DNA of 64,000 nucleotides, from positions 28,963-92,962 of IMG/VR virus record IMGVR_UViG_3300035188_001035; one strand, written 5' to 3'. Both the position numbers and the translations under genes were made by a program. This stretch comes from a virus. This document shows, one piece after another, positions 1 through 64,000 of this stretch (position 1 is the first letter of the stretch; every line of letters begins with the position of its first letter). The notes under the pieces are model-generated. The model saw only the letters and a program-made list of their open reading frames with translations. It was not told where the DNA came from and searched no databases.

Positions 1-1
1 T

Positions 2-1558
2 TCTGGATTCGGCAGATACACAAAGGAAATACTATACAGACTAAGTAAAAGTAATAAATATGAGCTTGCTGAATTGGCTTGTTATCATAAAGATGGATCA
101 AAAACAAACGTACCATGGAAAGTATACTCAAACGTACCAAAAGACGATGATAAACAAAGTATAGAAGCATACGAATCTAATCAGCTTAATCAATTTGGTC
201 AATGGAGATTCGAAAAAGTATTATTAGATTTTAAACCTGATATAGTTTTTGATATAAGGGATTATTGGATGTTCTCCTACCAAGAACTTTCATGTTTAAG
301 ACCATACTATAAATGGATAATAGCCCCAACCATAGATTCTATACCACAAAAAACAGAATGGTTAACAACGTTTGAAAATGCAGATATGGTATTAACACAT
401 ACCGATTGGGCTGGAGACTATTTAAGGTCTCTAAATAGACCTATTAATGTTGGTCCGTGCATCACAGATTCTGTTGACACAGAAGTTTTTCAACCAGTAC
501 ACTGTACAAAAACATATCATAAATCTAGATATGGTTTACCAGCCGATTCTATTATTATAGGATCAGTAATGAGAAATCAAAAGCGTAAACTCATTGCTGA
601 ATTATTTAAAGTTCTAAGAAAATTAATAGATACGACAAATAATCATAATATATTTTTATATTTGCATACTTCTTATCCAGAAAAACAGGGTTGGCCGATT
701 CCCGAATTGTTACAAGAGCATGGGGTGGAGAATAATGTATTATTTACATATTATTCTATTAAGGATAATAGTATATTTGTATCAAAATATAAAGGCTCAA
801 AGATACCATCTCCGTCATGTGACGATGGAGTATCCATCTTCCCTAATGTGCAATTAGGTATTAATAACGATCAGCTTAATGATGTATATAATTTATTTGA
901 TATATATGTACAGTATGCTATTTGTGAAGGCTTGGGTATTCCTCAGCTAGAAGCTGCTTCTTGTGGTATACCTATTTTTTCTGTTAATTATAGCGGAATG
1001 GAAGAAATAACATCTAAAGTTGATGGCGTTAAAATTAATTATTTATTGGCTACTGAGTTGGAAACCGGATCAGATAGGGCAACACCAGATAATGATCATT
1101 TAATGCACGAGATCATGGAATGGATGCAAAAAACAACAAAAGATAAGCTTAAATTTTCACATAAAACAAGAGAATTATTAGTTCAAAATTATAGTTGGGA
1201 TATGACAGCAAAAACTATCATGGATGTTTTTGATAATATGCCTATAAATGAAGACATATGGTCTGTTCCAATGAATGCCAATACAAAACTATCAGTTCCA
1301 GATAATCTATCCAATAGAGAATTTGTAGAATTTATTATCCGTGATATTATGTGTGAGCCTAATTTATTAAAAACTTATTTTGCTCAAAACCTAATAAAAT
1401 CACTCAATGAATCTATTGATATCACATCAAATAAAAATAATATTCAAGCCAGAGAAGCGGTTATCAAAGCACTAGAGATATTCTTAAATAATAAAGTCTT
1501 TTGTGAACAAGTCAGATCAGGAAAAATCAAACTAAATGATAATTTCTTGTCATCATGA
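2..1558 (+). CDS. GT4-type glycosyltransferase, 5' end outside window
   Basis: The reading frame is open to the left edge and the first visible residues, SGFGRYTKEILYRL, look like the substrate loop near the start of GT-B glycosyltransferases. The start codon is therefore upstream, and the TTG at 74 is not a credible start. About 519 residues are visible. The GT4 donor-binding signature E-x7-E appears as EGLGIPQLEAASCGIP, followed by VNYSGMEEI. A C-terminal extension of roughly 150 residues follows the catalytic domain. The family retains a sugar from a nucleotide-sugar donor and transfers it to a glycan or protein acceptor in the cytoplasm. The stop overlaps the next start by 4 bases (ATGA), so the genes are translationally coupled. 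Sugar specificity cannot be read from the sequence. Confidence 0.85.
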   Translation, partial: SGFGRYTKEILYRLSKSNKYELAELACYHKDGSKTNVPWKVYSNVPKDDDKQSIEAYESNQLNQFGQWRFEKVLLDFKPDIVFDIRDYWMFSYQELSCLRPYYKWIIAPTIDSIPQKTEWLTTFENADMVLTHTDWAGDYLRSLNRPINVGPCITDSVDTEVFQPVHCTKTYHKSRYGLPADSIIIGSVMRNQKRKLIAELFKVLRKLIDTTNNHNIFLYLHTSYPEKQGWPIPELLQEHGVENNVLFTYYSIKDNSIFVSKYKGSKIPSPSCDDGVSIFPNVQLGINNDQLNDVYNLFDIYVQYAICEGLGIPQLEAASCGIPIFSVNYSGMEEITSKVDGVKINYLLATELETGSDRATPDNDHLMHEIMEWMQKTTKDKLKFSHKTRELLVQNYSWDMTAKTIMDVFDNMPINEDIWSVPMNANTKLSVPDNLSNREFVEFIIRDIMCEPNLLKTYFAQNLIKSLNESIDITSNKNNIQAREAVIKALEIFLNNKVFCEQVRSGKIKLNDNFLSS

Positions 1559-2661
1559 ATAATATACTATATATAGGACCATATAGAGAATTTACTGGAA
1601 TAGGTAATGCATCTAGAAAATATATACAGGCTTTATGCGACGCTGGATTCAATATTGTCTGTCGCCCACTATTCAATACTATAAAACCTATTATAGAACA
1701 AGAATTAGAAGATATTATTATTCGTTGTGAAAAGAATAATTTAGACAATTATGATACAATAATTCAACATGCATATCCACACCAGTTTTGTCATATCAAT
1801 GGCTATAAAAATATAGGTATAGTTTCTTTAGATAAAACTCATTATGGATACGATATTTATGAATATCTGAATATCGTGGATGAAATTTGGGTTGGTTCAA
1901 CACACGCTAGAGAAGAACTTATTAATGGCAACATAGATATTGATAAAATAAAAGTTGTGCCAGAATTTATAGATTTATCAATTATAGATGATTATAAACA
2001 GAAAAATATAAAACAATCTAAAAAAAACAAGTTTATGTTTTATACCATATCAGATTTTACTAATAAAAAAAATCTACAAACTTTGATTCTAGCATTCTTT
2101 ATTATTGCTATAGAATTTCCAGATACTGGACTACTGATTAAAACTAAAAATACAAATAATGATAGTAGTAACTTAACATCTTTATTGACCTATGAAATAG
2201 ATAAAATAATAGATTCATTACCTTTTAAGATCGATAAAAATATAACATACCCAACACTTATAGTAGGGGAAACTAAATATGATAATATACTATATATACA
2301 TAATAATTGCGATTGTTATATAGATATATCGTCCGGAGAAAGTTTTGGATATCCAGTATTAGAGGCTATGTGTTTTAATAATCAGATTATAGTGAATAAG
2401 AATTCTGGTTCTTCAGATATAGTTAAGGGTACAAAATTCTATGGAGTAGAATCAACCCCTAAAAATGCTCACGATAATAGTCATCCATATTGGATATATA
2501 ATTCTTTTCATCATAAATATTATGTTCCGGAACTTGATAGTTTGGTTATGCAAATGAAGCGAGCTTTAAGTGAGTCTCTTTCAGAAAAGTCTGAGCGAAT
2601 AGAATCACAAAACCATAAAGTCCTAAGCTATTCTATCAATAATATTAAAGGGTTTATATGA
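1555..2661 (+). CDS. GT4-type glycosyltransferase
   Basis: This 368-residue protein begins NNILYIGPYREFTGIGNASR, the usual N-terminal Rossmann strand plus glycine loop of GT-B enzymes. Its C-terminal half holds SGESFGYPVLEAMCFNN then NSGSSDIV, which matches the E-x7-E donor site of GT4. Length is normal for the family. It overlaps both neighbours by 4 bases and so is part of one operon with the previous glycosyltransferase and the short genes that follow. Likely role: adding one sugar to a phage-directed glycan. Donor and acceptor are unknown. Confidence 0.85.
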   Translation: MNNILYIGPYREFTGIGNASRKYIQALCDAGFNIVCRPLFNTIKPIIEQELEDIIIRCEKNNLDNYDTIIQHAYPHQFCHINGYKNIGIVSLDKTHYGYDIYEYLNIVDEIWVGSTHAREELINGNIDIDKIKVVPEFIDLSIIDDYKQKNIKQSKKNKFMFYTISDFTNKKNLQTLILAFFIIAIEFPDTGLLIKTKNTNNDSSNLTSLLTYEIDKIIDSLPFKIDKNITYPTLIVGETKYDNILYIHNNCDCYIDISSGESFGYPVLEAMCFNNQIIVNKNSGSSDIVKGTKFYGVESTPKNAHDNSHPYWIYNSFHHKYYVPELDSLVMQMKRALSESLSEKSERIESQNHKVLSYSINNIKGFI

Positions 2662-3125
2662 GTATATCATCAATTATACATAAAACTCTATTAATGAATA
2701 ACACACCAAATGTATTATGGACATACACTGATCATAAAAATTTTGAAAAGCATATAGAAAAAGATAATATTAATCTTATAGATATGGAGGATACTCTATA
2801 TGGTATTTATGATATAGATCTTGTAGTTTGCAATAATAGAATGATAAATTTAGATAAATGTATAGAATTAGCACTATTTTTACATTGCCCACTAATCATT
2901 ATAGATCATGTTGAAAAACCAAATTATATATCAGAAGTGCCCAATCATTATATGTTCGAACCAGTATATCAAATTGCAGTATCTGAAAATATATGTAATT
3001 CATGGAATAGAATTCATAATAAAGTTATTCCATATAGTAATATATCAGATATAATAGATATTATTAAAAATATGAGTAAAGAATTTTTAAAAATCAAAAT
3101 ACAACCAGAAATTAAAAAATCATGA
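2658..3125 (+). CDS. Uncharacterised protein in glycosyltransferase operon
   Basis: The 155-residue product has no motif I can name. It alternates hydrophobic strands (DIDLVVCNN, CPLIIIDHVEK) with helices, as in a single Rossmann-like domain, and ends in a basic segment. It could be a lone GT-B half domain or a remnant of a larger glycosyltransferase. ATGA overlaps with the genes on both sides argue that it is translated with them. Function unknown. Confidence 0.6.
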   Translation: MSISSIIHKTLLMNNTPNVLWTYTDHKNFEKHIEKDNINLIDMEDTLYGIYDIDLVVCNNRMINLDKCIELALFLHCPLIIIDHVEKPNYISEVPNHYMFEPVYQIAVSENICNSWNRIHNKVIPYSNISDIIDIIKNMSKEFLKIKIQPEIKKS

Positions 3126-3559
3126 AAAAAATCAGAAAATATTTTCTATACACAACAGAACCCTCAAATCCAATTAAGGGTTTTGAATATTGTTCTATTA
3201 GTAAGTTTAGTAAATTCAAATCGCCAAATATAGATGAGTTGTTTGTTGCGGATCTAATTGATAATGTACCAGCAAATCAAAAAGATCAACTTGTCAAAGA
3301 TATCAAATCTAAATTAAAAACTAATGGTATTTTATATGTGCAATCATTAGATAGATACGCTAGTGCAGCATCGATTCTAAATAAACAAATAGATAATAAT
3401 TTTCTTAACACTCTACTATTTGCTAATAATAGGAAAACACTATCTTGTATGTCTGAAATAGTTCAATTATTAAATAAACATGGTTTTATTATAGAACAAT
3501 CCAAATTTATAAATGGTATCCAATATTTTATTAAAGCAAGAGCATCTGATAATGAATGA
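3122..3559 (+). CDS. Truncated methyltransferase-like protein
   Basis: The 145 residues resemble the second half of a class I SAM-dependent methyltransferase: a strand-loop of the type DIKSKLKTNGILYVQSLD corresponds to the region after motif III (LKPGGxLxxES), and a late helix-strand pair (IVQLLNKHGFIIEQ) resembles the C-terminal end of the fold. The N-terminal SAM-binding glycine loop (E/DxGxGxG) is absent. Either the gene is a degenerate remnant, or it has become a structural partner of another enzyme. It overlaps the previous gene by 4 bases and the next by 8. The methyltransferase relationship is inference from fold-like pattern only. Confidence 0.5.
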   Translation: MKKIRKYFLYTTEPSNPIKGFEYCSISKFSKFKSPNIDELFVADLIDNVPANQKDQLVKDIKSKLKTNGILYVQSLDRYASAASILNKQIDNNFLNTLLFANNRKTLSCMSEIVQLLNKHGFIIEQSKFINGIQYFIKARASDNE

Positions 3560-4220
3560 TATTTCGTATATCATATTAGCTTGTCATATTGATAAGGGGA
3601 TGAAATCCTTTGGATCAAAAGGCTTATTAGAATTTCATAATAAAAAAATTTTTAACTATCAAATAGAATGGATTAAAAAACAGAATCATAACAATTATGA
3701 AATAATTATTATCTCCAATTTTGATACAATAAAAATACAACGATCTTTTTCTGATACTATAAAAGTTGTTGAATGCGATACCAATCCTATTCTAAAAGGG
3801 TGTCTTGAGTCAAAATATAACAACTTAATTTTTATAGATTATGGATGCTTATTTAACCCTAAGATTTTAAAAAAAATACAGCACCTCAAATCTAATTACG
3901 CAATTACTATTAGTGATATTAATCTTGATATTGGATGTATTATAGATCATAATAGAATATCGCACATTTATTTGGATTTGCCAGATCATAAATTTAGTAA
4001 TATTTTTAAATTAAACCATACATCAAAATTAGAAATTATTAATAATAGTATTTATGATAGATCTAATCTTTTATATTTCGAAACATTGAATACTTTAATA
4101 AATAATGGAAATACGATAGAAAATATAATTATTGATAAAAAAGATTTCTTATACTTCAAACATATGGATCAAAAACATGCAATCAACAAATTCCTTAAAA
4201 GAATATCCAATCCAAATTAG
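3552..4220 (+). CDS. Nucleotidyltransferase / GT-A-like protein
   Basis: I chose ATG 3552, which begins MNDISYIILACH and overlaps the upstream stop by 8 bases. An earlier in-frame ATG at 3513 would overlap the upstream gene further without homology-like content. The N-terminus (YIILACH...GSKGLLEFHNKKIFNYQIEWIK) follows the pattern of sugar-nucleotide pyrophosphorylases: hydrophobic strand, a Gly/Lys loop and 'K-x-L-x-x-x-x-x-x-x-x-x-Q-I-E'. A strand with IFIDYGCLF follows at mid-protein. At 222 residues it fits a minimal NTP-transferase fold. It may make or activate a nucleotide sugar for the neighbouring transferases. The canonical GxGTRxxP loop is not intact, so activity is uncertain. Confidence 0.5.
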   Translation: MNDISYIILACHIDKGMKSFGSKGLLEFHNKKIFNYQIEWIKKQNHNNYEIIIISNFDTIKIQRSFSDTIKVVECDTNPILKGCLESKYNNLIFIDYGCLFNPKILKKIQHLKSNYAITISDINLDIGCIIDHNRISHIYLDLPDHKFSNIFKLNHTSKLEIINNSIYDRSNLLYFETLNTLINNGNTIENIIIDKKDFLYFKHMDQKHAINKFLKRISNPN

Positions 4221-4545
4221 TTTTTACTATAATCAAGTAACTAATGAAATTTTTAAAGACAAAAACTTTATAGAAATTAATGAGTTTTTATCTGATAAGA
4301 ACAATATAGGTAAATATACATATTCTATCTATACCGATCTAAATTTATTAAAACCTAATATCTTTGTTCCTATTTTTGATACAATATATTTAGCTTCTAG
4401 AAATCATAATGTTGTCCTAAATAGTACTAATGATTTTTGGTTATGCGATCTTTATAAACAAAACAAATACTTTTTTGTTGGATCGTGTGATCATAAAAGT
4501 ATCCAATCTATTGAATCTATTACGGAGATATCAAATGAAATATGA
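4177..4545 (+). CDS. Hypothetical protein, end of sugar operon
   Basis: The start at 4177 (MQSTNSLKEY) overlaps the previous gene by 44 bases, and a longer version from 4132 is possible. The 122 residues hold several beta-strand-like segments (IQISFYYNQ, NIFVPIFDTIYLA) and no motif I recognise. The next gene starts inside its 3' end at 4535. Its reality rests on codon pattern and tight packing in the operon. Confidence 0.4.
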   Translation: MQSTNSLKEYPIQISFYYNQVTNEIFKDKNFIEINEFLSDKNNIGKYTYSIYTDLNLLKPNIFVPIFDTIYLASRNHNVVLNSTNDFWLCDLYKQNKYFFVGSCDHKSIQSIESITEISNEI

Positions 4546-5326
4546 TAAATTAAACGATAGTCAAAAAGAGAAATTAATTAAAGAACTATACAGTATTAAA
4601 AAACAATCTTTTCAACAAATAGCAGAATTATATGATACATATCCTAATAAGATTAGACGAGATGCTAAAAAATTCAATATAGATATAAGGAATAAGAGTG
4701 AAGCTCAAAAAAACGCTTTAGATAACGGATCTCATAAGCATCCAACAAAAGGACAAACAAGACCAGAAAATATAAAAAGTAAAATTGGAAAAAGCGTATT
4801 AGAAAAATGGGAGAGTTTGGATGAGTCAGAATTAAAAACAATTAAACAGAAGGCACGGGATAGATGGGAAAAATTATCTGATGATGAAAAAGAAAATAGA
4901 ATATCTGCCGCTATACAAGCCGTTAGGAAAACTAGCAAAACAGGATCAAAACTAGAAAATTTTATTCATACAAAACTTGTTAAATCTGGATATAAGGTGG
5001 ACTTTCATAAGGAACAAACTTTATCTAATACCAAACTACAGATTGATATATTTATACCATCATTAAATGTTGCGATAGAAATTGATGGACCATCACACTT
5101 TTTACCAGTATGGGGAGACGATACTCTGCAAAAAAATATCAAATACGACAACAAGAAAACGGGTTTGGTACTTGGAAAAGGATGTGCTCTGATTAGAATA
5201 AAACAGACACGAGATTTTTCAAACGCACGAGCAGAAATTTTATGGGAAAAATTATCAGAAATACTATCTAGTATTAAGACTAAATTTCCCAATCCACAGG
5301 ACAGACTCATCAACATAGGAGATTAA
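4535..5326 (+). CDS. Homing-type endonuclease: HTH + NUMOD3-like + PD-(D/E)XK
   Basis: ATG 4535 is preceded by a GGAG site (acggagatatcaaatg). The open frame upstream lies inside the previous gene. Residues 10-50 form a helix-turn-helix (SFQQIAELYDTYPNKIRRDA). Residues 68-90 (HPTKGQTRPENIKSKIGKS) resemble the NUMOD3 DNA-binding module of phage homing endonucleases, with a second looser copy to about 131. The C-terminal part is a nuclease fold: D171 in QIDIFIPS, then E182-x-D184 in IEIDGPSHF with H188, close to Vsr/DUF559-type enzymes. Inference: a free-standing homing or repair endonuclease separating the sugar genes from the recombination genes. No interrupted target gene or intron is evident. 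Confidence 0.7.
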   Translation: MKYDKLNDSQKEKLIKELYSIKKQSFQQIAELYDTYPNKIRRDAKKFNIDIRNKSEAQKNALDNGSHKHPTKGQTRPENIKSKIGKSVLEKWESLDESELKTIKQKARDRWEKLSDDEKENRISAAIQAVRKTSKTGSKLENFIHTKLVKSGYKVDFHKEQTLSNTKLQIDIFIPSLNVAIEIDGPSHFLPVWGDDTLQKNIKYDNKKTGLVLGKGCALIRIKQTRDFSNARAEILWEKLSEILSSIKTKFPNPQDRLINIGD

Positions 5327-5327
5327 A

Positions 5328-6017
5328 ATGGTCAAAAACAAAAAAGAAAATACCGATACTAAAAATACTGTAACACCTAATGATCTGGAGTGGACTGATC
5401 ATGTTCTAAGTTTGTTGTCTGATGATGAAAAGATATCTGATAATCCTACTACTGATGGATTACGAAGAATATTTGAAATTGCATTAAATTGTACAGTAAT
5501 ACGATCAACTAGTGATGTTGTTCAGAGTCCTGATCCTAATAATGAAAAAAGAGCCACTGTTGTTCATACGCTAGAATATTCATCGAATGATAATAGTAGT
5601 ATTGTGAAAACTATAAGTGGTGCGGCCGATGTGTATTGGGGTAATTGTGATAAAATATATAGAAATCATCCTGTGGCCGTTGCCGAAACACGAGCAGAAG
5701 GGCGCGCATTAAGACGAGCTTTAAAACTACGCAAGGTTGTGGCTGCCGAAGAAATTGCAAAAGATATTGAGGATAATCCTGATGGTGACTCGGTGTATAA
5801 GGTTAGTGCTAATCAGCTAAACTTTATGGATGTTTTGGCCAAAAGACTAGATATTAATATGGCTAAAGTTCTAGAGGATGCTGGACATAATGATAAAAAT
5901 GTTTATAATATAGAGCATAGTATCGCTGTTGATATTATCAAAAAATTGTCATCATATCAGCAAAATATCCATAATATATCTGATGATATAAAAGGATACG
6001 ATGCTGGTTGGAAATAA
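5328..6017 (+). CDS. Candidate single-strand annealing protein (Rad52-like)
   Basis: The 229-residue product carries GAADVYWGN followed by HPVAVAETRAEGRALRRAL and KLRKVVAAEEI. A sheet ending in a helix with the ETRAxxRALRRAL pattern is typical of Rad52-type annealing proteins and of related phage proteins. The N-terminus (NPTTDGLRRIFE) and a C-terminal helical part (residues 150-229) flank this core. It starts one base after the endonuclease stop and is followed by a zinc-ribbon gene, an association compatible with DNA recombination. The Rad52 assignment is by motif memory only; another DNA-metabolism function is possible. Confidence 0.5.
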   Translation: MVKNKKENTDTKNTVTPNDLEWTDHVLSLLSDDEKISDNPTTDGLRRIFEIALNCTVIRSTSDVVQSPDPNNEKRATVVHTLEYSSNDNSSIVKTISGAADVYWGNCDKIYRNHPVAVAETRAEGRALRRALKLRKVVAAEEIAKDIEDNPDGDSVYKVSANQLNFMDVLAKRLDINMAKVLEDAGHNDKNVYNIEHSIAVDIIKKLSSYQQNIHNISDDIKGYDAGWK

Positions 6018-6026
6018 GGGCTATTT

Positions 6027-6356
6027 ATGAAACTAATCTATAAAGCTAATGAAAAACTACAATTTGAACTTGAAGCCGAAGGTCAAAAAGAAATATTCAA
6101 AGAACTTGCAGTAATCCAGGAAATATTTAGCGAAGATAAATGCGCATTATGCAACAAAGGTAATATTAAATTTGTTGTAAGAAATGTTGATGGTAATGAT
6201 TATTATGAATTAAGATGTCAGGACTGTGGAGGCATTTTATCTTTTGGTCAACATAAAAAGGGTGGAACATTATTTCCAAAACGCAAGGACGACAATAATG
6301 AATATTTGCCGAATAGGGGTTGGCATAAATGGAGCAAAGAATCTAAGGATAAATAA
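6027..6356 (+). CDS. Zinc-ribbon protein next to recombination gene
   Basis: The 109-residue protein has a four-cysteine zinc ribbon: C39-x2-C42 and C64-x2-C67, with strands between them ([18 protein letters not shown]). The basic C-terminus includes [15 protein letters not shown] and ends KESKDK. Small ribbon proteins of this form probably bind single-stranded DNA or partner the annealing protein, which is inferred from position, 9 bases after it. The stop shares its last base with the ATG of the long cysteine-rich gene that follows. Confidence 0.6.
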
Positions 6357-9300
6357 TGTCTCCTGTTTATGTATCGTGTGATGGTAGAATATCACTAACA
6401 CAACACGGTGTAACAACAGATGAAAACTGTTGTGGCGGATGCTGTTCATACATTTCCGCAAATATAGACTATGTAAAAAATGGTCTGCCAACTAGCCCAC
6501 CATCGTACACTAATTGTATCCCTGATGGTCCATCAAAACCAGTTGTTATAAACGAAAATCCACCAGCAGGTATTTGTGCGCTACATGGTCTTCCTGGAAG
6601 TGATGGTACTTTTTCGCCCGGTTGTGATTGTGATTTTGCAAATAGAACCGATTGTTGTGCTTTCTATTGCGATGTTTGCAATGGATCCGCAATTGGTTGT
6701 GATTTTCCTCCTGAGTGTTTCGCGGAATGGACACCTCATGAGTATTGCTATTTGACCAATCCGGTATATCCAGAACAAATATATAATATGGAGCAATATG
6801 CATTAGCTTGGGCTCAAAATGCTGATTTTACAATTATTGACAGATTGAGTGGTGCTCTAAATGAATTAAAAACTTGTTTGGAAGATATGGGTTATCAAAA
6901 CGTAACAGCCAATGCTGGTCTAAGTTATATGCCAGGAACCGACGAACATGGTCATTTTGCTCCTATTGTCGTAGATAACCAGCCTTGGGTTCCTGTGGAC
7001 GAAACTGGACATACACATAATGAATACTTTTCTCAACAAAGATTAGAAGAAGAATATGGATGGGTATTTTATAATGGATATAATCCTGGAGGATGTGTAC
7101 CTGATGGAGAGTGTCATCCAGATATGCAAGCTGCTTGTGGTGGGCCGTGTGGCGGCAATGGTCCGTGTATAAGTCCGGTTATTGTAGACCCGATTAGTAA
7201 TTTGACGTGTCCTCCTCTGATAGTTGATTATGATAACTGTACACAATATTGCGAAAAACAAGACTGTTGTGTGTCTTTAGAACCTATTAGGATAACAGGA
7301 AATCTTTCTGCTAGTTGTTGTGATAATTGTGGGCGTCTTGGTAAGGCCAAATGCTGTACAGCATCCAGCGTTATATTTTCTCAACAGGATTTGGAAACTT
7401 TGAGTATTGGTACATCGGCCGGTAGAGGAGGAAAATGTGGAATTAATGGATGTTCTCCGGCAGTATCAGGAATAAGTGAATGTGATACGTTAGGTAATGG
7501 AATTTTAAATATGTGGTTCGAACCACTATACGAAGGATCAAATGAGTATAATCTTAAAATACTAGCCAGAGAATGTGCGGGATCAAATACTTGTGTAATT
7601 GGTCCATTAAGAGCTTATGAATCAGGATGGAATGAAAGTACACAAAATTATAATAAGCCTATAGATACTTGTGATTATTCTTTTGAAAATCAAGAAGCTT
7701 GTGAATGTGGCTATAGAGTTAAAAAATTATGTGTTTCTACAATCCAAAGAACTTTTAAATTTAATCTTAATACTAGACACGTTGAGTCTGTTTTTGATGG
7801 ATTTATAGCGATATATGCTCCCAATAATCCTAGATGGATGGTTCCAGATCCTCCAACAACACCTTTTGAACAAGATCTTTATAATAGTATATATACAAAT
7901 TATTGTGTTGATAAATATTTATGGCCTTCTTGTTTACCAGAGGATTATGGGATTGGAAATGATGGTTTTTATGTCAGAAAAAGATGCATAGAGAGTGGTC
8001 CGCGGCCGTACAATGAAGATGTTATTACTCCTGGCAATTTCGTTTCTGAATCAGAATCAGTTGATCCATCCTATCCATTTGCAGGTTATGCTTTATGGCA
8101 TTTTAGAAATGACTTGGTTCCTGGATGGGAATTATTTGAGGTAGACGGACCAGATTCTCCAAGAACACAAGGTCTTGCTAGTACACGATCTGCAATAATG
8201 AGAGAAACGGTATATGGTCCTCCAGACGAAAGTGCCGCAACAACAAAATATTACTATACTGCATTTACAAGAAGAGGACTTCCCGATTGGGTGGTATTTA
8301 CTGTTGGACAAGTAACAAATACAGATTGGACATATGGAGGTTTAACTACTGCTTGGCCCCTGGGTTCTGCTATATCGAATCATTATGCTGCTATGTGGGG
8401 TACTGCACCGGTCTGTGATGATATTGATAATCAATTACTGTTCGGTGATGGTGTTTGTGCTGGTAGATTTAAAGAATATTACTATCAATGGACAGTTTCA
8501 GAACAATTTCCTAATCAAGAATCGTCTTGCTCGCCAGTACTAACAAAAGACAATGAAATGAAAAACTGGGGCTGTGGAGTAATGATAGGCGATGAGTTTA
8601 TGCAAAATGGAGCTTGTGAAACAGGTATTCAAATTGTTGATTTTGCTAACGAACTCGAATGGTTGAATGTAATGAACAATTTTAGACCAGTTCCCCCATG
8701 GAATATTGAATTATTATTGGGTACTGATGCTGTGGAATATACTTGTGGATCAGAGTGGGGGGTATGGAATGATCCTGAGTGTGTAGTTGTATATGATGAG
8801 GAACCAACATGCGATCCTACTCCAACACCAGCACCAACATCAACAGAAACTCCAGTAGCATTTACTCCTACTCCGGGACCTACTGAACCATGTCCAACAC
8901 CAGAACCTACTCGTCATTGTGAATCGTTATCTCATGAGTTTGATAGTAATCAATGTCCAACTCCGAGTCCATCAGCTACTCCAACACCAACACCAACTGA
9001 AACTCCTACTCCGACACCTACTCCCACTGAGACTCCTACTCCAACGCCGTCGCCAACACCAAGTCCAACGCCATCGCCAACACCAAGTCCGACTCCAAGT
9101 CCTACTCCGAGTCCAACGCCGTCGCCAACACCGAGTCCGACTCCAAGTCCTACTCCGAGTCCAACGCCGTCGCCAACACCTAGCCCGACACCATCGCCAA
9201 CACCGAGTCCAACGCCATCGCCAACACCAAGTCCGACTCCAAGTCCGACTCCAAGTCCGACTCCATCACCCACGCCAAGTCCTACTCCATCGCCAACACC

Positions 9301-9544
9301 AAGTCCGACTCCAAGTCCTACTCCGAGTCCAACGCCGTCGCCAACACCAAGTCCGACTCCAAGTCCTACTCCGAGTCCAACGCCGTCGCCAACACCTAGC
9401 CCGACACCATCGCCAACACCGAGTCCAACGCCATCGCCAACACCTAGCCCGACACCATCGCCAACACCGAGTCCAACACCAAGCCCAACGCCGTCGCCAA
9501 CACCAAGCCCGACTCCGAGTCCAACGCCATCGCCCACTCCTTAA
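6356..9544 (+). CDS. Cys-rich protein with mucin-like SPTP tail (putative virion fibre)
   Basis: This 1062-residue protein has an N-terminal part of about 820 residues very rich in cysteine, with pairs and clusters ([28 protein letters not shown]), then Thr/Pro spacers with TETPTPTP, then 41 consecutive Ser-Pro-Thr-Pro units to the stop. There is no clear signal peptide. The tail is an extended polyproline-like rod with up to two hydroxyl residues per four, the composition of eukaryotic mucins and an obvious O-glycosylation substrate. The N-terminal part would be a folded, probably metal- or disulfide-stabilised head. It lies beside a second SPTP gene and the glycosyltransferase island. Virion surface location is inference from the similar protein in the tail gene run at 17-18 kb. 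Confidence 0.7.
8817..9541 (+). repeat. SPTP-coding repeat array, 41 units
   Basis: The uninterrupted SPTP part is 9050-9541, exactly 41 units of 12 bases, preceded from 8817 by looser Thr/Pro codons. Ser, Thr and Pro codons vary between units, yet a larger block of 48 bases (four units) recurs almost exactly, for example around 9083-9180 and 9300-9400. Growth was probably by duplication of multi-unit blocks. Confidence 0.9.
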
Positions 9545-9566
9545 GTTATAATAAGAGAATAATATT

Positions 9567-10193
9567 ATGGAACCTATTAAAATTATCAATATAGAATGCG
9601 TAAGTAGTAATGCTCCGTGTTATACTATCACTATATCAGCTGCTAATTTTATTCCTGGATATTATATTGAGACTAGTTTAGACAATGGAGGAACATGGAC
9701 AACACAACAATTATTAACATCTTCAATAACTACTACCGATATATGTTTCGAAGAACCACTAGAATCTGCTGTCTTGATCAGATTAGCATATGTAGGATGT
9801 ATGGAAACTATACCTCCAACGCCAACACCATCACCAACACCAACAGAAACTCCAACACCTACCCCGACACCTACTCCCACTGAGACTCCTACTCCAACGC
9901 CGTCACCAACACCGAGTCCGACACCTAGTCCAACGCCAAGTCCTACTCCATCGCCAACACCAAGTCCGACTCCAAGTCCGACTCCATCACCCACGCCAAG
10001 TCCGACTCCATCACCCACGCCAAGTCCTACTCCATCGCCAACACCAAGTCCGACTCCAAGTCCTACTCCGAGTCCAACGCCGTCGCCAACACCTAGCCCG
10101 ACACCATCGCCAACTCCTAGTCCAACGCCGTCGCCAACACCGAGTCCAATGCCATCACCAACACCGAATCCGACGCCGTCACCAACCCCATAA
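9567..10193 (+). CDS. Short SPTP-tailed protein with small beta domain
   Basis: The 208-residue product has an N-terminal domain of about 80 residues with regular beta strands ([32 protein letters not shown]), like the immunoglobulin- or fibronectin-like modules on phage fibres. This is followed by TETPTPTP spacers and 24 SPTP-type units, of which two are altered (SPMP and NPTP). It follows the 1062-residue gene by 22 bases. It may be a second, smaller display of the same glycan-bearing rod, or a decoration fibre. No catalytic residues are visible. Confidence 0.65.
9903..10190 (+). repeat. SPTP-coding repeat array, 24 units
   Basis: The array is 288 bases, 24 units of 12. It is in direct orientation with the array ending at 9541 and shares long near-identical blocks with it, such as the segment reading agtccgactccaagtcc. 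Recombination between the two arrays would delete or fuse the gene start at 9567. Confidence 0.85.
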
Positions 10194-10232
10194 TTACTAT
10201 ATCTCTATATAATCAAAGGACTTAAATTCATT

Positions 10233-11492
10233 ATGGAAACAATATTTATTCAAATAGCATCATACAGGGATCCTGAATTAGTACCAACTATTAATGATCT
10301 GATAGATAAAGCAGCAAATCCTAACAATCTAAGATTCGGCATAGCGTGGCAAAATAATAAAAAAAATGATGCTTGGGATAATATAGATTTATTTAAAAAT
10401 GATAAACGATTTAGAATTATAGATATAGATTATAAACAATCTCAGGGAGTATGTTGGGCCAGAAATAAAGTACAACAGTTATATAATAATGAAAAGTATA
10501 CACTACAAATAGATAGTCATCATAGGTTTATAAAAGATTGGGACATTTTATTGATAGACATGGTCAAAAATTTGCAAAATGATGGTTATAACAAACCATT
10601 GATCACCACATACTTGCCTAGTTATAATCCAAAAAATGACCCAAGTGATAGAGTTATGGTTCCTTGGAAAATGAATTTTGATAGATTCATACCAGAAGGG
10701 GCCGTTTTCTTTTTACCAGCACCATTTGACAATAATGATGATATTACTAAACCTATACCATCCAGATTTTATAGCGCACACTTTGCGTTTACATTAGGTG
10801 ATTTTGTTAAAGAAGTACAACACGACCCTAATTATTATTTTCATGGTGAAGAAATAAGTATAGCAGTAAGAGCATTTACACACGGATATGATCTTTTTCA
10901 TCCTAATATTGTTGTGGCTTGGCACGAATATACTAGAAAAGACAGAACCAAACAGTGGGATGATGATAAAACTTGGCATGTAAGAAACCAATTAAGCCAT
11001 TTAAGAAATAGAAAATTATTTGGAATGGATAATGAAAAACAAGATATTGATTTTGAAAAATATGGTTTTGGCAATATTAGAAGTTTAACAGATTATGAGA
11101 AGTATAGTGGGCTATCGTTTAAATCAAGATCCATTACAGATGATGTGATTTATCATAAAAATCCTAATTTGAATAATATAGATATTCCTGATAAAGATTT
11201 TCAAGAATCATTACAACACATTTTTAAATATTGTATAAATTTACCATCAGATAAAATTAATGAAAATGATTATGATTTTTGGGTGGTTGCTTTTCATGAT
11301 GCTGAAGATAGAACAGTATATAGAAAAGATAGTGATAAAGAAGAAATAAAAAATACAGTTTCTAACGGGCGACCGACCTTCTATAATATATGGAGAGAAT
11401 TTCATGTTTCCGAAATGCCAAAAAAATGGGTGGTATGGCCGCACTCACTATCTAAAGGCTGGTGCGAAAAAATAGAAGGTTCAATAATATGA
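10233..11492 (+). CDS. GT60-like polypeptide GlcNAc-transferase
   Basis: Residues 1-270 match the GT60 / 'Glycosyltransferase (GlcNAc)' family closely. It starts with IFIQIASYRDPELVPTI, then LRFGIAWQ, then GVCWARN and the metal-binding motif QIDSHHRF, with D94-S-H96. Known members are Dictyostelium Gnt1, which puts GlcNAc on a Skp1 hydroxyproline, and trypanosome enzymes that put alpha-GlcNAc on Thr of mucins. All use UDP-GlcNAc. The extra C-terminal 150 residues (from about 270) form a separate domain I do not recognise. It is the first gene after the two SPTP-tailed proteins, 39 bases downstream, with a caaaggac ribosome site. Inference: it primes O-glycans on those repeats. Confidence 0.85.
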   Translation: METIFIQIASYRDPELVPTINDLIDKAANPNNLRFGIAWQNNKKNDAWDNIDLFKNDKRFRIIDIDYKQSQGVCWARNKVQQLYNNEKYTLQIDSHHRFIKDWDILLIDMVKNLQNDGYNKPLITTYLPSYNPKNDPSDRVMVPWKMNFDRFIPEGAVFFLPAPFDNNDDITKPIPSRFYSAHFAFTLGDFVKEVQHDPNYYFHGEEISIAVRAFTHGYDLFHPNIVVAWHEYTRKDRTKQWDDDKTWHVRNQLSHLRNRKLFGMDNEKQDIDFEKYGFGNIRSLTDYEKYSGLSFKSRSITDDVIYHKNPNLNNIDIPDKDFQESLQHIFKYCINLPSDKINENDYDFWVVAFHDAEDRTVYRKDSDKEEIKNTVSNGRPTFYNIWREFHVSEMPKKWVVWPHSLSKGWCEKIEGSII

Positions 11493-12319
11493 AAAGGGCA
11501 TTGGTTGGTTTTGTAACAAATATTACAGCTAATTATTCAAAAATAAAAATATGGACTAATAGCTTTAAAAAACATTGTAAAAATGATGCAATATATCTTA
11601 TTGCAGCAAATGCATCAAATGAAGAAATAGACTTATTAATAAAACTAGATATTAATATTCATAATATTATTATTGATGATAATGATTTACAATTTATCAA
11701 CCATAAAAGACTTTACTATACATATGATCTTTTGTCTAAAATTGATATAGAATATATATTAGTTACTGATGTTTTTGATGTTATTTTTCAAAATGATCCA
11801 TTTAAAAAATTAGACTTTAATAAATTTGATTTGTTTCTAACTTTAGAAGGAGTGTTGGTGAGTGAAGAACCTTGGAATTCTGATGTAATAAACAAAATTT
11901 TTCCAGAATACTATCAGTTATGTAGAAATCGAGATGTAATTTGTAGCGGCATTATAGCAGGAAAACGAGACCATCTAATTAATTTATTATCTAGCATGTA
12001 TAATTTGTGTGAAAACTGTTCAAATAATCATAATATAAAAGATCAGGCCGCACTTATAGTTTTGGATACTATCAAACGTATTGATGCACATATTAAATAT
12101 CTATCATTAAAGGATGGTTGGGTCGTGAATTGTGCCGTTGCTGGGCCAACCAATTTTTTTGAATCTTGGGGATTTAAGAATACTATTGAAAAAAGATACC
12201 TAGATATACCAGTATTAAGAAATAATAATATATATATTGGTGATTTACAATATGATATAGTACATCAATTTAATCGTATTTCTGAATGGAATAAGGAGTT
12301 AATAAAAGATTATGAGTAA
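11489..12319 (+). CDS. GT-A-type glycosyltransferase-like protein
   Basis: ATG 11489 overlaps the GT60 stop by 4 bases; the GTG at 11462 lies inside the previous gene and is rejected. The 276-residue protein has a nucleotide-sugar-transferase pattern: an N-terminal strand ALVGFVTNI, the acidic loop YILVTDVFDVIFQND (a DxxD version of the DxD metal site) and a late DQAALIVLDTI helix. This resembles GT-A enzymes that extend glycans. The family could not be fixed; the order of motifs fits nucleotide-diphospho-sugar transferases. Confidence 0.65.
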   Translation: MKRALVGFVTNITANYSKIKIWTNSFKKHCKNDAIYLIAANASNEEIDLLIKLDINIHNIIIDDNDLQFINHKRLYYTYDLLSKIDIEYILVTDVFDVIFQNDPFKKLDFNKFDLFLTLEGVLVSEEPWNSDVINKIFPEYYQLCRNRDVICSGIIAGKRDHLINLLSSMYNLCENCSNNHNIKDQAALIVLDTIKRIDAHIKYLSLKDGWVVNCAVAGPTNFFESWGFKNTIEKRYLDIPVLRNNNIYIGDLQYDIVHQFNRISEWNKELIKDYE

Positions 12320-13064
12320 TGCAATATGCATGTGTACAACATCAGAGACATACTCCCAAAATTTAATAGATTGGAAAAAGAATTTTATTGATGAGAACAC
12401 CTATTTGATTGTAGATAAAACTAAAAATAGTAATTTTAATTCTAATGATTTTATATATACAGAATCTGATATTAGAAAAAATCTTAATTTTAATCATGAT
12501 GTTAGCAAAAAGCACTACTGGAATAGCTATGGCAACAGAAATATTATCTGGTTTTATGCGCATTTTAGAATGATTAATTTCTATTTAACCCATAATGATT
12601 TTGACTATTATTGGTTTTTTGACGATGATGTATATATGGATAATTGGCAAAAATTTATTGATACTACAAATAATTATGATTATGATTTTATGTCATATTT
12701 TTGTTTTAAAAAGAATAATGTAAAATCTACAGAAAATATACCATATATCGATCACAACACAACTTCTGGACAACTGTGGTTTGAAAGATTTCCTGGTCAT
12801 AATGACATACTACCAAAAACAAATGAATATTTTGGGTCTTTTTTTCCAACGGTCAGGTACTCTAATAAAGCGATGAGAAAATTGATTGAAATTAATAGTT
12901 TAGGATATTTTGGTTATTCTGAGGGTTTTGTTCCAACAGTATTAAATATGTATAATTTTTCACTCAAATCTATTATCAATCCTGATAATTCATCAGATAT
13001 GTTCGATATTAACGATATAAATATTTTACATAAAAATATAAGGATTACATGGCAATGGATATAA
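12312..13064 (+). CDS. GT-A-type glycosyltransferase-like protein with DDD motif
   Basis: This is a 250-residue protein with a central YYWFFDDDVYMDNWQKF segment, a strong candidate for the DxD metal/UDP-sugar site. A conserved-looking FFPTVRYSNKAMRKLI follows, a position where many GT-A enzymes bind acceptor. It overlaps the previous gene by 8 bases and the next by 16. The family is not identified. The dense packing with GT60 and the methyltransferase fusion supports a shared glycan pathway. Confidence 0.65.
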   Translation: MSNAICMCTTSETYSQNLIDWKKNFIDENTYLIVDKTKNSNFNSNDFIYTESDIRKNLNFNHDVSKKHYWNSYGNRNIIWFYAHFRMINFYLTHNDFDYYWFFDDDVYMDNWQKFIDTTNNYDYDFMSYFCFKKNNVKSTENIPYIDHNTTSGQLWFERFPGHNDILPKTNEYFGSFFPTVRYSNKAMRKLIEINSLGYFGYSEGFVPTVLNMYNFSLKSIINPDNSSDMFDINDINILHKNIRITWQWI

Positions 13065-14425
13065 AAAAGCCAATATTAGTTACAGCTATTTATGATATAG
13101 GTAGAGATAATTGGGAATCATATAATCTATCATACAACAATTATTTAGCATGGATGCGCAATACTCTCTCATTAGATAGTTATATTGTAATTTATACAGA
13201 ACGGAAATTTTTGTCTAAAATAGAGGAAATGCGTAAGGAATTCGATCCTACACTAGATAAAACAGTTATTATAACAACACCAATTGAGGAGTTGGATGCG
13301 TATAAACTGTACTATACTAAACTTTGTGATTTAATGTTCAGTAAAGAATTCAAAGATAAAATACATACTAAAGTTCCAGAGATGACCAAACCCCTATATA
13401 ATGTCATCATGTTCAATAAAATATTTTTTCTAAAAAAAGCTAAAGAATTTTTTAATGGAGATTTTTATATTTGGGTAGATGCTGGTGGTCTAAGAGAGAA
13501 TATATCCAATTATAATAATCAAAGATGGCCATGTTTGAATAAAATCAACGAACTAGATAACTCAAAAATAACATTTTTTAGCCATAGTCAAACTATAATG
13601 ATTAGGAATCAAGATATCGAAAATCATGCGTTGTCTCAACAAAGATACATACAAGGAACAGCTTTTTTGATTCCGGTAAATTTGATAGATGAATTATTAG
13701 ATAATTTTAATCAAACTATTAATGAATCTCTGGAACATCAATATATAGGAAGTGACGAAAAAATATTCGATATAACTTATTGCAAAAATAAAACCAAATA
13801 TAGTTTAATTAAGTGTGATTGGAGGACTTACTTTAATATATTCAAAGACGATGGACTAAAACTTTTCGATAAAGACGGAAATAGACCTTCAAAAATATTT
13901 CTAGATCTAGGATCTCATCAATTACAAGGATTAAAAAAATATATTGATAAATTATATATAGATAATAGCTGGGAAATACATTGTTTTGAACCGAATTCTA
14001 TGGTTAAAACAGAAGAGTTTATTGAAGCGATTAAAGAATTGTCTATTCAATTTCATAAAAAAGCAGTATGGATAAGAAATGGAAGAACTATTTTTAATCA
14101 ACACGGAGAAAAAGGAGAAGGGCAAGGTTCTTTATTGGAAGAAACTGAAGGTGGAAAAGCGTATGGAGATTTTTATGCAGAAGAGGTAGTGGACTGTGTT
14201 GATTTGCTAGACTTTATAAAAAAATTAGATCCTAAAAAAGATATTTATATCAAAATGGATATAGAATGGTCAGAATATAAAGTTCTTAATAAATTATTAT
14301 CTGATTGGCCTAAAAATATCAAAAAGATATGGATTGAATGGCATGGATCTAATAGCAATAAAGAGAATATAAAGACTCTAGAGGATGCTATTAAAAATTT
14401 AGGAACAGATCTAGAGGTAATTTAA
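13049..14425 (+). CDS. HtrL/YibB-like glycosyltransferase fused to FkbM methyltransferase
   Basis: Two domains are joined in 458 residues. Residues 7-270 resemble the HtrL_YibB family: it begins ILVTAIYDIGRDNW, has NVIMFNKIFFL, then DFYIWVDAGGLR and later IGSDEKIFD. Residues 280-458 resemble FkbM methyltransferases: IFLDLGSHQLQG is the SAM-binding loop, followed by EIHCFEPN, VDCVDLLDFI and YIKMDIEWSEYKVL. FkbM enzymes O-methylate sugars or other hydroxyls. A fused transferase/methyltransferase would add a sugar and cap it. ATG 13049 has an aagga site; ATG 13055 is an equal alternative. The stop lies only 5 bases from the end of the convergent gene. Confidence 0.75.
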   Translation: MAMDIKKPILVTAIYDIGRDNWESYNLSYNNYLAWMRNTLSLDSYIVIYTERKFLSKIEEMRKEFDPTLDKTVIITTPIEELDAYKLYYTKLCDLMFSKEFKDKIHTKVPEMTKPLYNVIMFNKIFFLKKAKEFFNGDFYIWVDAGGLRENISNYNNQRWPCLNKINELDNSKITFFSHSQTIMIRNQDIENHALSQQRYIQGTAFLIPVNLIDELLDNFNQTINESLEHQYIGSDEKIFDITYCKNKTKYSLIKCDWRTYFNIFKDDGLKLFDKDGNRPSKIFLDLGSHQLQGLKKYIDKLYIDNSWEIHCFEPNSMVKTEEFIEAIKELSIQFHKKAVWIRNGRTIFNQHGEKGEGQGSLLEETEGGKAYGDFYAEEVVDCVDLLDFIKKLDPKKDIYIKMDIEWSEYKVLNKLLSDWPKNIKKIWIEWHGSNSNKENIKTLEDAIKNLGTDLEVI

Positions 14426-14430
14426 TCAAT

Positions 14431-15141
14431 CTATTTTTGTGCATATTCTGATCTAGGATATCTTTTAGTATAGTGATCTATCTTTGAATGATGCATACAA
14501 TACGGATTTGCAAAACCTTTATTTAAAGCGTTCAAAAGCCAAAACTCTCCAAAAATTCTAAATTCGATAGGCTGTAGTTGAGAATCTTTTCTTATATAAC
14601 AACCATATACATCATTAAAACTTCTAATTTTTTTAATATAAGAATTTGATGCCCACCAAAAATTACCAGAAAAATGTGGATGTTTATGACCGTCTTGTAT
14701 AGACTGAAGATTAACTCCACAAGCATCATAATTTTTTAAATATTTTGTTGATTCGTCCCATAATTCTATCAAGAAATATTCCATTAAGTCTATCCAATCC
14801 TGTATATTATCTTTTTCATTTTCTTTTGAGTGTGCTCTCCACACTCCTTTACTATGTAAATATAAAATATTATCTTCGTCTGAAAATTCCTTACATTTAT
14901 TCCATAAAAAATCTAATGTGTGTCCTTCCGTACTTTCATTATTTGAATTAAATGATAGATGAATTTTATTATCGTCTTTTAGAAGTGAAATGATAGAATC
15001 ATCAATATGTTTACCTATCATATTAATATATATTGTATTAATAGAATCATAAAGTCCATAATTTTTAATTTTATGCATGGTTTTTTGGAATCTATCAAAG
15101 TAGTCATTTATACAAAACATATGATAAAAGATATAGTTCAT
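14431..15141 (-). CDS. Glycosyltransferase-like protein
   Basis: The 236-residue protein carries NILYLHSKGVWR and HFSGNFWWASNSYIKKI, followed by EFWLLNAL. These motifs recur in GT-A-like enzymes of phages, algal viruses and rhamnan-synthesis proteins ('YLHxKG...GNFWWA'). It is the last gene of a four-gene minus-strand set and stops 5 bases from the convergent methyltransferase fusion, with no terminator hairpin that I can see. Donor and acceptor are unknown. Confidence 0.65.
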   Translation of the reverse strand: MNYIFYHMFCINDYFDRFQKTMHKIKNYGLYDSINTIYINMIGKHIDDSIISLLKDDNKIHLSFNSNNESTEGHTLDFLWNKCKEFSDEDNILYLHSKGVWRAHSKENEKDNIQDWIDLMEYFLIELWDESTKYLKNYDACGVNLQSIQDGHKHPHFSGNFWWASNSYIKKIRSFNDVYGCYIRKDSQLQPIEFRIFGEFWLLNALNKGFANPYCMHHSKIDHYTKRYPRSEYAQK

Positions 15142-15150
15142 AATATAGTT

Positions 15151-15828
15151 TTAGTTTTTAAAAAAGTTGTACGCTAAATAATCTTCTATCTCATTCTGAT
15201 TTCCTATATCGAAATGATGATCTCCTAATCTACCATCATCGATTCTATTATATTTTTTAACTTGAAATTCTTCCCTAGTTTTAGAATAATAGTGATTTAA
15301 TTGAGCAATATCTGTTGGTACATCTAGATAAGGACAATTAGGGCGATGAACTTGCATACTAGGGGTGTTTTTATCGATTCTTACTATAGATTTTCCAATA
15401 ATATCAGGATTAATACCTCTTTTTGTAAATCTTTGTAAAACACTATAATTATTATTTTCAACTTTATCCAAACCATTATTACCAAAATAAAACCATCTAA
15501 AACAAAACGCAGCATATTCTTTATAGTTTTTTAAAAAATCTTTTATATTTTTATGATTTTTTAGAACTAAAAATTCATCAATATCAAAAAAAGCAGCATA
15601 TTCATATTCTGATTTATAATCGTCAATAAATTTATTATAACTATAAATTTGTCTATCTCCTCTATCTTCATCAAATTCTATTTTAATTAAATTAGGATGA
15701 TTAAATTTTGTGCGCCAATTATTTTGATAAAGAAATATATTATCGAATCCTAATTTAATATGATATTCTACCCATTCTTGAATATAATAATCTTCATTTT
15801 TAGCTATACAAACACACGCTGTTTTCAT
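15151..15828 (-). CDS. GT92-like glycosyltransferase
   Basis: I place the start at 15828 (MKTACVCIAKNED), two bases after the upstream stop; the longer frame from 15918 runs through the upstream gene. The 225 residues follow the GT92 / Glyco_tranf_2_4 pattern: ACVCIAKNEDYYIQEWVEYH, GFDNIFLYQNN and YAAFFDIDEFLVL, the last being the DxD-type site. Known GT92 members include galactosyltransferases acting on protein-linked glycans and bacterial relatives of unknown specificity. It probably extends a glycan begun by another enzyme of the island. Confidence 0.75.
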   Translation of the reverse strand: MKTACVCIAKNEDYYIQEWVEYHIKLGFDNIFLYQNNWRTKFNHPNLIKIEFDEDRGDRQIYSYNKFIDDYKSEYEYAAFFDIDEFLVLKNHKNIKDFLKNYKEYAAFCFRWFYFGNNGLDKVENNNYSVLQRFTKRGINPDIIGKSIVRIDKNTPSMQVHRPNCPYLDVPTDIAQLNHYYSKTREEFQVKKYNRIDDGRLGDHHFDIGNQNEIEDYLAYNFFKN

Positions 15829-15830
15829 AT

Positions 15831-16487
15831 TTATTTGCACCAGTTTGTTGATCTGTTTCCACTCATGTACGATTCGTACTCTCCAGGCATCAACTGATTT
15901 TTCCAATCTTTGTACCAAGGAAGATGTTTAGAAGTATATGGTCCAGCTAATCTTATATATGGCCAATTAGTTGTATAGTTATTATTAATCAAACAAAAAG
16001 TGGTATCTATATCAGCCCAATACATTTCTATCTCTTCATGTATGACCTTATTTTGCCAAAATTTACTTTCCCATTGTTTTATAGTTTGATTTTCATATTT
16101 AACATCTTCTCGCAGATTATCACCAGAAATATCTAAAGCAACCCCTACTTTTCTAATTTTATATTTTTCAGAAGTTTCATACATTATTTGTATTGTTTTT
16201 TTATCTACAGCATCAGATATTTCAATATCAGGATCTGTCAATAGGAAAATGGGTCCAACTATTTTTTTAATTGATTCTAATTCATACACCCTATGTCCAT
16301 GATTCTCCGATAGTCTAATAATGTTTAGTTTAGAATTATCCAAAAAATTTACCATTGGACCGTATGTACTATTATTATCAACAATGAATATATTATTAGT
16401 TATATTAATAAGTCTTTCACAAATTTTTTTAACATATGTATAATTATTATATGCTATAATTAAGCATGGTATGTTTTCTGTATTCAT
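15831..16487 (-). CDS. GT2-like glycosyltransferase
   Basis: This 218-residue protein begins IPCLIIAYNNYTYVKKICERL and continues IFIVDNNST, the classic GT2 start. Then comes IFLLTDPDIEI, where the DPD is the metal/nucleotide-sugar site. It is shorter than most GT2 enzymes and has only one transferase domain and no membrane helices, so it is probably cytosolic. The start overlaps the stop of the upstream DUF3431-like gene by 4 bases. Confidence 0.75.
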   Translation of the reverse strand: MNTENIPCLIIAYNNYTYVKKICERLINITNNIFIVDNNSTYGPMVNFLDNSKLNIIRLSENHGHRVYELESIKKIVGPIFLLTDPDIEISDAVDKKTIQIMYETSEKYKIRKVGVALDISGDNLREDVKYENQTIKQWESKFWQNKVIHEEIEMYWADIDTTFCLINNNYTTNWPYIRLAGPYTSKHLPWYKDWKNQLMPGEYESYMSGNRSTNWCK

Positions 16488-17035
16488 ATTAATTCTTCAT
16501 TAAAATTTAGAATAGTTGGCCATAAATATTCTACCATATAATTGGTCTCGTTTTTGACTTCATATGTAGGTAATAAGCTTTTGATTTTTTCATACTGATC
16601 AATATCTCTTTTTTTTATTAAATTTCTAGAAACAATACATTGAGCTGAATTAATAAACTTTATTGGTAATTTATAAGCAATATCGTGTTTTTTACATAAA
16701 TTTATTGTTCTATCAAGAACTTCGCCACCTCTTTCGTATACTCTTCCCAATGGTACAAATTCTTTATCGAAGTTAAAATTATTAACAATATTTAAAAAAG
16801 AGGCACAGTGGAAAAAAGGATTATCTTGACTAAAACAAACATAATCTGGTAAATCATAATAATTATCTATTATATAACTTAAATAAGCTATAGTGTCAAA
16901 ACCTACATTTGGTAAATCAATGTGGTATTTTCCATTATTAATAGGATTTTTATTATAAACAATGTATTCATGTTTTAATTCATTTATCCATGTAAGATTT
17001 TGTTCATAATGACAGATGATAATTTTCATTTTCAT
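16484..17035 (-). CDS. DUF3431-like protein, probable glycosyltransferase
   Basis: The 183 residues include GFDTIAYLSYIIDNYYDLPDYVCFSQDNPFFH, a pattern I associate with DUF3431 proteins ('Y-L-x-Y-I-I-x-N-Y-x-x-L-P-D'), which often sit in sugar clusters. A second start six bases on (17029) is possible. It is the first glycosyltransferase gene after the SPTP-tailed gene at 17060 on the same strand. A TATAAT-like stretch lies close upstream at 17035-17045, but it is too near the start to call a promoter. Confidence 0.6.
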   Translation of the reverse strand: MKMKIIICHYEQNLTWINELKHEYIVYNKNPINNGKYHIDLPNVGFDTIAYLSYIIDNYYDLPDYVCFSQDNPFFHCASFLNIVNNFNFDKEFVPLGRVYERGGEVLDRTINLCKKHDIAYKLPIKFINSAQCIVSRNLIKKRDIDQYEKIKSLLPTYEVKNETNYMVEYLWPTILNFNEELI

Positions 17036-17059
17036 ATTATTATACCTATATTGTGATGA

Positions 17060-18073
17060 TTATATAATAGGGGTCTCGGTTGGTGTCGGGCTTGGCGTTG
17101 GAGTCGGAGATGGTGTTGGGCTAGGCGTCGGACTCGGTGTTGGTGACGGCGTTGGACTTGGAGTCGGGCTTGGTGTTGGTGATGGCGTTGGACTTGGAGT
17201 CGGGCTTGGTGTTGGTGATGGCGTTGGACTTGGAGTCGGGCTTGGTGTTGGTGATGGCGTTGGACTTGGAGTCGGGCTTGGCGTTGGAGTCGGAGATGGT
17301 GTTGGGCTAGGCGTAGGACTCGGTGTCGGCGATGGCGTTGGACTTGGCGTTGGAGTCTCGGTCGGTGTTGGACTTGGAGTAGGACTCGGCGTCGGGCTAG
17401 GCATTGGAGACGGTGTTGGACAATTAAGGCTATTGAAAAACTCCATATTAGAATAACAAGCAATAGTTGGCGTTGGTGTAGGAGTAGGAGTTGGTGGAGG
17501 TAATGTTGGTGTACACGCAATTGTAACACAAGGAGTTGGTGTAGGATTATACAAATGACACGCAACATCTATCCAAATTAATCCACCTTTTTCGCAACAG
17601 TTAGATTCTTCTGAAAATCCTTCATACTGAGTATGACCGAGGAACTGAATAGTCCCGCAATACTGCGAATTATAATTTGGTATTTGTTCTATAGGCATAC
17701 TAAAATATCTATAATTACAATCAGTATCTAGGGTTGGTGGCATAATAGCCCCGGAACATAAGCTTAGAGACTCCCAATACATTCCTCGGCCAGATCCATG
17801 CACCAAAACCTGAGGAACTCCCTCACTAAAATTTGGTATTTGTTTTATATCGTGGTTGAAAAATCGTTGACAAGATTGTGCTCCACCAAGAGTTCCAGAA
17901 CTACAAGCATCTTCTGTTTCACCATTAATACTCATCCATCTTAAACCATCAGCAGTATCATAGGAATGAGTTAATATTTGCTCTTTATTAGCGTTGAATC
18001 CTGATAATTGTTCCATAGGTACATTGAAATACCTGTGAATTCTACACCACTTTGGGTCTTGATATGCACACAT
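17060..18073 (-). CDS. Third SPTP-tailed Cys-rich protein with three internal repeats
   Basis: The 337-residue protein has three tandem N-terminal repeats of about 50 residues, starting [26 protein letters not shown] and [13 protein letters not shown], each with a cysteine-containing loop and a G-x-x-W strand. A cysteine-rich Pro/Thr spacer follows, then about 27 SPTP-type units interrupted by TETPTP, ending TETPII. It lies at the end of the virion gene run, 20 bases after the hub-like gene, which supports a virion location for this protein family. The repeats may be small receptor- or glycan-binding modules. Function inferred only from layout. Confidence 0.65.
17063..17419 (-). repeat. SPTP-coding repeat array with exact 36-base tandem block
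   Basis: This array is inverted relative to those at 9050-9541 and 9903-10190. A 36-base block (three SPTP units) starting ggcgttggacttggagtc recurs at 17148, 17184, 17220 and 17256. The first three copies are identical and the fourth diverges near its end. It shares stretches of about 35 near-identical bases with the plus-strand arrays, for example the block at 9500. Confidence 0.85.
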
Positions 18074-18092
18074 TAGTATTTACCTATCATTA

Positions 18093-21000
18093 CTAAGGTG
18101 GTCCACCATCATCTAAACATTCTTCAGTAGTACTAAAAAGTGGTGGAGATCCTGTTCCTATAATCATATACGTTCCACCAGGACAATCACTAGCGCTTTC
18201 ATCACCACCCAAACTTGAATCGCATATCAGATACATTGTTACCAAATCACCAGCTGCTGCTCCGTAACCCAAAGGATTTCTTACGTCATTTATTAACGTT
18301 GATCCCAATATACACTCTGAAGACATTGAATGATCAACATTAACTGATATTCCGGATGCGGTGTTAGAAGTAAAGTCATTATCTGCTGTACCAGTTACCA
18401 ATAATGGTGCACTAGATACGTGCTCCATGATAATGTATTCATTATTTTCATGAAGTTTGGCATATATTTTACTGCCTTTATAATAAGTCTTACCTAGATA
18501 GTCTTTAACATTAATAAAATTACAACCAGATCCAGCTAATTTAGCTTCTCCACTGCACATAGGATCAATACGTTCTGTTAATTGAGCGATAACAATTTTA
18601 TTAGAGTCTCCTCCTGCTACCCATACTCCTCTTTTTCTATCAAACCTTAGATCTATAGGAGCAACTGGCCAAGTTCGTGGATTAGCGAGCCAATTATCCA
18701 TAAATTTATCAGCTAATCCTGAGTTATTAAAAATGCCCTTTTCAGTATCTATTTGAATATCTGTAGAATTTGGTATAGGTTTACCATCAGTATCATAACC
18801 CCAAGCTTGTAAAACTAGTGGGCCTCTTAGAGCACAAAATCCGAAATCATCATGATCGTCGTATCTGTCAGGATCGTGAGAAGATTTAATATCAGCAATA
18901 TCTTCACCAAATGAAAGCATTAAAATATTAGTACTATCAGATTCTCCTCTAGAATCCCATTCTTCTAATAACTTCTTAGATAAAATAGGATTTAAATATT
19001 TTTGATTAATAGGTAAGCCTTTTGATCCACTATTCTTTTTATTTGTTGATGAATTTTCATCATCTTGATCCCAGCTTTGAAAATAAGGACTCAGTCTATA
19101 TTTTCTGCCCTTGATCGATACTGGAGAAATTAAACCATCTAATGACATTAATGCCATATTATATACGGCATCTCCTGTGACTGCACTTTCTACTTCTTTT
19201 AGAGTATTAAGTCCCATTTCATAATTTTTACGCGTTGTTGATGATGAACTATCTTCTTCCGAAGTATCTTCTTCTTCTTCTTCTTCTGGTTGTTGTTCTT
19301 CTTCGCATTGATCAAACGATGAATCACATATACCGTCTAAGTTTATAGCAATGCTTGGAGTGCATTCATTATTTGGAGTTGGTGTTGGTGTAGGAGTTGG
19401 TTCGTTATTTTCTTCGCCACCGCCTCCTCCATTATCTTCTTCTTCTAAGATAGCATCATAATATCCACCAATTAATAAGGACGATGGAGAAGCCGAAACA
19501 TTTGGCGAAGCAACTCGACTTAAAATTTCTTGTATACCTAAATCTTTTAACCTTTGTGCGATAGCTTTTCTAGTTTCTGCCACCATAATAAGTGAATTTT
19601 TTCTTTGTGTTCTAATAATATCTAGTATTCTATTTCTTTCTTTATTTGCTTTCTGAACCTCATCAGACAAAGCCTTGGCGTATTGACCAAATTTTGCTGA
19701 GTATACCTGAAATGAATAATCTGAAGTAACACCGCCCTCATTATAATTTACATTAATACTCTTGATTGTAGCTATTGTATTACGAAAAACCCCTATACTG
19801 TAAGCTGGTGGTTCAGCAAGTGTTACACTACCGCTCTCTGTTTTATTGGTAAATCTAAGACCAGCATTGGACAAAGCTGTTCCCACAGTATTCATACCAG
19901 CATAATCACCATAGGCCCACGGACTCAAATCGGTTTTTACAATTTCTGTTGAGCCTATTTGTCCTTGACTACCAACCCAAGGACCATAAACATAAATATT
20001 ACTTTTCATAGGTATATTAACAGCATAATACATTGCTGCTGCATTTTCTAGTTTAAAAATATTGATAGCTGTTTTTCTAGTTGCTCCCTTAATTCCTTGT
20101 TGATGATTCGATATAAAATCTGTTACATTTTGTGCCATACCGAGCATAGCGGCTAAAGCTCTTAAACCTTGTGTTTTAATTCTATTATCCGCATTAACTG
20201 TTAGTCCTAAAAAGGGTGTTTGTATAACCACATCATTAGTATTGGTTTGAGGATTATTATAAACTTGTCCTGTGGTAGTTAATGATCCATAGATCATATT
20301 ATTAGTTGGTTGATATACATAATTATTATCAGAAAAATCTTTAGATATGATAAAGTCAATATCAAATGCCCCAATCCGTCTTTTTCTACTTCCGGCGGCT
20401 GAAATCATACCAAATCCATTAACTTTACCATCTTGAGTAATAAATAAAGAAGGATCAATTAATCCCATTCTATTAGCTGGTGTTCCGTATCCAGCCTCTA
20501 CGGGAACATCTGATAATGATACTGAAGTATTATCTGATGCCATACCACCGTATAAACCATATGGAGCATGAGCACATATTGTATTAACAGGCACAAGCCA
20601 GTATCTACCGTACCATGTTTTAATAAATTGTTGGAACCATGCATATGCTCTTTCATATAAAACAACATTTACAGCAGCAGAGAACGCGGTGGATATCCCG
20701 GAGATATCGTCCATAGCTCTTGCGAAACCGTTCACATTTCCATTGTTAGCAAAACCTTGCAAAGCATTAAACGCATCTAAAACACGACGTAAATTGACTT
20801 GTCCCAATCCTAATAAATTAATAAGAGTTCCGGACAAGCTTTGTTTATTATTTTCATTACATATTATACCATATAATTTCCACATTTCCGAACTACCAGT
20901 AAAGAGTATTTCTTCTTCGGAAATGGTAAACATAGGAGGAAATCCATTAATAATAGCGGCTATAGGACTAGTATTAATAGGAACTGTAAAATTAATACCA

Positions 21001-22004
21001 TCAACCTGTATAGGAAATCCTGTGAGATCGTATCCTAACATCATCCGAGCTTTTGTTTCTGTAACAACATTGGCTAAATAATGAACTTGTTCACCAATAA
21101 CAAATTTATTACTATTCGCATAAATTTCTTCGAATCCGCGTTCTCCCTTTGTGCAAATACCAGAGGAGAATCCAGCAGATATAATATCTTTTATTGGATT
21201 ATCATTTGTTGGTATAATAGTTCTATCTATTAGATTAATAAATATAGTATATCTTTGGAGTGTAACATAAAAATCACAACCACAAGCATCACATGCCTCA
21301 CTAATTAAATTTAATAAATTACTTTCAGAATTAGATGTTCTAGCATATGGTGCTCTAAATAATAATGTATTAATCAACAATTGAAAGTTTAACGATAATC
21401 TATATTGTCCATTAGTTGTCACTATACCAGTATTATATTGTTGTATAGCGCGTAAAGCATCAACTAGATAAACCTGGTTATCACCAGATGATCTTCCCCA
21501 ATTGTTACAATTATTAACTCGTGGCCAATTGTGGGTATCTTCTCCCGGAGGACACAGTGCAACATCTTTGTGCATCCAAGCGCAAACATTCATAAAGTTA
21601 TAATTATCTAATGATGGTACTGGACAATAATATCCTTTTAATAAAACAGATACATACTCTAACATTTTTCTAGGATCAATAACTTGTACCTTATATCTTA
21701 ATCCATTACTACTTAAACTTTCTGTAGCTGATGTTAGTATTCCACCAAAAGATAATCCAGGAGTAGAAGATCCTTGATTAGCATAAACATTAAATAAAAC
21801 TGGTGTTCCTACTTCTGCTATTTGACCCGCTCCTTGACCAGCACAAGGATCAACAACCAATTCCATATCCAAAGTTGATGATGCCGCACCTATGCCTAAT
21901 ACTAGACTAAAATTACTTAGCCATAAATTACTGGATACAACTTGTCCACCAGATGGTGTTGTAAATGTAAATAGGGCGCTCCTAGAATCACATTTCGTTG
22001 GCAT
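18093..22004 (-). CDS. Large tail tip/hub-like structural protein
   Basis: The 1303-residue protein starts with a beta-rich region (SALFTFTTPSGGQVVSSNLWL, LDMELVVDP) and a segment FNVYANQGSSTPGLSFGGILTSATESLSSNGLRYKVQVIDPRKMLEYV. That layout, a small barrel with a 'GxV' loop and 'VQVIDPRKML', resembles tail hub or Dit/Tal-like proteins. A middle low-complexity part contains [10 protein letters not shown] and a glutamate-rich stretch, then the C-terminal part has further domains with cysteines. It sits between an adhesin gene and the SPTP gene. Hub or baseplate role is an inference from size, place and pattern; no lysozyme motif was seen. Confidence 0.5.
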   Translation of the reverse strand: MPTKCDSRSALFTFTTPSGGQVVSSNLWLSNFSLVLGIGAASSTLDMELVVDPCAGQGAGQIAEVGTPVLFNVYANQGSSTPGLSFGGILTSATESLSSNGLRYKVQVIDPRKMLEYVSVLLKGYYCPVPSLDNYNFMNVCAWMHKDVALCPPGEDTHNWPRVNNCNNWGRSSGDNQVYLVDALRAIQQYNTGIVTTNGQYRLSLNFQLLINTLLFRAPYARTSNSESNLLNLISEACDACGCDFYVTLQRYTIFINLIDRTIIPTNDNPIKDIISAGFSSGICTKGERGFEEIYANSNKFVIGEQVHYLANVVTETKARMMLGYDLTGFPIQVDGINFTVPINTSPIAAIINGFPPMFTISEEEILFTGSSEMWKLYGIICNENNKQSLSGTLINLLGLGQVNLRRVLDAFNALQGFANNGNVNGFARAMDDISGISTAFSAAVNVVLYERAYAWFQQFIKTWYGRYWLVPVNTICAHAPYGLYGGMASDNTSVSLSDVPVEAGYGTPANRMGLIDPSLFITQDGKVNGFGMISAAGSRKRRIGAFDIDFIISKDFSDNNYVYQPTNNMIYGSLTTTGQVYNNPQTNTNDVVIQTPFLGLTVNADNRIKTQGLRALAAMLGMAQNVTDFISNHQQGIKGATRKTAINIFKLENAAAMYYAVNIPMKSNIYVYGPWVGSQGQIGSTEIVKTDLSPWAYGDYAGMNTVGTALSNAGLRFTNKTESGSVTLAEPPAYSIGVFRNTIATIKSINVNYNEGGVTSDYSFQVYSAKFGQYAKALSDEVQKANKERNRILDIIRTQRKNSLIMVAETRKAIAQRLKDLGIQEILSRVASPNVSASPSSLLIGGYYDAILEEEDNGGGGGEENNEPTPTPTPTPNNECTPSIAINLDGICDSSFDQCEEEQQPEEEEEEDTSEEDSSSSTTRKNYEMGLNTLKEVESAVTGDAVYNMALMSLDGLISPVSIKGRKYRLSPYFQSWDQDDENSSTNKKNSGSKGLPINQKYLNPILSKKLLEEWDSRGESDSTNILMLSFGEDIADIKSSHDPDRYDDHDDFGFCALRGPLVLQAWGYDTDGKPIPNSTDIQIDTEKGIFNNSGLADKFMDNWLANPRTWPVAPIDLRFDRKRGVWVAGGDSNKIVIAQLTERIDPMCSGEAKLAGSGCNFINVKDYLGKTYYKGSKIYAKLHENNEYIIMEHVSSAPLLVTGTADNDFTSNTASGISVNVDHSMSSECILGSTLINDVRNPLGYGAAAGDLVTMYLICDSSLGGDESASDCPGGTYMIIGTGSPPLFSTTEECLDDGGPP

Positions 22005-22017
22005 AATATAATTCCTT

Positions 22018-24468
22018 CTAACTAATATTTAGTTTATTTTGATATTCAGTAAATATTAAATTTACTAATTCATTAGAATTATTATTTAGAATAATCCTAG
22101 TCTCATTCTGATATAATAAATTATCCGCTAGATAAGTATCATCTCCTTTAATTATATATACACCCGGTATTAAATTAGTAAAAGTAGTATCTTCATTAAA
22201 TGAATTATAATAATTTTTTGGACCAATAATAGCACATTGTGTATTTTGTGGACTAATTTTAACAGATAGGGTCAGTCCTTCTGATTCTATAGTATTAATT
22301 TCACCAAGGCTGGTAGACTCATAAGAGGATCCACCAAACAATGATTTGACCCAAGTTGATATAATAAAAGAGTTTTCTAATGTGTCTGTAAGGACACTAG
22401 GAATAAAAGTATTGTTTTGGTTACCTATGTAAACTAAGATATCACCATATTTTATCAAGTCTAAAATTGATCTATTATAAATGGTCAAGACCTGTTGCAT
22501 ATTTAAAAAATGATTATCATAATCTATAGTATTATTATTAAAGCTTAAATATTTTGGAATATTATTAAATCTATCTTTAATTCTAACAATCATATATCTT
22601 TCATCTAAATTTGAAACATATTGAGTATCTTTAATAAGATTATTTTCAAATAAAATATTTTTCAATTCAGAATCTGTTGAATTAAAAGTATAATATTCTA
22701 TAGAATAAATATTATTTAATGATTCTTCTGGTGTGAAGAATGTGCTTTGGCCCTGAATATCTAAACTAATTTCACCAGTATGTTTAGGATCTGTTATACT
22801 ATATATATAAATATTATTATAGTTATTTGAGTTATTAATAACTTTGATTAATTGTTTAATGTGCTGTAAATAGTTAAAAGAATTTGGATATATATCACAT
22901 ATAATATTATTAATATCTATATTATAAGTTAGTAAATTAAATTTTTGTAAAAAATTAATTGTAGTATCATAAGATAATGGTGAATATAGATTTTTTAATA
23001 TGCTGGTAGATATTTCTTCTATGATAATATCATTATCTGTTGAAGAACCGATAGCAATACCAGCACAACCACCGTTAAAAAATTCTCGATATCCGGTACC
23101 GTTTATAATCAGGCTTCCCTTAATCAAACTAGGATTGTCACTATCAATTTCATTAGATTTTAATCCTAGTGTCATGTCAAAAGATTCTTTTGTTTTTAAA
23201 TTCAACAAAGATACCACAGAAGATGGATCCTGTACTCCTGGTGAAATATGAAAATAATAAAACCATTCATTAGAATTGTTTCCTAATTTTAATAATTCAA
23301 TAGTACCATCAGTAATAGAATATTTATCTAACATATTTCTAACAACAAGAAACTCATTTTGCACACCATTAATATTAAAATATATACTACTATTAATTGA
23401 CAAATTTTGTATGGTTTGCCAAAGAGTAGAGTTTTGTACAATATATTTATATGGTATCAGTACTGTATCAAATATATCTCTTGTTAAAACTAAATTCTTA
23501 GTAACGATTGGATTGTCTGGTTGAAGTCTAATATTAATATTCATTGGACTAATATTAGGTATAATAAAAGACGATTCTAATGAACACCGATTATCAAGTG
23601 GTGACGGATTCACATACATTGTATAATTACCGGGTGGAAAAGCATTATAGAATTTATAATGATATGTCTTTTTATCATAATTATTAATTTGTGTATTAGT
23701 AATATCTTGGTATTGAATATAATCTGTAGATGGTCCTAATGGTCCAGACTGATTAGTGTAGAAATTAAAAGAATCAACACTTGTAATTTCTGTCACAAAA
23801 GGATTATTAAATTTAGAATATACATATGTTTGTTCTGTAGTATTATTAATAAATTTTAAATCAAACGGACCGTATCCAGTAAGCTTGAATTCTAGTGAGC
23901 CATAGGAATCATATAGAGCTGGTGGATATATATTATCGTATTGAATACTGATAGTATCATTTTTAACAGTAAACTCTGTGCCGGTAACAGAACAATTATT
24001 GCTATCTATAATCGTGGGTAGGTATGTTCCGGGAATTAAGTTATCTATAGTAAAAACATCATTATTATTGATAGTTGTTGTAGAATCTCCGAGAATAACT
24101 CTATATGGACTAATTCCTCCAATAATTTGAGCTTTATAATATCCATTATTAAAACAACTATACTCTGATTGTTGTATTTCATTCAAAATTAATTCATCTG
24201 GTGATTCTATAGATATTGTTGTTATTGAACTATATGTATTATCAATTAAACTTTTGAGTTTGTATGAATAAGTTCCATTCGATAAATTAAACACTTTTCT
24301 GGTATCATTAGAGATTTGATTAGCTGAAATATTATTTGACCACTCCACAACATACGAAGCAAATGATACTATTTCTGCTTGGTTTGTAAATTGAATAGAT
24401 GTTATTCTTATCGATCCGCTACTATTACTATAGCATTTATTATCTGTTTTAATATATTTTGTGATCAT
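22018..24468 (-). CDS. SprB-repeat-like adhesin / tail fibre
   Basis: The 816-residue protein has several beta modules with the SprB or PKD-like signature: GGISPYRVILG then LIPGTYLPTIIDSNNCS, FPPGNYTMYVNP...C, and LIPGVYIIKGDDTY near the C-terminus. SprB-type repeats occur in cell-surface adhesins of gliding bacteria and as fibres in phages. Asn-, Ser- and Ile-rich composition and short strands fit an extracellular fibre. It starts 10 bases after the upstream gene's stop. Likely role: host recognition by the tail. Which repeats bind what cannot be judged. Confidence 0.6.
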   Translation of the reverse strand: MITKYIKTDNKCYSNSSGSIRITSIQFTNQAEIVSFASYVVEWSNNISANQISNDTRKVFNLSNGTYSYKLKSLIDNTYSSITTISIESPDELILNEIQQSEYSCFNNGYYKAQIIGGISPYRVILGDSTTTINNNDVFTIDNLIPGTYLPTIIDSNNCSVTGTEFTVKNDTISIQYDNIYPPALYDSYGSLEFKLTGYGPFDLKFINNTTEQTYVYSKFNNPFVTEITSVDSFNFYTNQSGPLGPSTDYIQYQDITNTQINNYDKKTYHYKFYNAFPPGNYTMYVNPSPLDNRCSLESSFIIPNISPMNINIRLQPDNPIVTKNLVLTRDIFDTVLIPYKYIVQNSTLWQTIQNLSINSSIYFNINGVQNEFLVVRNMLDKYSITDGTIELLKLGNNSNEWFYYFHISPGVQDPSSVVSLLNLKTKESFDMTLGLKSNEIDSDNPSLIKGSLIINGTGYREFFNGGCAGIAIGSSTDNDIIIEEISTSILKNLYSPLSYDTTINFLQKFNLLTYNIDINNIICDIYPNSFNYLQHIKQLIKVINNSNNYNNIYIYSITDPKHTGEISLDIQGQSTFFTPEESLNNIYSIEYYTFNSTDSELKNILFENNLIKDTQYVSNLDERYMIVRIKDRFNNIPKYLSFNNNTIDYDNHFLNMQQVLTIYNRSILDLIKYGDILVYIGNQNNTFIPSVLTDTLENSFIISTWVKSLFGGSSYESTSLGEINTIESEGLTLSVKISPQNTQCAIIGPKNYYNSFNEDTTFTNLIPGVYIIKGDDTYLADNLLYQNETRIILNNNSNELVNLIFTEYQNKLNIS

Positions 24469-24477
24469 AATTAGCTT

Positions 24478-25941
24478 TTATCCGCATTTAATAAATTCTG
24501 TAGTTTTGCTATAAGTATATTTTCCTTCAGTTCTTTTATTTTTTAATTGCCACCAACTATTATATGGGGCTATTGCTGTTAACCAATAATTATCAACGCA
24601 CTCTATTAGTGTTGGCATTTTGGTAGTATCACAATTTTTTAAACTACCTCTTATAGTTACAGTAGCTCTATGAGGAGTATCCGCAACAACCTGTACTATA
24701 GCTTTATTACTATAAGGAATAGGTATTTCAATAGCCCTATAAACAGGTAATGATTCATCCACACTTAATTCGATAGAACCATCTCCCACAGGATCACAAC
24801 TATTAATATCATCAAATTGAGCACTAAAAGTTATTTCTCCGTTTACTGGCGATTTATTTAAAGAGCTGGATATTCTTTGATAGCAATACTGGAAACCCGA
24901 AGATGGACACGGATTTAAGGTTAATACACAATTACCAGCGATACCATTCAGGGCGACAAAATCACTTGATGGCCAAGTTCCATTAATTAATAATGGTTGT
25001 AATTGATTTAATGCTTGTAATGCATTGGCGTACCTTTCTTCTGTACAACTTTTATTATCTAATATATCTGTAGTAGCACTAGATAATCCTTTAATAGTTC
25101 CGCTAATGTTTCTGAAACGTTGATTTTTAACTTGATCTTTTTTATCTTCTGTATTAATATCAACAAATGCATATGGTGCGCATGATCCTTGGCTAACATA
25201 CATATCGAATGACCATGATACTAAACCATTACCAGTATTAATATCTAAAGATTTTGTATCTAACCATTTTGACCATCCGCTATATTTTCCTATAGGGTGT
25301 GACGAATCACACGCATTTAAAGCCATTAATGCTTTGGCTCTTTCTTTTATAATATCAATAGAATTTTGAATACCATTATATGATGGTATGCCACACACAT
25401 CTCTACCATAAGAAGCAACATTAAGTCTTCCAGATATTTTAATATAGCTTTTAGATACCCCCATAATTTGATCAACAGAACCAAGGTTATTAACCTCTCC
25501 AATAATTTGAATGTTTTCATCATATTCTAATAAAAACAAAGCTTTAGTTATACATGTTTGTCTTAGAAAATCAGGGTCCGGATTAACTGCTGGTGATCCA
25601 TCTACAGTTTCTATAGCTATTTGTATAGTATAATTTGCAGTATATGGTTGATCACCCATAGTAATGTCAACACTGCGTATTCTGCCATTACCATTCAAAA
25701 AATCGCTACCACCAGAACATCCTATCATTAAATTAATACAACTATAATTAGTTTGATAAGTATTTAATTCAGCAATTTTTTGTTTAATATTTTTATCTAC
25801 AAGTGTTCCACTCAAAGTAACAATTAGAAAACCACCAATAGTATGTTCTCCAGCTTTTGTATATTCATACGATGTATTTACGAATGGTGCTGGTCGTAAA
25901 CTAGTGCCATTTAAAAATACAGAATCAAATTTAGAACTCAT
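24478..25941 (-). CDS. Tail structural protein, paralogue of next gene
   Basis: The 487-residue product and the 492-residue product encoded just upstream share layout: an N-terminal beta sandwich, a segment NxRFRNISGTIKGL (RSITGNINGL in the paralogue), a later pair KSPVNGEITFSAQFD (KSRVDGSISFTFDWS) and conserved Cys positions. They arose by duplication. The pattern of extended strands and position between the fibres and hub suggests a tail or baseplate protein. I do not recognise a named family. Confidence 0.65.
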   Translation of the reverse strand: MSSKFDSVFLNGTSLRPAPFVNTSYEYTKAGEHTIGGFLIVTLSGTLVDKNIKQKIAELNTYQTNYSCINLMIGCSGGSDFLNGNGRIRSVDITMGDQPYTANYTIQIAIETVDGSPAVNPDPDFLRQTCITKALFLLEYDENIQIIGEVNNLGSVDQIMGVSKSYIKISGRLNVASYGRDVCGIPSYNGIQNSIDIIKERAKALMALNACDSSHPIGKYSGWSKWLDTKSLDINTGNGLVSWSFDMYVSQGSCAPYAFVDINTEDKKDQVKNQRFRNISGTIKGLSSATTDILDNKSCTEERYANALQALNQLQPLLINGTWPSSDFVALNGIAGNCVLTLNPCPSSGFQYCYQRISSSLNKSPVNGEITFSAQFDDINSCDPVGDGSIELSVDESLPVYRAIEIPIPYSNKAIVQVVADTPHRATVTIRGSLKNCDTTKMPTLIECVDNYWLTAIAPYNSWWQLKNKRTEGKYTYSKTTEFIKCG

Positions 25942-25953
25942 ATTATCTCCAAT

Positions 25954-27432
25954 TTATACTGTACATTGTTGTAAATAATCTTTTTTAAGAGTTAAGCTAT
26001 TTAGTGTTCTATTGATATTGTTATTAACAATAATAAATCCTGTACCATCTCCACCACCTTGAAGATTAACAGTATCTGTTGCCTTGCCTATGTATTGTTC
26101 TATTAGCTTTTGTAGTTTATTTTTTAAATCATTGATAATACAAGAGTCAAATGCAGCACAAGAATTTCCATTGGACGATAAAGATGCTGTAAACTCATAT
26201 TTAAGAGGTCTGAATGTTTTTAAGTCTTGTAATAGTGTTCCATACATCGGAATAATATGTTCAACAACTATTGGCTCTCGATAATTAATATCAACTGTTA
26301 AATCAGTTCTAAATCCATTTTCTTCGCACGAATCGACAGTAGACCAATCGAAAGTAAAAGAAATAGAGCCATCAACTCTAGATTTAGATATTGTTGATGC
26401 AGAAGGTTTGATACAAAGAGCATTATCCAGTGTGGTGGTTTCGCAGGCTGTGATAGGGTTATTAGGACAATTTGGCTGTTTGATCAAAGATAATTCTGAA
26501 CCTTCCCATGAACTTAAATTAGAGAATCTATTTTTAATAACAGCTAATACAGAATCAGCATTAGCTAGTTTGGAATCCGTACAAGTATCAGACAAGTCTA
26601 TTAGATCTGACCATGATACGGATATCAGACCATTAATATTCCCTGTTATTGATCTTTTTTCGGTTTTATCTTGATAGTTTTTATTGTTTGCAAAAGTTAA
26701 ATCTACTAGAGCATACTTTTGTGTGGAGCATTGAGGAATCAGGATAATGGAAGCAGAAAAGGACACGGATCCATCTATATTAGTATCCATGCTTCTAGTT
26801 TGTAATAATTTAGTCCATGTTTTATATTCGCTAAATATTTCATGTTGTGGTCCAAATTTTACTAGTTTACGCAAAACAGTCATGGCTTTTTTAAACGTAT
26901 CGCCATCATCATTACATACTGGCTGACATTTAATATTTATTTTATTAGTAAATCTTACAAAAGTTTTAGAAAATTCTCCATTATTGTATAAATAACCATG
27001 GGAATCCTCACCTAATTCTATCTCTTCTGATTGATCTAAACTAGTTACACAATCAGATGCTACTATTCCTAAAGTATTTGGTGGTATAGTATCAATTTTA
27101 CTTTTAAGTTCTATACTATAAGCACCAAGATTAATCCATGCAGGATCAGCTCCCTGCTCTATATTAACATTAATTATTCTTGCCAAACCAGAATAAAATG
27201 AATCAAGGGTAACAGTAATGCACTGTGAGTCCCGACCAATATTTCTTATATTTTGTAGTTTACTCATAACCTGACTGCCGGTGATAGAGCCGTCATCAGA
27301 AACACTAACAGTACCAGTAACAGTATAAGATACTGAACCTCCTATAATTTCCCCTGATCGTGTTCTATAGTATTCTGGTCTACTTGTTACTTTAGCATCT
27401 TCTAATAATATTCCTGCTATAGTTACTGCCAT
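25954..27432 (-). CDS. Tail structural protein, tandem paralogue
   Basis: This 492-residue protein starts MAVTIAGILLEDAKVTSRPEYY and includes SVSYTVTGTVSVSDDGS, RSITGNINGLISV and RVDGSISFTFDW, aligned with the neighbouring 487-residue protein. The two genes are separated by 12 bases. Divergence is large, so the duplication is old and the two may occupy different positions in a heteromeric ring or fibre. A TATAAGGACAAGG stretch precedes the start and provides the ribosome site. Confidence 0.65.
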   Translation of the reverse strand: MAVTIAGILLEDAKVTSRPEYYRTRSGEIIGGSVSYTVTGTVSVSDDGSITGSQVMSKLQNIRNIGRDSQCITVTLDSFYSGLARIINVNIEQGADPAWINLGAYSIELKSKIDTIPPNTLGIVASDCVTSLDQSEEIELGEDSHGYLYNNGEFSKTFVRFTNKINIKCQPVCNDDGDTFKKAMTVLRKLVKFGPQHEIFSEYKTWTKLLQTRSMDTNIDGSVSFSASIILIPQCSTQKYALVDLTFANNKNYQDKTEKRSITGNINGLISVSWSDLIDLSDTCTDSKLANADSVLAVIKNRFSNLSSWEGSELSLIKQPNCPNNPITACETTTLDNALCIKPSASTISKSRVDGSISFTFDWSTVDSCEENGFRTDLTVDINYREPIVVEHIIPMYGTLLQDLKTFRPLKYEFTASLSSNGNSCAAFDSCIINDLKNKLQKLIEQYIGKATDTVNLQGGGDGTGFIIVNNNINRTLNSLTLKKDYLQQCTV

Positions 27433-27455
27433 AGTCCTTGTCCTTATAATAAATT

Positions 27456-30400
27456 TTAATTATTGCTTGAACTAATTGTTATCCAATTATCATTACCAGC
27501 GTGAACTAATGATATGTTTGTTGATGGTGCTAAACTTGTTAATTCTGTGCCATATCCGCTTTTTCTTATAAATATATAAAAACCAGTATCTCTATTTACT
27601 ATAGTAAATTTTTTACCCATATATAGTCCGGTACCATTAGGTAAATATAATATAGCTGGATTAACAGTTGGAGTTAAAAATTGATATTCTGCATCGTTTG
27701 CGGATAAGTATGTAGATGCTCCAGATAAAGAACCAGAAGTTGCTAGGTTTTCATATCTTAATCTACTATTATTTATGGTGTCGGTACTATCTGTCTGGTA
27801 AATCATTTTATGAATTGAACTAGTGCCAGTTGGCATAGTAGTTGGAGTTATATTTGTACCTGTTGGTGTTGATAATGAATTAATAATAACTCCACTATTT
27901 AATATAACACCACTATTAAACGAAGATATTCCATAGATATTTACGGCTCCACTTACACTAATACCAGATGCAATTTGTGCATTACTAACAGTGATATTGG
28001 TAAATATACCAGAAACAAATGTGCTTGTACCAGAACTCACTATGCCCGATGAAAATATTCCAGTGCCGCCTGCAATATTTATACCTGAATAAAAGGTTGC
28101 AGATCCCGAACTAATAATACCAGAAGCAAATGTTCCTGTTCCTATTACAATAATATTATCATCAAAAGTAAATTCATCATCAGAATAAAAATATATTCCA
28201 GTAGACTTTACTAATAATCCATTAGTGTTATTAGCAAAAATATGTATTCCGCTATTGCCTACTACGGTGCGATTATGTCCAATTACAATATTATCTGTTC
28301 CGCTAGCACTGGAGTTCATACCATGAATAATATTATTTAATCCTGTTGCATATGATTCTATACCACAAACTATATTATTTAAACCAGAGACTGATGATGA
28401 TTGTCCAAAAATAATTCCGCCAGAACCATATATACTATTATTATAGCCAACGATAACACCTGTCTCTTCGATATCTGCATAGTTACCATTACCGACAGCA
28501 AATACACTAGCAAAAAATGAAGAATTATCAAGAGTATTACTTCTGCCAACAGCAACAGATCCATTTGCAACAACAGTATTATTCTCTCCTATAGCTACAG
28601 AATAATCTCCATGAGCACCATTATCATAGCCCATACTAACACTATATAGGCCACTACTAGTATTATTATTACCAAGTGCTATTGCATAATTTTCATATGC
28701 ATTATTATTGTTTCCCAATAGAACTATACCAGTAGCTATAACTCCTGATGTAAGTGCGTTCATATTAGAACCAACCACCAGAGCACCACTACCAGAGCAA
28801 GAGATGTCTCGACCTAATAAAATATTATTTGTTCCACTACTATTGATATCTGTACCATATACTATATTACCACTATTAGTAATAGCATTATTTAATCCAT
28901 AAACGATATTTGTTCCACTAACACTATTATATCCTACAGAACAGGTATTTTTACCTAAATCAATAACTCCTGATTTATTGCCATCTACCAATACAAAAAC
29001 TTGATATTTACTATTTTCTAATCCTGAAGTTAATGCTGTTACATTATTACGTAATAATAAACCAGTAGTTGGCATATTAGAACTATTCATAAAAACGAAA
29101 CCAATAGTTTCGTTGATTCCACTAGACAGAATACTAGTATTTATAAGATTAAAATTGATATCACTATTAACACTAGTGTTATAGCTAATGTCTCCGGATT
29201 GACTTATTTTAATATACTTTGTATTATCATAACAAAGATATGTAGAATTGGATCCGCTAGCAGATATTCCTGATCCTCCAATAATCCAAATATTTGTGCC
29301 AGATACTGAATGATCATTGCCTATAATACCACAATAAGTTGAACCAGAAGACAACACATTATCATTACCTAATAGTATGCTGTTTTGTGCGGATGACGAG
29401 TTATTGGATCCTACTTGTATATTTTGTCCTATATTATCAGAGAATGTTCCTATAACTATACCATCAGTATTATCATTATCTGATCCTACTGTTAAACCGT
29501 CTGTTGAAATAATAAGATTGTCTTTTACTATACCATTATCATAAATTGAAGCTTTAATAGCAGACTTTTCTGATCCTGCTGTTGCAGAATCGATGTACGC
29601 TGATAATTGAACGTATGGTACTCCATTATTACTAGTATTAAGTCCGGAAAAAACTAGAGCGCCAATTCGATCATTACTAATATTTCCACTAGTACTACTA
29701 TTATGAATTGATAGTTCAGGACCAGTACCACTACTTTCTATAGTTAGTCCATTAGTTTCTGAAGTTTTAATATGAACAGTATCAAGAGGATTAGAATTAT
29801 TAATACCAATATTATTGGTGCTAGCATCAATAAATAATAAATGGGTTAATCCACTACCCTCTATTCTAAAATCTTTATCCAGTGACTGTTCATTGAATAC
29901 TACTGTGCCGCCAGAAATCGGTATAATAACATCCGCTGTTACAAGATTACCCGTTCCACCTATTTGTAATGAAGAATTTGAACTATTCCAATTTAATGCT
30001 GCTACTCCGCTAAAAGCTTGATTATTAACAATCTGAATAGTACCATCTATACCATAAGCGGATGTAGAGTCTTGAATAGGATCTAAAAATAACCAGCCAC
30101 TTTGTGATGGTACAGAAACTAATTGTATATAGTCATTAAGAATTGATAATGAATCTGATGAATTGCCATTAACAGTTTCTGTGCCGTATGGTAAAAACTC
30201 CACAGCATTTGCTTGTTCGTATTGACCACCTATAGTTTGATTTAAAAGAAATCCTAAAATGATAGGATCTTCTCCGACTACTGTGGGTAACGAAACCTGT
30301 ACGTTAGATGATGATGCATCAATAATATACGTGGTAGGTATATAGTCAGCAGTAAAATTAGCTGATTTTGATTCTACATTATTAAATGATGTATTGACTC

Positions 30401-30713
30401 TATCTTGACTAATAATAGTTTCTATGAACTTGGTACCACCAGAAAATGATACTAAATTATTGCTACTGCTTGAAGCTATTACAGTTTGTCTAACTAATTG
30501 ATCTATGCCTCCACTACTCGATATATATCCTGTGCCTATTTCCCATTCAAAATCATTATCTATTCTATAGATATAATAAGATAATAAATTATTGGCACCT
30601 ATTACATCAGAAAAACTTCTATAACCAGTAATAGCGCCAGATAATACAAGATTACCTGTTCCATTAGTTGTTGATGATTCTTTTACTCTATTAGCGTAGT
30701 ATTTAATTGACAT
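27456..30713 (-). CDS. Long tail fibre with YadA/Hep_Hag-like head repeats
   Basis: The 1085-residue protein contains, between about residues 420 and 830, many 14-16 residue repeats like NNTSSGLYSVSMG and GENNTVVANGSVAVG, the left-handed beta-roll motif of trimeric autotransporter heads (YadA, Hep_Hag). The N-terminal 130 residues (ITGYRSFSDVIGANNLLSYYIY...) resemble the phage-attachment region seen in other fibres, and the C-terminal part (TFVSGIFTNITVSN) is Gly/Ser/Thr-rich with a final folded tip. Such fibres are usually trimeric and bind the host surface. It lies directly downstream of the tape measure gene. Confidence 0.7.
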   Translation of the reverse strand: MSIKYYANRVKESSTTNGTGNLVLSGAITGYRSFSDVIGANNLLSYYIYRIDNDFEWEIGTGYISSSGGIDQLVRQTVIASSSSNNLVSFSGGTKFIETIISQDRVNTSFNNVESKSANFTADYIPTTYIIDASSSNVQVSLPTVVGEDPIILGFLLNQTIGGQYEQANAVEFLPYGTETVNGNSSDSLSILNDYIQLVSVPSQSGWLFLDPIQDSTSAYGIDGTIQIVNNQAFSGVAALNWNSSNSSLQIGGTGNLVTADVIIPISGGTVVFNEQSLDKDFRIEGSGLTHLLFIDASTNNIGINNSNPLDTVHIKTSETNGLTIESSGTGPELSIHNSSTSGNISNDRIGALVFSGLNTSNNGVPYVQLSAYIDSATAGSEKSAIKASIYDNGIVKDNLIISTDGLTVGSDNDNTDGIVIGTFSDNIGQNIQVGSNNSSSAQNSILLGNDNVLSSGSTYCGIIGNDHSVSGTNIWIIGGSGISASGSNSTYLCYDNTKYIKISQSGDISYNTSVNSDINFNLINTSILSSGINETIGFVFMNSSNMPTTGLLLRNNVTALTSGLENSKYQVFVLVDGNKSGVIDLGKNTCSVGYNSVSGTNIVYGLNNAITNSGNIVYGTDINSSGTNNILLGRDISCSGSGALVVGSNMNALTSGVIATGIVLLGNNNNAYENYAIALGNNNTSSGLYSVSMGYDNGAHGDYSVAIGENNTVVANGSVAVGRSNTLDNSSFFASVFAVGNGNYADIEETGVIVGYNNSIYGSGGIIFGQSSSVSGLNNIVCGIESYATGLNNIIHGMNSSASGTDNIVIGHNRTVVGNSGIHIFANNTNGLLVKSTGIYFYSDDEFTFDDNIIVIGTGTFASGIISSGSATFYSGINIAGGTGIFSSGIVSSGTSTFVSGIFTNITVSNAQIASGISVSGAVNIYGISSFNSGVILNSGVIINSLSTPTGTNITPTTMPTGTSSIHKMIYQTDSTDTINNSRLRYENLATSGSLSGASTYLSANDAEYQFLTPTVNPAILYLPNGTGLYMGKKFTIVNRDTGFYIFIRKSGYGTELTSLAPSTNISLVHAGNDNWITISSSNN

Positions 30714-30730
30714 GTTAATTAATTTTACTC

Positions 30731-33700
30731 CTATCTTCTTATATTAATATTAATACCTGGCATAGCGTCTCTGATCGCATTTTCTACAGCGCCGATAACT
30801 TCATCTCTGAGTTGTGGCATATCTTGTTGTACAGCTTCTCCATTCATTTCAACAGTGACATTTACTGGTATAGATCCATTAATATTCAATGATATGTTTG
30901 ATGGTATTCTGGATATGGCTCTTTCCAAAGATCGTAATGATGTATTAAATCCATTAATAGTGTTATTAAAATTATTGGATGCTGAATTTATAGATGCTGC
31001 CGCAACACTAAGTTTAGCCGCGCCAGACTCTATACTATTTAATTGTCCAAAGGCTGAGGATATCTTATTACCCGTTTGAACAAAAGAGTCAATTACGGAT
31101 TTTAATGAATCCACAGATCTACTAAAGTTGTCAAATGCACTATTTAACGATTCAATATCTAATACACCACTTTGACTAGGACGGCCACCGCCACTATTAC
31201 CTCCAGCACCGTATGATCCTATCATTCCACCATTTTGAAAATAGTCTGGATTTTGACCATTATTAATAGACTTTAATAGTGATAGATTATTCTTAGTAGA
31301 TTTAGCATTTACAACAAATTCACCAGGAGTTAGCATAGCAGGAACAGTATCAGTACCTTTAGGTTTAAAGTTAATATATTTTCCATCATTAGCATATATT
31401 AATCCACCATTAGCATGGTGCTGAATATCAATAGAATGAGCATACTTTTCTTGGGCTATCTTTGCTGCTTCAATACCTAATTTATCAGCAAGAGGGGACA
31501 AATGAAAATGAACTTCTTTTCTAAACAAATCCATTAATTTTATGGATTCTAATGTAATTGGAACATCTGTTGCTATGGCTCTGCTAGTACCGGGTGGAGC
31601 GCCTGGTCCTTCTATAAATGTATTAGGTCCCTCCACCGCTTTGATTTTAGCTTTGTTTTTTATTTCCTCTACCCAGCTAATTAATGCATCTTCATCAGCA
31701 CCAGTACGTGTTGCATATGTATCGATTGAATTATTCAATACGTCTTTTATGGTTTCTCCTGGTTTGGGTTGATAACCAGCTGCGGTTGATAATTCATCAG
31801 CATACATTCTAGCAGCTAAATTTGATTGATCTGTTACACGAGCTATATTAGATTCAAGAATTGGCTCACTTGTTCTCGTTAAGACCAATCTAGCATCTGT
31901 GATAGGAGTAGTACCATCCCACGCATATCTAATGGCTGTTTGAGCAGCTTCTTCTAGAGTTGTGGTTGATGGTAATGAGCCTCGGGGAACATTAGTTTCG
32001 GTACCAACATATTTACCAGGACCTAGGTTACCCATACCTGGTCTATTGGGATCTGTGAATTTAGGACTCTCTCCAAATTCTCCTATAAAAATACCCTTGC
32101 TATCTCTCATTTGAGCATCAGGCAAATCTGCCCATGGATATTTAGTGCCATGAACACCAGCCACTTCTGCTTCTCTCATTCTTTGAGCAAGATTTTTTGC
32201 AGCTAACTCGATATCTGCTTCATTTGGTTTAAAATTAGCTCCTTCAAGTAATCGTGCATTGGCTTGTTTACTTAAATGTTTGGACATGCCTAACTCTGCT
32301 AATTTAAATGCTCCATGAGCAGCAACTGTAAAAGCGGCCATTAATAAAGCTTCTTTTGCTCCTTCATTATCTCCTGTAGCATATGCTATTCCGGCAGCGG
32401 TTGTTGGAGCGCCAGCTTCAACAGCGAATGCTGCTCCGGTTCCTAATCCGGCTGTTCCTATCATTGTGGCCATAACGGCAGGATCAGCAACACTCAAACC
32501 TAATTCTACAGTTTTTCCAACTATGGGTAAACCAGTAATATCAGATACAACTTGTCCGGTTTCACTAGGAACGCCGGTAAAAACTTCCCCTTTTTTATAG
32601 TCTTTACCAGCATTGAGCAACTTTCGTGTTTGTCTAGCGGTAATTTTAGGATCTGGTGGAGTAAAGATTCCGTTTAGTTGTTCTTCAAAAAATTCTCTCC
32701 ATAAACGACCATTAAAATATCTACTATATCTTTTTTCTGCTGCTTTTCTTCTTTTTATTTCTTCTTCAGTAATTGTTGATTGTGACAGATCCATCATTGG
32801 CGATCCACCAGCATATGGATTTGGTCCAAGATCTTTAATTTCTCCTCCAAATGGATTATATTTTTTAAGTGGCTTGTTTGTTCCATCAGCAAAATAATTC
32901 ATGCCATTTTTTTGTAATGAACCACCACTATTTATACTCTTAAGTAATGGTAAGTTCTTTCTGGTGGCTTCACGATTAACAACAAATTCACCCGGAGTCA
33001 ACATTGCCGGAACAGTATCGCTACCTTTTGGTTTAAAATTGATGTATTTACCAGTACTAGCATATGTGGTTGGTAATTTTGTATTGTTTGATGTTAATGC
33101 TTTAACTGCGGCCCCTTCTAAATCCTCTCTATCAACAGTTCTTAATATTTCAGCAATAGTATCTAATTTTTTATTTGTTAATACTAGAGCATTAGTAAAC
33201 GAATCCTGTATAACGCTAGGCTTTAATACTGTTGCTGGATCAGGAGCAGCACCGGCAGGAGCAGCACCGGCAGGAGCAGCAGGAGCAGCAGGAGCGGCAT
33301 TACCAGCGGCAGGAGGTTCTGGTTTATTAGGATCTCGTTTTAATTCAAATTCTTGTGGTTTTATAGATTCTTTTAATAGTTTGGCAGATTCTGTTACGGT
33401 AGCTGACCATAACTGAGCAGATTTTTCAACCTCAGTAAATAAAATATTAGCACCAGCTTCCATTCTTTCTTTTAATTGTTCTGTGGCTTTACGTTGCTCT
33501 TCAAATAACATTCTAGCACGACCAACCTCAGCTTCTATTTCAGGATTTTCTCTGCCTGGACGTAACCCTAATTGATTTTTAATAAAGTCTAAAGTTGCAG
33601 CTAAAGTTGGATCTTCTCTACCTATTTTTGTAAGTACATTATCAAAAAATTGCTTAGTAAGTTCTTCTCCTTGTGCTTGTGGCACCATTGAAACGATTTT

Positions 33701-36700
33701 TTCAAGGCCAGCTACTGCTTGAGGTAATTCAAAATTTTGAATATTACCAGTTAATGCTCTAGAATATGCGTCTACAGAATTGACAAAATCCACTTGCCAT
33801 TCTGGATTATTAACATTTTTGATAATATCGGTAAGAATATTACGACCACCCTGTTGTGCTTGCCTTAAATCTTGAATTTTAGCCAATGACAATGCTGCTC
33901 TTTGACCATCAGTAGCTAACTTATTTAGGGCTAATCTTAATTTTTCACCTTCGGCAGTAATTTTACCAAGTTTATTAGTTAATAATGATACTTCTTTCTC
34001 TCTATCTTTTTGGTCTGGTATTGTGGCTGCCCTATCAAGTTCTTTTTGAATACCAGCCCGTAAATCATCAGCAAAATCTAAACGTTTTCTAATCTCTAAT
34101 GGATCTAATGTTCCAGCTTGTCTTATACCAGCACCAGCAGCACCTTGATCTTGTGCAATATTAGGGATAGTGGTTAGTCTACTGATTTCATCATTAAATG
34201 GCTTGAATAATCTATCCATTGAAACTGTTCTATTTAAAGCTTTATCGATACTGTTGGCTCCTTCTGTTCTAATTTTTCCAGCTTGAATTTCTAGATTAGT
34301 GATTTGAACTAGAGCGTCAGAATATTCTTGTAGTCTTTGATTAACCTCATTTAGTGTTTTTAATCTGGCTTCTTCACTTCGTTTTAATACGGGACTTAGT
34401 GCAACAACTTGATCAATAACATTTTTTAAAGCTTTTTGATCATTTATCAAATCTTTAGCATTAGCTAATGGACCACCCTCTCTACTAGGCTTGGTAATAA
34501 GATCTGATACTTTACCACCAATAGATTTGGCAAAATCTTCACCAACTACATTTTTAAGCGCATCAGTAACTTCGTTAGCAATAAATGCAGTATCAACTTC
34601 GTCTCCGGGGTCTCTTGCTCCTAGTGTAGCATTTCTGGCTATTGATTTACCAATAATATTTGGTAGATCTTGAGTTAGAATTTTTTCAGTTAAAATTCTT
34701 TGTTTAAAAACATCTGTTAATTCTTTATCAAAACCTAATCCACCAGTAACATTCTGAATTGCTCTGGCAATATCATCATTAGATGAGGCAAGTAAATTAT
34801 TTAAAACTGTTAAGTTTTTATTACTAGCTTTAGATATTGTTGCTTTACCACCAAGTCTAGTACCAATAGATAATTCTCTGTCTCTGGCAGCATCCTGGAA
34901 TACATCACTAGCTTTGTTAATAGCAGCTTCAAAAACATTTAACGCATTATTTAATCTGTCTACTTGTATTCTTGTTACAGTTCCTAGTCTATCAGCTTCT
35001 GCTTGTTTTAATATCGGCTCTCCTGCTCTACCTAATGCTCTTAATCCTGATTCTATAGCATTTTTAACTTCTTTATTAAGATTAGGATCTTGCTTTTTAA
35101 TAGCATCAATAATTTCATTAAAACTTAATTCGTTAACTTTAATATTCTGATTGATTCTGTCAATTTCTGCTGTGAGAGTTTTTTCAACATCCGGAGTTCC
35201 TGCTCTTGCGCTAATTTGTTTTTGTTGATCAATATATTTTTGTAATACTAGCTCTAATTTAGTAGATTCTATAACATTTTCTGCTCGTGCTTTTTGTCCA
35301 GCGTCTAGTGCGTTTACAAAATCACGAACACTAGTTTCGGGTGTTTCTCCTATAGTTACTCCTTGCGCATTGCGTAAGCCAGCTTCTTCAAGTTTTATTC
35401 TTTGCGCAGACTCTAGTATACCTGAAGCTTCTGTAAAAAATTGTGATCTTTCTATTCCAGTAAGATCTTTTCCTTGTGTTAGTCTATTTTGCAAATCTTT
35501 CAATGGAACATTAGCTAATTCCAAAGGAGCATATTTGATAGCTTGTTCTGCTAATGGAGAACTCAATAGGTTTTGACGCTGCTTTTCATTTTGAGCTGTA
35601 CTAGAAAATATTGATCTTAGTGCAACAGCAGCAGCAGCTAATGCTGCAAATGCTCCTTTAACACCAAGAATAGTACCGCCAAAGGATCCAATAGCGGATA
35701 TCGTTTTACCTAGTGTTAATCCAGTAGCTCCACCAGCAGCAGTCTTTGCTGCTACATCTGCCATAGCACCAGCGGGCCAAGACGTAGCAGCCGTTGTAGC
35801 TGCACCGCCACCACCAACACTAATTAATCCACCCAATCCTGTAGCGGCCGCTGCTAAACCAGCAAAAATAGCTGTAACTCCAGAAACTCTAGCACCTAAT
35901 CTATAAATTTCATCTTCTGTTCGACCTGTTGTTCGATAAAAATCAGCATCAAATGGATTAAAAGTATCAGATAATGTTCCAAAATATCCTGTACTTGGTC
36001 TTCCTGCTGTTTTATCTTCCGTAGCAAATCCTTTTAATACAACTGTAATAGGTACGTTTGGTGGAACAAACGCTTGATACATACTTTCGCCAGCACCGGC
36101 TAGTGCAGCCTCGACCACACCACCTCTGGACATATAGGTTCCATTATTAATGGATTTTAATAAACTTAGATTTTTACTAGTTGCTTTTTTATTAACGACA
36201 AATTCACCAGGAGTAAGCATTGCTGGAACAGTATCGGTTCCTTTGGGTTCAAATACGTTGCCGCCCTTAGCATAGTATGCTATTTTTCCTCCTCTGCTCT
36301 TACCAGTAGCTGCTTTAGCAAGACTTAATCCCGCAAGAATGGCTTGTACTGTTATAAATGCAGTCGCTGCTTCTTTCGCTGCTCTACCAAGATTCAATAA
36401 CCATGTTCTTGTTTCTTCTGCGGTATTTCTACTAATATCTCCAACTTCTCTATTTATAGCAGCGTACTCCTTGATAATCTCTGTTCTTAGCTCATTAAAT
36501 CTTCCTCTGTCACTTGGATTCTGAATTTCTTTAAAGAGTTCAGCAAGATTAGCTTCACTTGTAGCAACCCTTTTATTGGTCAGTTCCATCTCCTTACCAA
36601 TTTGGCCCTCTATAAATCCTTGTGCTCCACCCAATGCTAATCCTGTAAGACTAGCAGCACCAACACCTAATGGACTCATGCCAGCTGATTGAGCTAATTT

Positions 36701-39700
36701 GGCAAATCCAACCGCTGCTCCACCAGCCTCACTTAATCCTTTAGCTAAACCAGCAGCATTTGTGCTTGTTGATAATGATGTTCCAGCTAATTTATCTAAA
36801 TTTGTATAAATGTCCGGTAGTCTTGAGCCTAAAAACATAGATGCCCCACCAATAACAGAAACAAAACCACCAGCAGCTTCTGTTGCTTTGCCTAGGTTTT
36901 CAGCAAGTTTGGGGGCTTGTTTTTCTAATAAACCAATGCCAGGAAATCTATTACCTCCAAGATATTCACCAGCTCTACCTAATGGGGTCTCTATAGAGGC
37001 TTGTAAATCTCTAGCATTACCATAACGGAATCTACCAGCATTGACTGATCTTTGTGCGCGAATATCTAGCTCATCAGGGATCATCTCTGGTAATAAAGTA
37101 CCTACTGTTTCCGTTGCTTTTTTAACTGCTATATCTAAAGCAATAAGATCGTCTATCGGAGAATTAAGAGCCTTATTTAATTCTGTTGTACCACTCACGA
37201 TATCACTAAAAGATTCTTTCAACTGTATACGTTTAAATACATCTTCTAATACTGCATTTAATTTATCAGTATCTATTTCTTCACCAAATAGTTTATAAAT
37301 ATTTTGAATATTTTGTCCAGCGGGTTCTAGTGCATCTGGATTCCCTGTTTCTCTAGCGATACGTATGTAGGCTGATAATTCTTTCTGTTGTTGTTCTATT
37401 GATCTTCTAGTAGTAATTGCTGTTTTAATAATACTATCTTTAATTTTATCGCTAATACTATCTAATGATTGACCTACTGCTGATGAAACATCAATAAACT
37501 TAGCCTTAGCTTCATCTAATTGAGATATTTCATCTAATACTCTTGCAAATTCAACACCACCATCTGATGCGTCTGCTGATGGAGATGCTCCTGCCAATCT
37601 AGCTTCTTTACCAACTTCTGTTAGTCTCCATGAACTCGAAGCAATATTACCCTTAGCTTTACCAATTTCCCAACCAGCCATTCTATCAATCATTTCTTGT
37701 TGTAGTTGTGGATCACTCAAAGGATCAGCTAGTCTATATTTATTAGAGCTTTCTGATGGATTTTGTTTTAAATGTAGTTGTTTACCAATATCCCACATTG
37801 CCCATGATTGACTAATACCAAATTGACTAGGTTGTAATCCTATGTCGCCCAATTGTTTTTTCAGAGTCTCTTGCATAGTTTTAGCAAGATCTTCTATGGG
37901 CTTAATATCTCCAAGTGCATTTGCAGCATCAGCTAATGCTTTGGCATATTTCATTCCGTTATCTGTTATGGCGGATTGAACACCAGTAACATCGCTATAA
38001 TTAATTAGACTTACAAAATCTTCTGGTTTATATTTAGCTCCACCACCTTCAGCAAATCTTTGTATATTTCCAACAATTCCACCAGTATTATATCCTTGTA
38101 TTTTATCAGCTTTATTTAATCGATGTAATTGAGAATACCCTATCTTTTGAGCGGCTTTTTTATTGATAACAAACTCACCAGGAGTTAATAGTGCTGGTAC
38201 AGTATCTTGTGCTGATCCTCCTTTAGCAAACTTAGAGGCACTAGCAGCGAAATAATTTGCTGCTAATGAACCACTATTCATTGATTGATCCATTCGGATT
38301 ACACTATTAGGATCACTAATTAATGATGGTTGTTTACTATATCCGCTTTGTAAAACCCATGCAGGATCATCAAATGGCGGCCAAGTGTCTTCTGGTCCAT
38401 ATAATTTTGGATCGATTAGTGCTTGGTTTTTTGTCCAATCTTCTGGTTTTAATAATGGTGTTTTACGAACATCTGGTCTATTATTAAAATAATATTCCCA
38501 AACACCTTTAGCGTCTCCACTAACAGATGATCTATCAGATGTAAGCATAGCACCATTAGCAGTAGCAGCTTCCATCACAACATCATATAATCTTGGTCCA
38601 TATCCACCAGTAGCTTGAGATATTCCAACGTAATATAAATAGTCTCTCATCTTGTATGCTGAAACATTACCAGATCTTTGATTATTTCTAAAATATGTTG
38701 CTGAAATGGATGATCCGTCGTCTCTTAAGCCAATTTTTCCATATTCTTTTTCTGTTTGTTTCTGACCGTCAACAGTAGCAACTCCGCCATCAGCAAATTT
38801 TGGTAATGTTTTATAAAAATCAGGATTTAATCCTGCTGTACTAAATATATTAGACAATATTCTAGTAGCTTCAGAATCCCCTTCAGAAGATGCTCCTATT
38901 AATACTGGAATAGCTTCTAATCGTCCAAAATCTTGTTGAGCTTGTGCTATTGTTTTAAATGATTCTTCTGGTGTGACTTGTGATTTAATTCTTTTTTTAA
39001 CCGCAGCTGAAGCTGTTTTCGCTATTGTTGATGGATATGGTGAACGAGATCGTGGAGTTGGAAATAGATTATTTAATGTATAATTGCCAGGACCTGTCCA
39101 AGAAGATGATCCGGAAGCGTACCAAGCTTCAATATCTTTATATGACATTTCAACAGCAGAGAATAATTTATCCATTATTTCTGGATAATTATCATATAAA
39201 TATCCTTGAATATCATGAAAAGATTCGTGAGCTAATGTTCCACGATGCGCAGCACCCTTTAGATTAATAACATCTTCATTACCTTCGAATGCTAGATTTT
39301 GATCAACAAATGATTTTAGAGCATCATATTCTTGATTTGATAATAATGACTTACTTTTTTCTATTCTGCTTCTTAAAGCTTTAAATAATAATCCACCAGC
39401 ATAATATGCTTTTTCTACAGTATTTACGGCCGCCTGCCCAGGGTCTGCTGTTATAATTTCAATAGGTTCTGGTTTACCTGATGGTTGTTTTAAGAATCCT
39501 GTTTCTGTTAGCATTTCGGGTGGAAGAATACTAGATAGTATTTCTTTGTATCTTTGTATCGCTTGTCCTTGCGGACTTTGCGATGCAGACATTGCTTCAG
39601 TTAACATTCCACCCCGACCAAATTTCTTATAATATCTTTCTATTTCAGACCATAGCCTACCTTCTGCTGAATTATTATTAGTAACTTTAATATCTGATGG

Positions 39701-42700
39701 CATATTAGATGGAACATCCCAAAAATTAGCATATGCTCCGACACCATTAGGATAATCTATAGGACGTAATGGATTATCATCATCTTCAGCACTAATATTA
39801 ATACCTAGTCTCTTAGCTAATTCTTCTGCATTAGCTGCCATCATAGTGGTACGATTGCGTCTTGATGAAGCAGAAGATGGATCGTAGCCTGTTGGTTCAG
39901 TATAGGCTATTGCTCGACCTTGTGGATAACCTAAACCACGAGGTCTATTTTTAATATCTTCTACTGTGGCAACCCTATCATCAATTAGAGTTTCTAAAAA
40001 TGAAAGATTATCAATCTTATTTTCTGCGCCACTTACACCAGTGATTTTGTCACTAGAGATTGGTAAACCAAGTCTATTTAAAGTATCAGATAGTAACGGA
40101 GCATTGCTCTGTGGTCTAGCACTTAATATTCTGATACTATCTAATAATTCTGGAGTTTGTTGTACTCTACGCTTTAATTCTTCTCCTAGCAATGTTAATT
40201 CTGCTGCTTCTAATCCTTGTTTAACTAGATTTAGATCATTAAATTTAGCAAAATCAATTCCACCATTAGCACCAGCAAATAAACTTTCATCACTATTTAC
40301 AAGTGTTTTATCAAAATCAAAAGCTAATGGAGTACCCGTACCAAAAATATCAGTATATTGTAATGCTTCAGCAGCTCTAGTTGGAGCACTAGCTAGTTCA
40401 TTTTCTATGTCTGATATTGCTTTTTGATATCTTGATGGTAATCCTTTCATTACAATTTGTGTTAAAAGTTTTTGTCCACTGCCTGTTGTTAATTCTTTAA
40501 CTTCGCTTAAATCGTTATATCCAACAGGATATATACTTAGCAAACCAAATTTATTAGCAATACCAGCCTGTGCTTGTAACCCAGCTTTTTTCATAGCATT
40601 TGCTTGGGCTTCTTTATATCCAGCCTCTGCTTCTTCTACAACTTTAGTTAATGCTGGAATATATTGAGATCTATCTCCGAAAATATCTGGTTTGGTTTTT
40701 CGTAACCATCTAGAGTCTACTAATTGACTTGCTGTTGGTTTTTTAGTTAAACCAGAACTAGTCATAATATCGCTAATTTCTGGTTTAGATATATACTTAT
40801 ATAGATCTGTAGTACCTCCAAGATCTTGTATTCTTTTTAGCAAATCATCTAAACTTGATGGTTGTTGTGCATTGGTTTGCGAAGTCATTTCCTCTGCAAC
40901 TCCACCAGCCATCAATTTTTGAATAATACCACCACGATTAAACAATCCTGCTTGATTAAATTTTTGAGGACTTGCCCAATATACTGTTGCTGGAGGAAGA
41001 TTGTTTATTTTTTCCAATTCTTCTACTTTAACATTTGGTACGTTTCCAGGATTTTTGATAACACTTTGTTCAAATAAATAGTTTTTAGCAGCTATAGTTT
41101 GATCATTATTACCTTTTAGTGAATCTGGATCTGCATATTCTGATCCCTTTTCCATAAATTTAGATTCTGATCGTTGTGATGGAAAATCCAATAAAGCCCA
41201 TTTTGATTTTGTATCTTGTTGTAATCCATATTCATTTGATACTAAATCTTCAAATTTTTTCCATGGTCTGTCTTTTGATGCTTTCCATTTTTTAATAGCT
41301 GCTTTACTAAGTTGACTTGGATCAATATAAACATCTTTAGATGCGTCTTTAATTGTATCATTTTCGACTTCATCATATCCAAAAGCATATGATATTGATG
41401 GATATATATTGGCTAGATCTTTAACTTTACCACCATAAGCATATTTATTAATTTTTTGTAAGTTATTAGCACCAAGAGTTTCAACAGCCTTTTTACGAAT
41501 TACGAACTCTCCTGGCATAAGCATAGCTGGTACGGTGTCTCTACTTCCCGTTCCGGGAACAACACCACCTCTTGCAAAAGCTAATACTTTACCGCCACTA
41601 TTTAATTCGGTAGTAGGTCCTGTGGTACCACTTCTATTAATAGTATTTTCTAATGATCGTATAGCTGATGTGACATTAGTAAGAGCAGTAGTATTCTCTG
41701 ATAAAACAGTTTCTAGTCTAGCATTAATAGTAGAATCAGTTTTTTCTTTATTTCTAGCTGATCCTAATAATGTTTCTAGAATATTACCGGATTGTGTATC
41801 TGTATTTTCTGGAGTTTTTCGTACACCGCTTAAAAATCCACCAGCAAATTGTGTTGCTGCCGATGCTGCTTTGATACCCCCAAGAATAGCTAAGTAGGGT
41901 AATAATGGTTGAAATGCAGAAGCGACTTTAATAAGAGTACTTGTTAATGTTAGTCCCAAACTTATAAGATTTTGAAATGTTTTATTTCTACCAAGGGCTT
42001 CGACAAAAGCTAAAAATTCTTCTCTGGTTTTGCTAAATTGCACAGCAAGTGCTGACTGAGCTTGAATCGCACTACTACTTAAGCTTCCTTGACCTTGTTG
42101 AGCTATATTTAAAGCTTCTTGTGCGGTAGCAAATTGTTGTATTAGTGGAATAACTTTGCCAATTTGTCTAAAACCACCAAGTTCTTCTGCAATTGCAGCA
42201 AATTCACCGCTTCTAGGATCTAATCTGGATAAGCCTTCACTAAGTCTTCTAACAGCTTCATAAGCTCCAACAAATTTATCTTGTGCATTAGTGAGCTCGA
42301 TCCCGAAGTCTCTTAATGCTTCGATAGTAGATCCTCTCTGCACTCTAGTAAAAATAGTTCTCAATCCTGTCGCAATAGTTTCTGCACTTTCACGAGTAGT
42401 AGCACGAATACTTGTAAATACAGCAATAAATTCATTTAAGGCATCTGATCCTTCACTAACACCTTTGCTAGCTGTTGCGAACACACCACCCGTTCTTTGA
42501 ATAGCACTAATAATATCGCTAGATTCTACAGCAAATGCGGCCGCAACAGCATTGATTGATCCTAGAACACTTTCTAAATCTCTTGTTTCAATACCAAATT
42601 GTCTAAATGCAGCGATAGCTCCTTCTGTTGTTTCTGTGATACTATCAAACGATGGAGCTAAAGCAGATTTGGCTAAAGCTTCAAGAGCATCTTTTGTTTG

Positions 42701-43339
42701 ATTAGCAGATAAACCAGCCTGTGCTAATGTAACTGATGCTTCAATCAAATCTTTAGAACTAACGCCGAATGAAACAGATAGTCTTCTTACTTCAGTGTTA
42801 ATAGAATCAATGTCGCTTTTAAAACCACCGGTAGTTTGTTGCAATCTAACAATTTGTCTATCAAAATCAACAAATTCTTTAAATGCTGAACTAAAAGCTC
42901 TAGCCAAACCATATATAGCTCCTGTAGGAATACTAAAAGCGGCAAATCTACGAACAGCCACCGCTGATTGTCTACCAAAGTCTGCCATTTCTGAAGATGC
43001 TGCTGCTATTTGTTTACTAGTAGAAGCTGTAGCAGATGATAGGTCTATCATACCTTTGGCTGCTGTTGTTGTTCCGGAACTTATAGTCTGTGTTGATTGA
43101 CCTAACCCACCAAGAACAGAACTAAGACCAGAAGCATTAGATTGTGCTTGAATAATAGCTTCATTTAATTGTTTAATACTATTAGTAACATTATCAATAC
43201 TTTTAGAGCTTTGGTTAGATATTTTTAAATTAAGATCAGTTTTAATAGAAGATAATTCTCTTCTAATATCACCAGCAATTTTGCTGAGATTTGATGGACC
43301 GCGTAAATTGATTTCTGCTGTTAAGTTAAAGGATGCCAT
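30731..43339 (-). CDS. Giant tape measure protein with embedded enzyme-like domains
   Basis: At 4202 residues this is one of the longest tape measures expected for a tailed phage; by the known rule of about 1.5 angstrom per residue it would specify a tail near 600 nm if fully helical. Residues 130-330 show the PhageMin_Tail-type core (FGVSSKDLIEASVTLAQAGLS). The sequence DTVPAMLTPGEFVV, with small variations, recurs five times at about 41430-41577, 38079-38230, 36118-36277, 32905-33053 and 31226-31383, each with a Gly-rich hinge. Embedded domains: HAD-like phosphatase (DFDKTL), HExxH (HESFHD), and an acyltransferase-like block. Long helices and AP-rich linkers fill the rest. The start lies after a terminator. 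Confidence 0.9.
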   Translation of the reverse strand: MASFNLTAEINLRGPSNLSKIAGDIRRELSSIKTDLNLKISNQSSKSIDNVTNSIKQLNEAIIQAQSNASGLSSVLGGLGQSTQTISSGTTTAAKGMIDLSSATASTSKQIAAASSEMADFGRQSAVAVRRFAAFSIPTGAIYGLARAFSSAFKEFVDFDRQIVRLQQTTGGFKSDIDSINTEVRRLSVSFGVSSKDLIEASVTLAQAGLSANQTKDALEALAKSALAPSFDSITETTEGAIAAFRQFGIETRDLESVLGSINAVAAAFAVESSDIISAIQRTGGVFATASKGVSEGSDALNEFIAVFTSIRATTRESAETIATGLRTIFTRVQRGSTIEALRDFGIELTNAQDKFVGAYEAVRRLSEGLSRLDPRSGEFAAIAEELGGFRQIGKVIPLIQQFATAQEALNIAQQGQGSLSSSAIQAQSALAVQFSKTREEFLAFVEALGRNKTFQNLISLGLTLTSTLIKVASAFQPLLPYLAILGGIKAASAATQFAGGFLSGVRKTPENTDTQSGNILETLLGSARNKEKTDSTINARLETVLSENTTALTNVTSAIRSLENTINRSGTTGPTTELNSGGKVLAFARGGVVPGTGSRDTVPAMLMPGEFVIRKKAVETLGANNLQKINKYAYGGKVKDLANIYPSISYAFGYDEVENDTIKDASKDVYIDPSQLSKAAIKKWKASKDRPWKKFEDLVSNEYGLQQDTKSKWALLDFPSQRSESKFMEKGSEYADPDSLKGNNDQTIAAKNYLFEQSVIKNPGNVPNVKVEELEKINNLPPATVYWASPQKFNQAGLFNRGGIIQKLMAGGVAEEMTSQTNAQQPSSLDDLLKRIQDLGGTTDLYKYISKPEISDIMTSSGLTKKPTASQLVDSRWLRKTKPDIFGDRSQYIPALTKVVEEAEAGYKEAQANAMKKAGLQAQAGIANKFGLLSIYPVGYNDLSEVKELTTGSGQKLLTQIVMKGLPSRYQKAISDIENELASAPTRAAEALQYTDIFGTGTPLAFDFDKTLVNSDESLFAGANGGIDFAKFNDLNLVKQGLEAAELTLLGEELKRRVQQTPELLDSIRILSARPQSNAPLLSDTLNRLGLPISSDKITGVSGAENKIDNLSFLETLIDDRVATVEDIKNRPRGLGYPQGRAIAYTEPTGYDPSSASSRRNRTTMMAANAEELAKRLGINISAEDDDNPLRPIDYPNGVGAYANFWDVPSNMPSDIKVTNNNSAEGRLWSEIERYYKKFGRGGMLTEAMSASQSPQGQAIQRYKEILSSILPPEMLTETGFLKQPSGKPEPIEIITADPGQAAVNTVEKAYYAGGLLFKALRSRIEKSKSLLSNQEYDALKSFVDQNLAFEGNEDVINLKGAAHRGTLAHESFHDIQGYLYDNYPEIMDKLFSAVEMSYKDIEAWYASGSSSWTGPGNYTLNNLFPTPRSRSPYPSTIAKTASAAVKKRIKSQVTPEESFKTIAQAQQDFGRLEAIPVLIGASSEGDSEATRILSNIFSTAGLNPDFYKTLPKFADGGVATVDGQKQTEKEYGKIGLRDDGSSISATYFRNNQRSGNVSAYKMRDYLYYVGISQATGGYGPRLYDVVMEAATANGAMLTSDRSSVSGDAKGVWEYYFNNRPDVRKTPLLKPEDWTKNQALIDPKLYGPEDTWPPFDDPAWVLQSGYSKQPSLISDPNSVIRMDQSMNSGSLAANYFAASASKFAKGGSAQDTVPALLTPGEFVINKKAAQKIGYSQLHRLNKADKIQGYNTGGIVGNIQRFAEGGGAKYKPEDFVSLINYSDVTGVQSAITDNGMKYAKALADAANALGDIKPIEDLAKTMQETLKKQLGDIGLQPSQFGISQSWAMWDIGKQLHLKQNPSESSNKYRLADPLSDPQLQQEMIDRMAGWEIGKAKGNIASSSWRLTEVGKEARLAGASPSADASDGGVEFARVLDEISQLDEAKAKFIDVSSAVGQSLDSISDKIKDSIIKTAITTRRSIEQQQKELSAYIRIARETGNPDALEPAGQNIQNIYKLFGEEIDTDKLNAVLEDVFKRIQLKESFSDIVSGTTELNKALNSPIDDLIALDIAVKKATETVGTLLPEMIPDELDIRAQRSVNAGRFRYGNARDLQASIETPLGRAGEYLGGNRFPGIGLLEKQAPKLAENLGKATEAAGGFVSVIGGASMFLGSRLPDIYTNLDKLAGTSLSTSTNAAGLAKGLSEAGGAAVGFAKLAQSAGMSPLGVGAASLTGLALGGAQGFIEGQIGKEMELTNKRVATSEANLAELFKEIQNPSDRGRFNELRTEIIKEYAAINREVGDISRNTAEETRTWLLNLGRAAKEAATAFITVQAILAGLSLAKAATGKSRGGKIAYYAKGGNVFEPKGTDTVPAMLTPGEFVVNKKATSKNLSLLKSINNGTYMSRGGVVEAALAGAGESMYQAFVPPNVPITVVLKGFATEDKTAGRPSTGYFGTLSDTFNPFDADFYRTTGRTEDEIYRLGARVSGVTAIFAGLAAAATGLGGLISVGGGGAATTAATSWPAGAMADVAAKTAAGGATGLTLGKTISAIGSFGGTILGVKGAFAALAAAAVALRSIFSSTAQNEKQRQNLLSSPLAEQAIKYAPLELANVPLKDLQNRLTQGKDLTGIERSQFFTEASGILESAQRIKLEEAGLRNAQGVTIGETPETSVRDFVNALDAGQKARAENVIESTKLELVLQKYIDQQKQISARAGTPDVEKTLTAEIDRINQNIKVNELSFNEIIDAIKKQDPNLNKEVKNAIESGLRALGRAGEPILKQAEADRLGTVTRIQVDRLNNALNVFEAAINKASDVFQDAARDRELSIGTRLGGKATISKASNKNLTVLNNLLASSNDDIARAIQNVTGGLGFDKELTDVFKQRILTEKILTQDLPNIIGKSIARNATLGARDPGDEVDTAFIANEVTDALKNVVGEDFAKSIGGKVSDLITKPSREGGPLANAKDLINDQKALKNVIDQVVALSPVLKRSEEARLKTLNEVNQRLQEYSDALVQITNLEIQAGKIRTEGANSIDKALNRTVSMDRLFKPFNDEISRLTTIPNIAQDQGAAGAGIRQAGTLDPLEIRKRLDFADDLRAGIQKELDRAATIPDQKDREKEVSLLTNKLGKITAEGEKLRLALNKLATDGQRAALSLAKIQDLRQAQQGGRNILTDIIKNVNNPEWQVDFVNSVDAYSRALTGNIQNFELPQAVAGLEKIVSMVPQAQGEELTKQFFDNVLTKIGREDPTLAATLDFIKNQLGLRPGRENPEIEAEVGRARMLFEEQRKATEQLKERMEAGANILFTEVEKSAQLWSATVTESAKLLKESIKPQEFELKRDPNKPEPPAAGNAAPAAPAAPAGAAPAGAAPDPATVLKPSVIQDSFTNALVLTNKKLDTIAEILRTVDREDLEGAAVKALTSNNTKLPTTYASTGKYINFKPKGSDTVPAMLTPGEFVVNREATRKNLPLLKSINSGGSLQKNGMNYFADGTNKPLKKYNPFGGEIKDLGPNPYAGGSPMMDLSQSTITEEEIKRRKAAEKRYSRYFNGRLWREFFEEQLNGIFTPPDPKITARQTRKLLNAGKDYKKGEVFTGVPSETGQVVSDITGLPIVGKTVELGLSVADPAVMATMIGTAGLGTGAAFAVEAGAPTTAAGIAYATGDNEGAKEALLMAAFTVAAHGAFKLAELGMSKHLSKQANARLLEGANFKPNEADIELAAKNLAQRMREAEVAGVHGTKYPWADLPDAQMRDSKGIFIGEFGESPKFTDPNRPGMGNLGPGKYVGTETNVPRGSLPSTTTLEEAAQTAIRYAWDGTTPITDARLVLTRTSEPILESNIARVTDQSNLAARMYADELSTAAGYQPKPGETIKDVLNNSIDTYATRTGADEDALISWVEEIKNKAKIKAVEGPNTFIEGPGAPPGTSRAIATDVPITLESIKLMDLFRKEVHFHLSPLADKLGIEAAKIAQEKYAHSIDIQHHANGGLIYANDGKYINFKPKGTDTVPAMLTPGEFVVNAKSTKNNLSLLKSINNGQNPDYFQNGGMIGSYGAGGNSGGGRPSQSGVLDIESLNSAFDNFSRSVDSLKSVIDSFVQTGNKISSAFGQLNSIESGAAKLSVAAASINSASNNFNNTINGFNTSLRSLERAISRIPSNISLNINGSIPVNVTVEMNGEAVQQDMPQLRDEVIGAVENAIRDAMPGININIRR
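38452..38712 (-). other. Acyltransferase-like block inside tape measure
   Basis: The segment LYYVGISQATGGYGPRLYDVVMEAA, continuing with TSDRSSVSGDAKGVWEYYF, near residues 1560-1620, resembles a domain seen in other phage virion proteins, with the GNAT-like turn GGYGPRLYDVVMEAA. No chemistry is established here; the name is by pattern. Confidence 0.4.
39140..39300 (-). other. HExxH metallopeptidase-like motif inside tape measure
   Basis: The residues LAHESFHDIQGYLYDNYPEI, near residue 1371, contain HExxH (H-E-S-F-H) within a helical context and a nearby acidic residue. This is the core zinc site of many metallopeptidases. A third ligand is not certain. It may cut cell-wall peptide or a tail partner during infection, or be non-catalytic. 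Confidence 0.4.
39895..40343 (-). other. HAD-like domain inside tape measure
   Basis: Around residues 1000-1150 of the tape measure, AFDFDKTLVNSDESLF supplies the DxDxT motif I of haloacid dehalogenase-type phosphatases, and RILSARPQSNAPLLSDTL supplies the motif II region with its Ser/Arg. The motif III lysine (DNLSFLETLIDDR follows) is plausible. An active phosphatase in a tail lumen is unusual, and the domain could be structural only. Confidence 0.55.
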
Positions 43340-43355
43340 ATTTTATCCCATAAAT

Positions 43356-43387
43356 ATAAAAAGCACCATGAAATTAATCATGATGCT
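43356..43387 (-). terminator. Rho-independent terminator before tape measure gene
   Basis: On the minus strand a 10-base stem (AGCATCATGA pairs with TCATGGTGCT, one G.U pair) with a six-base loop is followed by a run of T residues. It lies 17 bases before the tape measure ATG, after the chaperone-like gene, and may dampen or separate transcription of the tape measure. Confidence 0.65.
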
Positions 43388-43424
43388 AGTTATATATTCT
43401 GTTAAAGACAAAAATAAGATATTA

Positions 43425-44297
43425 TCAACTATTAGGTTTTGCTTCTGTAACTTCTGCAACTGTTTCTGTTGTGGGTTTAGGAGCATCTTCCTTTTTTTCC
43501 TGTTCTTCAATAATTGGGTTGCCATCATCATCTATAAAGGGTTTAAAGTCTATAACGTAATCACCGTTAGCATCAACTAAATTACCATTCTTATCAACAT
43601 ATTCGCCTTTTTCATTTATGAATCTACCAAATTCGTCTATTAATCTACCCTCAGAATCAACCAAATGACCGTCTTTATTAACTAGTCGTAATCTATCATC
43701 AACAAATTTATACTTGATCAAAAATTTATTTTCTGGCAATTTCTTTTCATAATCGCTATCTAGTCCGTATAGCATATTAGCCAAAATTTGAGCCGCTTTA
43801 ACTGCAATAGGTTCAGAAGCTCTTGCCAAATAATCTTCATAATTTTTAAAATACTTATCTTTAGTAGAAGAATACACCAAGCCTGCTGATATAAGATAGT
43901 TAAATCTAGCATTATCAGCCTGTCCTTCTGCTGTATGATTGTCCAAATTAGTTCTTACTGATATTAAGTCTCTAAGATCTTCTCTTAGTTTTTTCATTTT
44001 AACAGCAATATCCTTGGCGGATTTTAGGCTAATACCGCCTTTGGCCAATGATTTTTCACAGTCAAGAATCTCTTGTTGTATAGTATTAAATTTAATTTGT
44101 TTATTATCATCCCATAGACCTTGTTCTTTTAATAGATCGTCTAGTCTGGCCCTTACTATACAGCCAGATTTAACAGCATCAGAAAAAGCCTGATTATAAA
44201 CCTTTTGGGCTTCTCTTTGATCGGCTAATGATGGTGATTTGATACTAAACTCTTGTTCTCTTCCGCCAACATTAAAAGTAAATGTTTCCATATTCAT
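43425..44297 (-). CDS. Tail assembly chaperone-like protein with glycine-heptad tail
   Basis: The 290-residue product lies directly upstream of the tape measure, the usual place of tail assembly chaperones. The N-terminal part is helical, with GGREQEFSIKSPSLADQREAQKVY. The C-terminal part has about six copies of a seven-residue unit ending in glycine (HLVDSEG, RLIDEFG, RFINEKG, EYVDKNG, NLVDANG). These are probably beta-turn repeats. The charged end EEQEKKEDAP precedes the stop. It overlaps the next gene upstream by 4 bases. A second chaperone by frameshift was not evident. Confidence 0.6.
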   Translation of the reverse strand: MNMETFTFNVGGREQEFSIKSPSLADQREAQKVYNQAFSDAVKSGCIVRARLDDLLKEQGLWDDNKQIKFNTIQQEILDCEKSLAKGGISLKSAKDIAVKMKKLREDLRDLISVRTNLDNHTAEGQADNARFNYLISAGLVYSSTKDKYFKNYEDYLARASEPIAVKAAQILANMLYGLDSDYEKKLPENKFLIKYKFVDDRLRLVNKDGHLVDSEGRLIDEFGRFINEKGEYVDKNGNLVDANGDYVIDFKPFIDDDGNPIIEEQEKKEDAPKPTTETVAEVTEAKPNS

Positions 44298-44608
44298 AGG
44301 TCTTCGCTCCTTTGATTGTTTTTATTAATAAGAAAGTGATATCTGTAAAGTTCTTGTTCTTTTTCAATATGGTCTATAATTTCATCAATAGCTTCTCTCA
44401 TTTGGTTATTACCATGATTTAATATAGATGTTCTAACATAATCCCAAGATTCTAAAAATTCTAATTGTTTATCTGTTAATGGTTTATCAGAATTGTGTCC
44501 CCATAGATAACCAAAAGCATCCTCAAATCTAGCTAAAGATCCTATCATTGTTGTTTGAAATCTTTTACTAATTTGATTGATGATTCCTTTTTTATGCTGT
44601 CTATTCAT
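44294..44608 (-). CDS. Small protein between tail tube and chaperone genes
   Basis: This 104-residue protein contains FQTTMIGSLARFEDAFGYLWG and a helical C-terminus (MREAIDEIIDHIEKEQEL). The 'RFxTTMIGxLxxFExxFGxLWG' pattern is one I have seen in T4-like phage hypothetical proteins, but no function is known. It overlaps the next gene by 4 bases. Confidence 0.6.
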   Translation of the reverse strand: MNRQHKKGIINQISKRFQTTMIGSLARFEDAFGYLWGHNSDKPLTDKQLEFLESWDYVRTSILNHGNNQMREAIDEIIDHIEKEQELYRYHFLINKNNQRSEDL

Positions 44609-44622
44609 AGTGATTCCTTTTA

Positions 44623-45663
44623 TTATTTATTTTTGAATTTATCATTAACCTTTTCCATAGCTTGTCTTTGAATATTTTGTTTTACGAAAGATAAATCTTT
44701 CCACTGTACTTCTTTGCCTTCTTGATGTATCTTAATCATTTCCTCTAAATTCTTTTTGTCTTGTACGCTATTAAGTGATAAAATTTCTTTTCTCTCATTA
44801 GGATCATGAGATATATAGAAGATTTCTCCCGCGTTCTTTACATTACCCCCAACCTTATCCAGAACATTATTTTTCTTTTTCTCTTTTTCAATTTTTCTAT
44901 TCTGATAGATGAACCAACCATCGAGAGCATCATCATCATCAATAATTTGTTCTGATGGTGCTTCTGGATGTTGTTTAGCGTTTTCGTACATTCTATTAAT
45001 ATTAATTAAATGTCTGTAGTCATCATTTATTTCTAAAAAATTTTTTTCTAGACTCATGCTTGATGTATATGATTTCCACAGGTCTGATCTCGCTAATAAT
45101 CTTAAATCATTAACATTAATACTGTTATTAATAATTTCTTTAATAAATATCTGTAGATCTTGATGATTATATGAATCTTGATACGGATTCACAAATACTA
45201 AATTATCTTTATCATCATATATACTATTCATAATTAAAAATTCGTTTTTAATAGTTATAGCCTGTTCAATAATACTTAAATAATTTAATGAATTTTTTTT
45301 CTGGTATAGTAATTCTAAATCTGAATTTAACTGATGAATTTGTTTTTTGATAGATTTTCTTTTATTTTCATTAACAAAATTTATATACAATTCAATTTTA
45401 GTATTTTCTATAATTTCATTTAGTGTTGTAATCTTATCATTATCTGCTGGTAGCCAAATTTTATTAACAGCTAAATAAAGATCAATTTCTTTTTGTGTTA
45501 ACCATGTTTTATCGTATTTATTATCTTCAATAATAGTATCATATAAATATTCTGCTTGATACTTAATATGAGCATCAGGATATACAATTTTATATTTTGT
45601 ATTATCTACATATATATAATAATATCCTAATAAAATACGATATAATAATTTTTCATTGTTCAC
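44623..45663 (-). CDS. Unknown coiled-coil protein, GTG start
   Basis: The gene probably begins with GTG at 45663, which overlaps the upstream stop by 11 bases and follows an AGGA site; no ATG is available in frame nearby. The 346-residue product is rich in helices (residues 95-150 KQIHQLNSDLELLYQKKNSLNYL) and in Asn, Lys and Ile. It lies between the tail-tube-like genes and the tape measure, as tail assembly or terminator proteins do. Function not recognised. Confidence 0.6.
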   Translation of the reverse strand: MNNEKLLYRILLGYYYIYVDNTKYKIVYPDAHIKYQAEYLYDTIIEDNKYDKTWLTQKEIDLYLAVNKIWLPADNDKITTLNEIIENTKIELYINFVNENKRKSIKKQIHQLNSDLELLYQKKNSLNYLSIIEQAITIKNEFLIMNSIYDDKDNLVFVNPYQDSYNHQDLQIFIKEIINNSINVNDLRLLARSDLWKSYTSSMSLEKNFLEINDDYRHLININRMYENAKQHPEAPSEQIIDDDDALDGWFIYQNRKIEKEKKKNNVLDKVGGNVKNAGEIFYISHDPNERKEILSLNSVQDKKNLEEMIKIHQEGKEVQWKDLSFVKQNIQRQAMEKVNDKFKNK

Positions 45664-46591
45664 AAGGATCCTCGTCTGGAAAAATATATACCGGTTCTAA
45701 TCCTACTGGTGTTTCATAACTAGTATACGTTGCTGATATGGTCTGATTATCAGAAGAATCCGCTGTTGCCCCACTATATTGTAATCCTGTTAAATATGAC
45801 TTAGGAATACTAATGGGAGAACCTTCACATAGCGATATATTAATATCTGTTTTATATGTTTTAGGATTTTTACAGGCAGTGTCCATTGCTGAAATTTCAT
45901 ACGTATCTAGATCTTGAGATAATAAATCAAAAGTACATGATGTTTCAACAGGAAAACTGATGTATGATGCATAAGGTTTTCTGGTAGCAAATTCATTAAC
46001 AAGTTGTCTATTAAAAGTTCTTGTTATAGTAATAGATTGTAGTGCATTTAATGCTATTTCTGCTGGAATAGTTCCTGTAAATTTATTACGTAAAGTTAAA
46101 TATGTTGTCGATGTTGGCGAAGGAACTTTAAAAGGAACAGACGCCCCTGCATCAACTGCGGGTTTACTATATCCTCTATATGATCTTTGTATTGTTCCTG
46201 GTCCATCCACACTTAAAGAATATGTAATAGAATTTAAAAGCATTAATGATCCACCAATAGCTTTATGATCTAGTGGAACATTGGTTGTTTTGATATCTGG
46301 CCAAGTATTAGGATCATCTAGTCCAACTAATAATTTAAAACCCACAATACTATTTAATCCTTCTTCACTAGCCAATGGTGGAAATCCATTTACCATATAA
46401 CTAGTATATCTAATCTCTATATCAGGATTTAATCCATATGTAGCTATAGGATTACTATTTTGTGGCTGATAGATATTATTAATAGATCTGGATAAAGAAT
46501 AGTCAACAGATAATATATCTGGTAGCGGGCTTCCTGTACAAGTTCCTATGCCCAAACAGCCATTGAATACTCTTTTATTAGTTCCTGACAC
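45653..46591 (-). CDS. Tail-tube-like protein, paralogue 2
   Basis: The 312-residue protein has the same order of segments as the next gene: an N-terminal RVFNGCLGIG (RVFYASHGVA), central NALQSITITRTFNRQLVNEFATRKPYASYISFPVETS (NLSSITISTDLGREAIYKLGQYAPYHRYVNFPIEIT), and late ISISLCEGS-like (ISIEVCADSG). Such beta-rich 300-residue proteins in this position are major tail tube proteins. Two copies may form alternating rings or serve as tube and tube-terminator. Confidence 0.65.
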   Translation of the reverse strand: MSGTNKRVFNGCLGIGTCTGSPLPDILSVDYSLSRSINNIYQPQNSNPIATYGLNPDIEIRYTSYMVNGFPPLASEEGLNSIVGFKLLVGLDDPNTWPDIKTTNVPLDHKAIGGSLMLLNSITYSLSVDGPGTIQRSYRGYSKPAVDAGASVPFKVPSPTSTTYLTLRNKFTGTIPAEIALNALQSITITRTFNRQLVNEFATRKPYASYISFPVETSCTFDLLSQDLDTYEISAMDTACKNPKTYKTDINISLCEGSPISIPKSYLTGLQYSGATADSSDNQTISATYTSYETPVGLEPVYIFPDEDPCEQ

Positions 46592-46620
46592 AAACTTTTC
46601 CTTTTAGTTTGTATAATTTA

Positions 46621-46640
46621 ACTATATAATTTTATATAGT
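46621..46640 (-). promoter_or_regulatory. AT palindrome between tube paralogues
   Basis: A perfect 9-base inverted repeat with a two-base centre (actatataa tt ttatatagt) lies in the 57-base gap. It could be a weak hairpin or RNA-processing site, or chance in AT-rich DNA. Confidence 0.3.
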
Positions 46641-46648
46641 ATAATTAA

Positions 46649-47560
46649 TTATGTTGTACTGATAGTAAGATCGTTATATGTTACATAAGTATATGTAATT
46701 TCAACATTACCGCCACCAGTATCACCACCAGTATAGTTAACCGATTGTAATCTATTCTTATTGCCAAGATTAAATGTGTGAGTGGCATTACCAGAATCAG
46801 CACAAACTTCAATACTAATAGATTGCTCTGGTGGTAGACCTGTTGGATCACAGTCAATACCAGTAATATCAAGAGCAACACCATCAGTTGTTGTTGCTGT
46901 AACAGCAATTTCTGTTGTGATTTCAATGGGGAAGTTTACATAACGATGATAAGGAGCGTATTGGCCAAGTTTATAGATAGCTTCACGACCAAGATCGGTA
47001 CTAATAGTGATACTACTAAGATTTTTACCAGAAACTTCTGATGGTAAGGTTGAACCACTAACTTGTAGATTTTGTCTACGAGCAACCATATTACCAGAAT
47101 CACTAGGAGCACTAACACTACCACTCAAACTCTTATTATCGCCAATAAATGTAACTTCTTCTGTGAAATTACCATCTACTGGAAATGTATATGATAATGA
47201 ACTAATATAAATACCTGTGCATGTAACTGCTGCTGTACTAGTTAGTGCTTCAGAAGTATCGCTACCAACACCAACAACAACTCTAGATTTAGTATTTGCT
47301 GTACTAACTAAACTACCACCGCCAGTAGCTAATTCATAAATTGTAGATTCACCGTCTAGAACTTTAGATACGGTAATTTCTACTGTAGGATCAGTAATCA
47401 TGTTATCATAGATGGCTAGCTGACCTAGTTGGAAAGCTTGCTCTAGATTGAAATTTGTTGTTATACCAACGCTCTGAGCGCCTTGTACTGTTGTGGCGGA
47501 TCCGGCCTGTGTGCCTACTGCTACGCCGTGACTAGCATAAAAAACACGATTATTTGGCAT
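46649..47560 (-). CDS. Major tail-tube-like protein
   Basis: The 303-residue protein has an AT-lighter codon mix like the capsid genes, fitting high expression. The sequence has abundant short strands and Thr/Ser/Gly, TNFNLEQAFQLGQLAIYDN, then YISSLSYTFPVDGNFTEEVTFIGDNKS, typical of tail tube proteins. The start ATG follows a GGAG site at 9-base spacing. It is paralogous to the 312-residue protein encoded downstream. Confidence 0.7.
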   Translation of the reverse strand: MPNNRVFYASHGVAVGTQAGSATTVQGAQSVGITTNFNLEQAFQLGQLAIYDNMITDPTVEITVSKVLDGESTIYELATGGGSLVSTANTKSRVVVGVGSDTSEALTSTAAVTCTGIYISSLSYTFPVDGNFTEEVTFIGDNKSLSGSVSAPSDSGNMVARRQNLQVSGSTLPSEVSGKNLSSITISTDLGREAIYKLGQYAPYHRYVNFPIEITTEIAVTATTTDGVALDITGIDCDPTGLPPEQSISIEVCADSGNATHTFNLGNKNRLQSVNYTGGDTGGGNVEITYTYVTYNDLTISTT

Positions 47561-47628
47561 TTTAAATCTCCATCTTTATAGTAACTTATGGGTTTTCTAA
47601 CAGAATTAATGTAATATACACCCACCAA

Positions 47629-48594
47629 CTAAAAAGCAGTGAAAATAATTTGATTAGTTAATCTTACAACAGCACCATACATTCTTATATTAGTAAACAT
47701 AATATCAGATATATTAACTTTCATAAATTGACATCTAATCCATTTATAATCATCATTATTAACTAATAAATTATAATTTTGGCCATTTATATTTTTAGAT
47801 CCGTCGTATTTTAATGGATATACTCCGCTTTTGACAACATTATCAGTTTTATAAAGCCATATGACCCTATCTTCTTGAAGACGTAAAATATCAACAATAT
47901 TATTTTTGTCATGACTATTATCTGATAAAATATGTAATAATATATCTTGGTCTATAATCAAAGATTTATCGCCTAATCTAAATGGTCTAGAGTTTGATGA
48001 AGCTATAGTTTCTATAATTACTGCTGGTAATTGAACTCTATGTTCAGAACCTATACTAAAATCTCCTTTGTCAGATAATGCAAAGCCTGTTTTATTTTCC
48101 AAGCTTTTTTGTTGTATTTCTTTCCAATAAGGAAATTCTTCCATTTTATAAACTTGAATATTTCTATAACTATATTCCATTTCAACTAAAGATCCTGAAG
48201 GAATAGCAGAATTGAATATAACCTTACCTTCTGGATAATTTAATTTATATGTTATAGATCCACTACCTGTAGGTGCGGGATAAAATGTGTTATTTACATA
48301 TACTCCACTAATGTTAATAGGATAAACTCCACTATAATTTACTCCTGATTCATATATCCAATCTTTTCTTGGTGTTTGCCAAACAGTATTATTGGTCCGA
48401 GACTTATCTTGTGTGGGTTTTAAGATATGTAAATTAAAATTATCAATATTTACTGTTGGTTTTTCAATATTAGTAAATCCACCAGCATTTAAAAATCCCC
48501 AATCTAAAAAAGATTTAAGATTATTTTCTAATTCATTAATAATTAATGTTTGGCCTAAACTATTAACACCCATAAATTTTGGATCATATGTCAT
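47629..48594 (-). CDS. Head-tail connector/tail completion-like protein
   Basis: The 321 residues include LNYPEGKVIFNSAIPSGS and VEMEYSYRNIQVYKMEEFPYW, in a largely beta structure with a C-terminal part FMKVNISDIMFTNIRM. Placed between the head-connector-like genes and the tail tube, it fits a tail completion or neck protein. The name is by position only. Confidence 0.5.
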   Translation of the reverse strand: MTYDPKFMGVNSLGQTLIINELENNLKSFLDWGFLNAGGFTNIEKPTVNIDNFNLHILKPTQDKSRTNNTVWQTPRKDWIYESGVNYSGVYPINISGVYVNNTFYPAPTGSGSITYKLNYPEGKVIFNSAIPSGSLVEMEYSYRNIQVYKMEEFPYWKEIQQKSLENKTGFALSDKGDFSIGSEHRVQLPAVIIETIASSNSRPFRLGDKSLIIDQDILLHILSDNSHDKNNIVDILRLQEDRVIWLYKTDNVVKSGVYPLKYDGSKNINGQNYNLLVNNDDYKWIRCQFMKVNISDIMFTNIRMYGAVVRLTNQIIFTAF

Positions 48595-48595
48595 A

Positions 48596-49237
48596 TTATA
48601 CCTCCATCGCTTTCATGAGATATTGATCTATCTCAGGCACAGCAGAGTTGATGCCTCTTGTAATCCAGTTATTGTTTACGTTACCAGCAAATTCTGGTGG
48701 AACTCTCCAAGAATTACCCATCTTCATGATGCCCATACCTGTTCTTGATCCGATATTAGGACCAAATTCAAATTCGTATCCTGTAATAATAATAGTATCT
48801 CCCTCTATTAATAACCATCTCAGCCAATCTAATTGTTGTCCTTTTTCTGTCGTAAATGATGATGAGCCTACTGCTAAAAGATTTTCAAAATCTGATTTGA
48901 TTAATTGTACTTGATATGAAGCAACAATTCTATTACCTCTAATTATAGGATTTTGAATTTTAGTAACACCTGATGATTTTATATGACTCAAAATAAATTC
49001 TATTCTTGGACCAGCATCAGGAATACCAAATTCATATTTTAGTGTTCCGTTGAGTAAAGATTCATATTCTGGTTCATTTTTAATATATGAAATAATAATA
49101 TCAGCAATATTATTTGATAGATTATCAGTAACGCGTTCAAAATATTCTTGTGCTAATGGCAATAAAGCCTCTAGTATTTTTTTAGATATTTCTTTTTGAT
49201 TATCCAATAGTTTAAACTGTAAACTTAAATTACTCAT
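48596..49237 (-). CDS. Neck/tail-completion-like protein
   Basis: I choose ATG 49237 (MSNLSLQFKLL), overlapping the previous stop by four bases. The 213-residue product has a helical N-terminus and a C-terminal SRTGMGIMKMGNSWRVPPEFAG loop seen in several phage neck proteins. The location fits a tail-completion or HK97 gp10-like role. No catalytic motif. Confidence 0.55.
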   Translation of the reverse strand: MSNLSLQFKLLDNQKEISKKILEALLPLAQEYFERVTDNLSNNIADIIISYIKNEPEYESLLNGTLKYEFGIPDAGPRIEFILSHIKSSGVTKIQNPIIRGNRIVASYQVQLIKSDFENLLAVGSSSFTTEKGQQLDWLRWLLIEGDTIIITGYEFEFGPNIGSRTGMGIMKMGNSWRVPPEFAGNVNNNWITRGINSAVPEIDQYLMKAMEV

Positions 49238-49743
49238 ATTTTTTTCCAAAAAGTAAAAATATAAGAACTTTCGCCAAATCCAGCGGGTTGTGGCTCACTA
49301 TTCCTTTGAAATAAACTTTCAGTATAATTTACAATATTAGTATCTATAATAATTTTATTGCACTTAGAAATTTTAGGAAAATCTACAGTCTTACAGATAG
49401 TCTGAACTAACCCATCAGGACTATGTATTTTGCTATTAAAATTTAACCAATACTTATAATCAAATAATACTAGCATATCTAAAATTTCAGAAGAGTTTGT
49501 ATAAATACCACCTAAACCTCGGCAGTAGGGGCATATTTGACCATTAGCAAAGGCTAGAGGGCCTCCACTCTTATATACATTACTTGACTTGTGAGAGATA
49601 GGATCAATTTCGCAATTAGTGCATTCTGTAAAAACAGAAGAATCATAAATTAATTTACATGGTAAAGATAATGAATTAGCGCGTAATAATTCATCTATCA
49701 TACTTTTATATAGATTTTTTAAATCTGTAGTAATAATATTCAT
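49234..49743 (-). CDS. Four-cysteine head-tail protein
   Basis: The 169-residue protein has CTNC (C41, C44) and CPYCRGLGG (C71, C74), a zinc-finger pair similar to the DnaJ-type CxxC-GxG form. It is in the connector region and may use zinc to stabilise a small neck domain. Function otherwise unknown. Confidence 0.55.
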   Translation of the reverse strand: MNIITTDLKNLYKSMIDELLRANSLSLPCKLIYDSSVFTECTNCEIDPISHKSSNVYKSGGPLAFANGQICPYCRGLGGIYTNSSEILDMLVLFDYKYWLNFNSKIHSPDGLVQTICKTVDFPKISKCNKIIIDTNIVNYTESLFQRNSEPQPAGFGESSYIFTFWKKI

Positions 49744-49755
49744 AATAAAATCCTA

Positions 49756-50154
49756 TTATATATTAAAATTAATTTGTCCTTGAATAATTCTTGATGCTTC
49801 ACCTCCAGAATTTAATAACTCAATATAATAATAGCAAATTGATTCAGAAATAGATTCCGTAAATGATTCAGGAATATACATCATGATTCTGCTGTTCGGA
49901 GGATCTAGTCTCAATAAAAGATTGCTCGTGGACATATCTAATAGTATTGTAGACGATGTTGAAGTAGGTTTTATTTGTCCACGTAGTGTGTATCCAACGA
50001 TACTCGCACTACCACTGTTCTTACTTAATTGATATGTTATTCTATAACTAGATCCTTTGTTCAGAGATAGGTTTTTGGTTGATGTTCCAAAGCAAGCATC
50101 ATTTTCAGCTGCATTTTCTATTGTATCAAAAATTGTAACACAGAAAGAAGCCAT
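49756..50154 (-). CDS. Small beta protein, paralogue of 51745-52137 product
   Basis: The start is ATG 50154, with GGAG five bases upstream; the GTG at 50166 is inside the stop region of the upstream gene. The 132-residue protein ends YYYIELLNSGGEASRIIQGQINFNI, aligned with YDMELVSN...GPEVIRLLQGNVTIVPEI of the 130-residue protein two genes upstream. Both look like BppU N-terminal-type beta domains, often used to attach fibres. Confidence 0.55.
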   Translation of the reverse strand: MASFCVTIFDTIENAAENDACFGTSTKNLSLNKGSSYRITYQLSKNSGSASIVGYTLRGQIKPTSTSSTILLDMSTSNLLLRLDPPNSRIMMYIPESFTESISESICYYYIELLNSGGEASRIIQGQINFNI

Positions 50155-50165
50155 ATTAATCTCCA

Positions 50166-50666
50166 CTAAATAATGATGTTATTAACTTGATTTATTGATG
50201 TTGCTGATTTTATATTAGATAATTTTTCAGAATACCATAAGCTTATAGATGTTCTGTATTGGCCATATTCTAACATTAATTCAACAAATTCAGAAAACAT
50301 TATAGAATGTGATACACCGTTAGAGTCTATTATATTGGCTAAGTCTGTTATACCCATCTCAGCAGCTTCCTTGGCTAAAATAAATGCACCACTTAATAAA
50401 GTAACATCTTCTGTAGTTATTCCTAATTTCCATCCTAGTGGTGTTACCCACCCATTTTTTAATTTTTTAGACCACGACAGATCTAATTCTGCTATTTTTA
50501 ATAATTTAGCTTGCTCTAGTGGCCAATCATTAATGACTGCATTAATTAAAGTTAATTGTTCTTGATTTGGTTGATTAACATATTCAATTATATAATTATT
50601 ATCTTCTTGTGTTATACCGATAATAGGAACTATATCATTAATTGTTTTATGCAATATATTTAACAT
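50166..50666 (-). CDS. Unknown structural-region protein
   Basis: The 166-residue protein contains DLSWSKKLKNGWVTPLGWKLGITTEDVTLLSGAFILAKEAAEMGI and a helical C-terminus. It overlaps its upstream neighbour by 7 bases and starts after a GGAG site. I do not recognise the family; it may be a small fibre-assembly factor or tail chaperone. Confidence 0.5.
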   Translation of the reverse strand: MLNILHKTINDIVPIIGITQEDNNYIIEYVNQPNQEQLTLINAVINDWPLEQAKLLKIAELDLSWSKKLKNGWVTPLGWKLGITTEDVTLLSGAFILAKEAAEMGITDLANIIDSNGVSHSIMFSEFVELMLEYGQYRTSISLWYSEKLSNIKSATSINQVNNIII

Positions 50667-51730
50667 AAAATAGCTCCTGATAATATGGCTTTGTTGAATG
50701 TAGAAATTGATGATCCGTATTGTAGTATCTGAATATAATGATATCCTAAATTTGTATTAACATAAGTATTAGACGATGTTGATATATTAGAGTGTCCATA
50801 GGGCGATCCTGCGCTAACGTAGATGCCATTAATTATATCAATATTAGGATTGCTAGTCGAATCTAAACCAAGAGCAACAGAAGAGAAATTTGATTCATTA
50901 AAATGATCACTATGTAGAGAAACAGATAAATACTGGTCTATACCACTAATAAATTCTATTCTTGTTATACCAGATGTAGTAATATTTTTATATGGTCTAT
51001 ATGATGATGTAGTATAAGTATGAAGAACAGAATCTGTAGCATAAATTTGCTTAACTATTTTATTACTATTATTCCATACAAATCTTTTCTTTTTACTATC
51101 TTCTGTGGTTGATGTTGATGTTGTTCTGATGGATCCCACATATCTTTTCTTTGCATCGGTAGATAGTACATAAATACCATCTTGTAAAATTAGTGATGAA
51201 TTTCTATTAGAATTATTAAGCCAAGCAATTTTTTCCATAACTAAACTATTACCATTATAATATATAAAAATATCATAATTAGTATCGTTAGTTGATGCTA
51301 ATAAACTTAAAGATAATTCACTAAAAGTATAGTCTGACCACGAAGATGTTGATGAATCATATAATGATAATTTATTACCTAAGTATGGTGTGTAGTATAT
51401 GGTATTATTAGTAATATCGGTATTATAGATAGGATTATTGCTTGCTAAAGATAATCTACCATAAGAACTATAGACTCCTGAAGCTCCAGACACAACAGTA
51501 TTACTATATGATGCTGAACTAATATTAACTATATTAGCTAAAGAATTAACACCAGATACCGTTACAACGGATGGACCAGTTGTACTATTAATGCTAATAT
51601 TACTGGTAGTAGGATAAATATTAGTAAGTGTGTTGATATTAGAAGATGTAGATACGTTTAATAAGCCGCTAGTATTATTATCATCAACATTGATATTACT
51701 GGATTCTGGAGTGATTGTTAATATATTCAT
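50660..51730 (-). CDS. Ser/Asn/Thr-rich structural protein
   Basis: This 356-residue product opens with a long Ser/Thr/Asn/Ile stretch (SSNINVDDNNTSGLLNVSTSSN) and continues as beta-rich repeats. The C-terminal part has ITRIEFISGIDQYLSVSLHSDHFNES, a possible lectin-like fold. It lies between two small beta proteins and could be a head fibre or surface decoration. No named family recognised. Confidence 0.5.
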   Translation of the reverse strand: MNILTITPESSNINVDDNNTSGLLNVSTSSNINTLTNIYPTTSNISINSTTGPSVVTVSGVNSLANIVNISSASYSNTVVSGASGVYSSYGRLSLASNNPIYNTDITNNTIYYTPYLGNKLSLYDSSTSSWSDYTFSELSLSLLASTNDTNYDIFIYYNGNSLVMEKIAWLNNSNRNSSLILQDGIYVLSTDAKKRYVGSIRTTSTSTTEDSKKKRFVWNNSNKIVKQIYATDSVLHTYTTSSYRPYKNITTSGITRIEFISGIDQYLSVSLHSDHFNESNFSSVALGLDSTSNPNIDIINGIYVSAGSPYGHSNISTSSNTYVNTNLGYHYIQILQYGSSISTFNKAILSGAILC

Positions 51731-51744
51731 TCATATCACACTAC

Positions 51745-52137
51745 TTATATAATTTTTGTAATTTCTGGAACAATAGTCACATTACCTTGTAATAATCGAA
51801 TAACTTCAGGACCACCGCCATTATAAAAATCATTATTAGATACTAATTCCATATCATATTCTGCTGTTGTAAAGTTATATCCTCCTGTAATACTAGCTGG
51901 TATTTTTAAATTAATGATACCACTACTTAAAGGAGATCCAAATTCGAATAAATATAAACCAGAATTGGTGTTTGTAGTAGTAAAAGATAAAGCATTATTA
52001 GAATCTGTGATCCATTGCATTCTAGCATGAGAAAATTGAGATAGATCTATTGGTATTCCACTAGCATTAGTATACTGTATAGAGACACCATATGACGCAC
52101 CTTGCTCGATTACAAAATCATAAGAACCAGCAGACAT
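51745..52137 (-). CDS. Small beta protein, BppU-like
   Basis: The 130 residues (YDFVIEQGASYGVSIQYTNASGIPIDLSQFSHARMQ) follow the BppU/upper-baseplate N-terminal fold seen in phage proteins that join fibres to the virion. It is similar in its last 35 residues to the 132-residue protein at 49756-50154. Inference from fold pattern only. Confidence 0.55.
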   Translation of the reverse strand: MSAGSYDFVIEQGASYGVSIQYTNASGIPIDLSQFSHARMQWITDSNNALSFTTTNTNSGLYLFEFGSPLSSGIINLKIPASITGGYNFTTAEYDMELVSNNDFYNGGGPEVIRLLQGNVTIVPEITKII

Positions 52138-52151
52138 AAAAAATCCTTCAT

Positions 52152-52670
52152 TTAAGAGTAAAAATTATTTCTATATCCATAATTATAAGTTCTTTGACGC
52201 TCAGGATCAAAATCATTACCAACAAAAGGACTAAGAACAGCGCGTATAGCAGTAGCTTCTTTAACATCCCAATGAGAGGTTAGTTCTTCGTAAGATGCAC
52301 AAGAACCACGCTCCAGAATTGTTTGCCAAGCGGCACTTTGTCCGACTACTGACAAGCTGGCTGGTCCAAGAGCAGCGCGTATTCCTTCCATAGCTGCTTT
52401 GGTTCTATATTCACTTTGATCAATAATACAAGCAGCTTTAAGAGCTACTAAACTAATAAAAATAGAATCATTATCTTCTGTTGGATCTGGCGATATAGAA
52501 GGATTGGCAACATCTATCACATAGTTATGATCCAATGATACGTCGAATTGTACATATTTAGCTGAAACAACTATAATTTGTAATATTCTATCATCAGAAT
52601 AAGTTGGGGTTGATCCAAGATCATTAATTAATGTTCTGACCATGATGGGAATTTCTATTTGCCAACTCAT
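52152..52670 (-). CDS. Head-tail adaptor-like protein
   Basis: The 172-residue protein is mainly helical at the N-terminus (MVRTLINDLGSTPTYSDDRILQIIVVSA), followed by LVALKAACIIDQSEYRTKAAMEGIRAALGPASLSV, as in adaptor proteins encoded just after the capsid genes. AAGGGA ribosome site 4 bases before ATG. It is the first gene after the capsid terminator. Confidence 0.55.
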   Translation of the reverse strand: MSWQIEIPIMVRTLINDLGSTPTYSDDRILQIIVVSAKYVQFDVSLDHNYVIDVANPSISPDPTEDNDSIFISLVALKAACIIDQSEYRTKAAMEGIRAALGPASLSVVGQSAAWQTILERGSCASYEELTSHWDVKEATAIRAVLSPFVGNDFDPERQRTYNYGYRNNFYS

Positions 52671-52730
52671 AATTTCCCTTTATATTTTGTAAGAAGATCG
52701 AATCATATAGTAATACACCTTTAGACATAT

Positions 52731-52758
52731 AAAAAAAGCCGCCCCGTGTGGAGCGGCT
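52731..52758 (-). terminator. Rho-independent terminator after major capsid gene
   Basis: On the minus strand AGCCGCTCC-ACAC-GGGGCGGCT (one mismatch) forms a strong stem with an ACAC loop, followed by seven T residues. It lies 30 bases after the capsid stop codon and would raise capsid output relative to downstream connector genes. Confidence 0.85.
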
Positions 52759-52787
52759 AATTTTAGTTCAAAATGAACAACTACTAA

Positions 52788-53792
52788 TTAGAGTGAGCCT
52801 AATAGAACTCTGCGGTTGTCTAGAACAGCAAAGCCTTGTTCTGCCCAGCCATAGAAACCGGCTCTCTTTTGACGATGGAGAGTATCGTCTTCGAAGATTT
52901 GAACGGCTTCACGAACTGGCATTATAAAGCTATCTCTCTTGCTAAGATCTAAACCAACAACTAGTTCTACGTCGCCTTCTGGTAATGTGCCAGATAGTAC
53001 GTTGTCATAGAATAGTTGATATTCTTGACTCTCGCCTAGCTCATCAAGGTCGTGTAGGTTAACACCGAATACTCTATTAAGAGTACCATCGGCAGCAACA
53101 TAGATCTCACGACGTGTAACTTCATCAACTTGGTCAACACCCCAGTTACGAATATCTTCCATAGCTTCTGGAGATACGTAAACGTCTGTGAGTCGGCCAC
53201 GGTTAGCTGAAGTGGAGTTACCACCACCATTACGACGCATAACGGTCTTCATTAAACTTACAAGACGCTTGGTAAATTGACCAGCATCGGCATCGCTGTC
53301 ATAAACAACAATGTTACGATCAACACCAGCAGCAAGAAGTGTATGCCAGCCATCGTCATTCATCTTTTTGACGAATTGAGCTTCCATAACTTCCATAGCA
53401 CGACCAACAACGTCCCAGCGAGCATCACGAGCATACTTTAAGAGGTAGTCGATGCTAGCACCAATGTCATAGGTTGGAACCATGACATAGTCGCCTTCAA
53501 CATGACGCTCTGGAATATAGCCGTGATTGGGAATTGTGTAAGCAACAAAGTCCTTCTCGGTACCAGGAGCAAGGAAATCTAATGGAAATTCTGGAGTAGC
53601 ACTTTGAGCAAGTTGGATTGGCTCGAAAATACCATTGAGAATATCACCATTTAGAATACCTTGTCGAAGTGGAAGTTCTAGAGCTTTTGCAAACTCTGCA
53701 TTAGCACCTAGGGCCTCTTCTTTATTTAATGAGCCAGAACGAACAAGAAGGTCTGTAAGTTCTGGTGTTGGTTCAAAAGCTTTATTGGACAT
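52788..53792 (-). CDS. Major capsid protein (HK97-like)
   Basis: The 334-residue product, PTPELTDLLVRSGSLNKEEALG to the C-terminal AEQGFAVLDNRRVLLGSL, has the length and layout of a HK97-fold coat protein: N-terminal arm with IQLAQSATPEFPLDFLAPG, spine helix RDARWDVVGRAMEVMEAQFVKK, and a late domain with PVREAVQIFEDDTL. The gene's codons are GC-richer than neighbours and a GGGAGA ribosome site precedes the ATG, both fitting very high expression. It follows the decoration gene by 18 bases and is capped by a terminator. Confidence 0.85.
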   Translation of the reverse strand: MSNKAFEPTPELTDLLVRSGSLNKEEALGANAEFAKALELPLRQGILNGDILNGIFEPIQLAQSATPEFPLDFLAPGTEKDFVAYTIPNHGYIPERHVEGDYVMVPTYDIGASIDYLLKYARDARWDVVGRAMEVMEAQFVKKMNDDGWHTLLAAGVDRNIVVYDSDADAGQFTKRLVSLMKTVMRRNGGGNSTSANRGRLTDVYVSPEAMEDIRNWGVDQVDEVTRREIYVAADGTLNRVFGVNLHDLDELGESQEYQLFYDNVLSGTLPEGDVELVVGLDLSKRDSFIMPVREAVQIFEDDTLHRQKRAGFYGWAEQGFAVLDNRRVLLGSL

Positions 53793-53810
53793 GTTTTTCT
53801 TCTCCCTTAA

Positions 53811-54266
53811 TTAAGCGATGTTGACGGATACTTTGGCATAACCATCGGCATCCTTACCACTTAAGAATGAGCCGATTTGAACAGCATTGGTGCTACTTGT
53901 ACCAATTAGACCACTAGCACCGACATAAGCTGGGGTGCCAACTGTTGGAACAATACCGGATACAAGCATGTTCGTTGTTACTTGGCCGTTACGTAGTACG
54001 GTGACCTTGCCACCAACTTGTACTTCGTCTTTGTGCCAATTAATGTGTTGTCTAGTAAGATCTAGATCAACAACATCATTTAGCAAAACGCCAACTGGTT
54101 TTGAGCCAGAAGCAGCGGCAGCATATGCTACTACAGCATTAGCGTCATCCATAGAAACGCCAGAACCACTTGTTACGGCACTAACTACACCACCTCTTTC
54201 GGCTTCAGTTGTCATGAAGAAAGAGATATCTGTTAATAGTTCGATACGATCTGATTTAAGAGCCAT
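53811..54266 (-). CDS. Head decoration protein
   Basis: The 151 residues contain GSKPVGVLLNDVVDLDLTRQHINWHKDEVQVGGKVTVLRNGQVTT, a beta-barrel pattern used by lambda gpD-like and related decoration proteins, with a final SVNIA. Position between the scaffold/protease and capsid gene supports this. Its codons match the capsid gene. Confidence 0.7.
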   Translation of the reverse strand: MALKSDRIELLTDISFFMTTEAERGGVVSAVTSGSGVSMDDANAVVAYAAAASGSKPVGVLLNDVVDLDLTRQHINWHKDEVQVGGKVTVLRNGQVTTNMLVSGIVPTVGTPAYVGASGLIGTSSTNAVQIGSFLSGKDADGYAKVSVNIA

Positions 54267-54269
54267 TTG

Positions 54270-55775
54270 TTATTCTCCCTTATTAAGTTTTTTACCTAGT
54301 CTAGCACATACAAAATCAACTAATGCTGCGCGTGTTGTATCTACATTTTCTGTATGATCACTGCCAGCACTTAGATCAAGATCTTCAGTATTGGTTTCAA
54401 CATTGTCTAGCGCTTCTTCAGTATTTGTTTCATTACTAGAAGATGCTTTCTTCTCTTCTTTCATAGGCATTTCTGCTTTCTTTTTAGCTGCCTCTGTAAA
54501 AAGTGCGACAAGAGCATCAAAAGTTGAATCTTCTAATGATTCAAATTGATCAACGGTTGAAGCAACTACTTCTTGGTCTATGCCTTTTTCAATAAGAGAA
54601 GCCATTCTTTTCATCTTCTTCTCTTTTTTCATCATTTCTTCTTCTTTATTCTTATAAGCAGCTACAGCTTCTAGAGCGATTTCTAGCTCTGATTTAGCCT
54701 TTTTCATTTCTTCTTCTCTCTTCATCATTTCTTCTTCGCTCATTTTTTTCGCTGCTTCTGTTGTTGAAACTAAAGCATCATAAGCACCCTTGGTGTTTTG
54801 TAGTTCTGTTTCTAGAGCAACAATTTTATCTTTTAGTTCAGCAACTTGTGTGTAGGCTTCTTTAGTGGCTGAAGCACAATCTGTCATAGCTTGTACTTTT
54901 TCTTTGAGATCGGCTACTTCGTTTTCTAGACTCATAGTAATGTTCTCCATGTTATTTGGTCTTATTTCTGATACACCCGAAATATTATTTTTGTTATTTT
55001 TTATATTGGCGATGCTTAAAAAATTATCTTTGGTAAATATTATACTATCAGGATTAGCTGGCTTGTCAACATAACCCTTGCCTGAAAAGGTTATATTTCT
55101 TAAAACTCTGCCAATTTTATGATTATCATATTCGCCCTTACCACCATACGCACGAAGATGTTTGGTAAGAAATGCTGTTTCATTAGATCTAGCTAATATT
55201 TTATATTGTCCAGTTGTATTATCCATTAGACCATAATCAAAACCACTAAACATACATTCCATACTAACATATTTTGTTCCATTTTCAATTTCTGCTATTA
55301 ATTTTTCAGCTCTATCCTTAAGTTCGGGAGTGGTGTAGGCTTTGTAGATGACAGATCCTGTTACGATATGAAACTTATCAGGAAGTTGTTCTGTTGGTGT
55401 TGATGGATCCAACATTTGTCCATCATCATCAATTGGCCAATTAGAAACAATATGACCAATAATAAGATTCTCATTATGTTCTAAATTCGTTGGTTTATCT
55501 TCTGGAGTATTTTTGGCCGCCCAAACTTCTTCTTTACTAAAAATATCATCATTTTTATTCCATGATGAAGATACTAAGATTGATTGTACATAATATAGGT
55601 CTTTATCATTGTAAGAAGCCAAAGAGGATAGTTTTTTATCATCTTGCTCAATACGCAAAGTATTATTGAATGCTTCTGACTCAGAAGGTTGTGCAATAGA
55701 GGCTATGGATATGCTCGCACTAGCTTTGATCAATTCTTCTAAATTATCTGCAATTTCTTGATCATATATTATCAT
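54270..55775 (-). CDS. Prohead protease fused to scaffold
   Basis: The 501-residue product combines, residues 1-255, a protease-like domain (NLEHNENLIIGHIVSNWPIDDD with candidate catalytic His, YVSMECMFSGFDYGL with candidate Ser, then ETAFLTKHLRAYGGKGEYDN), and, residues 280-420, a charged coiled coil (MKREEEMKKAKSELEIALEAV). An acidic/serine tail completes it. Self-removal of the scaffold half on maturation is typical of such fusions. It overlaps the portal stop by 4 bases. Confidence 0.75.
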   Translation of the reverse strand: MIIYDQEIADNLEELIKASASISIASIAQPSESEAFNNTLRIEQDDKKLSSLASYNDKDLYYVQSILVSSSWNKNDDIFSKEEVWAAKNTPEDKPTNLEHNENLIIGHIVSNWPIDDDGQMLDPSTPTEQLPDKFHIVTGSVIYKAYTTPELKDRAEKLIAEIENGTKYVSMECMFSGFDYGLMDNTTGQYKILARSNETAFLTKHLRAYGGKGEYDNHKIGRVLRNITFSGKGYVDKPANPDSIIFTKDNFLSIANIKNNKNNISGVSEIRPNNMENITMSLENEVADLKEKVQAMTDCASATKEAYTQVAELKDKIVALETELQNTKGAYDALVSTTEAAKKMSEEEMMKREEEMKKAKSELEIALEAVAAYKNKEEEMMKKEKKMKRMASLIEKGIDQEVVASTVDQFESLEDSTFDALVALFTEAAKKKAEMPMKEEKKASSSNETNTEEALDNVETNTEDLDLSAGSDHTENVDTTRAALVDFVCARLGKKLNKGE

Positions 55776-57976
55776 TGAATATCTCCATTATTTTCATAAT
55801 CATACACCAATGAGTAAAAATAAGATTTGATATCCTTAATATCGTCAACATTCAAATCTCTATTAAGGCTATTTTTGGTTGAATTTAAAAATTGAAGATA
55901 TAGATTATATGTTTGTTCAGAATTATTGGTCAATGAGGCGAAAGATTTAACAATACTTTCTTCGTTCATGCTAGAGAATGGTGCAGATAAGAGTAGAAGT
56001 TTTGTTCTTATCTTTTCAGCTTCAGAATATTCTTCGTGGGATAAACTACGCATATTTTTCTTTTGATAAAATTCTAATAATATTGGATTAATTATATCAG
56101 AAATTTTTTCTTGGGCCTCATTTGCCCATATGTGTAATTTAGCGCCTGTTTGTGGACTGAAAGTTTTTGTTTTTCTTTGTTTTGAATCCTTAGAGTTTTT
56201 GGGTCTGCCTTGTTGTGGGATACCTTTTAAAGATTCTGGCGAATCTTTAACTGATAATGAATTTTTGGGAGGCATGACTGTTTTCATTTCTAAAGCTGTT
56301 TGTTCGCTAGATTTTTTCTTGGGTAAATCTAGACCCACTTGACTTGGTGTGACAATACCTAATTGTAAAGCAACTTTCTTAAGAGTTTCTTCAATCATAG
56401 GATCATAGAAAGGACCAGACTTTGGTGGAGTTCTATTGGTTTTTCTTTCTCTGTGTTCTCTGTTAACTCTTGTTCTTTCCATATCAGGATCAAATCCGAA
56501 TCTTGATTGGACTACTTCGTCTGAGATAATATTTCTATCTAATAATTGTATGAGTAGTGCCTTTTCAGCATCTTCATTACTAAGATCCATTCTATCAAAT
56601 TCTATTTTAGCTGCGTATTTGAATCCCATAGCTTTCTGTACTATCTCTATTTCTTTTTCCCAAAAACTAACCAGAGTATCTCTACCGTATTGAAGTCTTT
56701 GTGTTAATGTTTTCAAGCTTATAAAATTATTAGTAGTACCAGCAGCACCGAATGTTCCAGTTAATGTAGGAGGGATGCCAAGACCGGCATAAACACTATT
56801 AAGATGTGGCGTATATTTACCTTCTCCAAGAAAATTATGAACTGTAGTTTTACTTTCGATAAGTTCTATATCTGGACCCCAAACAAGATCCATGGTTCCA
56901 CCACCAACATTATTTTGTAATATTGAGGATAGTTTAGCTGCTGCTGCTTTAGTTGGGGCTATCTTATGTTCTAGACTGCCTAATTTAAAAATACGAATAT
57001 TACTAATAGCACCATCTAGGGCTGCCATATCTGCTAATTTTAGTTTTTCTATTACCGTAATATCATCCATGATACTGTAGATCATTGGAAAAGCCCAACT
57101 TTGCCAATCGTCTTTCTTGTAATGAAACACACAGGTTTTTTCTGGATCAAGAGGATATGGTTTTTTGGTTTTTGCTGCTTCTAAAATTTGACTAGGTAAA
57201 CCAGAAACTATAATTTTTTCATTTTCTGTTTTTGGGGAAGCTATGATCTTTCTGAGATTAGATGGTAAAACTAATTCGTATCTTTTCTGTCCAACGAAAG
57301 ACGAAAGAGATCCTGCTGAAACATGAACATAAACAGGATCTATAAAAGTGTACCTCCAAGGTATTTCTCTTTTTTCAACATTAACAATATCAATATCATT
57401 TTCTGTGGTATCAGGAGCTGCCGAAGTTCTAAAAAAGTTTTCAGTAGTCTTTAGGCTTATTTTTGCTGTTTGTCTATTAATAACTATATTACCAGTTTTA
57501 TATAAGTTATTAAGAAATCTTTCGCTTCTTTCTTTACCATTGATTTTTTTAAACCATTTACGATAAAATCTCTCTGTTTTTTTATTTTTACAAACTAGTT
57601 TGATACCTTGTACGGCAAAATCACCCATAAGATCTATAACATTTTTTACTAAACCTACTTTTTGATATATATCATCTGCACGACGAATAATTTCTTTAAT
57701 ATGATTAGGAACAGCTTCGTCATATCTGAAATAATCGTATCCGCCTCTGGTAAGACCAGGGCGACTAGAAATATTAGGTAATATATTGGAAAAATTATTT
57801 ATTCTACCAGAATATCCTGCTGTAGATCTATATAGTCCGTATTCATCTAAACAACCAGCAGTTTGATCTAAAGCTTTTTGCTTACTATCTAAATCGTCTC
57901 CCCATGTAATATAGGCATTTTCGTTAGATAGTACTGAGTTTTCTGTTGATTCGCTTTTTGGATATTTTTTAGCCAT
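55772..57976 (-). CDS. Portal protein
   Basis: At 734 residues this fits a large portal protein. Landmarks: a DYFRYDEAVPNHIKEIIRRADDIYQKV clip region, the central FLGEGKYTPHLNSVYAGLGIPPTLTGTFG wing and the helix-rich stem EKEIEIVQKAMGFKYAAKIEFDRMDLSNEDAEKALLIQLLDRNIISDE. The dodecameric ring docks the terminase and neck. It lies between terminase and protease as expected. The long C-terminal extension (residues 540-734), with basic linkers, is unusual and may be a connector to internal proteins. Confidence 0.85.
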   Translation of the reverse strand: MAKKYPKSESTENSVLSNENAYITWGDDLDSKQKALDQTAGCLDEYGLYRSTAGYSGRINNFSNILPNISSRPGLTRGGYDYFRYDEAVPNHIKEIIRRADDIYQKVGLVKNVIDLMGDFAVQGIKLVCKNKKTERFYRKWFKKINGKERSERFLNNLYKTGNIVINRQTAKISLKTTENFFRTSAAPDTTENDIDIVNVEKREIPWRYTFIDPVYVHVSAGSLSSFVGQKRYELVLPSNLRKIIASPKTENEKIIVSGLPSQILEAAKTKKPYPLDPEKTCVFHYKKDDWQSWAFPMIYSIMDDITVIEKLKLADMAALDGAISNIRIFKLGSLEHKIAPTKAAAAKLSSILQNNVGGGTMDLVWGPDIELIESKTTVHNFLGEGKYTPHLNSVYAGLGIPPTLTGTFGAAGTTNNFISLKTLTQRLQYGRDTLVSFWEKEIEIVQKAMGFKYAAKIEFDRMDLSNEDAEKALLIQLLDRNIISDEVVQSRFGFDPDMERTRVNREHRERKTNRTPPKSGPFYDPMIEETLKKVALQLGIVTPSQVGLDLPKKKSSEQTALEMKTVMPPKNSLSVKDSPESLKGIPQQGRPKNSKDSKQRKTKTFSPQTGAKLHIWANEAQEKISDIINPILLEFYQKKNMRSLSHEEYSEAEKIRTKLLLLSAPFSSMNEESIVKSFASLTNNSEQTYNLYLQFLNSTKNSLNRDLNVDDIKDIKSYFYSLVYDYENNGDIQ

Positions 57977-58020
57977 AATTATATTGATATTGTAATAGTA
58001 TTATAATTGTATTAATACAC

Positions 58021-60033
58021 TTATTTATATATTCCCATGTATATATCTTCGTTAGCTCCTTCTGTAAACCAACTAGGACCTCTATACATTTGGCCACTAT
58101 TTTCTGTTTTTGGTGATGTTTGTGCGTTTGTTCCTATAATATCATAGTTGATAGGAGTAAGTGTTCTAGTGAGTTGTCGTGCTAACATATTGGCGATTAA
58201 TAATGCACTATATCGGTCTTTTCTTAATTTGCCCTTTTTACCATTTGGTAATTTTAAATCAGGAGTATCCCATCTGTCTCTAGCTCCTGATCCTGTGCTT
58301 GTGGAAGTCATAACTATTGTTGTCAATTCGTTTTTTAGTTCTTCAATCTCTAATATACATTCGCTGGTACTATCGTAAATAGGAGTAAGATCAGCTGTTA
58401 AAATATCTTTATTTTCTTGATCTAAAGCTAGTGCTAAGCTTAGATTATCAAAACGAGGAAATAATAATACTTTATCTTCAAAATCTTTGCGTAGTCCATG
58501 GTTTGCTTGTGCTGTCCAATCTGCTCGTGCAAATTGAACTAATTCTAAAATATGCAATCCTGGCTGATCATCCGTGTCTTTAGATTTATCATTATCTATA
58601 ACCGGCCAGATTAAATTCTCTCCATCTTCTAATTTATCTGGATCGTGTAATGCTTCTTCGATTGCTACGCCACCACCCTGAGCGTCCATTCCTATTCGCT
58701 CACAAGGAAAAACTTTCATTAAATTACGAATTTTCCTAGCACAAAATCCATAAAAATCATGTTCGTTTGATAGTCCTGCTTTTTGTCGTTCTTTAAAGTT
58801 TGTTCGATTCGTAGTCCAACAATATACTATTCTGGTGTGTGTTCCGTGACACTCTAATACTACAATACTAAAATTATCTTTTTCACTAGCAGGGTCAATT
58901 CCATATACATATTTATTCTTAGGGTCACCGTTTGTTCTTACTTCGAATAGAATTTTTTCATCATTTATAATTAATGGATTATCTGGTTTTACAACACAGC
59001 TTTCTATAAGGCTTCGTCTAAAGAATCCATCGCTATCTTCCGTAAAACATGCTGCATATTCCATATTATAAATACCAGTATGAATAGTAGCTTTAGCTCG
59101 TGCTACTTGTTTATCGTCCATGAATCCTTTTGGTATTAATTCATAAGGTATACGAATAATACTATAGTCTCTCCAATTAAAATTATCTGGTACTTCACCT
59201 TTAAAAATTTCTTCAAGTTTATGAATTTCGCCCTTGCTCTCTATAATAGTTTTGTATCTCTTCCAATAACTAGCAAAGTGCTTGAAAGCATAATCAGCCG
59301 TGCCTGCTATTATGGCCTGGTTACCCATTTTGAAACTTAATTCCTCTAAATCACTATTCCATAATCCAGCATCTTTCATGGCTTGTTTTTTAGCTTCTCT
59401 TTTTACGTTTTGAATAGGAGTAGCAGAAACTGCCGCGAAACCTGAAACTACGGTCTCATAAATATCTGGAGAAATTGATGCGAATTCGTCTGCGATGATA
59501 ATGTGTGCTCTTAAACCTCTAATTTTACTACCGTCGCCCATAGGAATAGCAATTGTCCAACTATCTCCGAATCTCATTGTGCATCTATCAACATCTCGAC
59601 GCGGTCCATCATCGTTACCATTAAAGATACTGCGTAAAATGGCACTATTACGCCAAAATGTTTCCATATATTCGAATACTAATTTACTCTGACGAAAAGC
59701 TGCGCCAACCACAACAATTTTGGTTCCTGGAACAAAGATGCATTTAAGAGTACAATACAATGCCATTAAAAAGCTTTTGCCGAAACCACGAGACGCAATG
59801 AACATTGGAAAAGGACGAATCCAGAATTCTTGTAAGATAGCAATTTGTATAGGATGAAGTTCAATATCAAATAATAATTTACATGTTGATCCAAAATTAA
59901 CAGGATTTCTTAGTAATTTTAGAAGATGAATATCTGGCCTTTCGATATCTTGCTCTATCCTATTAATCATAGGATTATTAGATATATTTAGTTGTGATAG
60001 TTCGCCAAGATTTAACCACGCATCTTCATACAT
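58021..60033 (-). CDS. Terminase large subunit
   Basis: The 670-residue packaging motor has an N-terminal ATPase with Walker A FIASRGFGKS (residues 78-87) and Walker B HIIIADEFASI (177-187), then the nuclease domain with YVYGIDPASEKDNFSIVV (D380), RIGMDAQGGG (D450) and a later acidic set. Its start overlaps the ERCC4-nuclease stop by 8 bases. DNA translocation and cutting at the portal are the family's roles. The assignment is secure by motif and by adjacent portal gene. Confidence 0.95.
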   Translation of the reverse strand: MYEDAWLNLGELSQLNISNNPMINRIEQDIERPDIHLLKLLRNPVNFGSTCKLLFDIELHPIQIAILQEFWIRPFPMFIASRGFGKSFLMALYCTLKCIFVPGTKIVVVGAAFRQSKLVFEYMETFWRNSAILRSIFNGNDDGPRRDVDRCTMRFGDSWTIAIPMGDGSKIRGLRAHIIIADEFASISPDIYETVVSGFAAVSATPIQNVKREAKKQAMKDAGLWNSDLEELSFKMGNQAIIAGTADYAFKHFASYWKRYKTIIESKGEIHKLEEIFKGEVPDNFNWRDYSIIRIPYELIPKGFMDDKQVARAKATIHTGIYNMEYAACFTEDSDGFFRRSLIESCVVKPDNPLIINDEKILFEVRTNGDPKNKYVYGIDPASEKDNFSIVVLECHGTHTRIVYCWTTNRTNFKERQKAGLSNEHDFYGFCARKIRNLMKVFPCERIGMDAQGGGVAIEEALHDPDKLEDGENLIWPVIDNDKSKDTDDQPGLHILELVQFARADWTAQANHGLRKDFEDKVLLFPRFDNLSLALALDQENKDILTADLTPIYDSTSECILEIEELKNELTTIVMTSTSTGSGARDRWDTPDLKLPNGKKGKLRKDRYSALLIANMLARQLTRTLTPINYDIIGTNAQTSPKTENSGQMYRGPSWFTEGANEDIYMGIYK
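58022..58029 (-). promoter_or_regulatory. Candidate T4-type late promoter box before portal
   Basis: TATAAATA reads on the minus strand near the end of the terminase gene, 46 bases before the portal ATG. That is the consensus late-promoter box used by gp55-type sigma factors, and such a factor is encoded at 61565-62188. In AT-rich DNA this 8-mer can arise by chance. Confidence 0.25.
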
Positions 60034-60505
60034 TGTGCGAATCCTTATTTTTTTCCATTTTATGAATACGCTTCAAAATAGAAGTGGCCATCTGTTCAGC
60101 ATTATCAGAGTCGCCACAAAAAATAACATTAATATGGTGTTCGATTTGTAAATCAATAAGATGCTTCATAATATAATTGGGACTAATTTTAATTTTATTC
60201 CACAATCGTTTGGGTATTGATGATCCTACAGGATACTGAAGAACGCTCTGTAGATTAAATTCTAATAATATGAAAGGATATTTAATTTGTTTTAATCTGT
60301 TAATAACATCTTCAAATCGACTTTCTGTAATATTATTAGCAATCTCAGCAACATTACGTTTTCGTTCTATGGCCACAATATTTTCCAAACCTTGTATGCT
60401 ATAATCCCCGGTATCTAATTTATGATGGGCCGTCGAGTATTCTGAGAATTCCCACGGCTTTTGTTCGCGCGTATCAATTATTATTGTAAAATCGTCATTT
60501 ATCAT
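60026..60505 (-). CDS. ERCC4-type nuclease
   Basis: The 159 residues carry the ERCC4 core: DTREQKPW (residues 11-18), GDYSI (33-37) and IERKR (46-50), the metal- and DNA-binding elements of XPF/Mus81 nucleases. The protein lacks helicase and HhH parts, as in stand-alone phage versions. It may cut branched DNA before packaging, a plausible link to the adjacent terminase gene. Confidence 0.85.
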   Translation of the reverse strand: MINDDFTIIIDTREQKPWEFSEYSTAHHKLDTGDYSIQGLENIVAIERKRNVAEIANNITESRFEDVINRLKQIKYPFILLEFNLQSVLQYPVGSSIPKRLWNKIKISPNYIMKHLIDLQIEHHINVIFCGDSDNAEQMATSILKRIHKMEKNKDSHNV

Positions 60506-60767
60506 AATGTTTATTCGATAATAGTTTACTAAAAAATTCTATATAGCTATCTTCATTATTTTTTACCATATCATGATGAGCTTTGCATAATGTTATACCA
60601 TTATTAATATCGTATCTTAAATGAGCATTAGATGCCCACTTGTTAATATGATGAACATGTAGTTTTTTACTATTAGAACAATTAGGCCACTGACAAATAC
60701 CGTGGTCTCGTTGTCTTACTTTTTGTCTCCATGCTTTGTAAAGGGGATCGCTATAATCACGCTTCAT
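60495..60767 (-). CDS. HNH endonuclease
   Basis: The 90-residue protein is a small HNH nuclease: C25-x4-C30 and C61-x2-H64 as zinc-type ligands, HVHHIN (H39, H40), N56 in DINNGITLC, and H65. It overlaps both neighbours by 11 bases. HNH proteins next to terminases are common in phages with cos or headful packaging and can be needed for terminase cutting. Confidence 0.85.
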   Translation of the reverse strand: MKRDYSDPLYKAWRQKVRQRDHGICQWPNCSNSKKLHVHHINKWASNAHLRYDINNGITLCKAHHDMVKNNEDSYIEFFSKLLSNKHYDK

Positions 60768-61581
60768 CTGAATTCTTTAATACTGCTTCTGGTGTTAATA
60801 AAGGAATGTCTAATTTACCATCCTGATAAGAATGATATTGCTGTAAAACATCTTTTGTCTTGTTAGTGGCCATATTGAGAATAACCATTTCGCGCCCTTC
60901 TTTTTCTCTTATCTCTTCGTCTTCTAGCATACGTATAAGGCCCGTCCAGCTACTTTTGCCATCTTCGATACGTTTGATTCGTTGTTCTCTTGTGGCTTTT
61001 AAGTCTTTGCTTATTTTTTGTTGTTCAGTAAGAAGTTTAGTATATTCGTTGGTATAGTTGGCCACACTATTACGGGCGAAAGTTAGTTGAGTTTCTAAAT
61101 TGATAAGTTTTTGGGTATCTCGTTGATCTTCTGGTTTGGCGTATATGTCATTAATAACTTGTTGTAATTTTTCAGTTTCGTTTATGTGGCGTTTTCGCTC
61201 TTTCATAGAACGATTAATAAGAATATCAATGGTTATAAATTGTTTGATCTGAAGTTCTTCGGCGGGTAAAACGTCTTCTCTAAATTGTTTGATAAGGTTA
61301 ATCCAAATTTCTTCAAAGTAATCTAGTTCGCCACTATCTTCGTCAAATTGTTTGGTAATTTCGTTCCAGAAACTTTTACTGTGTAATTTTGTTCGTAAAA
61401 TTTCATCACTATCATCATGTGTTAGTAACAATTTGCTTTCTGTTACATATCTTTTTATTGGTGCAGATGATCGATTTAAATTGGTGGCAATCTGGTCAAT
61501 AGTAAGAGAACCTATATTATCTCTTATGAATTTTTCTTCTTCCAGACTAAGCTGGCCTCTTTTTTTAGGAATTGATGTCAT
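60757..61581 (-). CDS. Small terminase-like HTH/coiled-coil protein
   Basis: The 274-residue protein has an N-terminal helix-turn-helix (LEEEKFIRDNIGSLTIDQIATNLNRSSAPIKRYV, residues 14-47) and a long coiled coil (residues 120-215), with a charged end. This is the architecture of small terminases: DNA-binding head and oligomerising core. It lies 5' to HNH and ERCC4 nuclease genes and the large terminase. The HTH resembles that of the plus-strand 72-residue protein at 62393. Confidence 0.6.
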   Translation of the reverse strand: MTSIPKKRGQLSLEEEKFIRDNIGSLTIDQIATNLNRSSAPIKRYVTESKLLLTHDDSDEILRTKLHSKSFWNEITKQFDEDSGELDYFEEIWINLIKQFREDVLPAEELQIKQFITIDILINRSMKERKRHINETEKLQQVINDIYAKPEDQRDTQKLINLETQLTFARNSVANYTNEYTKLLTEQQKISKDLKATREQRIKRIEDGKSSWTGLIRMLEDEEIREKEGREMVILNMATNKTKDVLQQYHSYQDGKLDIPLLTPEAVLKNSDEA

Positions 61582-62188
61582 AATCTTTGAGTATTTGTTT
61601 AATTTCTGAGTGTAATTTTTTAATCTCTAATTTGGAAACTTTACTGCCGCCTTTTAGTTTGAGAAATATGGGGCGATTTTTAACACTAATATTAAGATCT
61701 ATAATTTTTAATAGTTCTTTATTACTTATGCTATTAAATAATTCGTTACTATTAATTTCTTTGGCATTTTCTCCTATAGTATCAATACCAATGGGCTTCA
61801 TGATATTTTTCTTAGCATCATTTCGTTTGCTCCAATTTTCATATAATGAACAGTCATTTTTATTAGAAAATTCTGAACATCCTGAAGCTAGTGAGGTATT
61901 ATAAAATGGACATGTTAAGCAGGGTTTATCTGGTCGTTGATAGTTGTCTCGTTTGTAATTAAAGAGGCGATTTCTAACATGTGTCCATAAGAAGTTTTCT
62001 AGGGGGCGACTTTTATCATAATTTTTTAATCCTTCAAGCGCAAATATGGCGGCTTGTTGTTTCATATCTTCGTGGCTGTGATATCCAAATTTAAATTTAT
62101 AGCCTAATTTTTGGCTAATTTTTTCCCAAGCTTGTAAAAATTCAGCTTCGCTCACCTTGTTCTGAATTAGTTTGGGTTTTTTCGTCAT
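61565..62188 (-). CDS. Late transcription sigma factor-like protein with Cys cluster
   Basis: The 207-residue protein has a region like sigma-70 domain 2 (HEDMKQQAAIFALEGLKNYDKSRPLENFLWTHVRNRLFNYKRD, residues 39-81). An inserted four-Cys cluster (C90, C93, C104, C113) follows, probably binding zinc, and a C-terminal helical part. This fits the gp55 type of late sigma, which recognises TATAAATA. Ribosome site AAGGAA before ATG 62188. Control of late virion genes by this factor is inference. Confidence 0.7.
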   Translation of the reverse strand: MTKKPKLIQNKVSEAEFLQAWEKISQKLGYKFKFGYHSHEDMKQQAAIFALEGLKNYDKSRPLENFLWTHVRNRLFNYKRDNYQRPDKPCLTCPFYNTSLASGCSEFSNKNDCSLYENWSKRNDAKKNIMKPIGIDTIGENAKEINSNELFNSISNKELLKIIDLNISVKNRPIFLKLKGGSKVSKLEIKKLHSEIKQILKDYDINS

Positions 62189-62312
62189 GTATTATTTCCT
62201 TTAGTGGTTTATCTATAGTATCGTGGAGTTCAGCTTCTGTAACTAGTTCAGTATTAGCTACTGTTTTTAAAACTGATGAAGCTACCGTGGGAAAATTATT
62301 GTTTATATTCAT
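62142..62312 (-). CDS. Short upstream ORF overlapping the sigma-like gene
   Basis: This 56-codon frame runs from ATG 62312 to TGA 62142 and overlaps the start of the sigma-like gene in another frame by 47 bases. An aaggtg ribosome-like site lies 6 bases upstream. The product begins MNINNNFPTVASSVLKTV and is acidic. It may be a leader peptide that couples translation, or only a chance frame. Confidence 0.4.
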   Translation of the reverse strand: MNINNNFPTVASSVLKTVANTELVTEAELHDTIDKPLKEIIHDEKTQTNSEQGERS

Positions 62313-62321
62313 AAAAGCACC

Positions 62322-62352
62322 TTGACCGGTATTTTGTTCTATTTACTATTAT
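62322..62352 (+). promoter_or_regulatory. Sigma-70-type promoter candidate for 62393 gene
   Basis: A -35 box TTGACC (62322-62327) is followed by TACTAT after 16 bases or TATTAT (62347-62352) after 19. The first ATG is 41-44 bases downstream, with AAGGAG at normal spacing. It lies in the short divergent gap with the minus-strand gene run. Confidence 0.4.
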
Positions 62353-62392
62353 AGTAGTAGATACACAAAAAGCAACTTTAAGGAGACACTAA

Positions 62393-62611
62393 ATGTCAAA
62401 AACATATAAAAAGTGGACAAAAGAAGAACTAGAATTTATCAGTAACAACTCTCAAAATATGAAGGATGAGGAAATTGCGGCCTACTTAAATAAGACGGAT
62501 AGTAGTCGAACAATTAGTGTGGGCATGGTTCGTAGACAAAGACGCAAGTTAAGTATTGTGAAGCCACGAGGTCGTAAGCCATCCAAGGTTAACGAATCTG
62601 CTGAAGCATGA
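62393..62611 (+). CDS. Small HTH / AT-hook DNA-binding protein
   Basis: The 72-residue protein combines a WTKEELEFI...MKDEEIAAYLN helix-turn-helix-like start with a very basic VRRQRRKL helix and the AT-hook-like PRGRKP (residues 58-63). AAGGAG precedes ATG. It lies divergent to the late gene run and is the first gene of the right-hand region, so it is a candidate regulator of the switch or of the repeat operators nearby. It ends with a strong terminator. Confidence 0.75.
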   Translation: MSKTYKKWTKEELEFISNNSQNMKDEEIAAYLNKTDSSRTISVGMVRRQRRKLSIVKPRGRKPSKVNESAEA

Positions 62612-62642
62612 TAGTATAAAACTGATTAAATTTTCTAGCAAC

Positions 62643-62673
62643 AAAGGGGCAGAGTTACTTCTGCTCCTTTTTT
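62643..62673 (+). terminator. Rho-independent terminator after HTH/AT-hook gene
   Basis: AAAGGGGCAGA (62643-62653) pairs with TCTGCTCCTTT (62660-62670) with one G.T pair and a six-base loop, followed by TTTTTT. It begins 32 bases after the stop codon and separates the AT-rich late region from the GC-richer block. Confidence 0.85.
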
Positions 62674-62737
62674 GTTGGTTGGGGGATTATGGCTATTAAA
62701 CTGGCCAATTATATATGAGGTGCTTATTGTGTTTATA

Positions 62738-62806
62738 CCACCGCCCCGTTTTGGGGGTGTGGCCCCTTGTAAGGGGGGAAACAAAAAAACCCCCCTATGG
62801 TGGGGG
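62738..62806. repeat. Three adjacent G/C-tract inverted repeats
   Basis: Hairpin 1 is CCACCGCCCC/GGGGGTGTGG (62738-62762, imperfect); hairpin 2 is CCCCTT-GT-AAGGGG (62763-62776); hairpin 3 is CCCCC-TATGGT-GGGGG (62791-62806). None is followed by a proper T-run, so these are not standard terminators. Related short stems occur at 63180-63197 and 63795-63809. Confidence 0.6.
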
Positions 62807-62818
62807 ACCCGACCATCG

Positions 62819-62891
62819 TGGCAGGCTTTTGACAAAATGGCAGGACAAAATGGCAGGAACTGCAAATATGGCATAGATACCAAAATGGCAG
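62819..62891. repeat. TGGCAG operator-like repeats, cluster 1
   Basis: ACAAAATGGCAG occurs at 62832-62843 and 62845-62856, a degenerate form at 62862-62874, and CCAAAATGGCAG at 62880-62891, with a bare TGGCAG at 62819-62824. Start-to-start distances are 13, 17 and 18 bases. They look like binding sites for one repressor or replication protein. Confidence 0.65.
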
Positions 62892-63008
62892 AATGTTGAA
62901 AATCGCGGGAAAAACAGCATTTTTGATTTTTTTTGGGTTTGGCATGGGGTGTGCATATTATTCTGGCATCGGAAAAGGATACAAACCAGTAGAAAGAAAG
63001 GTAGAAAA

Positions 63009-63188
63009 ATGAAAATCGGTGATTTTGTTTTTGCCGAATACGATAACGGCGAAATTGTCAACGGAGAGGTGGTCAGCGTCAGAATGTTCGGTGATCGTAC
63101 CCTGCTAACTGTCAAGTGTGAGCAAGGGTATCGGTCGATCTATACCGACAAGTGCGTCACGTTTGATATTCTGGAAACCACCCCCTAA
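63009..63188 (+). CDS. Small beta (SH3/KOW-like) early protein
   Basis: The 59-residue protein, MKIGDFVFAEYDNGEIVNGEVVSV then LLTVKCEQGYRSIYTDKC, has the short strand-turn pattern of SH3 or KOW-type barrels. An AAAGG site precedes ATG 63009; the earlier ATG at 62949 lies in the promoter region. GC-richer codons than the rest of the window. The stop codon falls in the loop of a C5/G5 stem. Function unknown. Confidence 0.65.
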   Translation: MKIGDFVFAEYDNGEIVNGEVVSVRMFGDRTLLTVKCEQGYRSIYTDKCVTFDILETTP

Positions 63189-63240
63189 CTTTGGGGGTTG
63201 AGCGTCAAAAAAACTTTGGTATCCTAGTAGAAAGCAAAGG
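63180..63240 (+). promoter_or_regulatory. Regulatory module B (hairpin + promoter)
   Basis: CCCCC and GGGGG (63181-63197) form a stem around the stop codon of the previous gene. TTGAGC (63198-63203) then TATCCT (63220-63225) with a 16-base spacer is a sigma-70-like promoter, followed by AGTAGAAAGCAAAGG, which matches the leader of module A. No TGGCAG operator is present. Confidence 0.5.
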
Positions 63241-63251
63241 AAAAAAGCAAA

Positions 63252-63575
63252 ATGAAAAAGTATAAGATTATTCGAGACGCGGAGAGGGTTGCCCGGTCGT
63301 GCTTCCTAGGGATTGCTATCCCTTGCGACAAGTCTACCGCGGATGGCGGTATGATCCGTTCGGAAAAGGTTCTCAAGTTCAATCGCAAGGCTTTGCGGAA
63401 TATCGGTAAGGCTAAGGCCGATAAGGTTGACCCCCGCATGTTGGGGGGTGAGGATACGATGATCGTCAAGGTTGGCCAACCCGGAAGTAAGGAAAGGGTT
63501 GAGGCTTTGCGATCACAATATGAAGCCATTGAGGCTTGCGACGAATCGGTTTCGCCGTTCGCGTGGGAAGCGTAA
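63252..63575 (+). CDS. Small basic early protein, unknown
   Basis: The 107-residue protein begins MKKYKIIRDAERVARSCFLGIAIPCDKS and has a basic middle (RKALRNIGKAKADKVDPRM). No family is recognised. It has its own promoter and AAAGG site. The internal CCCCC/GGGGGG tract (around 63430-63450) belongs to the same class of stems as in the intergenic modules. It is probably an early protein of host takeover, from its position only. Confidence 0.6.
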   Translation: MKKYKIIRDAERVARSCFLGIAIPCDKSTADGGMIRSEKVLKFNRKALRNIGKAKADKVDPRMLGGEDTMIVKVGQPGSKERVEALRSQYEAIEACDESVSPFAWEA

Positions 63576-63624
63576 ACGTTGTAGATAGGATGTTCGAAGG
63601 GTACTTTGAAAAAAAGGAATTATC

Positions 63625-63765
63625 ATGACGATCTTGGAAAGTGACTGCTGCTACGCTCCCGTTGTCGCGGGAGACATTTGTACACGTTGCAAAGAACACT
63701 GCGAACCCGTATGGGTGGAAACGGAGGAGGATAATGGTCAACCCGGATTCATTCCGGGAACCTAA
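63625..63765 (+). CDS. Cys-rich mini-protein (zinc-ribbon-like)
   Basis: The 46-residue protein is too short for many gene callers but has a good AAAAAGGA ribosome site. It contains DCCYAPVVAGDICTRCKEHCEP, with Cys at 8, 9, 19, 22 and 26, giving a CxxC-x3-C zinc-type pattern common in short phage proteins. The rest is acidic. Function unknown, possibly a small DNA- or protein-binding factor. Confidence 0.65.
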   Translation: MTILESDCCYAPVVAGDICTRCKEHCEPVWVETEEDNGQPGFIPGT

Positions 63766-63794
63766 TCCCCCAAAGGTAGGATATACACAATCCT

Positions 63795-63809
63795 CCCCCT
63801 AAAGGGGGG
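63795..63809. repeat. G/C-tract hairpin, module C
   Basis: CCCCCT-AA-AGGGGG (centre near 63802) is the counterpart of hairpins at 62738-62806, placed just before the second operator cluster. Confidence 0.5.
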
Positions 63810-63811
63810 TA

Positions 63812-63855
63812 CTGCCAAAATGGCAGATTTTGCCCGAAAACTGCCAAAATGGCAG
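63812..63855. promoter_or_regulatory. Perfect palindromic operators, cluster 2
   Basis: CTGCCAAAATGGCAG occurs twice (63812-63826 and 63841-63855), 29 bases apart. Each has a 6-base inverted arm (CTGCCA/TGGCAG) around AAA. The cluster-1 sites are half-like versions of the same motif, which points to a dimeric DNA-binding protein. Confidence 0.7.
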
Positions 63856-63888
63856 GCTAGCAAATATTATACCAAAGCATGCTAAAAA

Positions 63889-63990
63889 TTATTTTTTTGT
63901 TTGGCATGAAATTATATTTTGATTTTTTCAAAGATTTTTCTTGCATTGGTCGATTTACTCTGTATAATGAGTGCATAAGAAAGAAAGAGA
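63889..63990 (+). promoter_or_regulatory. Module C promoter driving a gene beyond the window
   Basis: A T-tract with TTTGGCATG (63889-63908) leads to TTGCAT (63941-63946), a 16-base spacer and a perfect TATAAT (63963-63968), then a GTGCATAAGAAAGAAAGAG leader like those of modules A and B. The downstream gene starts outside the window. Apart from hairpins and operators the 63766-64000 gap holds no gene. Confidence 0.7.
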
Positions 63991-64000
63991 GAAAGAAAAA

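Follow-up and report, generated by a model that had tools for sequence, protein, structure and literature searches.

The stoperators of cluster A mycobacteriophages are asymmetric sites which lie mostly away from promoters (PMC6550527). They resemble the operators described here in that one operator type occurs per phage, with many sites in one orientation and with types that differ between relatives, whereas the sites of our lineage are dyad pairs located upstream of promoters and confined to early regions. A second point of comparison are the PeSLs, said to have been presented by Arbiol et al. in 2010, which are reportedly mobile cassettes of T4-type phages composed of a hairpin and an early promoter and thought to travel as units. 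Small repeated units of a hairpin and an early promoter between the small early genes of large phages are likewise present here, but PeSLs are said to contain neither paired dyad operators nor sigma-54-type promoters, and the genes compared give our lineage no apparent T4-like character. With bacterial RpoN promoters, whose bEBP enhancers are located 80-150 bp upstream (PMC3844500), the lineage shares the element TGGCAC-N5-TTGC, the GG-N10-GC geometry and dyads 80-150 bp upstream; the difference is that the elements would here serve the early genes of a phage, are often inverted and stand beside sigma-70-type promoters. Moraphages are metagenomic aquatic jumbo phages with predicted Bacteroidota hosts (PMC12619734). 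Compared by description, they are like the present phages in being aquatic jumbo phages known from metagenomes. The TTGACA/TATAAT and Shine-Dalgarno-type signals of the present phages do not suit Bacteroidota.

We analysed a stretch of viral DNA of 64 kb, in the following termed the window, and assign a probability of about 0.7 to the reading that the early region of an undescribed lineage of freshwater jumbo phages begins at its right end, and that many small early genes or gene groups of this region each have a promoter cassette of their own.

The Fragment and Its Relatives

The window comprises positions 28,963-92,962, the right end of a viral fragment of 92,962 bp. The fragment derives from an undescribed, widespread lineage of freshwater jumbo phages, i.e., very large lake viruses of bacteria. 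Many of its genes have counterparts in the near relatives G001 and G010 with 224 and 233 kb, respectively, of which G001 encodes its own tRNAs and a tmRNA (tag GNTQLALAA, L229:12600-12952). To the left of the window, genes for the DNA polymerase III alpha subunit, a DnaB-like helicase, a RecA-like protein and a class II-like ribonucleotide reductase are located. The polymerase is split into two reading frames (L008:9053-13382; G000 24053-28382), and the third frame between them is possibly a homing element. Cultured phages are all distant: the terminase shares 24-26% identity with Bacillus and Microcystis phages and the major capsid protein 21% with Bacillus phage G, while T4-type phages were absent among the best matches of the terminase, capsid and DNA polymerase III alpha genes. 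In cultured phages, nothing matched the region at the DNA level, the modules had no convincing counterpart, and no relative of the 107-aa early gene (Table 1) was found; a search of Rfam yielded no match.

The order of terminase, 62393 gene and early modules is kept in distant relatives. Beside the terminase, two more genes on the minus strand (window 60757-62188) weakly resemble genes for transcription regulators or sigma factors. The fragment ends just inside the early region, which continues in the relatives. The contig end at 64000 lies within the repeated leader of the second module, and a repeated leader would be a usual place for an assembly break. This break in a repeat, together with the shift in base composition at 62.6 kb and the higher GC content of the last 1.3 kb, could point to an assembly artefact at the contig end or to ordinary intergenic repeats. 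We consider this highly improbable, as the independent contigs L009, L011 and L021 cross the join with 99-100% identity and distant relatives keep the synteny; on the strength of the synteny we also rejected a chimera, which the jump in GC content had brought to mind.

Anatomy of the Modules in the Window

The first-pass annotation had described a repeated order of hairpins, a TGGCAG operator cluster, a T tract with TTTGGCATG, a promoter, an AGAAAG-type leader and a small gene. Hairpins, cluster, T tract with TTTGGCATG (62924-62946), AGAAAG leader (62991-63008) and small gene were all found in the first module at 62738-63188 (Table 1). A scan for sigma-70 promoters, which also overlooks the weak -35 of the second module, gave none in the first. 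Its TTTGGCATG is best read as a putative sigma-54 -24 element, and the TGGCAG cluster, with spacings of 13, 18 and 17, may be read as an enhancer (UAS)-like array. The last of the hairpins and an A run would form a strong terminator on the minus strand (window 62787-62810), upstream of which no known gene lies on the same strand.

The second module (63793-64000) has hairpin, dyads, T tract, promoter and leader; its gene lies outside the record because the contig ends at 64000 inside the leader. The view that the copies share their order holds for the elements themselves and does not extend to the spacing of the sites (13/18/17 versus 29) or to the promoter, which is sigma-54-type in the first and sigma-70-type in the second module. 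The operator CTGCCAAAATGGCAG is a dyad with 6-bp arms, arranged in 29-bp pairs, and in this differs from the asymmetric stoperators. T tract and TTTGGCATG recur at 63888-63908, where the forward site has a score of 6.1 and is not a sigma-54 promoter. A conserved variant with the -24 and without the -12 element, TTTGGCATGAAATTATATTTG, occurs at 63900-63920 of the window and in L045, L053, L061, L064 and G007. The 16-bp spacer and the CGATA-like element of the sigma-70-type promoter match the promoters of the relatives.

The region 63180-63252, annotated as a partial module, retains hairpin and promoter (63181-63251) and has no operators; the homologous gene of the relatives is preceded by the same hairpin and promoter. 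Tiny cysteine-rich proteins of one family (DCC..V..DIC.RC.EHC; 63625-63765 and relatives) are repeatedly encoded 3' of cassettes.

The repeated modules are real and not due to chance. Five copies of AAAATGGCAG are present in the window, all within its last 1.2 kb (0.18 expected), and two of CTGCCANNNTGGCAG (0.00 expected). TTTGGCATG by itself is not significant (2 versus 0.63 expected; at least two in 9 of 100 shuffles); the longer, 21-nt ATTTTTTTTGGGTTTGGCATG, however, forms a direct repeat.

Table 1. Features of the window (coordinates of the 64-kb stretch)
Feature	Position	Strand	Remark
Major-capsid-like protein	52788-53792		
Terminase	58021-60033	-	
72-aa DNA-binding protein (62393 protein)	62393-62611	+	HTH and AT-hook-like tail; first gene in early direction
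Intrinsic terminator of 62393 gene	62643-62670	+	12-pair stem and T run; z -5.7
Three C/G-rich hairpins	62738-62808		last one, with A run, putative minus-strand terminator
TGGCAG/AAAATGGCAG cluster	62819-62891	+	59-122 bp upstream of -24 GG
Sigma-54-type -24/-12 promoter TTTGGCATGGGGTGTGCA	62938-62955	+	GG-N10-GC; matrix score 15.2
Purine-rich AGAAAGAAAG leader	62966-63008	+	from sequence; predicted start site
Small early gene, 59 aa	63009-63188	+	no family match; stop codon in loop of next hairpin
Hairpin CCCCC-N7-GGGGG	63181-63197	+	directly before next promoter
Sigma-70-type promoter TTGAGC-N16-TATCCT	63198-63225	+	partial module; no operators
107-aa early gene	63252-63575	+	lineage marker; 107 relatives in viral contigs
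46-aa early gene	63625-63765	+	cysteine-rich, zinc-ribbon-like; from sequence
Hairpin CCCCC-N4-GGGGGG	63793-63809	+	upstream of second module
Operator A, CTGCCAAAATGGCAG-N14-CTGCCAAAATGGCAG	63812-63855	+	29-bp repeat; dyads 63812-63826 and 63841-63855
Reversed GCAAATATTATACCAAA and forward TTTGGCATG	63860-63908		degenerate sigma-54-like inverted pair
Sigma-70-type promoter TTGCAT-N16-TATAAT	63941-63968	+	CGATA-like TCGAT in spacer
AGAAAGAAAGAGAG leader	63978-64000	+	record end

Sigma-70-Type Cassettes of the Relatives

Outside the region only one further AAAATGGCAG was found in the fragment, since the fragment reaches no more than 1.3 kb into the early region, while up to 44 matches were obtained per record of a relative. 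With up to two mismatches tolerated, the 15-bp dyad gave 22-44 matches in the relatives with the same operator, and the reversed control gave 0 in the match-rich records. In the relatives the motifs thus recur and lie upstream of early genes, the two points on which the first-pass annotation had let its reading depend.

Relatives with the same operator possess 14-18 modules per early region, all built on one plan: a C/G hairpin, a GC-rich spacer flanked by two CTGCCAAAATGGCAG dyads at a distance of exactly 29 bp, an A/T tract, a sigma-70 promoter with CCGATA, a purine leader and a small gene. We counted 66 pairs of CTGCCAAAATGGCAG-like dyads at a distance of exactly 29 bp (G001, G002, G004, G014, and G016), and 62 of them are followed by a promoter of the form TTGACA-like, N16/17, TANNNT. 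From the end of the second dyad to the -35 the distance is 22-26 bp in 35 of these 62 cases and 12-13 bp in four. The 14-bp spacer between the dyads is GC-rich (e.g., GCGGGCCGCGATTT), and an A/T-rich stretch, which presumably resembles an UP element, precedes the -35. The promoter itself is a strong one of sigma-70 type, TTGACA-N16/17-TAGAAT or TATAAT; CCGATA lies either within its spacer or directly behind the -10. Counted from the start of TTGACA, CCGATA is found 8-12 or 29-31 bp further on, positions about two helical turns (about 21 bp) apart, and is possibly a second control element.

Hairpins of the type C4-N-G4 occur only in the early regions of G000, G001, G002 and G004 (counts with overlapping matches) and are infrequent in the type B phage G010 (see below); because most of them lack a T run, a role as terminator can be assigned to them only tentatively. 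In eight relatives, the early strand carries 148 promoters of the CGATA type and the opposite strand a single one. The paired-dyad modules precede early promoters or genes, and none is scattered in genes or in the late region. Strand bias and position bear out the earlier suggestion of coordinated early expression. The alternative offered with it, a stoperator system, received no support, for the sites are palindromic, paired, associated with promoters and restricted to the early region instead of being spread over the genome.

Sigma-54-Type Sites

Within 80 early loci, TGGCAY-N6-TGC was present in 97 forward and 129 reverse distinct sites, and the control spacers N3-N5 and N7-N9 gave 0-6 sites. 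A matrix built from 27 sigma-54-bound Salmonella sites (PMC3844500) yielded 141 matches in the early loci (692 kb); shuffled sequence gave 4, and about 480 kb from the same phages beyond their early regions gave 1. Sigma-54-type sites are accordingly strongly enriched in early regions and almost absent elsewhere. The consensus YTGGCACGNNNNTTGCW with GG-N10-GC at -24/-12 is found across the lineage, the site of the window (15.2 bits) lying just under the weakest of the 27 proven sites (16.3 bits). Downstream of about 64 forward sites no sigma-70 promoter was found, and 33 of these 64 are accompanied by UAS-like sites, with few exceptions between -80 and -150. The UAS-like sites are of the GCAAAATGC or CAAAATGGCA type and in the relatives are nearly confined to distances of 80-150 bp upstream of a sigma-54-type site. 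Those of the 64 sites with a recognisable leader, which is AGAAAG-type, are mostly followed by the ATG 30-50 nt after the element.

It is conceivable, although we hold it for unlikely, that the TTTGGCAC-N5-TTGC elements are asymmetric sites of another protein which shares the sigma-54 consensus. Such a protein would account for the observation that more than half of the distinct sites (129 of 226) face away from the downstream gene, some of them in outward-facing pairs with short gaps, and that many of the elements are situated upstream of a sigma-70 promoter. However, the exact GG-N10-GC geometry, the full consensus, the matches to a matrix from proven sites, dyads at enhancer distance, start codons at the right distance and the forward sites lacking a downstream sigma-70 promoter all argue for promoters of sigma-54 type. 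Simple promoters do not account for the sites that face away from the gene; these may represent closed complexes that stay silent, promoters of divergent transcription or sites of another protein. Reversed elements, GCAAATATCGTGCCAAA, are also found between operators and sigma-70 promoter (L009-L088, e.g., L045, L053, and G001 182537-185318), often about 32, 43, 54 or 64 bp from the -35.

The phage records searched contained no sigma-54 activator (PF00158), no HTH_8 domain (PF02954) and no RpoN (PF04552), so that activator and RpoN would both have to come from the host. No earlier report of sigma-54-type promoters in phages was found in the literature searched.

Two Types of Operators

In addition to the CTGCCAAAATGGCAG operators, here termed type A, a second type was detected. 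Type B relatives (G003, G007, G009, G010, G011, and most of the 80 loci) carry the operators CGTAAGTGCTTA and AACGACTTACG and keep the promoter, A/T tract and GC spacer of type A. The types are mutually exclusive per locus, with 18 loci of type A and 56 of type B, and dyad pairs are absent (0) from type B loci. At two orthologous genes the promoter core and the GC spacer align between the types while the operators differ. A tree built from the flanking gene (window 61565-62188) requires three or more changes of operator type on branches with good support, and the best tree contains five. Median protein identity of the early region is 70-73% among type A phages and 55-66% between type A and type B, a contrast stronger than in the rest of the genome, and early regions were therefore apparently exchanged partly within a type. 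Control sites seem to be replaced within the lineage as whole sets, and because the type was exchanged several times, operators and regulator, whether encoded by phage or host, appear to change together. Helical phasing of all distances was not established: it rests on clustered, related distances, and distinct distances alone gave p of about 0.15.

Paired palindromic sites, a single type per phage and the exchange of types are reminiscent of immunity groups (compare PMC6550527), as if the dyads were operators at which a phage repressor, in a temperate or self-limiting circuit, closes the early promoters coordinately; in that case CCGATA within the promoter could be a further operator. Such a circuit appears quite improbable to us, for the main operators are placed about 60-100 bp before the start, outside the promoter core, genes and late region are free of sites, no repressor was recognised in the searched records, and the jumbo size suggests a lytic phage.

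Search for the Regulator

The 62393 protein matches a D5-like transcriptional regulator profile (E 8.8e-6), and its AlphaFold model has three helices with a pLDDT of 85; a fold search of the PDB with this model gave no match with E up to 0.001. The MVRRQRRKL helix and the PRGRP-like tail are conserved in 32 aligned relatives, and the helix does not differ between the two operator types. Nearly the same protein, with an identical recognition helix, is encoded in L013 of type B and in L029 and the window, both of type A. It is therefore unlikely, as far as sequences can tell, to decide which operator is read, and could bind an element which the whole lineage shares. By presence/absence comparison no gene for a class-specific DNA-binding regulator was found; the candidates looked like a protease-like protein and membrane or uncharacterised proteins, among which no DNA-binding protein was recognised. 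The regulator may be a phage protein that is homologous between the types and has changed its specificity, or it may be one of the host.

The latter would mean that the dyads are sites of host regulators, each type copying the site of a different host activator, and that the type marks the host. The search results, with neither a phage bEBP nor a class-specific regulator, fit this, as does the repeated change of type among close relatives, which host jumps would produce. We regard it as a serious possibility, though not the probable one, given that L218, the sole contig assigned to a bacterium in which a relative was found, looks like a phage contig of type B that was probably misbinned, and was rejected as host.

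Proposed Mechanism and Significance

As we picture the early region, host RNA polymerase would transcribe the cassettes after injection, each being composed of an upstream hairpin, paired operators, an A/T-rich UP-like tract, a promoter and a purine leader. Two kinds of promoters would be used, one sigma-70-type with two operators and one sigma-54-type with dyads 80-150 bp upstream. A DNA-binding protein other than a sigma factor would recognise the paired operators and in this way switch all early cassettes at once; its location ahead of the -35 and the fixed spacing suit an activator, or else a phased repressor or looping protein. The hairpins would presumably separate neighbouring units. 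Of this picture, the anatomy, its conservation, the strand bias, the exchange of operators and the sequence and geometry of the sigma-54-type sites were observed, while activation, the use of RpoN and the role of the hairpins are inferred. That part of the early programme runs on RpoN promoters with enhancers, combined with a whole-set operator swap at 15-20 early promoters that is tied to a host bEBP or an exchangeable phage regulator, has in our estimation a little less than an even chance.

The early genes of phages are as a rule served by plain, strong promoters of sigma-70 type. Sigma-54-type promoters arranged in arrays with enhancers would, if true, tie infection to the stress or nutrient state of the host. 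The repeated exchange of whole operator sets would be a natural experiment on how a regulator and dozens of its sites change together, and the cassettes may serve as a marker for finding further members of the lineage and their hosts.
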